Source: an uncultured Verrucomicrobiota bacterium
Lineage (GTDB): Bacteria; Verrucomicrobiota; Verrucomicrobiia; Limisphaerales; UBA9464
Direction: 5' to 3'
Assembly (NCBI GenBank): GCA_903880005.1
Contig: CAIRNV010000319.1
Span: 1-34,436, forward strand
DNA: 34,436 nucleotides
The position numbers and the translations under genes are program-made. This document shows, in pieces, positions 1 to 34,436 of the stretch; the stretch's first letter is position 1; every line of letters starts with the position of its first letter. The notes under the pieces are model-generated. The model made no database searches, had not been told where the DNA came from, and saw only the letters and a list, made by a program, of their open reading frames with translations.

Positions 1-140
1 AGTGATTGCGAAGCAGATGCTTGCGCAAGCCGAGGAGTGAGCGAGGCGCGGGCCGGTACGAGGCCCGTAACGAGCGAACGACGAAGGATTTGCGCAAGCA
101 GATCGAGCAAGCACGACCGATCCAACTGAATCGTTCCGGC
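1..140 (+). repeat. Family A structured repeat, copy A1 (5' end cut by window)
   Basis: The right terminal repeat CCAACTGAATCGTTCCGGC occupies 122-140 and is followed by TAA. The inner stem arms are TGCTTGCGCAA (18-28) and TTGCGCAAGCA (90-100), an exact 11-bp inverted repeat. Between them are purine-rich strands that each carry GAGCGA, and a central hairpin CGGGCC, 7-nt loop, GGCCCG. The left terminal repeat would lie before position 1. Arm spacing and the 40-nt distance from right arm to element end are the same in copies A3 and A4, so this is one family. What it does is not known. Confidence 0.85.
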
Positions 141-175
141 TAAGGCTGGAGTGGGACGGTCACGAATGGAGGCCG

Positions 176-340
176 GTGGACCTCAACCGGCGGAAACGCG
201 GCAGCCCCGCCTCGGCTCGTGCTGTGTCACGTCCAGCGGCAGATTGGGTCTGCCACCCTCCGCGAAAGCCGAGTGAAAGTGGAAGCGGCTTCCGTCCGCT
301 TGCCCAGGACGGATGGGCGGCAGGATGCCGCTGCCATTCC
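176..340 (-). repeat. Family B fragment B4 (rearranged)
   Basis: This gene-free stretch resembles, on the opposite strand, the middle of element B1 (about 23411-23487). Shared pieces are the GGCGGAAACG...GGCAG...CTCGGCTC segment (about 190-218), a CCAGCGGCAG segment near 233, and an 18-nt GGCAGGATGCCGCTGCCA block near 325-342. The order is kept but spacers differ, so it is a decayed or rearranged copy. No terminal inverted repeats were found. The remaining bases 144-175 and 343-390 show nothing recognisable. Confidence 0.55.
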
Positions 341-390
341 TCCCCCCGGCGCGCAGAGGTCCGGCATCCTCGCCTTGAAGGAGAACCAGC

Positions 391-3300
391 TCAGCGCCTG
401 GGTGGGGGCACCTCGCGCACGGCGGCACCATGCGACTCGCTCAAGACCAGCAACGCGATCTTCTCGACGGACGGCAGCTCGGCCGACACGAGCGTGGGAT
501 GATCCATGCCATGGGCCTGGCCCTGGCCGGATGACCGGACGGGCACGGGGGTCGCGCGGGTCTCGTGGAGGCTCGCGTAGTCGAAGCGCCCGCGGAGGTC
601 GGTGTACCCATCCTTGAGGAATCGCACGCCGCCGCCCGCGACGCGCGCATACGCCTTCACGTAGGCCCTGGGCACCGGTTGGTCGCCCTTGGCGTCGCGC
701 AGCTCCAGGCGCCCATGGCCCTCGGACACGACAAGGCGGAAGGTGTTGGCGTGGTACGCCTGGGTCTTGCGGCGGCCACCGCCGACGACTTCCACGAGGA
801 CGTTGGCCTTCACGAACTTTTCGGGCAGGGGCACATCGATCCCCGGGGCTCCATCCGCCACGGCATGCGACGTGGTCAGGGTGGGCTTCACGATGGAGAA
901 CCGACCCGGGTCGCTCGCCACGAACGGGCTCGTGCTGAACAGGAACTCCGGGTCCATGAGGTAGTAGTTCAAGGTCACCTCGCGGACGTTGCGACTGGTG
1001 ATCCGGACCCTCCCGCCCTCCACGAGCAGGTCCACCGATGGCTCGCGGGCCGCCAACTCCGCCTCGCGCCGCTCGCGGTCCGTGTCGTCGCCCGGACGCT
1101 GCACCACCCGCCCCTCGACCTCGTCGGCCTGCGCGATGACCTCCGAGAACAACGTCCGCCACCGGTCCACGGGGTGCTTCGCGTGAACGGCGGCCATGGA
1201 GCGGGCCTCGGACACCTTGCCTTGGTAGAACGCGGCGTAGCAGCGCAGGTAGTCAAACTGGAGCCGAGTCGGGACGTCGGATGGCTTCACCTTTTCCAGG
1301 CGCCCGAGGGCTTCCTCCACCCGGTCTTGCAGGAAGAGGAAGTACACCAGCGCGAGTTGGTCGCCTGCATCCAGGGATGGCTTGTGGGCGAGGATGTCGA
1401 GCAGGCGCCGATACTGGTCCAGGAGGACGGCATTGGGGATTTGGCGCTCGGCGCCGAAGCGATGGAAGCGCTGGTTCACCCATGGCGAATACTCAAGGTG
1501 CTCGAAGGCCCGGCGCTCCACCGGGTCGATGACGACGAGGGCGTTCGAGAACCACGATCCGCAACGACGGATGAAGTCGTCCCGGTGCCGCAGCCACTCG
1601 CCCAGGATGGCGGCATCGTCATGCACGAGGGCATACCGCGCATTCGGCTCGCTCCATGCATGGCGCTCCCGCACCAGCGCCAGGAGGCGCCCCATGAAGG
1701 CGGCGCTCTTGCGGGACCGCCAGGCGACCTTCTCCAGGTCCAGCCGCGCAAGGTTCGTGCGGCCGAGGAACGCCAGCACATCGTCGTCGGTCGCCTGTTG
1801 CGAGACATGGTCCCACGACGCCGTGTCCACGCGGGACAGGCGCCGCATCACCTTGATGTCCTGCGGCCGCGCGCTGCCCGAGGGCCGCCCGGCCACGGAG
1901 GCATGCGCCGGGAAGTGCGGTTGGACGGCGTCCTCGCCCGAGGCGGGGAAGTAGAAGAAGTACTCGAACTGCTGGGTTGCATAAGGCTCCAGCCTGAGGG
2001 GGCGGCCATGCGTCATCCGGCTTCCCGCCACGGGCAAGGCTCCCTTGGGGACCTGCGTGAGGACGTCGGCCCGGATGGGCGACGACCCTGGGTTGCCCAC
2101 GACGACCCGGGCGCCATAGACGACGCCGGACTGGAACTCGCCCGTGACGAAGGCGTCCACCATCTCGTTCCCTTCGAGCCGCTTGGGTGCATCGGCCCGG
2201 AAGAAGGACTCGCTCACGAGCACCCCGCCCTGCTGTGCGGCGGGCAACGGCTGGACCTCCTTGCGAAACACGATGGCCGGCCCGCCCGCCGTGAAGGTGA
2301 GTTGACCGCCCTCGACCTTGGTCTCGTGCCTCGGGGCCTCAAAGGGAAGGTCCAGCACCGCCAACGCGAGCAGCATCTCGGTGACGTGTCGCGTCGCCTG
2401 GGCGACGTTGGTGGAGAGGAAGGCCCCCGATCCATCCCAGGCCGCGAGGTCCTTCCAGAATCCGTTGATGGGCACCAGGGAGGCGTCCTGTCGCTCGATC
2501 GGCAGGCGGTGGTAGTTGTTCTCGGCCCACTCGCGCGTCGGGCCCATCGAGCGGTGGTAGGCCTCGGCCAGCGCATTCTTTCGTCGCTCCAGTACCCGCC
2601 CGAGCTCCAGGCGGTCGAGGGCCTCCTGTTGGATTCCGAAACGCAGGGCGTCGCCCTGGGGCTTCGCGTCCAGCATGTCGAGGTTCGGCACCGGCCCGTT
2701 TTGTGGCCCGGAACGCTTGTCCTTGCTGAGGCCGGGATCCGCCTTGGCCAACCCACGTCGCCGCAGCGTCTCCGGCTCGGCCGGCCTTCCCATCATGCCG
2801 CCCAAGGCACCGGCTCCCCCCGCGGCCGCCGCGGGCATGGCGGCGGCTGGGACGACCACGGGTTGATCTGACGCGGCGGCTTGGTCGAACTCCATCAAGC
2901 CCCGCTCCCCTCCCCCGGCGCGGCCCGCCATCGCTCGCCCGCGCAAGGCGAACTCGAACATCCGCCGGGCTTCCTCCGGATCAGGAGGCAACAACTGCCA
3001 CTGCTCAAAAAGGTGCCGCGCCCCGGCCTCGCGTTGACCCGGGATGCGGCGCCCCAGCAACGCGCGCTCCGCCATGTTCAGCCGCCCGTGGGCCCATGGG
3101 CCCAGGTGACGCCGCAAGTCCAGCCCAAGCAGGTATTCGTCCATGAACGTCTTGTCCCTCTTGTTGGCGAGGTACGGGCGGACGACCTCGGCGAAGAAGG
3201 CGGGGTCCTTGCGTTCGAGGAAGAGGTTCAGCTCATGGCATGCAAACTCCGAGTAGCGCGCCCGCTTCTCCTCCGCCGACAAGCTCGGCCAACGCGTGAC

Positions 3301-6300
3301 GAAGGCGAACTGCGCAAGCGTCGGGTCGGGTCGCACCGAGAGGAACATGGCGTGGATGGAGGCGAGCGTGTCGTACACCTCGATGGCTGCCCCCGCTGCG
3401 GCGGGCATCGTGAGCACGGTCCCCTTGGACACCAGGTCCACCTGCTGGCGCTCCACGGCGCCGCCGGCCACGTCGAGGGTTCGCGCCAGGCGCAGGTCGC
3501 GAAGCCGGGTCACCTGGCCGGGCACGACGTGCGCCGACCACGCGGCCTGGTCGCCATCCTCCACCAGCACCTGGACGAGTTGCCGGTCCCCCAGGGCGGA
3601 GCCCGGGAGCTGCACGCGGCCCTGGGAATCCGGGACGAGGTTCCACCACGACGGGGACGCCTCCGCGAGGAAGTCGATGTTCGGGTCCGTCCCGGCGGTG
3701 GCTCTCAACCCCGCATCCATCATGGCCGCCGCCATCTTCGCCGCAGCCATCTCGCCACGGGTGGATGGCGCCTCGAATCCCGCGTTGGCCGTCGTCGCGG
3801 CCCCCTCGGTCTCACGCTTGTCCCAGGGGTTCAGGAGCAGGCCCGGCCGCGCCAGCATGTTGCCGGGGAACTTGGCGGCGTAGCGCCGGTCCAGGATGTA
3901 GCGATGCTCGTCGCCGATCTCGCGGCCGCCCGAGTAGAGGTTGGGCAGGCGCTCAGGCACCGCGACCTCGCCCCCGCGCATCCCACCGGCCAACGAGGCG
4001 AACAAGGACCACGGGGGACGGAACCGTCCCGCGACCACGTGCACGCGGGTACGAGGCGTCGCGTTGCGCACCTGCACGACCAGGCGGTTCGTGTCCACCG
4101 ACACCGTCGCGACCACCGGGCGCACCTGCACGGCCTCCAGGCGCCGGTTCTCCCCGACGATCCACCGCCCGACCCCAACCCCCGCAGCGACGCGCACGTC
4201 CATCTCGCGGACCCCGCCTTGCCGGACCCGGAGCCGATAGTCGCCCGGGGCGAGCCCGCGAATGGCCACGGCCCCATCCGCCAGCGTCGCCGCGCCCGAG
4301 CGATCCGCCACGGGCCTCCCGGCACGCAGTTCCAGCAAGGACAAGTCCCCGTCCTTGAGGTCGCCGTCCCACGGCAACTCCAAGGCCTGGCCCGCCATCA
4401 AGTGCCACGAAGGAAGCCAGTTCCGCCGTGCCACCTCGGGGACCAGCTCTGCGGTGTGAGCGCCCGAAGGCAACCCCGCGAGCACCAGCTCGATGCCCTC
4501 CAGTGTACCCAGGCCGACACGCCCCTCGGCGTCCGTGCGCACCGCGATCGTCTCCGTCGCATCGTACCCGAGCCGCCGAACTTGCAGCTCGACGACTTGG
4601 TCCGGCATGGCCTCGCCGTTGCGCCCCAGCACCTCCAGCGAATGCCCGCCCGCATGGCGCACGAAATGCACCGCCATCACGGAGGGCGTGGGATCGGTCC
4701 CGTTCACGCGCCATTCCTTGCTGGCCGACAACGCCCGCTTCTCGCCGCCCGCCGTCAGGCGGGCGACCTTGCCCGACAAGGTGACGGACAGCGTGGCGAG
4801 CCGGTCGGGCACGCGGAAGGCCTGGGTATGGACCCCGGACTCGCCCAGGCCCGCCGCCGGCCTCTCCAGCGTCGAGGTGATCCCGTCGTGGGTGGTCGAT
4901 CGAATTTGCAACGTGGCCTCCTCCAGGAGACCCGACGCCACTTGCTCGCCGTTCAACCGGACGATGGGCCGCACGACCAGCGTGGCCTCCCGTCCCGAAA
5001 GCAACTGCTCGCGATCGACGTGGAAGCGCGCGTCCAACTCATACGACTCCCCCGCATGTTCGAAGCTGGTCAGGCTCGCGAAGCTGCCATCCGGGTTGGA
5101 CAGCACCACCGGCCGGCGCCCGGGCGTGGCCGTGAAGGGCACCTGGATGCGCCCCGTGTCGTGGGCGGCGAGCCGTCGTCCGTCCAGCCAGGCGACCGCG
5201 TTGGTGACGGGCTTGCGCGCCTCGTCCAAAACCAGCAGCTCCACCCCCCCGGCGCCCGGCTGTTGGAGGGCCGTGTACTGGCCCGACCTCAGGAGGGCGC
5301 GCGAGGAACGTCCCCCGCCAATGAACTCAACCAGCCACGCCCCGCGTCGCCCCTTGAGTTCCGGGAAGGCAAACGTCCGCTCCACCCGGCGAAACGGGGA
5401 GGACTCCCCCTCGTGCGACTGCTCGATGTTGGCCACCAAGCCGTCCACGGGCAGGTCCGTGTTCAACTGCCGTCCCTGCGCGAGGTAGTACCCCAGCGTG
5501 TTGATCTCGTGCACGCGCACCAGAAGCCGCGCCGTGTTCTTCAGGTGCACCTTCACCGAGACCTCCGCGCCCGGGACGACGAATGCCGGGTTCGTGGGCG
5601 ACAGCTCGATGTCCACGCGGTCCCGCAAGGCTTGGTAGGCCGATGGCTCCAGCATCGAGGCCCACTTCTCGGGGTCGCCCTTGCCCGAAGTAATCTTGGC
5701 CTCGGCGAACACCGGCTTGACCCACGTGTCCCGCAGCCACTCGGTCCAGGGCTCCCACGCCTCATCGTCGGCCGCGAAGTGAAGGAAGAACTCGCGCACG
5801 AGTGGCTCCTCGCCGGCCACGGGCGGCAGGCCGAGCGCCAAGTCTCCGAACCCCGCTGTGACATCCACCGGGTGACGGCCAGCATCCGTCCCCTGGAGCA
5901 GCCGGGGGCTGACGTGGGGAAGCGGCCTGGGAAGCTTGAGGTACTCCACGAAACGCGCCCGGTCCCAGACGCCCCGTTGCCGGTCCAGCTGGAGCCTCCC
6001 GTGAAGCACGTGGGCCTTCAGGCTGTTGAACCGCTGCGGCAAGCCCTGCACCAAGTCCCACACCCGCCCCAGCCACGCGTCGCGCTCCCCCAGGTCCATG
6101 TCGCGGTCCGCGTCCGCGCCCGGCGCGAGCCGCCGGATGCGCTCGTGCACGTAGGCGTCCTGCGTGGCCACCACGGGCGCGAGCTCGCGCAGGCGGTCGA
6201 GCTGACCGGGCAGCAGCATCCGGTGCACCTCGAACTCCCCGAAGCCCCGGCTGCCCTCGGCCAGCAAGTCCTCGGCAACCCACTCGACGAGCCCCGGGAT

Positions 6301-6864
6301 CGACGGCCATCGGATGCGTTGCAGCAAGGCCCGCCTCTGGGACGGGCGCAGCGGCCGCTTCTCGCGCACGATCTCCTCCAGGACCTGCTCCGACGCGCCG
6401 CCGAGGTCGTCCGCGGCCAGCACGCGGCCGAGGTAGGCCTCGCGTGAAATCCGCGAGGCATCGAGAACGGAGGGAAGCTCGGGGGGGCGATCCGGCAGCA
6501 CCTGCACGTGCTCGAGATGCGGACGGAGCTGGTCGCGAAGGTAGGCCATGGTCTTGCGGGGATCCTGGCCATGCGCGAGCAACGCCTCGCGGTTCAGGAT
6601 CTCGCGACGAAGGAGGGATTCGGGAAAGCGCTTGCCCCAGGCCTCGAGCACCTCGGCCAGGCGCGGGGCCTGGCCGGTGTTCTGCCAGTGCAGCGCATGG
6701 AAGAAGTAATGCTCCTCCGTGCCGGGCACGAGCCGCGCAAGGACGGCCTCCCGGTCCTCGGCGAGAACAAAGGCCTCGACAAACCCGGGGCCATCGGCAG
6801 CCGCAAGGCGAGCCATGATCGCCACGCACCACCACGCGCCCACCCAAGCAAGAATCGTCTTCAT
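391..6864 (-). CDS. Giant secreted alpha-2-macroglobulin-like (MG2-type) protein
   Basis: A 2157-aa protein that begins with a signal peptide (MKTILAWVGAWWCVAIMARLAAAD, cleavage likely after AAA). The start at 6864 gives that signal peptide; an upstream in-frame ATG would put a basic extension before it. A GGGAG-like ribosome site lies about ten bases upstream. The first ~400 residues look helical. Around 440-560 is a macroglobulin-like beta domain (VEISLTNPA/FVVPGAEVSVKVHLKNT...INTLGYYLAQGR...DGLVANIEQ). Several beta or carboxypeptidase-regulatory-like domains follow, then an Ala/Gly-rich linker (VVVPAAAMPAAAAGGAGALGGMMGR), helical repeats, and a C-terminal regulatory-like domain ending LLVLSESHGAAVREVPPP. 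No thioester motif (CGEQ) was seen. Similar very long proteins occur in Verrucomicrobia and Planctomycetes; the role is unknown, with envelope protection or protein binding only a guess from the fold. It lies downstream of the topoisomerase gene on the same strand, separated by repeat A2. Confidence 0.7.
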   Translation of the reverse strand: MKTILAWVGAWWCVAIMARLAAADGPGFVEAFVLAEDREAVLARLVPGTEEHYFFHALHWQNTGQAPRLAEVLEAWGKRFPESLLRREILNREALLAHGQDPRKTMAYLRDQLRPHLEHVQVLPDRPPELPSVLDASRISREAYLGRVLAADDLGGASEQVLEEIVREKRPLRPSQRRALLQRIRWPSIPGLVEWVAEDLLAEGSRGFGEFEVHRMLLPGQLDRLRELAPVVATQDAYVHERIRRLAPGADADRDMDLGERDAWLGRVWDLVQGLPQRFNSLKAHVLHGRLQLDRQRGVWDRARFVEYLKLPRPLPHVSPRLLQGTDAGRHPVDVTAGFGDLALGLPPVAGEEPLVREFFLHFAADDEAWEPWTEWLRDTWVKPVFAEAKITSGKGDPEKWASMLEPSAYQALRDRVDIELSPTNPAFVVPGAEVSVKVHLKNTARLLVRVHEINTLGYYLAQGRQLNTDLPVDGLVANIEQSHEGESSPFRRVERTFAFPELKGRRGAWLVEFIGGGRSSRALLRSGQYTALQQPGAGGVELLVLDEARKPVTNAVAWLDGRRLAAHDTGRIQVPFTATPGRRPVVLSNPDGSFASLTSFEHAGESYELDARFHVDREQLLSGREATLVVRPIVRLNGEQVASGLLEEATLQIRSTTHDGITSTLERPAAGLGESGVHTQAFRVPDRLATLSVTLSGKVARLTAGGEKRALSASKEWRVNGTDPTPSVMAVHFVRHAGGHSLEVLGRNGEAMPDQVVELQVRRLGYDATETIAVRTDAEGRVGLGTLEGIELVLAGLPSGAHTAELVPEVARRNWLPSWHLMAGQALELPWDGDLKDGDLSLLELRAGRPVADRSGAATLADGAVAIRGLAPGDYRLRVRQGGVREMDVRVAAGVGVGRWIVGENRRLEAVQVRPVVATVSVDTNRLVVQVRNATPRTRVHVVAGRFRPPWSLFASLAGGMRGGEVAVPERLPNLYSGGREIGDEHRYILDRRYAAKFPGNMLARPGLLLNPWDKRETEGAATTANAGFEAPSTRGEMAAAKMAAAMMDAGLRATAGTDPNIDFLAEASPSWWNLVPDSQGRVQLPGSALGDRQLVQVLVEDGDQAAWSAHVVPGQVTRLRDLRLARTLDVAGGAVERQQVDLVSKGTVLTMPAAAGAAIEVYDTLASIHAMFLSVRPDPTLAQFAFVTRWPSLSAEEKRARYSEFACHELNLFLERKDPAFFAEVVRPYLANKRDKTFMDEYLLGLDLRRHLGPWAHGRLNMAERALLGRRIPGQREAGARHLFEQWQLLPPDPEEARRMFEFALRGRAMAGRAGGGERGLMEFDQAAASDQPVVVPAAAMPAAAAGGAGALGGMMGRPAEPETLRRRGLAKADPGLSKDKRSGPQNGPVPNLDMLDAKPQGDALRFGIQQEALDRLELGRVLERRKNALAEAYHRSMGPTREWAENNYHRLPIERQDASLVPINGFWKDLAAWDGSGAFLSTNVAQATRHVTEMLLALAVLDLPFEAPRHETKVEGGQLTFTAGGPAIVFRKEVQPLPAAQQGGVLVSESFFRADAPKRLEGNEMVDAFVTGEFQSGVVYGARVVVGNPGSSPIRADVLTQVPKGALPVAGSRMTHGRPLRLEPYATQQFEYFFYFPASGEDAVQPHFPAHASVAGRPSGSARPQDIKVMRRLSRVDTASWDHVSQQATDDDVLAFLGRTNLARLDLEKVAWRSRKSAAFMGRLLALVRERHAWSEPNARYALVHDDAAILGEWLRHRDDFIRRCGSWFSNALVVIDPVERRAFEHLEYSPWVNQRFHRFGAERQIPNAVLLDQYRRLLDILAHKPSLDAGDQLALVYFLFLQDRVEEALGRLEKVKPSDVPTRLQFDYLRCYAAFYQGKVSEARSMAAVHAKHPVDRWRTLFSEVIAQADEVEGRVVQRPGDDTDRERREAELAAREPSVDLLVEGGRVRITSRNVREVTLNYYLMDPEFLFSTSPFVASDPGRFSIVKPTLTTSHAVADGAPGIDVPLPEKFVKANVLVEVVGGGRRKTQAYHANTFRLVVSEGHGRLELRDAKGDQPVPRAYVKAYARVAGGGVRFLKDGYTDLRGRFDYASLHETRATPVPVRSSGQGQAHGMDHPTLVSAELPSVEKIALLVLSESHGAAVREVPPPRR

Positions 6865-6989
6865 TTCATTCAATCTCCCGGGTCCGCGGCAGGCCGCACC
6901 CCTCCGGATGACGCACGGCACGGCCGTTTGTTAGGAACTTTGTCGTCCGAGGGCCCGGCGCACGCTCCCACGCCGTCCCGGGATGAAGG

Positions 6990-7154
6990 ATGAAGGCCCA
7001 CCCATCGCGGATGGCAAGCGCGCCGTGCCGGCGCGTGAGGGCGACGGAAGCGAGGCGGGCCGATCTCCCGCAGGCACGGGACAACGATCGAACGACGAGG
7101 GAATTGCGGAGGCAGATCGAGCCAGCACGACCGATCCAATTGAATCGTCCCGGC
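6990..7154 (+). repeat. Family A structured repeat, copy A2 (diverged left half)
   Basis: The right third matches the family closely (GATCGAG.CAGCACGACCGATC then the terminal repeat CCAATTGAATCGTCCCGGC ending at 7154). The next three bases, TCA, are the reverse complement of the TGA stop of the topoisomerase gene, so the element is flush with that stop. The left half is degraded: the partner arm for TTGCGGAGGCA is not recognisable and the central hairpin is altered. The left boundary is estimated from the 165-bp length of copy A4. It fills most of the space between topB and the large secreted-protein gene. Confidence 0.6.
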
Positions 7155-9971
7155 TCAGGAATCGGGAAACTCGAACTCCACCTTGGTCTTGCCCTTGAGG
7201 ACGAGGTGGGCCTTGAAGGGCCGGCCGGACCGGCTGGTGAATCCATCGAGCAGGTCCGTGCGACCGTCCTTGATCAGCTTGCCAAGCTGCTCCGGCTCGA
7301 TGGCGCGCCCGAGGATCGTCCGTCCCACCTTGAAGGCGCAGCGCTTCTCGGCGGCCTGTGTGCGCTCGCAGACATACTGGTCCCCGCCCACGTAGATGGC
7401 GCCCTTGCACTTGGGGCAGGCGCCCAGGGAAGCCTGGCCCGTGAAGTCATGGACCACCGGGGCGGCGGCCGCCTTGCCGGGGCCCTTGCGTTCCCTGGGA
7501 GGAAACTCGAAGCCCACCTTGCCGTCCTTGTACACGAGGAAGGCCTCGAACTTCCGGTTGGTCTTCCGGGACACGAACCCCTTCAGCAGCTCCGTGCGCC
7601 CCTCCGCCAACAAGCGCCCCACCTGAACCCGGTCCACCGGTTGGCCCAGGATGATGGCGCCCGTGCGGAAGTCGCAGCTCTTGCCCGGCCCCACGGACTT
7701 CTCGCACATGTAGTTGACCCCGTTCTCGAACACGCGGGCGTGACACTTGGGGCAGGCACCCACGGGCTCCCGGCCCGAGAAGTCCACGGGCTTCTCCTCG
7801 CCGCCCTCGCCCTCGGCCCCGTCGTCGCCAAAGTCAAACTTGGCCTCGTGCTCCGCGTTGAGGCGCATCACGGCGGAGAACGGGCGTCCCAGCTTGGAGC
7901 GGAAGCCCTGCAAGGGGCCAATCTGGCGGTCGCGCACCAACGTCTCCACCTCCTCCGGGTCGAACATGCGCCCGGAGATGACCTTGCGGATGGCGAAGGC
8001 GCATTGCGTGCACTTGAACTCGCGGAACTTCTCGTGGACCTCGGACCCGCAACGCGGGCACGGCGTGGTCAGCTTGCCGAAGTCGCCCGGGATCGTGTCC
8101 TTGTCGTACAGCTTCGCCTTCCGGACCATCTCCTCGGTGAACTGGCGGATGTCGGACATGAACTCGTCACGGCCCAGGGTGCCCTGCTCCATCCGCTTCA
8201 GGCGGAACTCCCATTCGCCGGTGAGGTCGGGCCGGGTGAGCTCGGAGACGCCCAGGCCGCCGAGAAGCTGGATCAATGAGAAGGCCTTCGCGGTCGCCAT
8301 GAGTTCCCGTCCCTGCCGCAGCAGGTAGCCCTCGGTGATCAAGCCCTCGATGATCGACGCCCGCGTGGCCGGCGTCCCGAGGCCTCGCTCCGCCATGGCG
8401 TCCCGCAACTCGTCGTCCTCGACGGCCTTGCCCGCGCCCTCCATGGCGCTCAGCAACGTGGCCTCCGTGAAGCGCGCCGGGGGCTTCGTCGTCGATTCCT
8501 TCACGTCGATGGCCGTCGTCTGCACCGTCTCGCCGCTCCGCACCGGCGCGAGGTTCGGGGTCTCGTCGTCCTGGGCGGCCTCCTTCCCATAGACCTCCAT
8601 CCAGCCCGCCTTCACCAGCACCTTGCCCACGCTCTTGAAGGGCTCGCCCTCCACGCGCGTGACGCGCGTCGTCTCGAGGAACTCCGCGGCCGGATAAAAA
8701 ATGGCGAGGAAGCGCCGCGCCACCATCTCGAAGAGCTTCTGTTCCGCCTCGCTCAGCCCCTTGGGCACCACGCCGGTCGGGATGATCGCGAAGTGGTCGC
8801 TGACCTTGGCGTTGTTGAACACGCGCTTGTTCGGGCGAAGCCAGCCCTCGCTCAGGATGCGCCCGGCGAAGCCGCCAAAGTGCAGGCCGGCGGCCTCCGG
8901 CTCCGTCCATCCCTGCAGCGTCTTCCGCACGGTCCCGAGGTAGTCCTCCGGCAGGTGGCGCGAGTCGGTACGGGGATACGTCAGGACCTTGTGCCGCTCG
9001 TAGAGCGCCTGGGCGATGGCCAGCGTGTTCTTGGCGCTGAACCCGAACCGGCCGTTCGCCTCCCGTTGCAACGTCGTCAGGTCATACAGCAACGGCGAGA
9101 GCTGCGACGCCGCCTTGCTCTCCTCCGTCACCACCCCCGGCTTGCCCTCGCACCGGGCACGAATGCCCTCCGCGCGCTCCCGGTCCCACAAGCGCTCCGC
9201 CCGAAGGTCCACGTCGGCATCCTTCCCCTCCGGCTTGCGAAACGCCTCGTCAAACCAACGTCCCACGTAGGAGCCGCCCGATCCCGCGAACGTCCCCTGC
9301 ACCTCCCAGTAGGCACGCGGGACGAACCGTCGAATCCGGTCCTCGCGCTCCACCACGATGGCCAGCGTCGGGGTCTGCACCCGGCCCACCGTCGTCAGGA
9401 AGAACCCGCCCGACTTGCTGTTGAACGCCGTCATCGCCCTCGTCCCGTTGATCCCCACCAGCCAATCCGCCTCGGACCGGCATCGCGACGCGTCGGCGAG
9501 GGGACGCATCTCGGCGTCGGACCGCAGCCGCGCGAACCCGTCGCGGATGGCCTGCGGGGTCATGGACTGCAGCCAGAGGCGCTGGACGGGCTGCCGGGCG
9601 CCGGTGTAGGCGACGATGTTGCGGAAGATGAGCTCGCCCTCACGGCCGGCGTCGCAGGCGTTCACGAGCGTCTCCACGTCCTTGCGCTTCGCCAAGCGGG
9701 CCAGCGCCTTGAGCTGGTCCTGCCCCTTGTCCGTGGGGGCCAGCCCGAACCGCGGCGGCAGGTGCGGGAGCGCGGCGAAGGACCACTTGCCCTTCTTCAC
9801 CTCAAACTCCTCCGGCACCACCAACTCGAGCAAATGCCCCACCGCGAACGACACCACGGCGGCGTCGCTTTCATAGAAGGTGCCGGATTTGTCCTTCTTG
9901 AAGCCCCCCAGCGCCCGCGTGATGTCCGCGGCAACCGACGGCTTCTCGGCGATGATCAGTGGCTTGCCCAT
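7155..9971 (-). CDS. topB: DNA topoisomerase III (type IA)
   Basis: A 938-aa type IA topoisomerase that cuts and rejoins single DNA strands. The start at 9971 gives MGKPLIIAEKPSVAADI, the usual N-terminus of the Toprim domain; longer in-frame extensions are GC-rich read-through. Visible motifs are EKPS (9-12), the Toprim acidic motif DAGREGELIFR (107-117), SGGFFLTTVGRVQTPTLA (187-204) and the catalytic tyrosine in TYPRTDSRHLPEDY (Tyr332). The C-terminus is long: a CPRCG...CTQC zinc ribbon, then two more repeats starting GACPKC, each followed by a GFxSRxxRxFxAxLV unit. Three zinc-ribbon repeats make it longer than E. coli TopB (653 aa) and more like TopB/TopA variants of other phyla. The stop is the TGA touching repeat A2. 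It diverges from the alcohol dehydrogenase gene across about 240 bp (9972-10212) in which no clear signal was seen. Confidence 0.93.
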   Translation of the reverse strand: MGKPLIIAEKPSVAADITRALGGFKKDKSGTFYESDAAVVSFAVGHLLELVVPEEFEVKKGKWSFAALPHLPPRFGLAPTDKGQDQLKALARLAKRKDVETLVNACDAGREGELIFRNIVAYTGARQPVQRLWLQSMTPQAIRDGFARLRSDAEMRPLADASRCRSEADWLVGINGTRAMTAFNSKSGGFFLTTVGRVQTPTLAIVVEREDRIRRFVPRAYWEVQGTFAGSGGSYVGRWFDEAFRKPEGKDADVDLRAERLWDRERAEGIRARCEGKPGVVTEESKAASQLSPLLYDLTTLQREANGRFGFSAKNTLAIAQALYERHKVLTYPRTDSRHLPEDYLGTVRKTLQGWTEPEAAGLHFGGFAGRILSEGWLRPNKRVFNNAKVSDHFAIIPTGVVPKGLSEAEQKLFEMVARRFLAIFYPAAEFLETTRVTRVEGEPFKSVGKVLVKAGWMEVYGKEAAQDDETPNLAPVRSGETVQTTAIDVKESTTKPPARFTEATLLSAMEGAGKAVEDDELRDAMAERGLGTPATRASIIEGLITEGYLLRQGRELMATAKAFSLIQLLGGLGVSELTRPDLTGEWEFRLKRMEQGTLGRDEFMSDIRQFTEEMVRKAKLYDKDTIPGDFGKLTTPCPRCGSEVHEKFREFKCTQCAFAIRKVISGRMFDPEEVETLVRDRQIGPLQGFRSKLGRPFSAVMRLNAEHEAKFDFGDDGAEGEGGEEKPVDFSGREPVGACPKCHARVFENGVNYMCEKSVGPGKSCDFRTGAIILGQPVDRVQVGRLLAEGRTELLKGFVSRKTNRKFEAFLVYKDGKVGFEFPPRERKGPGKAAAAPVVHDFTGQASLGACPKCKGAIYVGGDQYVCERTQAAEKRCAFKVGRTILGRAIEPEQLGKLIKDGRTDLLDGFTSRSGRPFKAHLVLKGKTKVEFEFPDS

Positions 9972-10212
9972 GGTCAAGAGGCGGACGTGTAACCGCCCGG
10001 GCGGCAACGCGGCAAGGACGGATTCCGGCGATGACGCGCGCACGTCCGGCCCCAGCGGCCCCAGCTCGGGGCGAAAACACGGCACGGCGTTGCCGGCAAA
10101 CGACGCGTCGCAGGCCGCACGCGGTATTCCTTCCACCGACGCGACCATCCCCCTTGCTCCCGATGGAACATTCCTGTCCCGGCGAGGTTTGCCTTCGCCA
10201 CGGGGTGCCGGA

Positions 10213-11436
10213 ATGGATACAAGTTCCCCAACACGCATGGCGCATCCTGATTTCCCCGTCATCGCCTTCGACGCCCCGTGGCGAACCCGGCTCGTCGTCG
10301 GGCCTGGAACGTTGTCGCGCCTCGGGGAGCTGGCCCGCGAGCAAGGCATTCGACGCGCTTTGGTGGTCACGGACCCGGGCATCGTGGCGGCGGGCCACGT
10401 CGAGCGCGCCCGCGCCATCCTGGGCTCTTCCGGCATCACGGTGGTGGTGTTCGACGGCGTCCGGGAGAACCCCACGACCCTCGACATCGACCGTTGCCTC
10501 GCCGTCGCGCGCGAGGCCGGGATCGACGGTTTTGTTGGGTTGGGCGGGGGCAGCTCGATGGACACGGCCAAGGGGACCAACTTTCTCCTGACGAACGGCG
10601 GCGTCATGAAGGACTACTGGGGCGTGGGCAAGGCCACCCAGCCCATGCTGCCGTTGCTCGCCATCCCCACCACCGCCGGGACCGGCTCCGAGTGCCAGTC
10701 CGCCGCGCTGATCGCCGACGAGGCGTCCCATCGCAAGATGGCCTGCCTGGATCCCAAGGCCGCCGCCCGCGTCGCCCTGCTGGACCCGGAGCTGACGTTG
10801 TCCCAACCCCGCCGCGTCACGGCGCTGACGGGCGTGGATGCCATCACGCACGCCGTGGAGGCCGCCGTGACCCGTCGTCGCCATCCGTTGTCGTCGATGC
10901 ATGCCCGCGAGGCGTTCGTCCTGCTGTCGCGCCACCTTCCCACCGTCCTCAACGAGCCCGGCAACCTCCCCGCCCGGGCCGCCATGCAACTGGGTGCCGC
11001 ACACGCCGGGATCGCCATCGAGCTTTCCATGCTCGGCGCCGCCCATGCCGCCGCGAACCCCCTGACCGCGCGGTTCCATGTCGTCCACGGCGCCGCCGTG
11101 GGCCTCATGCTGCCCGCCGTCGTGCGGTTCAATGCCTCAGATCCCGCGTCGGCCCGCGCTTATGCGGACCTCGCCACCGCGGCCGGCATCGCGGGACCGC
11201 ACGTGCCCGTGGCCATGGCGGTGGACTTGCTGCTCGCGACGCTGGGCCGGTTGCTCGACGAGGCGGGGGTCCCCGCCAACCTGCACGCCGCCCTGGTCGA
11301 TCCAGACATGATCCCCACCTTGGCCGCCGAGGCAGCGCAGCAATGGACGGCGGGCTTCAACCCGCGCCCCGTTGGAGTTGCAGACTTCGAGAACCTCTAT
11401 CGGAGCGCCGCCAAGGGGCGACCGCAGCACGGTTGA
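10213..11436 (+). CDS. Iron-containing alcohol dehydrogenase
   Basis: A 407-aa group III (iron-type) alcohol dehydrogenase, expected to oxidise alcohols or reduce aldehydes with NAD(P). The nucleotide-binding motif GLGGGSSMDTAKG lies at 109-121, followed by AIPTTAGTGSE (150-160). Likely metal ligands by family pattern are Asp209 and His213 (GVDAITH), His278 (GAAHAAANPL) and His292 (VVHGAAVG). The start at 10213 has a weak GGGGTG upstream; a second ATG at 10237 is possible. It points toward the ABC exporter gene, and repeat A3 occupies nearly the whole gap between the two stop codons. The substrate cannot be told from sequence. Confidence 0.9.
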   Translation: MDTSSPTRMAHPDFPVIAFDAPWRTRLVVGPGTLSRLGELAREQGIRRALVVTDPGIVAAGHVERARAILGSSGITVVVFDGVRENPTTLDIDRCLAVAREAGIDGFVGLGGGSSMDTAKGTNFLLTNGGVMKDYWGVGKATQPMLPLLAIPTTAGTGSECQSAALIADEASHRKMACLDPKAAARVALLDPELTLSQPRRVTALTGVDAITHAVEAAVTRRRHPLSSMHAREAFVLLSRHLPTVLNEPGNLPARAAMQLGAAHAGIAIELSMLGAAHAAANPLTARFHVVHGAAVGLMLPAVVRFNASDPASARAYADLATAAGIAGPHVPVAMAVDLLLATLGRLLDEAGVPANLHAALVDPDMIPTLAAEAAQQWTAGFNPRPVGVADFENLYRSAAKGRPQHG

Positions 11437-11442
11437 TTCCTT

Positions 11443-11607
11443 GCAGAAGCGGTTCGGTCGGTGGGAGGACGAGGGCGCCGCAGATGCTTCCGCAAGCCGA
11501 GGAGTGAGCGAGGCGCGGGCCAGCACCAGGCCCGTCACGAGCGAAGGACGAAGGATTTGCGGAAGCAGATCGAGCAAGCACGACCGATCCAATTGAATCG
11601 TCCCGGC
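11443..11607 (+). repeat. Family A structured repeat, copy A3, between convergent stops
   Basis: Inner arms TGCTTCCGCAA (11485-11495) and TTGCGGAAGCA (11557-11567) form an exact 11-bp inverted repeat; compared with A1, the sixth pair is C-G instead of G-C. The central hairpin CGGGCC/GGCCCG has loop AGCACCA. The right terminal repeat CCAATTGAATCGTCCCGGC ends at 11607, and its last base supplies the G of the TAG stop of the ABC exporter (minus). The left terminal repeat is diverged (GGTTCGGTCGGTGGGAGG) and starts a few bases after the TGA stop of the alcohol dehydrogenase, so the left boundary is approximate. Confidence 0.82.
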
Positions 11608-13409
11608 TACGCTTCCGCCTCCAGCGCCGCGCGGTCGTCGTGCAGTCGGACGAGGCGCGCGTACAGGCCGCCGCGGCGCACCAGTTCATCGTGGCGCCCC
11701 CGTTCCTCCACCCGCCCGTGATTGAGCACGAGGATTTGGTCCGCCCCACGCACCGTGCCCAATCGATGCGCGATCACGAGGCTGGTGCGGTCGCGCATCA
11801 GCCGGTCCAAGGCGGACTGGATGGCGCGCTCGGTGGCCGTGTCCACGCTCGCGGTGGCCTCGTCGAGGATCAGGATGGGCGCATCCTTGAGGAGCGCCCG
11901 CGCGATGCTCACGCGTTGCTTCTCCCCGACGGACAAGCGCACCCCGCGTTCGCCCACCGGCGTGTCGAGCCCTTGCGGAAGCCGCGACACAAACGCCGCG
12001 CACTCGGACGCGGCCAGCGCCGCATCCACTTGGTCGGCCGACGCGTCGAGCCGCCCGTACAACACGTTTTCCCGGAGCGTGCCGTCGAAGAGGAACGGCT
12101 CCTGGCTCACGACCGCCACCTGCTGCCGCAGCTCCGCCAGCGGGATCTCCCGGATGTCGCGGCCGTCGATGCGGATGCACCCTCCCAACGTTTCTCGGAA
12201 CCTCGGGATCAACTGCACCAACGTCGTCTTGCCCGCGCCCGTCGGGCCCACCAGCGCGATGACCTCCCCGGGCCGCGCCACGAAGCTCACGTCCGACAGG
12301 ACCGGCCGTTCGCGGTCGTAGCCCGCAACGACCCCGACGTACTCGACATGGCCCTGCGCACGCCATCGGGCGGGTGGCGTGGCACCCGGGATGGCCACGG
12401 GCTCGGGATCGGCATCCAGGACGTCAAAGATGCGCTCGCCCGCCGATCGCGCCGACTGCGCCAATTGGTTGAGCCCATGCAACTGGCCGATCGGTTGGTA
12501 GAACATCCCGAGGAACAACAGAAACCCCACCAACTCCCCCGGCGTCATGCGGCCTTCGAGCACATGTCGCCCGCCAACCCACAGGACCGACACCATCCCG
12601 AGGGCGGCCACGAAGGTCATGCCGGGGTTGTACCAAGCCCACGCGCGCATCACCCGCAGCGTGGCCTCCCGAAGCGCCCCGGCGCGCTCGGCGAAGCGCG
12701 CGTCCTCGTGGTCCTCCCGCCCGAACGCCTTCACCTGCCGCACGCCCTGCAAGTTGTCCATGAGGAGCGCGTTCAACGCACCGCTGGCCTTGGATCGTTG
12801 GCGGTAACGCTCCCCGGCGGTCGTCGTGTACCAGGTCGCCCCGGCCGCCAGGAACGGCAACGGAGCCATCGCCACCCACGCGAGGACCGGGTTCGTGGCA
12901 AACAAGAACGCCGCCACGCCCACGATGCCGAGGATGGCCACCACGCCTTGCTCGGCCCCGTCGATCAGCAATCGCTCCACCGACCCAACGTCCTCGATCA
13001 CCCGGGTCATCAGCTCGCCGCTCGAACGCCGGTCAAACCATGCCGCGGGAAGCCGTTGAAGGCGGCCATACACATGGCGACGCAAATCCAGCACGACCGC
13101 CTGCTCGAAGGCGTTGTTCAGCCGGATCCGGACGCTGTTGAGCACGTCCCGCAGGAGATAGGCGGCCGCCAACCCGCCGATCGCCCAGCCCAGTCGCTCG
13201 GGCCGTCGCGCCACCAACACGTCATCCATCACGTATTGCGTGATCCGCGGGAACGCCATCGACGCCAACTGCCCCAGCACGGCGCAGCCGATCGTCCCCA
13301 ATGCCATCCAGGGGTACGGACGCAGGTAGCCCACCACGCGACGGGCCACCTGCCACGTCGTCATGCGCGGGACGGCCGCCCCGGACGGTGGCATGCCATG
13401 CTGCCTCAT
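11607..13409 (-). CDS. ABC exporter, fused membrane and ATPase domains (MsbA/MDR type)
   Basis: A 600-aa half-transporter expected to work as a homodimer in the inner membrane. The membrane domain (about 20-330) contains the six hydrophobic segments of the exporter fold and the coupling-helix region DLRRHVYGRLQRLPAAWFDRRSSGELMTR. The ATPase domain has Walker A GPTGAGKTT (388-396), Q-loop SQEPF (435-439), signature LSVGEKQR (492-499; the usual LSGGQ has become LSVGE), Walker B ILILDEA (512-518) and the switch histidine His548. The start at 13409 overlaps the tatC stop as TGATG, so translation is probably coupled to tatC. The TAG stop uses the terminal base of repeat A3. Substrate unknown; lipid or drug export is typical of the family. 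Confidence 0.92.
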   Translation of the reverse strand: MRQHGMPPSGAAVPRMTTWQVARRVVGYLRPYPWMALGTIGCAVLGQLASMAFPRITQYVMDDVLVARRPERLGWAIGGLAAAYLLRDVLNSVRIRLNNAFEQAVVLDLRRHVYGRLQRLPAAWFDRRSSGELMTRVIEDVGSVERLLIDGAEQGVVAILGIVGVAAFLFATNPVLAWVAMAPLPFLAAGATWYTTTAGERYRQRSKASGALNALLMDNLQGVRQVKAFGREDHEDARFAERAGALREATLRVMRAWAWYNPGMTFVAALGMVSVLWVGGRHVLEGRMTPGELVGFLLFLGMFYQPIGQLHGLNQLAQSARSAGERIFDVLDADPEPVAIPGATPPARWRAQGHVEYVGVVAGYDRERPVLSDVSFVARPGEVIALVGPTGAGKTTLVQLIPRFRETLGGCIRIDGRDIREIPLAELRQQVAVVSQEPFLFDGTLRENVLYGRLDASADQVDAALAASECAAFVSRLPQGLDTPVGERGVRLSVGEKQRVSIARALLKDAPILILDEATASVDTATERAIQSALDRLMRDRTSLVIAHRLGTVRGADQILVLNHGRVEERGRHDELVRRGGLYARLVRLHDDRAALEAEA

Positions 13410-14701
13410 CACGCCCGCCCTGCGCGCCGCTCGTTGCGTGCCCAGAACCACGCGATCACCACCGAGAGCTCGTACAACCCCATCAACGGCGCCGCCATCA
13501 ACATCATCGTGAACGGGTTGCCGTCCGGCGTCACGAAGCCCGCGATGACCAGGATGCCCACGTAGAAGTAGGCCCGGTACTTCGCCAGCCCCGCCACGTC
13601 CAGCAGCCCCACCTTCACCAGCGTGAGCAACACCATCGGCAACTGGAAGCTCAGCCCCATCCCCAGCAGGAACCAGCAGCAGAAGCTGATGTACTCGTCC
13701 GCGCGCCATTCATCCGCGCTGAACCCCAGCCAGTTCGAGAACGCCGCCGTCGTCCCCAGCGTGATGGGCAGCAACACGAAGTAGCAAAACGCAATCCCCG
13801 CGAAGAACAGGAACGACGACGCCCCGGCGATCCGGAACAGGAACCGCTTCTCGTGCACATGCAGCGCCGGGAGGATGAATTGCCCCAGGAAGTACAGGAC
13901 GAAGGGGGCCGACAACGTGAGCCCCCCGAAGATCGCAAGCTGGACCGCAATCGTGAACCCACCCCCCGGGCTGTAGGTCTTCAGGGACACCTGCATCGAA
14001 TACCCGGCCATCGGCGGAGGGTTGGTGTCCGGCACCAACGCGAGGACCGTCGCCCCTTGCAACGCCACCGGCGCCACCTTCAACACCACGTCGTTCGTGC
14101 CCGAGCCAGGCAACGGAAACGTCTTGGCCGGAAGACGCGACAGGATGTTGGTCCCCATCGTGATGACCACCACCGGCTCCTTGTCAGGCCGGGCCCGCTG
14201 CGCCCGCACCAACGGGGCCTCCAGGAGGCTGATGATGAAGTTGCCCGCCGTCAGGCACGCCAGGATCCCCAGGAAGACCGACACCGCGCAACGGATCAGC
14301 GTCCAGCGCAGGTCTTCCAAATGTTCGAGGAACGACTTGATCGGGCCTCCACCCTCTTCATCTACCGGCTCGTCTCGCGAAGCATCATCCCCCCATCCGT
14401 CGCCCGTCGTCGTCAGCGCTCCCGGAGGCACCCCGCCGTCGTGGCCGCCGCCCTCCGCAGAAGCCGAACGCCCAGTGCCATCATGGTCCGAAGCGGCCTC
14501 GTGGCTCGCCTCGTCCGAAGGTCCTGGCGTGGAGGCAACCCTGTCGCCCGAGGAATCACTGGGCATCGCGCCGTCGGATGGATCGGCTGGGGAGGATGCT
14601 CCCTCGCCATGGAGACCGACGGCGTCCTCCGGCTTCGGTGCCGATGAAGAGCCCGGGGAGGCCTCGCGGGGGTGCGGGTTGGATTCGTGGTGGTCGGCCA
14701 T
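13409..14701 (-). CDS. tatC: Sec-independent protein translocase TatC, extended
   Basis: TatC is the membrane receptor for twin-arginine signal peptides of folded exported proteins. Here it is 430 aa, against about 250 in E. coli. The first ~120 residues are an acidic, Ser/Gly-rich, low-complexity extension (ESNPHPREASPGSS...DEPVDEEGGG). The TatC core starts at about 121 with IKSFLEHLEDLRWTLIRC, matching the conserved HLEELR motif, and continues through hydrophobic segments to FYVGILVIAGFVTPDGNPFTMM. A loop of roughly 100 residues is inserted after the first membrane segment (KEPVVVITMGTN...GYSMQVSLKTYSPGGGF). The start at 14701 is a choice; ATGs at 14710 and 14737 are in frame and none has a strong ribosome site. 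It follows tatA by 99 bp and overlaps the ABC exporter by one base. Confidence 0.9.
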   Translation of the reverse strand: MADHHESNPHPREASPGSSSAPKPEDAVGLHGEGASSPADPSDGAMPSDSSGDRVASTPGPSDEASHEAASDHDGTGRSASAEGGGHDGGVPPGALTTTGDGWGDDASRDEPVDEEGGGPIKSFLEHLEDLRWTLIRCAVSVFLGILACLTAGNFIISLLEAPLVRAQRARPDKEPVVVITMGTNILSRLPAKTFPLPGSGTNDVVLKVAPVALQGATVLALVPDTNPPPMAGYSMQVSLKTYSPGGGFTIAVQLAIFGGLTLSAPFVLYFLGQFILPALHVHEKRFLFRIAGASSFLFFAGIAFCYFVLLPITLGTTAAFSNWLGFSADEWRADEYISFCCWFLLGMGLSFQLPMVLLTLVKVGLLDVAGLAKYRAYFYVGILVIAGFVTPDGNPFTMMLMAAPLMGLYELSVVIAWFWARNERRAGRA

Positions 14702-14800
14702 GCGCGGCATGCAAGGGCCACCCGCGCCGGATTCCATCTGCCTGAGGAAAGGCAGGAAGGCAGCCGAGCCAGTCGCCCCGTGTCGATACGAGCCAGCAAA

Positions 14801-15064
14801 TCAGGCGTGCCCGCCACCGGTGCCTTGGGACACGGTGTCGGCGGGCTTCCGCGGCTGCGGGGTGGTGGGCGGGTGCTGCGGTTCCTCGGAGGCCCGGGTG
14901 ATCTCGTCCTGAACCTCGCGGGAGGCCTTCTTGAACTCCCGAATCCCCGTGCCCACGCCCTTCATGAGCTCGGGCACCTTGCGGGCGCCGAAGAGCACGA
15001 GGACAACGATGCCGATGATGATGATCTCGGGCGTGCCGAGCATCGCGAGAATGGAAAGCGTCAT
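14801..15064 (-). CDS. tatA: Twin-arginine translocase subunit TatA
   Basis: An 87-aa TatA/E-type protein, which forms the pore-like assembly of the Tat pathway. It has a short N-terminal membrane segment ([16 protein letters not shown]), the conserved [23 protein letters not shown] hinge and amphipathic helix, and a charged Pro/Thr-rich tail. The start at 15064 is set by this layout; longer in-frame upstream sequence has no TatA character. It sits upstream of tatC in the same direction, as expected for a tat operon; no tatB was found. The region 15065-15290 upstream has no gene and no clear promoter on this strand. Confidence 0.93.
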
Positions 15065-15290
15065 AACAATGGTTCCTATCCGGCCGGCCTCGCTCCCGCG
15101 GTACGCCTGGTGCGCCCTAACTTCCTGTGGAGCAACGCGCCGACCTATGGCGAGCCTAGGAATAACCGCTCCCCGGGGTAAAGGTTCAATTCCGTGGGGA
15201 CGCAACCCGCCCGACATCGCCCACCGGTCGTTTCCAGGCGCCGGAACGTCCCGGGACATGGGGCGAAGAGAAAACTTTTGGGAACGACGG

Positions 15291-15319
15291 TTGACGCGCC
15301 CGGCCGGTTTCGATAGCAC
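15291..15319 (+). promoter_or_regulatory. Probable sigma-70-like promoter of tRNA-Glu
   Basis: A -35 element TTGACG (15291-15296) and a -10-like TAGCAC (15314-15319) are 17 bp apart, and the tRNA starts 13 bp further on. The -35 matches five of six consensus bases and the -10 three of six. Spacing and position support the call. Confidence 0.5.
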
Positions 15320-15332
15320 AAGCATCAACGTT

Positions 15333-15407
15333 GGCGCGTTCGTCTATCGGCTAGGACATAGCCCTCTCAAGGCTGAAAGACGGGTTCGATTCCCGTACGC
15401 GCTACCA
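15333..15407 (+). tRNA. tRNA-Glu (anticodon CUC)
   Basis: The cloverleaf folds: acceptor GGCGCGT pairs with ACGCGCT (one G-U), the D-arm reads GTCTATCGGCTAGGAC, and the T-arm is CGGGTTCGATTCCCG. The anticodon loop CTCTCAA sits on a GCC/GGC stem and gives CUC, which reads GAG (Glu). The D-arm is typical of tRNA-Glu. The CCA end is encoded (15405-15407). Confidence 0.96.
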
Positions 15408-15411
15408 ACTC

Positions 15412-15437
15412 GCCGCTGGTTTCCCCAGCGGCTTTTT
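15412..15437 (+). terminator. Rho-independent terminator of tRNA-Glu
   Basis: GCCGCTGG (15412-15419) pairs exactly with CCAGCGGC (15425-15432) around a TTTCC loop, and five T residues follow (15433-15437). It ends only four bases before the start codon of the next gene. Confidence 0.88.
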
Positions 15438-15441
15438 CGTG

Positions 15442-16590
15442 ATGACACGCCACACTCGCACGAGCCGGTTCCGCCCGTGGGCGGCCTTGGGTCTGTCTGG
15501 GTTTCTCGCGCTCGCCCCAGGGTGTCCCCCTGCCCTCGCGCGGGCCGACGACACCTCCGACGTCGCGTTGGAGGCCGTCCGGCGCCTCAAGGGCATGGAC
15601 CTTTCCGCCAACCCCTCCCTGCGCGCCGCCGTCGAGAACATCGCCGACCGACTCCGCGGACAACCCGCGTCGGTCGAGGTCATCCGCGACTTCGACCTCC
15701 GTTCGCGCGCCGGGCATCTCGTCGAGTTTCTCCGTCACCACCCCGAGGACGCGGCGGCCCCGGAGGCCATTCGTTACCTGGCGCGGGCCGACGCCCGGCT
15801 GCTGGATCCGCTGCTCGGTTCGCCCACGGCGCCGCCCCCGTTGCTCAAAGCCATCGCACGATCCGGCCAACCGGAATGGAATGATCGCTCGGAGGCCTTG
15901 CTCGCCGTCGCGGCCGCCCCTGCGTCCGTGAGGGAATCCGCCCTCGACGCCCTCCTCCAAAACGAGCCCGGCGCTCGTCGCGTGGCCGAGATGGCCCGGA
16001 AGGGATCCTTGCAAGGCCCCCTGCTGGACCGCGCCGCCGAGGGGCTCCGATCGGCCCGCTGGCCCGCCGTCCGCGAGCTGGCGTCCGGCCTGGGACGCGG
16101 CCCCGCCGCCCAGGCCGGCACGCCCGGGGCACCCCCGAAGCAGAAGGTCCTCGATGCCCATGGGGACGTCGCGCGCGGGGCCCAGTTGATCCGCCGGGAC
16201 ACCGTTGGATGCCTCGCGTGCCACAAGATCCGGGGCGAGGGCGCCGACTTCGGCCCTGCCTTGACCGAGATCGGGGCCAAGCTGGGGAAGGAAGCCCTCT
16301 ACGATGCGATCGTGGAGCCGAGCGCCGGGATTGGCTTTGGATACGAGGGCTGGTTGGTCGCCACGCGCGACGGAGAGGAATTCGTGGGCTTGCTGTCCAG
16401 CGAGACGGACCAGGAGTTGGTGCTGAAGCAGGCCGGGGGCAACCTCGCGCGCCTCCGAAAGCCCGACGTCCTGCGAAAGGACAAGCAGGCTCAATCCCTC
16501 ATGCCGGCCGGCCTCGCCGACAACCTGGGCGTCCAGGGCCTTGCCGACGTCCTCGCCTACCTCGCATCCCTGCGCCCGCCGACGCCGTGA
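15442..16590 (+). CDS. Secreted CxxCH (PVC-type) c-type cytochrome domain protein
   Basis: A 382-aa protein with a basic N-terminus and a hydrophobic signal segment (WAALGLSGFLALAPGC, then ALARADD). The middle is Ala/Arg-rich and helical, possibly HEAT-like. The C-terminal ~130 residues match the heme-binding domain common in Planctomycetes and Verrucomicrobia: CLACH at 257-261 for covalent heme, then GADFGPALTEIGAKLGKEALYDAIVEPSAGI and a late methionine in SLMPAGL that could be the axial ligand. It probably carries electrons in the periplasm. The start is uncertain: GTG at 15439 and ATG at 15442 both lie immediately after the tRNA terminator and lack a ribosome site. priA follows after 16 bp, so the two may be co-transcribed. 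Confidence 0.85.
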   Translation: MTRHTRTSRFRPWAALGLSGFLALAPGCPPALARADDTSDVALEAVRRLKGMDLSANPSLRAAVENIADRLRGQPASVEVIRDFDLRSRAGHLVEFLRHHPEDAAAPEAIRYLARADARLLDPLLGSPTAPPPLLKAIARSGQPEWNDRSEALLAVAAAPASVRESALDALLQNEPGARRVAEMARKGSLQGPLLDRAAEGLRSARWPAVRELASGLGRGPAAQAGTPGAPPKQKVLDAHGDVARGAQLIRRDTVGCLACHKIRGEGADFGPALTEIGAKLGKEALYDAIVEPSAGIGFGYEGWLVATRDGEEFVGLLSSETDQELVLKQAGGNLARLRKPDVLRKDKQAQSLMPAGLADNLGVQGLADVLAYLASLRPPTP

Positions 16591-16606
16591 GGAGGGGCGT
16601 CGCCCG

Positions 16607-18850
16607 ATGATCGCCCGCGTCACGCTCGAAGTTTCCATCCGGAAGGAGTTCGACTACGCGATTCCCGAGGGGCTCGCGGGCCACGTCGAGGTGGGGACAC
16701 GGGTGAAGGTGCCCTTTGGGCCGCGCATCGTGACCGGGCTCGTCACGGCCCTCGTCGAGGCATCGCCCCACACCAACCTCCGGTCCATCGACTCCATCGT
16801 GGGCGTCCCGGGCGTGGTCACGCCGCGCGTGCTCGATCTCGCCCGCTGGATCGCCGCGTACTACTGCTGCCCCGTCGAGGTCGCGCTCAAGAGCGTCCTG
16901 CCCGACTCCGTGCGGAAGGAAAACGCGCGGTGGAAGGAGCGGCTCCACGTGTCCTACCTGCCGCCCAAGGGCGATCTTCCCAAGCTCAGCCCGCGTCAAC
17001 GCGACGTGCTCCATGTCGTGGAGGAGATGCGTGAGCTGCCGTTGCAGGAACTGCTTCGCCTCGCGTCCACAACGCCCGACACCGTCCGGAAGCTCGAGGA
17101 CAAGGGCCTCCTCCGCATCGCGCCCCAGGTTGAGGACCGCGATCCCTACGCCCACGAGGAGATCATCCCCACCCAACCGCTCGCGCTGAACGCCGAGCAA
17201 GCGGAGGCGCTGGACGCCATCCGGGCGGGCCTCGCCCGCGCGGCCCCGGGGGCAGGCGACCCGCCGCCCAAGCCCTTCCTCCTGCACGGGGTCACCGGCT
17301 CCGGAAAGACGGAGGTTTACCTCCAGGCCATCGACGACGCCTTGGGACGCGGCATGGGAGCCATCGTCCTCGTGCCGGAAATCTCCCTCACGCCCCAGAC
17401 CGTGGAACGGTTCAAGGCGCGGTTCGGGCACGGCCCCCGGGCCACCAGCGTCGCCGTCCTGCACTCCCACCTCTCCTCCGGGGAACGGCACGACGAATGG
17501 CACAAGATCCGCCAGGGCCGGGCGAGGATCGTCATTGGCGCCCGCTCCGCCGTCTTCGCGCCGGTGGACAAGCTCGGGTTGGTGGTGGTGGACGAGGAAC
17601 ACGAGCATTCGTACAAGCAGGAGGAGGCACCTCGCTACCATGCCCGCGACGTCGCCGTGGTTCGGGCCGCCCGCGAGGGCGCCGTCGTCGTCCTCGGCTC
17701 CGCCACACCTTCCGTCGAGAGCTACTGGAACGCCCGCCATGGCAAGTACCGCCTGCTGGAAATCAAGGCGCGCGCGACCGACCACAAGCTGCCCGTCGTC
17801 CGCGTCGTGGACCTCCGGCTCGACTCGCGCCGCGCCGAGAAGGGCACCCCGGGCGTCTTCTCCGCCGCCCTGAAGGAGGCCATCGTCCAGCGCCTGGAAC
17901 GTCGCGAGCAAACCATCCTCTTCCTCAACCGCCGCGGCTACTCCACGTCCCTGCAATGCCCCCACTGCGGGTTCGTCGCGGGCTGCCCGAATTGCAGCGT
18001 CTCCCTCACGTTCCATCGCGCCTCGATGCGCCTCCTCTGCCACGTCTGCGGGCATGCCGAGGCCGCCCCCTCCGCCTGCCCCAAGCCCGAGTGCGGCCAC
18101 GCCGGCATCCGCTACGCCGGCCTCGGCACCGAACGCGTCGAGGAAACCCTTTCCCGCGTCTTCCCCAAGGCGCGCATCGCCCGCATGGACCGCGACACCC
18201 TCCACCGCAAGGAGGACTACCGGCGCATCCTCGGCGACTTCCGGTCCGGCCGCATCGACATCCTCGTCGGCACCCAGATGATCGCGAAGGGCCTCCACTT
18301 CCCCAACGTCACGCTCGTCGGCGTCCTCCACGCCGACCTCAGCCTGCACGTCCCCGACTTCCGATCGGGCGAGCGGACCTTCCAGTTGCTCACGCAGGTG
18401 AGCGGCAGGGCCGGCAGGGGCGACGTCGAGGGCGAGGTCTTCGTCCAAAGCTTCACGCCCTTCCACCCCGCCATCCAATTCTCGCGCCGACACGACTACC
18501 AAGGCTTCTACGAGGCCGAGGTGGAAACCCGCGAGGCCTTGAAGTACCCGCCGTTCTCACGCATCGCCCTCCTGACCCTCCGCGGCCGCAACGAGGACAA
18601 GGTCCGCCTCAGCGCCGAATACCTCCGCAAGGAACTCGACCGGCGCGTCGGCGCCTGGCCCGGCATCGTCATCGCCGGACCCGCTCCCGCGCCCCTGCTC
18701 AAGGCCGAGTCCTTCTTCCGGCACCAGCTCATGGTCCGCTGCAAGGCCATGTCCCGCCTCGCCCTCGCCCTCGCCCAACTCGAAGCCGAGGCCACCCTCC
18801 CCGAGGACGTCCGCCTCGTCATCGACGTGGACCCCGTGAGCCTCATGTAA
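16607..18850 (+). CDS. priA: Primosomal replication protein N' (PriA helicase)
   Basis: A 747-aa 3'-5' helicase that restarts stalled forks by loading the primosome. The N-terminal DNA-binding domain starts IARVTLEVSIRKEFDYAIPEGL. The helicase has Walker A GVTGSGKT (about 228-235), PEISLTPQT, the DEEH box (VVVDEEHEHSYKQ, about 327) and GSATPS. The zinc region at about 450-500 has CPHC, CPNC, CHVC and then CPKPEC. The last pair is spaced by four residues rather than two. C-terminal motifs include TQMIAKGLHFPNVTLVGVLHAD and QVSGRAGRG. The start at 16607 is supported by GAGGAGGGG about ten bases upstream. Confidence 0.96.
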   Translation: MIARVTLEVSIRKEFDYAIPEGLAGHVEVGTRVKVPFGPRIVTGLVTALVEASPHTNLRSIDSIVGVPGVVTPRVLDLARWIAAYYCCPVEVALKSVLPDSVRKENARWKERLHVSYLPPKGDLPKLSPRQRDVLHVVEEMRELPLQELLRLASTTPDTVRKLEDKGLLRIAPQVEDRDPYAHEEIIPTQPLALNAEQAEALDAIRAGLARAAPGAGDPPPKPFLLHGVTGSGKTEVYLQAIDDALGRGMGAIVLVPEISLTPQTVERFKARFGHGPRATSVAVLHSHLSSGERHDEWHKIRQGRARIVIGARSAVFAPVDKLGLVVVDEEHEHSYKQEEAPRYHARDVAVVRAAREGAVVVLGSATPSVESYWNARHGKYRLLEIKARATDHKLPVVRVVDLRLDSRRAEKGTPGVFSAALKEAIVQRLERREQTILFLNRRGYSTSLQCPHCGFVAGCPNCSVSLTFHRASMRLLCHVCGHAEAAPSACPKPECGHAGIRYAGLGTERVEETLSRVFPKARIARMDRDTLHRKEDYRRILGDFRSGRIDILVGTQMIAKGLHFPNVTLVGVLHADLSLHVPDFRSGERTFQLLTQVSGRAGRGDVEGEVFVQSFTPFHPAIQFSRRHDYQGFYEAEVETREALKYPPFSRIALLTLRGRNEDKVRLSAEYLRKELDRRVGAWPGIVIAGPAPAPLLKAESFFRHQLMVRCKAMSRLALALAQLEAEATLPEDVRLVIDVDPVSLM

Positions 18851-18911
18851 CCCAGGCCGGCGTCGTCGGAGGCCCGTGACGCGGGTTGCGCGGCATGAGG
18901 AGGAACGTGAT

Positions 18912-19235
18912 TCAACGCTCGGGACCGAACGCCACCCTGAACCCGAGGTTCCCCGCGCGGATGCCGGGCGACACCTTGTATCGAAACGCCGAACGGCAGT
19001 ACGGCGCGTCGTGGCCCCAACCGCCACCCCGCGCCACCCGGTCCGATCCGGAAACGGGGCCGGTCGGGTCCGTCACGCCGCCCTCGGGATAGCCACCCGC
19101 CCAGTCGGCGCACCATTCCCACACGTTTCCGATCATGTCGTACAAGCCCCAATCATTCGGGCTCTTCCCCTTCACCGGCTGGGGTAGCCCCGGCCCGTTG
19201 CCCAGCCACCAGGCGATGTCATTCAGCGCCCCGGC
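18912..19235 (-). pseudogene. C-terminal fragment of a SUMF1/formylglycine-enzyme-like protein
   Basis: This minus-strand frame is open from the element edge and reads [13 protein letters not shown]...[23 protein letters not shown]...[24 protein letters not shown]...[25 protein letters not shown] and RGG.W.....CR.A.R are hallmarks of the C-terminal part of the FGE-sulfatase (SUMF1) domain. Homology starts directly beside repeat A4, where the frame meets a TAA contributed by the element border. An internal ATG at 19175 might start a short product, but most of the domain is missing. It is best read as the 3' half of a gene whose 5' half is at 19404-19643. Confidence 0.82.
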
Positions 19236-19238
19236 TTA

Positions 19239-19403
19239 GCCGGAACGATTCAGTTGGGAGGGAAGTGATTGCGCCGCAGATTCTTTCGCAAGACGAGGAG
19301 TGAGCGAGGCGCGGGCCGGTTCGAGGCCCGTAACGAGCGAAGGACGAAGCTCTTGCGAAAGAAGATCAAGCAAGCACGACCGATCCAACTGAATCGTTCC
19401 GGC
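19239..19403 (+). mobile_element. Family A element, intact copy A4 with terminal inverted repeats
   Basis: The most complete copy, 165 bp. GCCGGAACGATTCAGTTGG (19239-19257) is perfectly inverted at 19385-19403, and TTA flanks both ends (19236-19238 and 19404-19406), a possible 3-bp target duplication. The inner stem arms TTCTTTCGCAAGA (19281-19293) and TCTTGCGAAAGAA (19351-19363) pair exactly over 13 bp. The central hairpin is CGGGCC, loop GGTTCGA, GGCCCG. It contains no transposase, so any movement would need an enzyme supplied elsewhere. It separates the two halves of a SUMF1-type gene. Confidence 0.85.
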
Positions 19404-19643
19404 TTAGACCACGACCACCTGGCCTACCGTTCCTCCCTCAACCTTGGCCCGCGCCGTCGCCCCGTCGCCGCCGCCGCCGCGAATCACGACGGCGGGCTCG
19501 ACCACGTAACCCGTGCCCCCTTGGGTCACCACGACGCCAACCACCGCCCCGCCCTCAAGCACGGCCACGGCCGTCGCCCTCTCACCAGCCCCCAAGCGGA
19601 GCCATGCGGCGCCCAACAGCCACATCCATCCCATCCATTTCAT
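19404..19643 (-). pseudogene. N-terminal fragment of the same SUMF1-type protein
   Basis: The 79-aa frame has a signal peptide (MKWMGWMWLLGAAWLRLGAG) and then ERATAVAVLEGGAVVGVVVTQGGTGYVVEPAVVIRGGGGDGATARAKVEGGTVGQVVVV. Glycine-rich ATA...GGxGY...GGGG.GA.A repeats of this kind precede SUMF1 domains in verrucomicrobial proteins (known family layout, not searched here). The start at 19643 has GGAAGGAA about eight bases upstream. The frame ends at a TAA formed at the border of repeat A4. With the fragment at 18912-19235 this looks like one gene interrupted by the element. About 150 residues of the middle are absent, so some DNA was lost too. Confidence 0.72.
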
Positions 19644-19839
19644 GAACGATTCCTTCCTTCCCATGCGCCGCATGGGACCAAACGTTCCATGGCCGGCACC
19701 GCGTCGTCCGAACGATCCTTGCCTTTTCCTTGCCCGATCCGCGTCGCAAAAAGGGCCTAGCCCCCCACAGGACACGGGCACCGCATCGCTTTCGTGTCTT
19801 CAACCGGCACGGGAATCGCTTTATCTTGCGGGAGCACGC

Positions 19840-22068
19840 ATGAAATCACCGGCCCGCGCCTTGCCGTCGTTGCTGTTGGCCTGCCTTGGATGTGCCGCCA
19901 TGCAGGCCGCGTCCACCAACTTGCTCTGGAGATGGTCCAATCCCCTTCCCTTCGGCGCCAACGTCACGGACCTCGCCGTTCGCTCCGGCGAACCCGTCGT
20001 GGCCGTCGCCGAATACGGGCAAGCCTTCGAGAGCGACGACCTGTCCACCTGGTACACCCTCGACACGGGCACCTCGCTGTGGCTCCGGTCCGCCACCTAC
20101 TTCGGGACCACCGCCACCAACACCGCCCGCCTCCTCGTCGTGGGCGCCGAGTCCGGCAACATCCTGGTCTCGCCCGACCGCTCCTCCTTCACCCGGGTCA
20201 GCCTCGGCACCACGGACTGGATCGAGTCGGTCGCGGCCTCCCCCAGCCAACTCGTCGCAGTCGGCGACCATGGAGCCATCTACACCTCGGGCGACGCCAC
20301 CAACTGGGTCCGACGCACCACGGCGGCCGTCGGCACCACCTGGCTTCGCGGTGTCACATGGCGCACCAACGGCGTCTTCTGCGTCGTCGGAGAGGGAGGC
20401 CTGGTGGCGACGAGCCCCAATGGCATCAACTGGACCCGCCAGGCCAGCCGCACCACCACGGCCCTCAATCGGGTCTCGCCCCTGCCAGGTGGTTTCGCGG
20501 CCGTGGGTGATGCCGGGACGGTCATCGTGGACAACTCGGGTTCCGGGACCAACTGGCGCGTCCTCTCCAGCGGCGCCACGAACGACCTCTACGCCGTCCA
20601 ACTCGAATACCGCGCCGACTACCCCCTCAATCCCGTGGGCGCCCTCCTCGTGGCCGGCGACGGCGAGCTCCGCTCCGGCATTGTGTCCCTCAACCTGTGG
20701 AGTGACGAAACCGACACGCGCCGGACGGCGCCGGCCCCCAAGGCGACGTACCTTGCCGGCTACTGGAACGCCACATCCGCCGTCTTCGCCGGCCGTGCCG
20801 GGATCATCGCCCGGGGCACGCGCCCGTTTCCCACGTCTGGCTTCAACTGGTCCCTCCTCGACTCGCCGCCCCGCAGTTGGCTGTTCTCCGCCGCGACCAA
20901 CACGGCCTATGGCACCAATACCGTCGCGCTCTTCACCAACAACGCCGTCGTGCTCCGCACCACCCGCACCACCAACCGCTTCGCCGTCGCCGTCGGCGAC
21001 GGCCCCACCATCCTTCAGTCCGACCGCGGCATCACGTGGTCCACGGCCCTCGTGCCCACCAATGCCTCCGGCCAGGTCATCCTGGGCGTCGCCACCCTGC
21101 CCGACCGCTTCGTCGCCGTGAGCTCTGGCGGGCTCATCCTGCAAAGCCCGGCCGCCTACGAACCCGTCGTCTCCACCAACGTCTTCACCAACTCCGCCGG
21201 GGCCACCCTTCGCGTGCTGCTCACCAATCACCTCAACACGATGGGCATCGCCTGGTACAACGCCGCCAAGCCCGTCACCAACACCCTCCAGGGCATCGCC
21301 GCCAACTCGCAACGCATGGTCGCCGTGGGCTCCGCCGGCGTCCTCCTCGCCTCCACCAACGCCATCGCCTGGTCACGTTCCTCCTCGCCCACCACGGCCT
21401 TCCTCTCGTCCGTCGAGGCCGGCCCGTCCGCTTGGGTCGCCTCGGGCGACCAAGGAACCTTGCTCTCGTCGCCCGACGGCCTCGCCTGGACCCGTCGAAC
21501 CACGGGAACCACCCAGTGGCTCTGGCGCACCCGCTGGGCCGGCGACCGCTTCGTATCCGTCGGCTACGGGGGCACGATCCTGACCTCCCAGGACGCCATC
21601 ACCTGGACGCCACGCGCCTCCGGCGTCACCAACCACCTCCATGACGTCGTCTTCGTCGATGACACGTGGTATGTCGTCGGCGGACAAGGAACCGTGCTGG
21701 GATCGCGCGACGCCGTGACATGGACCCGACTCGCCACGCTGACATCCAAGTCGCTCCAGGCGGTCGCCCACCTCGACGGTCGCCTCCTCGCCCTGGGGGC
21801 CGACGGCGCCATCCTGCGCGCCGTCATCCGCCCGTTTCCCGAGCCCGTTGGGCTTTCCCAATGGCCACATCAGGCGTTGGAAAGCGTCTTCCTCGCGACC
21901 GGCGAGCCGGGTCAGATGTTCCGCCTCGACCGGGGCACCAACCTCCTCGACTGGACCTCCGGTCCGCTCATGGAGATCCCCGAGGACGCCCTGTCCCTCC
22001 TCTTCATCGACTCCACCCCAAACGCTACCGACCGCCAGTTTTATCGCGCGCGACAGGCGACTCCATGA
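19840..22068 (+). CDS. Secreted BNR/Ycf48-like beta-propeller protein
   Basis: A 742-aa protein with a signal peptide (MKSPARALPSLLLACLGCAAMQAAS). The body consists of repeats of roughly 40 residues of the type W..R..G....L..V......FVAVG..G.I..S.DG..WT, for example VSVGYGGTILTSQDAITWTPRASGVTNHLHDVVFVDDTWYVVGGQGTVLGS. Such repeats build a beta-propeller like BNR/sialidase or photosystem-assembly Ycf48 proteins. The last ~70 residues (GQMFRLDRGTNLLDWTSGPL...ATDRQFYRARQATP) match a short C-terminal beta domain common in secreted Verrucomicrobia proteins. The start at 19840 follows GCGGGAG. The ligand is unknown; no catalytic residues were recognised. Confidence 0.82.
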   Translation: MKSPARALPSLLLACLGCAAMQAASTNLLWRWSNPLPFGANVTDLAVRSGEPVVAVAEYGQAFESDDLSTWYTLDTGTSLWLRSATYFGTTATNTARLLVVGAESGNILVSPDRSSFTRVSLGTTDWIESVAASPSQLVAVGDHGAIYTSGDATNWVRRTTAAVGTTWLRGVTWRTNGVFCVVGEGGLVATSPNGINWTRQASRTTTALNRVSPLPGGFAAVGDAGTVIVDNSGSGTNWRVLSSGATNDLYAVQLEYRADYPLNPVGALLVAGDGELRSGIVSLNLWSDETDTRRTAPAPKATYLAGYWNATSAVFAGRAGIIARGTRPFPTSGFNWSLLDSPPRSWLFSAATNTAYGTNTVALFTNNAVVLRTTRTTNRFAVAVGDGPTILQSDRGITWSTALVPTNASGQVILGVATLPDRFVAVSSGGLILQSPAAYEPVVSTNVFTNSAGATLRVLLTNHLNTMGIAWYNAAKPVTNTLQGIAANSQRMVAVGSAGVLLASTNAIAWSRSSSPTTAFLSSVEAGPSAWVASGDQGTLLSSPDGLAWTRRTTGTTQWLWRTRWAGDRFVSVGYGGTILTSQDAITWTPRASGVTNHLHDVVFVDDTWYVVGGQGTVLGSRDAVTWTRLATLTSKSLQAVAHLDGRLLALGADGAILRAVIRPFPEPVGLSQWPHQALESVFLATGEPGQMFRLDRGTNLLDWTSGPLMEIPEDALSLLFIDSTPNATDRQFYRARQATP

Positions 22069-22111
22069 CCCCGGGACCCACGCCCGCGTAAGGCCAGCAG
22101 GGGCTTGGATA

Positions 22112-22262
22112 ACAGCCTGCCAGTGAGGTTGGACTGGTCACGTCAGGATTGCATGGAGGGTGCCCTCACCCGATCCCACGGCTGAAGAAGGGAGGGCGGG
22201 TTTTCCAACCCGCCAATCCAACCCCAAGCCCTTGCCGCCGCATGAGGGCACGCGGCCTACAC
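22112..22262 (-). repeat. Family B fragment B3
   Basis: Read on the minus strand this carries the B module order: GCCGCGTGCCCTC hairpin (GTAGGCCGCG...), a spacer, GGGTGAGGGCACCC-type sequence, then TGACCAGTCCAACCTCAC, as in B1 but inverted. An internal hairpin GGCGGGTT, loop TTCC, AACCCGCC lies near 22196-22215. The terminal repeats of B1 are not seen. It fills most of the 288-bp gap before the DUF3050 gene and ends about 95 bp before its start. Confidence 0.65.
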
Positions 22263-22356
22263 GATGCGCAAAGCCCTTGTGCAAGGCATCCCTTGCGCCC
22301 GCCTCAAACGATGGTTGTGTTCGCCGTCCCGCGTTGCCGGGATACTCCTCCAAAGC

Positions 22357-23160
22357 ATGAGTTCCATCGAAGCCATCCGTGAACGTGTCGGCCCCGCCCG
22401 TCAGCGTCTCCTCGCCCACCCCTTGTACCATCGCATGACGTCCCTCGGCGACGTCCGGAACTTCATGGAGGCCCATGTGTTCGCCGTCTGGGATTTCATG
22501 TCCTTGCTCAAGCGCCTCCAGCGAGACCTCACCTGCGTCCATGTGCCATGGATCCCCGTCGGGAACGCCGACGTCCGCCACCTCGTGAACGAGATCGTCG
22601 CCGGCGAGGAATCCGACGTGGACGCCGAAGGAAGGAGGACCAGCCACTTCGAGTTGTACGTCGCGTCGATGGCCGAGTCCGGGGCCCGCACCGCCCCCAT
22701 TCTCGCGGCCGTCGAGGCCGTCCGACGCGGGGCATCGCCGCGCGAGGCCCTCGGGTCGCCGGACATCCCCGCCCACGCGCGGGACTTTTCGACGACCACC
22801 TTCGCCCTTGCCACGCATGGCGGAACCCATGAGGTCGCCGCGGCGTTCACGTTTGGTCGCGAGGACCTCATCCCGGACTTGTTCCACGGCTTGGTCGAAC
22901 GCCTGAGCCACGAGCACCCGGGCCGCCTCGCGACGTTTCGCTACTACCTGCAACGGCACATCGACGTGGACGGCGGCGAGCATGGGGGACTCGCGCTGCG
23001 GATGGTCGAGGCCGTCTGCGGCGCGGACCCGGCGCGGTGGTTGGAGGCTGCGCAGGCAGCCGAGGCAGCCATCGAGGCGCGGCTACGCCTCTGGGATGGG
23101 GTCACCGCCGCCATGGAGTCTTCGGTCCCGATGGACCTCCAACCTGCCGCACGCCGGTAG
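22357..23160 (+). CDS. DUF3050 family protein (heme-oxygenase-like fold)
   Basis: A 267-aa soluble protein. It starts MSSIEAIRERVGPARQRLLAHPLYHRMTSLGDVRNFMEAHVFAVWDFMSLLKRLQRDL, which fits DUF3050, a helical family related in fold to heme oxygenases and TenA. Other conserved-looking stretches are DVRHLVNEIVAGEESDVDAEGRRTSHFELYVASM and RYYLQRHIDVDGGEHGGLA. Conserved His and Glu residues could bind a metal, but no function is established for the family. No ribosome site precedes the ATG at 22357; an earlier in-frame ATG at 22264 would add 31 residues overlapping the B3 border and is less likely. Confidence 0.82.
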   Translation: MSSIEAIRERVGPARQRLLAHPLYHRMTSLGDVRNFMEAHVFAVWDFMSLLKRLQRDLTCVHVPWIPVGNADVRHLVNEIVAGEESDVDAEGRRTSHFELYVASMAESGARTAPILAAVEAVRRGASPREALGSPDIPAHARDFSTTTFALATHGGTHEVAAAFTFGREDLIPDLFHGLVERLSHEHPGRLATFRYYLQRHIDVDGGEHGGLALRMVEAVCGADPARWLEAAQAAEAAIEARLRLWDGVTAAMESSVPMDLQPAARR

Positions 23161-23281
23161 GCAGGAGTCGGGTCGAGGGTGCTTTCGCTTTGCCAAAGGA
23201 TTCTTGGGAAGCACGGCTCCCGTGGACTTGGTGCTAAAGGGCACCATGAGGTCGTTCCGTCTGAGATCCCGTACCGTTCAG

Positions 23282-23626
23282 CCTAAAAACGGCAGTGGGT
23301 GTGGGGACCAGTCAGGCCCTCAGGTGGAGCCAAAGGCTTGGCCCATGCTGTAGGCCGCGTGCCCTCACGCGGCGGCCAGGATGCCGCACTCCGAGCGTCT
23401 CTGAGATAGAGTGGCAGCGGCATCCTGCCGCTGGGCGTGATCCATCCAGAGCCGAGACGGCTCTGCCACGTTTCCGCCGGGTGAGGGCACCCGGCCTACC
23501 ACCCTGACCAGCCCATTCCAACCTCACCCGCCGGGTGAGGTCGCGGATGGATCCCACAGGGCTTCTTTGCATTGATGGGACGGCTCTTTCCTTGCCTTGA
23601 AGCCCCTTTCAACTGCCGCTTTTAGG
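23282..23626 (+). mobile_element. Family B MITE-like element, copy B1
   Basis: CCTAAAAACGGCAGT (23282-23296) is inverted with one mismatch at 23612-23626, and the 5-bp sequence TTCAG flanks both ends (23277-23281 and 23627-23631). That is the layout of a non-autonomous transposon of 345 bp. Inside are several hairpins: GCCGCGT/ACGCGGC (23354-23373, loop GCCCTC), GCCGGGTG/CACCCGGC (23476-23495, loop AGGG) and a CCTCACCC...GGGTGAGG palindrome near 23522-23540. No protein was recognised. It lies between the DUF3050 and Hsp70 genes, whose stops converge. Bases 23161-23276 before it hold only a small TGGTGC/GCACCA hairpin. Confidence 0.8.
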
Positions 23627-23671
23627 TTCAGACCACATCCCCGCTGCCCGCCATGCGGGGGGAGCCTCCCG

Positions 23672-25600
23672 CTAACTGATCAACCCCTTCTTCCGGAGCA
23701 TCGCCTCCATCACCTGGTCCATGGCGTGCTCCGCGAGGGGGCGCGTGACCTCGTCCAGGGCGGCGGTCGCCGCCTTCAGCTTGACCGGGTCTCCCGTCTT
23801 GGTGCGGGGGTTCTCCTCCGACAACACGGCCTCGACGGCATCGAGCGCGGCGTGGAGTTGCTGGCGGTACTCGGCCTCGAGGTCGGCGTCGTACTCCGCC
23901 ATCGTCTTGCGCGTGGCGGTCAGGGTCTCGCCCGCGCGCAGCTTGGCCTCGATCCACTGGCGCGCCCGCATGTCGTCCATCGCATGCTCCACCGATTCCT
24001 CCACCATCCGCTGCACCTCGGCGTCGTCCACGTCCACGGCGGACTTCATGCCCACGACCTTCTGGTGGCCCGTGCGGACGTCGCGGGCGAGCACGTGGAG
24101 GATGCCGTTGGCATCAATTTCAAATTGCACGCCCACGCGCGGCACGCCCTTGGGCGCGGGTTCAAACTCGAGCTCGAACCGGCCGAGCGACCAATTGTCC
24201 CCCGCGCGCTCGCGTTCCCCCTGCAACACGTGGATGAGCATCGAGCGCTGGTTGTCCACGGCCGTCGTGAACAATTCGCCCGCCTTGGTCGGGATCGTCG
24301 TGTTGCGCGGGATGATGACGTTCATCAGGCCCCCAAACGTCTCGATGCCCAGCGACAACGGGGTGACGTCGAGCAGCAGGAGGTTCCGGAACCCGCCCGC
24401 GAGGATCTCGGCCTGGATCGCGGCGCCGAGCGCGACCGCCTCGTCCGGATGGACGCCCGTGTTGAGCGCGGGCCCCTGGGCCTTGTGGTGCTCCTGGCCG
24501 AGTCGCAGGTCGCCCCGCACCTCCTCGAACTCGGCGCAGCCAAACCACTCGGACACCAGCCGTCGCACCAAGGGCATGCGCGTCTGGCCGCCCACCAGCA
24601 CCACTTGGTCGAGGTCCTTCGCCTCCAGCCGCGCGTCCGCCAACGCCCTCAGGCAATGCGAGCGCGTCTTCTCCACGATGTCCCGGGTCAGCGCCTCCAA
24701 CCGCCCGCGCGTCAGGCGGCACGAAAAGCTGTACGACGCCGTAAGGAAGGGGATCGCCACCTCCACCTCCTCCTCCGTGCTCAGTCGAATCTTCGCCTGC
24801 TCCGCCGCCTCCCTCACCCGGGCTCGCATCGACCCCATGGCCGCGTCCCCCCCCGGCTGGGAAAGGTCGGGGCCGTTGGCGGCGCGAATCTCGGCCACCA
24901 AGTGGTCGGTCACGCGGCGGTCGAGGTCGTCGCCGCCCAGCCGCGTGTTGCCGTGGGTGGCGAGGACCTGGAACGTCCCTTGGTTCAGCTCGAGGATGGA
25001 CAGGTCGAAGGTCCCGCCGCCGAGGTCATAGACGGCGATGCGCGAGCGATCCCGCAACTTGTCCAGGCCGTAGGCCAGCGCGGCCGCCGTGGGCTCGTTC
25101 ACGATGCGCTCGACGGTCAACCCCGCCAACTCGCCGGCCTTCACGGTCGCGTTGCGCTGCGCGTCGTTGAAGTACGCCGGCACCGTGATCACCGCCCGCG
25201 TCACCGTCTCGCCCAACGTGGCCTCCGCGTCCGACTTCAACTTCTTGAGGATCTCCGCCGACACCTCCTCGGGCGTCCAGTCGCGCCCGTGCAAGGGCAC
25301 GGTCACCGGCCCGGAGCCATCGCCGCGCACCGGATAAGCCACCGCCAGGTCGTCGCGGGGGATGTCCACGCCACGACGCCCCATGAACCGCTTGATGGAA
25401 TACACCGTCTCCGCCGGATGCAGCGCCCGCACGCGCTGGGCCGGGCGTCCCACCACGGGCGGGCCGCCGGCGGGGAAGTGGACCACGGAGGGCGTCAACC
25501 GCTGGCCGTCACCGTCCGCCATCACGTAGGGGATGCCCGCGTCCACGATGGCCACCAGGGAGTTCGTCGTGCCGAGGTCGATGCCCACGATCCTGCTCAT
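23672..25600 (-). CDS. Hsp70 family chaperone (DnaK-like paralogue)
   Basis: A 642-aa ATP-dependent chaperone. The start [20 protein letters not shown] gives the phosphate-1 motif. Other ATPase motifs are [46 protein letters not shown] and [10 protein letters not shown] (usually GGSTRMP). Between EWFG and [11 protein letters not shown] there is an insertion of about 25 residues ([28 protein letters not shown]). The linker/substrate region [18 protein letters not shown] is intact, followed by a helical lid. The C-terminus ends [10 protein letters not shown] without the acidic EEVD-like tail. No grpE or dnaJ is adjacent, so this is probably a paralogue rather than the main DnaK. It diverges from the isocitrate dehydrogenase gene over 220 bp (25601-25820) in which no convincing promoter was found. 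Confidence 0.9.
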
Positions 25601-25820
25601 TCGTGGCTCAGGCTGTTGCCGAAATCCCGATGCATCAAGCGACGTCGCGGGCGGGCCGTTGCGCTTGTTTTGTGGGCGCTTGCAAGTCGGCTCGCGGGCG
25701 GATGATCCACGGGATGGCAGGAACGATTCTTGCCGCCGTTTCCCCGAATTGATTAGACCTAGAGGCCGTGCCGGGCGGGAAGGTCCCTCCGGCCATCCTT
25801 GTTCACATCACGCGCGCACC

Positions 25821-27176
25821 ATGCCGTACACCACATGCACTGTTCCGTCGGGCGAGAAGGTCTCGATCTCCGGCGGCAAGCTCCAAGTCCCCTCCAACCC
25901 CATCCTGCCGTTCATCCGCGGCGACGGCACCGGCCCCGACATCTGGGCGGCGAGCGAGCGCGTCTTTGACGCCGCCGTGGCCAAGGCCTACGGCGGCGCA
26001 CGCAAGGTCTCCTGGATGGAGGTGTTCGCGGGCGAGGAATCGTTCAAGCGGTTCAATACCTGGCTTCCCGACGACACCGTCGATGCGTTCCGCGAGTTCC
26101 TCGTGGGCATCAAGGGACCCCTCACCACGCCCGTCGGCGGGGGCATCCGCTCGCTCAACGTCGCCCTCCGGCAAATGCTCGACCTCTATGTCTGCCTCCG
26201 GCCCGTCCAGTATTTCCAGGGCGTCCCAAGCCCCGTGAAGCGCCCCGAGAAGGTGGACATGGTGATCTTCCGCGAGAACACCGAGGACATCTACGCCGGC
26301 ATCGAGTACGCGGCGGGCACCCCGGAGGCCCAGAAGGTCCTCGACTTCATCGCCGCCAACTTCCCCAAGGACTTCAGCAAGATCCGCTTCGGCACCGAGG
26401 CCAAGGCCGCCGAGTTCTGGGACCTCGTGGGGGCCCAGGACATCAACCGCTCCGTCCAGGTCGGCGTCGGCATCAAGCCCGTGTCGTTCTCCGGCACGAC
26501 CCGCCTCGTCCATTCCGCCATCGAGTACGCCCTCCGCAACGGACGCAAGTCCGTCACCCTCGTCCACAAGGGCAACATCATGAAGTTCACCGAGGGCGCC
26601 TTCCGCGACTGGGGCTACGCCGTCGCCTCCCAGCACTTCGCCGACAAGACCTACACCTGGGCGCAGTGGGAAAAGACCAAGAAGGCCCAGGGCGAGGACG
26701 CCGCCAATGCCGAGCAGAAGGCCGCCTTGGCCTCCGGCAAGCTCCTCGTCAAGGACTCCATCGCCGACATCGCCCTCCAGCAGGTGCTCACGCGGCCCGA
26801 GGACTTCGACGTCATCGCCACGCTCAACCTGAATGGCGACTACCTCTCCGACGCGCTCGCCGCGCAGGTGGGCGGCATCGGCATCGCCCCCGGCGGCAAC
26901 ATCAACTACCTCACCGGCCACGCCATCTTCGAGGCCACGCACGGCACCGCGCCCAAGTACGCCAACAAGGACATGGTCAACCCAGGCTCCGTCGTCCTGT
27001 CCGGCGAGATGATGTTCCGCCACCTCGGCTGGATCGAGGCGGCCGACCTCATCCTCAAGGGCCTCAACGGCGCCATCGGCAGCCGCAGGGTCACCTACGA
27101 CTTCGCCCGCCTCATGGAGGGCGCCACCCAGGTCAAGTGCTCCGAGTTCGGCGACAACATCATCGCCCACATGTAG
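25821..27176 (+). CDS. icd: Isocitrate dehydrogenase (NADP-type)
   Basis: A 451-aa enzyme of the TCA cycle converting isocitrate to 2-oxoglutarate. It matches the E. coli Icd type: [12 protein letters not shown] near 30-41, [34 protein letters not shown] with the substrate-binding serine and arginines, [31 protein letters not shown], the metal-binding [11 protein letters not shown], and the NADP-type segment [12 protein letters not shown]...[12 protein letters not shown]. The start at 25821 has no obvious ribosome site. An open frame continues upstream to 25533 but overlaps the Hsp70 gene and lacks homology. Confidence 0.96.
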
Positions 27177-27190
27177 CCGACCCATGCGAT

Positions 27191-27226
27191 GGCGCGGGGT
27201 CCCGTGACGACAGCGGATCCCGCGCC
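27191..27226 (+). terminator. Strong hairpin after icd, likely terminator
   Basis: GGCGCGGGGTCC (27191-27202) pairs with GGATCCCGCGCC (27215-27226) over 12 bp with one G-U, around a 12-nt loop. It begins 15 bases after the icd stop. No T-run follows, so it may act as a rho-dependent or RNA-stabilising structure. Its minus strand shares TGAGCGAGGCGCGGG with the core of family A, so it may be a decayed fragment of that element. Confidence 0.5.
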
Positions 27227-27319
27227 TCGCTCATGCCGATCCCGTTCATGGCCACCTAGCGTCCCCTCCGAAACAAGCGTCGCCCCCATCCCTGCCCACC
27301 GCCCCATCCACCTCGCGCC

Positions 27320-28711
27320 ATGTCGCCCACGTCTCATTTCCTCGTCCCGCCGAAGGTCGTCCCCGTACTCGATCCCGGCTTTCGTCCAGCCGCCCTCGCA
27401 CGACGCGCCTTCGACGCCGCCGCCACGGTCCCCGTCCGGCTCGCGTTGGAACAGGCGGACGGCTCCGTGTTCCATGCGTCGATTCGCGTGCTGCCCGCTT
27501 CGGACCCTCGCTCCGGCGCCAACGCGTTCTTCGTGGAGCGGTTGGTGAAGTGCCTGCTGTGGACCTACGGCGGATGGAGGGTCTGGGTGGATGGGCCACC
27601 GGAGGTCGCGGACGCGTTGTCGCGGCACTACCAGGAGGCACCGGCGGGCAAGTTCGACTCCGAGATCATCGGCCAACGCATCTACGACCACCCCATCACC
27701 ATCGTCCCCACCCGCGACATCCCCGAGCCGCGCGCCTCCACCGCGCCCTTGGGTCGCCATCTCGACGGCTGCCGCATCGGCTTCGACCTCGGCGGATCCG
27801 ACCGCAAGGTGGCCGCCCTCCAGGACGGCAAGGTGCTGTTCTCGGAGGAGATCGTCTGGGATCCCTACTTCCAGAAGGACCCCGCCTACCACCACGACGG
27901 CATCATGGACTCGCTGCGGCGCGCGGCGGCGCACCTGCCGAGGGTGGATGCCATCGGGGGCAGCGCGGCCGGCGTGTACGTCAACAACCAGGTCAAGGTC
28001 GCCTCCCTGTTCCGGGGGGTGTCGCGCGAGGATTTCGAGCGTCACGTGCGCAACCTGTTCCTCGACCTCCGCAAGGAATGGGGCGGCATCCCGTTGGAGG
28101 TGGTCAACGACGGCGAGGTCACCGCCCTCGCCGCCTCCATGTCCCTGGGCATCAATTCCGTCCTGGGTCTCTCCATGGGCACCAGCACGGCTGCTGGGTT
28201 CGTCACCGCCGACGGCAGCATCACGACGTGGCTCAACGAGCTGGCGTTCTCGCCCGTGGACTACCGCCCGGACGGCCCCCGCGACGAGTGGAGCGGCGAC
28301 GTCGGCTGCGGCGTCCAGTTCTTCAGCCAACAGGCCGTCGGCCGCTTGCTCGCTCCGGCGGGCATCGACGTGGACCCGTCGTTGCCCCTCCCGGAGAAGC
28401 TCAAGCACGTCCAGTCGCTGATGGCCCAAGGCGACGTGCGCGCCCTCCGCATCTACCAAACCATCGGCACGTGCCTCGGCTACGCCATCGCCCACTGGGC
28501 CGACTTCTACGACCTCCGCCACCTCCTCATCCTCGGTCGCGTCACCACCGGCGAGGGGGGCGACGTCATCCTCTCGGAGGCCCGACGCGCCCTTGCGGAG
28601 GAGTTCCCCGAGCTCTCCGGCCGGGTGGCGTTTCACGTCCCCGACGAGAAGGAGAAGCGCCACGGCCAAGCCATCGCGGCCGCCAGCCTGCCGCTCGTCG
28701 CACAAGCCTGA
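27320..28711 (+). CDS. ROK-like (ASKHA-fold) sugar kinase or regulator
   Basis: A 463-aa protein. Residues from about 150 resemble ROK-family proteins: IGFDLGGSDRKVAALQDGKVLFSEEI (phosphate-binding loop), AIGGSAAGVYVNNQVKVASLF, the likely catalytic region VVNDGEVTALAASMSLG and the adenosine loop GLSMGTSTAAGFV. The usual ROK zinc motif (CxCGxxGCxE) is not seen; the equivalent region reads GDVGCGVQFFSQQ. The first ~140 residues are a separate extension with no recognised motif. No DNA-binding helix-turn-helix was recognised, so a sugar kinase-like enzyme is favoured. The substrate is unknown. There is no ribosome site at the ATG at 27320. Confidence 0.7.
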   Translation: MSPTSHFLVPPKVVPVLDPGFRPAALARRAFDAAATVPVRLALEQADGSVFHASIRVLPASDPRSGANAFFVERLVKCLLWTYGGWRVWVDGPPEVADALSRHYQEAPAGKFDSEIIGQRIYDHPITIVPTRDIPEPRASTAPLGRHLDGCRIGFDLGGSDRKVAALQDGKVLFSEEIVWDPYFQKDPAYHHDGIMDSLRRAAAHLPRVDAIGGSAAGVYVNNQVKVASLFRGVSREDFERHVRNLFLDLRKEWGGIPLEVVNDGEVTALAASMSLGINSVLGLSMGTSTAAGFVTADGSITTWLNELAFSPVDYRPDGPRDEWSGDVGCGVQFFSQQAVGRLLAPAGIDVDPSLPLPEKLKHVQSLMAQGDVRALRIYQTIGTCLGYAIAHWADFYDLRHLLILGRVTTGEGGDVILSEARRALAEEFPELSGRVAFHVPDEKEKRHGQAIAAASLPLVAQA

Positions 28712-28904
28712 CGCAGGCCCGCGCCCGGCGTCTTGCCTCTTGAATCCTCGTTCGCCCGTCCAATGCTGGCGACGTGATCCGCCGATGGCCCGCCGCCGAC
28801 GACCGACGCGCCATGGCGCGAACTGCGGCGTGCCCGCGCCTAGAACATCCGCCGATCCCCTGCCCTCCGGAGGCCTCGTGCGCCGCCCATCGTGACGCGT
28901 CCCC

Positions 28905-31112
28905 GTGAGCTTCTCCCTGTCCCAGGAACACGCCGCGTCGCCCGCCGACTCCGTCTCGGGTTTGGTCGAGCGGGTTACCTTTCACAACGAGGAGAACGGA
29001 TGGTCCGTGCTGAAGGTCCGCGCCCAAGGCCACCGGGAGCTGGTGACAGTCGTGGGCAGCCTTCCCGCCGTCACCGCCGGCGAATGGCTCGTGGCCTCCG
29101 GCCGTTGGGTCCAGGACCGCGAGTTCGGCGCCCAATTGAAGGCCGAGACCCTTCGCACCTCGCCGCCGGACAGCGCCGAGGGCATCGAACGTTACCTGGC
29201 CTCCGGCCTCGTCCGGGGCATCGGCCCATCCTATGCGCGCAAGCTCGTCGCCGCCTTCGGCACCGGCATCTTCGACGTCATCGAGCAAGCCTCCGCCCGG
29301 CTCGAGCAAGTCCCCGGCATCGGCCCCAAGCGCCGTCTGCGCATCAAGCAGGCGTGGAACGAGCAAAAGGCCGTCCGCCGCATCATGGTCTTCCTCCACG
29401 GCCATGGCGTATCGACCGCCCGCGCCGTCCGCATCCACAAGACCTACGGCGACGACGCCATCGAGGTGGTCCGCACCGACCCCTATCGTCTGGCGCGGGA
29501 CATCCCCGGCATCGGGTTCCGGACGGCGGACCAGGTCGCCCTGCGGGTCGGGCTGGCTCCGGACTCCCCGCGCCGCATCGACGCCGGGCTCCGCCATGTG
29601 CTCCTTGAGGCCACGGAGTCCGGCCACTGCGCCCTGCCCTTCGACGAGCTCCGGGACAAGGCGGCCGAATGCCTCGCGGCGGATCCCGCGCTCGTCCTGT
29701 CCGGGATCGAGCGTTCGCTCCAGCAAGCCGACCTCGTGCGGGAGAGGATCGACGGATCGGACCTGCTCTTCCTCCCGCACCTGCGCGAGGCCGAGCAAGG
29801 GATTGCGCGGAACCTCCTCGCCCGCGTGCACGCGCCCCCGCCCTTCGCGAGTCTCGACGTCGAGGCGGAATTGCCGTCGATCGAGGCCGAGACCGGTCGC
29901 CCGTTGGCCCCGAGCCAGCGCGAGGCCCTCGTCCATGCCCTGCGCCACGCCGTCATGGTCATCACCGGCGGCCCCGGCGTGGGCAAGACCACGCTGCTCC
30001 GAACGCTCGTCACCCTCCTCATCCGTCACAACGTCCGCATCCTGCTGGCCGCCCCGACCGGCCGCGCCGCCCGCCGCCTCTCCGAGGCCACCGGCCAATC
30101 CGCGTCCACCCTCCATCGACTTCTGGAATTCCAGCCCGGCGGGGCGGGCTTCACGCGCAACGCCTCCAACCCGCTCGGCACCGACCTCCTGGTGATCGAC
30201 GAATGTTCCATGGTCGATGTGCCCCTCATGGCCGCCGCCTTGCGGGCCCTGCCCCGCACCGCGGCCCTCTGGCTCGTGGGCGACGCCGACCAACTCCCGT
30301 CCGTCGGCCCCGGCACCGTCCTGCGCGACCTCATCCAATCCGGAGGTCTTCCCGTCGCCCGTCTCGTCGAGGTGTTCCGCCAGGACGCCGCCAGCCGGAT
30401 CATCCTCAACGCCCATCGCATCAACCAAGGGCTCCTCCCCGACGTCACCAAGACGTCCGGCCTCACCGACTTCTACTGGATCGAGCGGGACGAGCCCGAG
30501 CGCATCATGGAGACCTTGGTTGAAGTGGTTCGCGAGCGCATCCCGGCGCGGTTTGGGCTCGACCCGGTCCGCGACGTCCAGGTCCTCACGCCCCAGAACC
30601 GGGGGTCCCTCGGCGTCCGCGAGCTCAACCGCTTCCTGCAAGCCACCCTCAATCCCCCGGGCGAGCCCGACCCAGGCATCCAGCGGTTCGGCACCGACTT
30701 CCGCCCGGGCGACAAGGTGCTCCAGACGCGCAACAACTACGACAAGGACGTCTTCAACGGCGACATCGGCCGGATCACGGCCATCGACGTCGTCGAGCAG
30801 GAGGTCGAGGTGGCCTTCGACGGCCGCGTGGCCCGGTACGAGTTTGGCGAGCTGGACGAGCTGGTCCTGGCCTACGCCACCACCGTGCACAAGTCGCAGG
30901 GCTCGGAGTTCCCGGCCGTCGTGGTCCCCATGGCGGCCCAGCAATTCCTGCTGCTGCAACGCAACCTCCTCTACACGGCCGTCACCCGCGCCCGCCGCCT
31001 CGTGGTGCTCGTCGGCCAGGCCCGCGCCCTCCAACGCGCCGTCCAAAACAACCACGTCGAGCATCGCTGGAGCGGCCTCCTCGCACGGTTGCGCCCGGGC
31101 GACTTGTCGTAG
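28905..31112 (+). CDS. recD2: RecD2-type DNA helicase
   Basis: A 735-aa SF1 5'-3' helicase of the RecD2 class, which acts without RecBC in repair. The N-terminal OB-like part (VERVTFHNEENGWSVLKVRA) is followed by helix-hairpin-helix segments (VRGIGPSYARKLV, VPGIGPKRRLRI, IPGIGFRTADQVA). Helicase motifs are GGPGVGKTT (355-363), APTGRAA, the DEC box (LLVIDECSMVD), GDADQLPSVGPG, LVEVFRQDAAS, and late TTVHKSQGSEFPAVVVPM and YTAVTRARRLVVLVG. The start is GTG at 28905, chosen because it gives the family N-terminus; no in-frame ATG lies near. The stop TAG (31110-31112) shares its G with the left end of repeat A5. The 193 bp before the gene hold nothing recognised. Confidence 0.95.
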   Translation: MSFSLSQEHAASPADSVSGLVERVTFHNEENGWSVLKVRAQGHRELVTVVGSLPAVTAGEWLVASGRWVQDREFGAQLKAETLRTSPPDSAEGIERYLASGLVRGIGPSYARKLVAAFGTGIFDVIEQASARLEQVPGIGPKRRLRIKQAWNEQKAVRRIMVFLHGHGVSTARAVRIHKTYGDDAIEVVRTDPYRLARDIPGIGFRTADQVALRVGLAPDSPRRIDAGLRHVLLEATESGHCALPFDELRDKAAECLAADPALVLSGIERSLQQADLVRERIDGSDLLFLPHLREAEQGIARNLLARVHAPPPFASLDVEAELPSIEAETGRPLAPSQREALVHALRHAVMVITGGPGVGKTTLLRTLVTLLIRHNVRILLAAPTGRAARRLSEATGQSASTLHRLLEFQPGGAGFTRNASNPLGTDLLVIDECSMVDVPLMAAALRALPRTAALWLVGDADQLPSVGPGTVLRDLIQSGGLPVARLVEVFRQDAASRIILNAHRINQGLLPDVTKTSGLTDFYWIERDEPERIMETLVEVVRERIPARFGLDPVRDVQVLTPQNRGSLGVRELNRFLQATLNPPGEPDPGIQRFGTDFRPGDKVLQTRNNYDKDVFNGDIGRITAIDVVEQEVEVAFDGRVARYEFGELDELVLAYATTVHKSQGSEFPAVVVPMAAQQFLLLQRNLLYTAVTRARRLVVLVGQARALQRAVQNNHVEHRWSGLLARLRPGDLS

Positions 31113-31186
31113 GCGGAGCGATGCATGTGGGCGGGAGGTGTGTCGCCGCAGATTCTCCGCGAGTGGTCCTCCTCCAGCCGATTCAT

Positions 31187-31814
31187 CCTGAAAACGGCAG
31201 GTGGGGTGAGGTTCAGCCACCCTCCCGGTGGAGCCAAAGGCTCGGCCCATGTTGTAGGCCGCGTGCCCTCACGCGGCGGCACGGATGCCGCCCCTTCGTG
31301 CGCCGGGCGAGGGCACCCGGCCATAAGCGTTAACCTTGATCTGCTTCATCTCCCCGTCAGGGGAACCGAGCACCATGGACGGCCCGCGAAGACACGAGTC
31401 CACGGACACGATCCGCGGGCACGAGAAGACCCTCTTTTTCGTGTATTTCGTGTGTTTCGTGGTTCCAACCCCTCGCCGCGCTCAAGCATCTCGCATGGCT
31501 CCCATGCATCTACCCGAAACAGCACGCCACCACCGCGACCCTGCATGCAGTGGGTCCACAGCTCAGCGTTTGTGGAACCACGAAATACACGAAAACCCGA
31601 GGCCACAAGCCCAAGGCAAGGGATGCCGCATCGGGCGTTTCGTGTCCGGACGTTCCAAGGTGAACGCCTATGGGGCACCCGGCCTACCACCCGGACCGGC
31701 CCATTCCAACCTCACCCGCCGGGTGAGGTCTCGGATGGATCCCTCAGGGCCGTCTTGCCTTGATGGGGCGGCCATTTCCTGGCCTTGAAGCCCCCTTCAA
31801 CTGCCGTTTTTAGA
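31187..31814 (+). mobile_element. Family B element, copy B2 (enlarged, nested)
   Basis: The ends CCTGAAAACGGCAG (31187-31200) and CTGCCGTTTTTAG (31801-31813) correspond to the B1 terminal repeats. Bases 31227-31281 match B1 23322-23375 almost base for base, including the GCCGCGT/ACGCGGC hairpin, and 31695-31813 match B1 23508-23626. The middle differs: B1's central part is replaced by about 350 bp that includes the inverted pair at 31435-31595. Unlike B1, no clean 5-bp flanking duplication is present. It lies within the remains of repeat A5. Confidence 0.72.
31435..31595. repeat. Inverted TTTCGTG pair nested in B2 (family C)
   Basis: The left arm (31435-31467) is a TTTCGTG-rich run ending GTGGTTCCA. 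The right arm TGGAACCACGAAATACACGAAAA (31573-31595) is inverted to it, with an extra TTTCGTGTG unit in the left arm. The spacer of about 105 nt shows no gene. It has the form of another small hairpin or MITE inserted in B2. Confidence 0.6.
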
Positions 31815-32549
31815 CTGAATCGTTCCAGCTAACCGCTGCCAGACGTCGGGATGGTTTTTCCGCAGGCTGGCGAAGGGTTTCTCGTGCTGGCCGGAGCCGG
31901 AGAAGTACCAGCCCAGCAAGCCGTGGTCATCGGCCTCTCGCAAGGCTTGGGCGAGGGTGATGGCATCCGGGGGAGAGTCCTTGAGCGCGGACTCGACGCG
32001 GCCCATCAAGCGGCGATGCGTTTGTTGGAGGCCCGCGGCCATGGCCTCGCGACCATCGAGTTGGAGGACCTTGACGATCTCCGTTCCCTTTCGTGTCCAG
32101 TCGTTGGTGGCGGGGTCAAATCGGGCGACGATGTTTCCGGTTGCGGGGTCGAAGTCGAGGAACTGCCACGGGTTTTCGGCCGTGGGGTCCACCATGAGGG
32201 GCATGCCATCGGCCATGGGGAAGGAGTCGCCCTTGAGTCGGCCACATTCCGTGCAACACAGGAGGAGGTTGAGCCAGCGGAACATGCGGTCGGGATGGTG
32301 TCGCTTGGGCCGGAAGTGCTCGATGTCGGCGCCATGGGAATCGCCGCAATACATGCAACGTTGGCGCTTGCCGGCCATCGTCTGGAGCACGCCCAGGGCC
32401 GTCTTGATGGGCTTGGTCTGCCGGGCGGCCTTCCACGTGGCCTCGACGTTCAATCCACCGGCGGCACGCTTGGCGTCGGCGTTGGCTTGCTTGCGATCCA
32501 GGGCCTGCTGCGTCGCCAAGGGCAGGTCGAGGCGTTGGATGCGTTGCAT
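31797..32549 (-). CDS. ptuB: PtuB-like HNH endonuclease (Septu-type defence)
   Basis: A 250-aa predicted nuclease. Its N-terminus (MQRIQRLDLP) precedes a zinc-bound HNH core: CMYCGDSHGADIEHFRPKRHHPDRMFRWLNLLLCCTECGRLKGDSFP at about 65-110, with two CxxC pairs and the EHFRPK catalytic-type motif, then LMVDPTAENPWQFLDFD. This matches the HNH proteins of Septu (PtuB) and some retron systems. The start follows the ATPase stop by three bases (TGA ACC ATG), so the two are an operon. The last ten residues (AGTIQSKNGS) and the stop are encoded by the end repeats of elements A5 and B2, so the original C-terminus has been replaced. Activity is inferred, not shown. Confidence 0.83.
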   Translation of the reverse strand: MQRIQRLDLPLATQQALDRKQANADAKRAAGGLNVEATWKAARQTKPIKTALGVLQTMAGKRQRCMYCGDSHGADIEHFRPKRHHPDRMFRWLNLLLCCTECGRLKGDSFPMADGMPLMVDPTAENPWQFLDFDPATGNIVARFDPATNDWTRKGTEIVKVLQLDGREAMAAGLQQTHRRLMGRVESALKDSPPDAITLAQALREADDHGLLGWYFSGSGQHEKPFASLRKNHPDVWQRLAGTIQSKNGS

Positions 32550-32552
32550 GGT

Positions 32553-33854
32553 TCACGTCTCTGCCTCGGTCGCGGCGAAGAGTTGGAGTTGGGCGGCTCG
32601 ATCCCTTTCATCGCGGGTCCACCTGCCACCGGCGCGTTGCTTGGCATGGAGCCTCGCGAGCTCGGCACGCCCCTGGACGGCGCGGGGTGAACGGGTGTTT
32701 TGGAGGCCGAAGGCCGGCGAGAGCAGGATCGTGTCGGGCCGCGATGCAATGACCTTTTGGTAGTCGTCCTTGGACAACGCCCGAGGCTTGTCGGAGCTGC
32801 CGGGCTCGGGGAGCACGAACAAGCCGTTCGGGTCCGCCGCCTGGCAGATCAGCGGGCTATGGGTGGTGACGAGGAACTGAATCTTGGGGAAGTGACGCTT
32901 GAGCCAGAAGCCAATCTCCCTTTGCCATTCGGGGTGGAGGTGGGCGTCGATCTCGTCGATCAGGACCACGCCGCTGCGCCGGATGACGGTCTTTCCCTCC
33001 GGGGTCTTCTCCGTCAGCCCTTTCAAGCCGTAGATGCTGATCAAGTGGCGGATGATATCGGCCAGCAAGGCGGCGGCGGCTCGGTAGCCGTCGCTCATTT
33101 CGCCCCACGCCAATTGGACGCCTTGGCGGTCCTTGAGCCAAAGGCCATCTGAATCCACCCGGTCCACGGTGATTTGGTTGGGCATGAGGTCGTCGCGGAG
33201 GAATTCCATGACGAGGGCGAGTTGCTCGGCCTCGTCGTCCTTGTTTTCCAGCTTCTTGTGGTCGAGCAAGCGAAGCCATTGATCGACCTCGGCCAGCGAG
33301 GCGGCTTCCTGGAACATGGTGACGAAGCGCCCGGTGGAGGGGGAGACCATTTGTCGTGTGGCCTCAGGAGACGCGCCAAAGACCCTTCGGAAGGGACCGT
33401 ATCCGCACGAGAACCAACCCGCCGCGTCCAGCGACCAGATGGTGCGGTCGGGAGTCTGGTAACGATGGGGTTTGCCTTGGGGGATGGCGGGTTGGATGGA
33501 GGTTTCCTTGCCGCCGTTCTTGAGGATCACCTTGGCTGGAAAGGGCTCGGCCGACGGCTTCCGTCCGGAGTCCGCCAACGCGTCGTCGCCCTCGCATTGG
33601 ACGATGTCCAACTGGATGGAGGCTTCATCATGCCCGGCACCGTCGCGTATCCAGCGGTGGAAGTTCTGGAGGGACCGGGAGGTGCCACGTTCGAGGAGGG
33701 CCACCACGATGGCCTTCAAGAGCGTGCTCTTGCCGGAACCATTGTCGCCGGTGAAAACCGTCCAACCGGCGTGGGTGCCGTCCGGTCGGGCGAGGTCAAA
33801 GTCGAGGGACTCAAAGCCGCGAATGTTCCGGAGTGAGACCTTGTGGATGTACAT
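32553..33854 (-). CDS. ptuA: PtuA-like AAA/ABC-type ATPase (Septu-type defence)
   Basis: A 433-aa SMC-like ATPase. It starts MYIHKVSLRNIRGFESLDFDL with Walker A TGDNGSGKST (35-44), a signature-like GEMSDGYR (251-258), Walker B VVLIDEIDAHLHPEWQ (about 296-311) and the switch histidine in VTTHSPLICQ (about 333). In Septu systems such an ATPase pairs with an HNH nuclease to block phages, and the HNH gene lies three bases downstream here. No reverse transcriptase or ncRNA was recognised nearby, which argues against a retron version. The start at 33854 is chosen by homology; there is no ribosome site. The 483 bp upstream (33855-34337) contain open frames but no recognised protein, promoter or repeat. 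Confidence 0.85.
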   Translation of the reverse strand: MYIHKVSLRNIRGFESLDFDLARPDGTHAGWTVFTGDNGSGKSTLLKAIVVALLERGTSRSLQNFHRWIRDGAGHDEASIQLDIVQCEGDDALADSGRKPSAEPFPAKVILKNGGKETSIQPAIPQGKPHRYQTPDRTIWSLDAAGWFSCGYGPFRRVFGASPEATRQMVSPSTGRFVTMFQEAASLAEVDQWLRLLDHKKLENKDDEAEQLALVMEFLRDDLMPNQITVDRVDSDGLWLKDRQGVQLAWGEMSDGYRAAAALLADIIRHLISIYGLKGLTEKTPEGKTVIRRSGVVLIDEIDAHLHPEWQREIGFWLKRHFPKIQFLVTTHSPLICQAADPNGLFVLPEPGSSDKPRALSKDDYQKVIASRPDTILLSPAFGLQNTRSPRAVQGRAELARLHAKQRAGGRWTRDERDRAAQLQLFAATEAET

Positions 33855-34337
33855 GACTGAAGTGCGGTGGAATTCAGCGCAGGAACCAACGGATGGAGAA
33901 CAAGAGGGTTCCGGCAGCGCCCTGGGCAAGCTTTTCCTCGATGCAAGTGATCCACGCACGCGCCCGGCATCCACCGCTGTCCGATGGGCGGCGGAAATTT
34001 TGGGTTCCCGACGTTTCGGGGGGAGGCACCGGGTCTCCGCTGGGGCGCATGATTTCGGGAAGGGACGGTCGTTTGATGTCGTCCATCGGGAGGCAATGGG
34101 GGGCGATGTAGGAGGGGGATCGGGGTGAGGATGGACCCGAATCCCCGCGCAAGGAGGACGGAAGCTCTCGATCCACAAGCGGGTGAGTGGCGGCAGGCTG
34201 GATGCCAACACGCCATGGTAGCGGATGGGCGTGCACCCCGGCTTGATCAACCACGTGCCTGCCTTCCTCGTGTCCTCGTATGAGCCATTCCCTGCTTCCT
34301 GACTCACGAGATTGCCGAACGAGGCAAGGTGGATCCG

Positions 34338-34436
34338 ACTAGTGTCGTGTCTCACAAATGGCTGGTGTTTCGCCGCGAGGGATTTTCGTGTCCAACGAGG
34401 CGCGAGTGACGAGCAGACCCGCAGAGGTCTGTGAGG
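34338..34436 (+). repeat. Partial hairpin repeat at the right edge (family D)
   Basis: The segment carries CGAGGCGCGAGTGACGAGC followed by a small hairpin AGACC, loop CGCAGA, GGTCT, then a purine-rich GTGAGG at the window end. This is the same plan as family A (arm, purine-rich strand, short central hairpin) with different sequence. The second half lies outside the window, so the pairing of the outer arms cannot be tested. Confidence 0.45.

Follow-up and report, generated by a model that had tools for sequence, protein, structure and literature searches.

In the window, by which is meant the whole stretch of 34,436 nucleotides analyzed from an uncultured Verrucomicrobiota bacterium, a SUMF1-type gene lying between priA and a repeat-protein gene (18850-19840) is split by a MITE of a repeat family here called family A. 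The split gene was classed as a pseudogene because its middle is absent and its frame is stopped. The reading favored here, and held with moderate confidence, is that a deletion and a stop codon came first, that the MITE was inserted into the decayed gene later, and that the element was moved by a helper of the IS1380 family. The features concerned are collected in Table 1.

Table 1. The split SUMF1-type gene, the duplicated target and the family A copies of the window
Feature	Position	Strand	Remarks
5' (N) half of SUMF1-type gene	19407..19643	minus	79 codons, then in-frame TAA inside target duplicate
Target duplicate CTTAG, N-half side	19403..19407	none	
MITE copy A4	19240..19402	none	163 bp, perfect 18-bp inverted ends starting CCGG
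Target duplicate CTTAG, C-half side	19235..19239	none	
3' (C) half of SUMF1-type gene	18912..19235	minus	FGE-sulfatase C-terminal third, in frame with 5' half
Family A copy A3	11443..11611	none	81% to A4; missed by full-copy scan
Family A copy A2	6990..7158	none	61-64% to reference copies
Family A copy A1	1..144	none	cut by contig start; end match at 122-140

The two halves of the SUMF1-type gene

Translation showed the positions given for both halves in an earlier note on this DNA to be exact. The N half consists of 79 amino acids with glycine-rich repeats behind a signal-peptide-like start, the start having been judged by eye, and the C half consists of 107 amino acids followed by a stop codon. 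In a Pfam search, the C half matched the FGE-sulfatase family PF03781 (E 2.7e-21), and the N half matched no family above the cut-off. Profile positions 164-254 of 255 alone are present, so the domain is incomplete and the split gene represents a remnant rather than a working SUMF1 member. The likeness to the glycine-rich-repeat form of the SUMF1/FGE-sulfatase family lies in the C half, which makes up the C-terminal third of the domain, and in the N half, which aligns with the repeats of homologues that are intact; the difference is that the middle of the protein is gone and the frame is stopped. The element and one 5-bp duplicate together amount to 168 bp, a multiple of three, and the two halves share one frame.

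The N and C halves were searched separately against 39 genomes, comprising that of the bacterium itself (G000, referred to below as the own genome) and those of 38 relatives. All 39 genomes gave a match to the C half, and 23 gave one to the N half. With the own genome set aside, the top match of both halves was the same intact gene of 390 amino acids in a genome of the same genus (G007:C167), which was 61% identical to the C half (E 3.7e-36) and 55% identical to the N half (E 6.9e-16) and which carries the matching parts in the same order and on the same strand as the window. Its lead for the C half was slight, with G023:C154 following at 5.3e-36 and an intact paralogue on contig C451 of the own genome at 1.2e-35; this paralogue was likewise matched by both halves. 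Of the open frames collected, the C half was matched by 49 and the N half by 31, and 23 frames matched both halves, with overlapping loci counted repeatedly. SUMF1 genes are multicopy in the own genome, in which 12 C-half matches were found, including that of the window.

Alignment to homologues showed that homology reaches the insert from both sides. Given their common best relative and their agreement in order, strand and frame, the two halves very probably belong to one SUMF1-type gene, as the earlier note had proposed from their layout. Its statement that the middle of the domain is missing was right as to the absence but not as to the size, which is 204 residues by comparison with G007:C167 and 212 by comparison with the C451 paralogue, rather than about 150. 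The alignment to an uninterrupted orthologue that the note had called for could be made with homologues at other loci, both halves aligning to G007:C167, although not with an orthologue at the same locus.

The family A element and its target

The family A repeat has four copies in the window. At its length, A4 is too short for a transposase gene, and it combines the short length, terminal inverted repeats and lack of a transposase that mark a MITE. Its predicted fold is a long hairpin (-75 kcal/mol, z -7.3). The suggestion that a family A element had inserted in the gene was upheld in substance, but the perfect inverted ends are 18 bp long and not 19 bp. The 19-mer at the end of A4 gave 335 forward and 330 reverse matches with at most two mismatches in the own genome (5.02 Mb), compared with 0 forward and 0 reverse for the reversed 19-mer, which excludes chance. 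The own genome carries about 330 copies of family A. The many copies expected of a MITE are therefore present, in agreement with a definition that includes up to several hundred copies in the part of the source consulted (PMC4133298). The own copies examined individually were drawn from the first of the 665 end matches and from a scan that scored 40 of 637 candidates, and counts among them are lower bounds.

The target consensus of family A is CTNAG, 5 bp in length. In a set of 50 own copies, defined as matches extending from element position 12 or below to position 160 or above with 30 bp of flank, the flanking 5-mers were identical in 19, and none of the 50 agreed at 6, 7 or 8 bp. The middle base N was equal in 36 of these copies, compared with 14.5 on shuffling (maximum 25 in 2000). 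One copy each had ATTAG/ATTAG and TTTAG/TTTAG flanks, which shows duplication of the outer base as well. Under second criteria, by which end pairs had to lie 100-260 bp apart with no more than four mismatches per end, identical flanking 5-mers were found in 21 of 54 own copies, 5 of 9 copies from the closest relative (G004) and 5 of 16 copies from other records; the 21 of 54 own copies show for family A the target duplication that belongs to the definition of a MITE. Among the own copies with CTNAG on both sides (n = 27), N was equal in 18, compared with 7.7 after shuffling and with no more than 16 in any of 5000 shuffles. For the small G004 and other-record sets, shuffles also reached the observed agreement at N. 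Both the 50-copy and the 54-copy own sets are samples of the roughly 330 copies. The other 9 of the 27 copies differ at N, possibly because of recombination between copies, mutation or misassembly.

At A4, the flanking TTA that had earlier been read as the target turned out to be part of a longer duplicate, the 5-bp CTTAG present on each side of the element. A 3-bp TNA duplication, which the flanks had first suggested, was dropped because 5 bp fits better (19 of 50 identical). A 3-bp TNA duplication is the rule in the IS1031 group of the IS5 family, and affiliation with that group was rejected, since family A does not follow this rule and the candidate helper transposase is of the IS1380 family. 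A preference for stop codons at gene ends, considered because CTNAG holds a stop codon, was not supported. Frames that terminate in the duplicate did not exceed controls in length, with a median of 44 codons for 55 sides and of 42 codons for 71 control CTNAG sites (p 0.51); frames of 200 codons or more were counted at 9 of the 55 duplicate sides and 4 of the 71 controls.

Further observations were made on family A copies outside the window. The intact SUMF1 paralogue is closely followed, downstream of its end, by a more divergent copy (84%; L100, G000:C451, 2719-2883). Tandem or back-to-back copies with a period of ∼168 were seen on C393, C268, C432 and C422 of the own genome, in each case near a contig start, and at G004:C473 (7487-7821); this period fits a shared 5-bp spacer. 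On G000:C31 (L213, 1-240), a truncated DDE_Tnp_1-type transposase gene borders directly on two tandem copies, of which the first is incomplete at the contig start, so that a mobile gene appears to have been cut by the element. The window also holds other dispersed repeats, at 23485-23625 and 31673-31813 (10 BLAST rows), at 23323-23387 and 31227-31291 (19 rows) and at 34133-34281 (4 rows), where the rows include the query and overlapping loci and derive from searches of own and G004 stretches.

Order of deletion and insertion

The CTTAG duplicates of A4 are perfect and read CTAAG on the gene strand, which places a TAA in frame on both sides of the element. If A4 is a plain insertion, the sequence before insertion already held this stop. 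The two duplicates are the only CTNAG sites now present in 18851-19840, so that there were few targets to choose from. On the C side, the first codons beyond the element are Ala-Gly. The junction was compared with distinct homologous contexts whose alignment reached it, 20 for the N side and 26 for the C side. Three frames contribute two contexts apiece, and some N-side contexts come from repeats in proteins that have no SUMF1 match. After a VVVV stretch, the N-side homologues continue as x-A-G, with Ala in 12 of 20 and Gly in the next place in 20 of 20. The C-side homologues have Tyr, His, Asp and other residues before the aligned column and Ala in 0 of 26; the aligned column itself is Gly in 14 of the 26 contexts and is thus uncertain in some. 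Since the C-side codon fits the N-half register, the joint left by the deletion is probably situated a short way beyond the element, which would make the deletion a separate and earlier event.

These data suggest the following course. A SUMF1-type gene with glycine-rich repeats and an FGE-sulfatase domain would have sat between priA and the repeat-protein gene, would have lost ∼200 codons through an in-frame internal deletion and would, in its decayed form, have acquired an in-frame TAA codon. A 163-bp MITE would then have entered the CTAAG containing that TAA and duplicated these 5 bp and, having no gene of its own, would have been moved in trans by an IS1380-family transposase encoded elsewhere in the genome. 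That the deletion and the stop preceded the insertion is probable from the sequence; the evidence for this order is modest, consisting of a single codon, the argument from the stop codons and the perfect duplicate, with the pre-insertion sequence read off by eye. The deletion-first reading must accept as a coincidence that the insertion took place within a few bases of the deletion joint.

In another reading, two MITE copies in an intact gene recombined, deleting the middle and leaving one copy, or one copy caused an adjacent deletion. In its favor, the deletion ends no more than 1-2 codons from the element on both sides, and the unequal N in 9 of the 27 CTNAG-flanked own copies indicates that copies may recombine. 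A living gene would, however, have needed an in-frame TAA at both former sites, and the end of the deletion would have had to fall exactly at the element. Moreover, unrelated CTNAG sites would be expected to leave a perfect 5-bp duplicate in about 3 of 10 cases (7.7 of 27 when shuffled), and the first C-side codon beyond the element agrees with the N-side register. Recombination between two copies, which the earlier note had put forward as the source of the deletion, is thus disfavored by the register of that codon, the perfect duplicate and the paired TAA codons, and this course is regarded as doubtful.

The arrangement might also be produced by the assembly, either because the middle of the true gene is flanked by two copies or because the contig is a chimera of two loci fused at the repeat. 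The own genome assembly is a draft of 492 contigs, and at 15 of 30 element loci (L009-L038) a contig end is no more than 1.5 kb away. Among the copies compared, A4 has its longest exact match, 108 bp, with a copy on C12 that has a SUMF1-type gene nearby, and the order priA, SUMF1 and repeat-protein gene was unseen in the relatives examined. The flanks of the C12 copy are, however, unequal (CTAAG and CTCAG), and an exchange with it would have given A4 unequal flanks; that the flanks of A4 are equal therefore argues against a swap. The sequences on the two sides of A4 are also halves of one gene in one frame. The C12 SUMF1-type gene, considered as a possible location of the missing middle, was rejected as too distant, being 37% identical in the C half and 28% in the middle. 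A search of the own genome with the missing middle gave 10 matches, among which there was no close orphan middle and the best was the intact C451 paralogue (60%). An artefact of this kind is regarded as improbable, and an assembly error at A4 is unlikely. On C12, a 906-codon open frame with a SUMF1-type match (L295, 255-2972, minus) runs through the family A copy at 2809-2971.

No intact syntenic orthologue was found at the priA loci of relatives or at the repeat-protein loci of the same genus. With ∼1.5 kb of flank examined, SUMF1 lay beside priA at 0 of 29 relatives' loci, one of which is cut inside priA and one of which has 387 bp behind it, and beside the repeat-protein gene at 0 of 8 same-genus loci. 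In G001, G005, G006 and G007, priA is followed by a different pair of genes, and the contig of the closest relative, G004, ends inside priA. priA and the repeat-protein gene were not within 1.5 kb of each other at the relatives' loci examined. A lineage-specific rearrangement at the priA/SUMF1/repeat-protein locus is likely, and the unusual adjacencies of priA and the repeat-protein gene, which are not at the element, give no pointer to a join at A4. That the halves derive from two different SUMF1-related genes abutting by chance at the element is highly improbable because, although relatives yielded no same-locus orthologue, the own genome holds multiple SUMF1 copies (the 12 C-half matches) and the second and third C-half matches nearly equal the first, a single gene is the best relative of both halves and order, strand and frame agree.

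A candidate helper of the IS1380 family and the spread of family A

A 463-amino acid transposase with nearly the same end as the MITE behind its gene is encoded on contig C131 of the own genome. This protein, one of 13 PF01609 matches in five genomes, scored 242.4 bits with the NCBIfam IS1380 model NF033539 (cut-off 180) and 131.7 with PF13701 (cut-off 34.7), as expected of a DDE transposase of the IS1380 type; a PF13586 profile search of five genomes gave matches in 0 of 5. MITE copies lie beside the transposase match at two other own loci among the PF01609 matches. The insertion sequence (IS) with the C131 transposase is 1.5 kb long, with its right end followed by CTAAG and its left end truncated where the contig begins, and its transposase gene is the one full gene of this kind found in the own genome. 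Two further left ends, each preceded by CTAAG, were found where contigs C18 and C21 stop inside them. Both ends of one IS copy were seen on no contig examined, so that CTAAG is recorded at the right end on C131 and at left ends on C18 and C21. The MITE and the C131 IS have 16-17 of the first 18 bases in common (compared by eye), with a 13-base exact match. The possibility that the MITE is a simple internal deletion of the helper IS was not borne out, as just 9-11-base matches were present beyond the ends.

In G038, which belongs to another family of the order, a transposase 63-68% identical to that of C131 is split over contigs C142 and C106. The same right end followed by CTAAG lies ∼56 bp behind the gene match on C106, and the same left end on C142 has CTAAG alongside on the strand read (CTTAG on the strand of the gene). 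Searches of G004, G007 and G023 revealed no transposase of the C131 kind, though these genomes have the MITE. On the basis of the matching ends, the matching CTAAG flanks and the presence of the transposase in the same genome, family A would most likely have been moved in trans by the C131 IS1380-family transposase.

IS1380-family elements typically have ends starting with CC and duplicate 4-5 bp of target. The likeness of the present system to this family, exemplified by ISEcp1 and IS1247, is that the candidate helper passes the NCBIfam cut-off; the differences are that A4 is without a transposase and resembles the helper IS in its ends only, and that family A has a strict CTNAG target. IS1247 is given as an IS1380-family element with IR 16/13 and DR 5 in the accessible part of PMC3281130, a 5-bp duplication like that of family A.

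Matches to family A were found in 8 of the 39 genomes, the own genome included, and copy numbers per genome are lower bounds because at most 21 candidates were scored in each. Long matches occur in G000, G004, G007, G023 and G035. G035, whose matches reach 77% along the whole element, represents the one additional family in which long copies occur; G012, G028 and G038 have short pieces only. The exact 19-mer end is present in at least 51 stretches of the genome collection, and 48 of the 51 listed are titled as Verrucomicrobia or a subgroup; among the other listed stretches are a bacterium, a Planctomycetaceae metagenome genome and one Pseudomonas, the last possibly a chance match.

As far as the accessible portions of their descriptions extend, bacterial MITEs such as the TIMEs of Pseudomonas, MITEPye1 of Paracoccus and Correia elements are like family A in being shorter than 300 bp, in having inverted ends that match an IS, in producing duplications and in lacking a gene; the stable hairpin of A4 is a further likeness to bacterial MITEs. 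According to the same portions, the helpers are Tn3 for TIMEs and IS1182 for MITEPye1, in contrast to the probable IS1380-family helper of family A. The verrucomicrobium O. terrae has many GTAG palindromic repeats, which, from the part of PMC3733652 consulted, are of a different kind. No MITE of the IS1380 type or from Verrucomicrobia appeared in the titles and abstract openings searched, a scope that covers little of the subscription literature, and the literature search found no paper with both CTNAG and IS1380. The SUMF1 pseudogene and the mobile element are both of ordinary, known kinds. What may be new is the affiliation with IS1380, the CTNAG target and the number of copies.

For the SUMF1-type gene alone, little is settled beyond its classification as a pseudogene. 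The family A repeat, by comparison with what was first noted of it, now has a class, true ends, a 5-bp target and a probable helper IS. This helps in annotating uncultured Verrucomicrobia, in whose draft genomes contig ends are often close to a family A element, and unequal CTNAG flanks offer a way of spotting possible misjoins or recombined copies. Tentatively, family A may represent a successful IS1380-moved MITE family with a strict CTNAG target and ∼330 copies in one genome, its interior common to at least two families of one verrucomicrobial order and the same ends found on an IS in a third, and it could perhaps be a major reason why assemblies break and genes decay in these uncultured bacteria.
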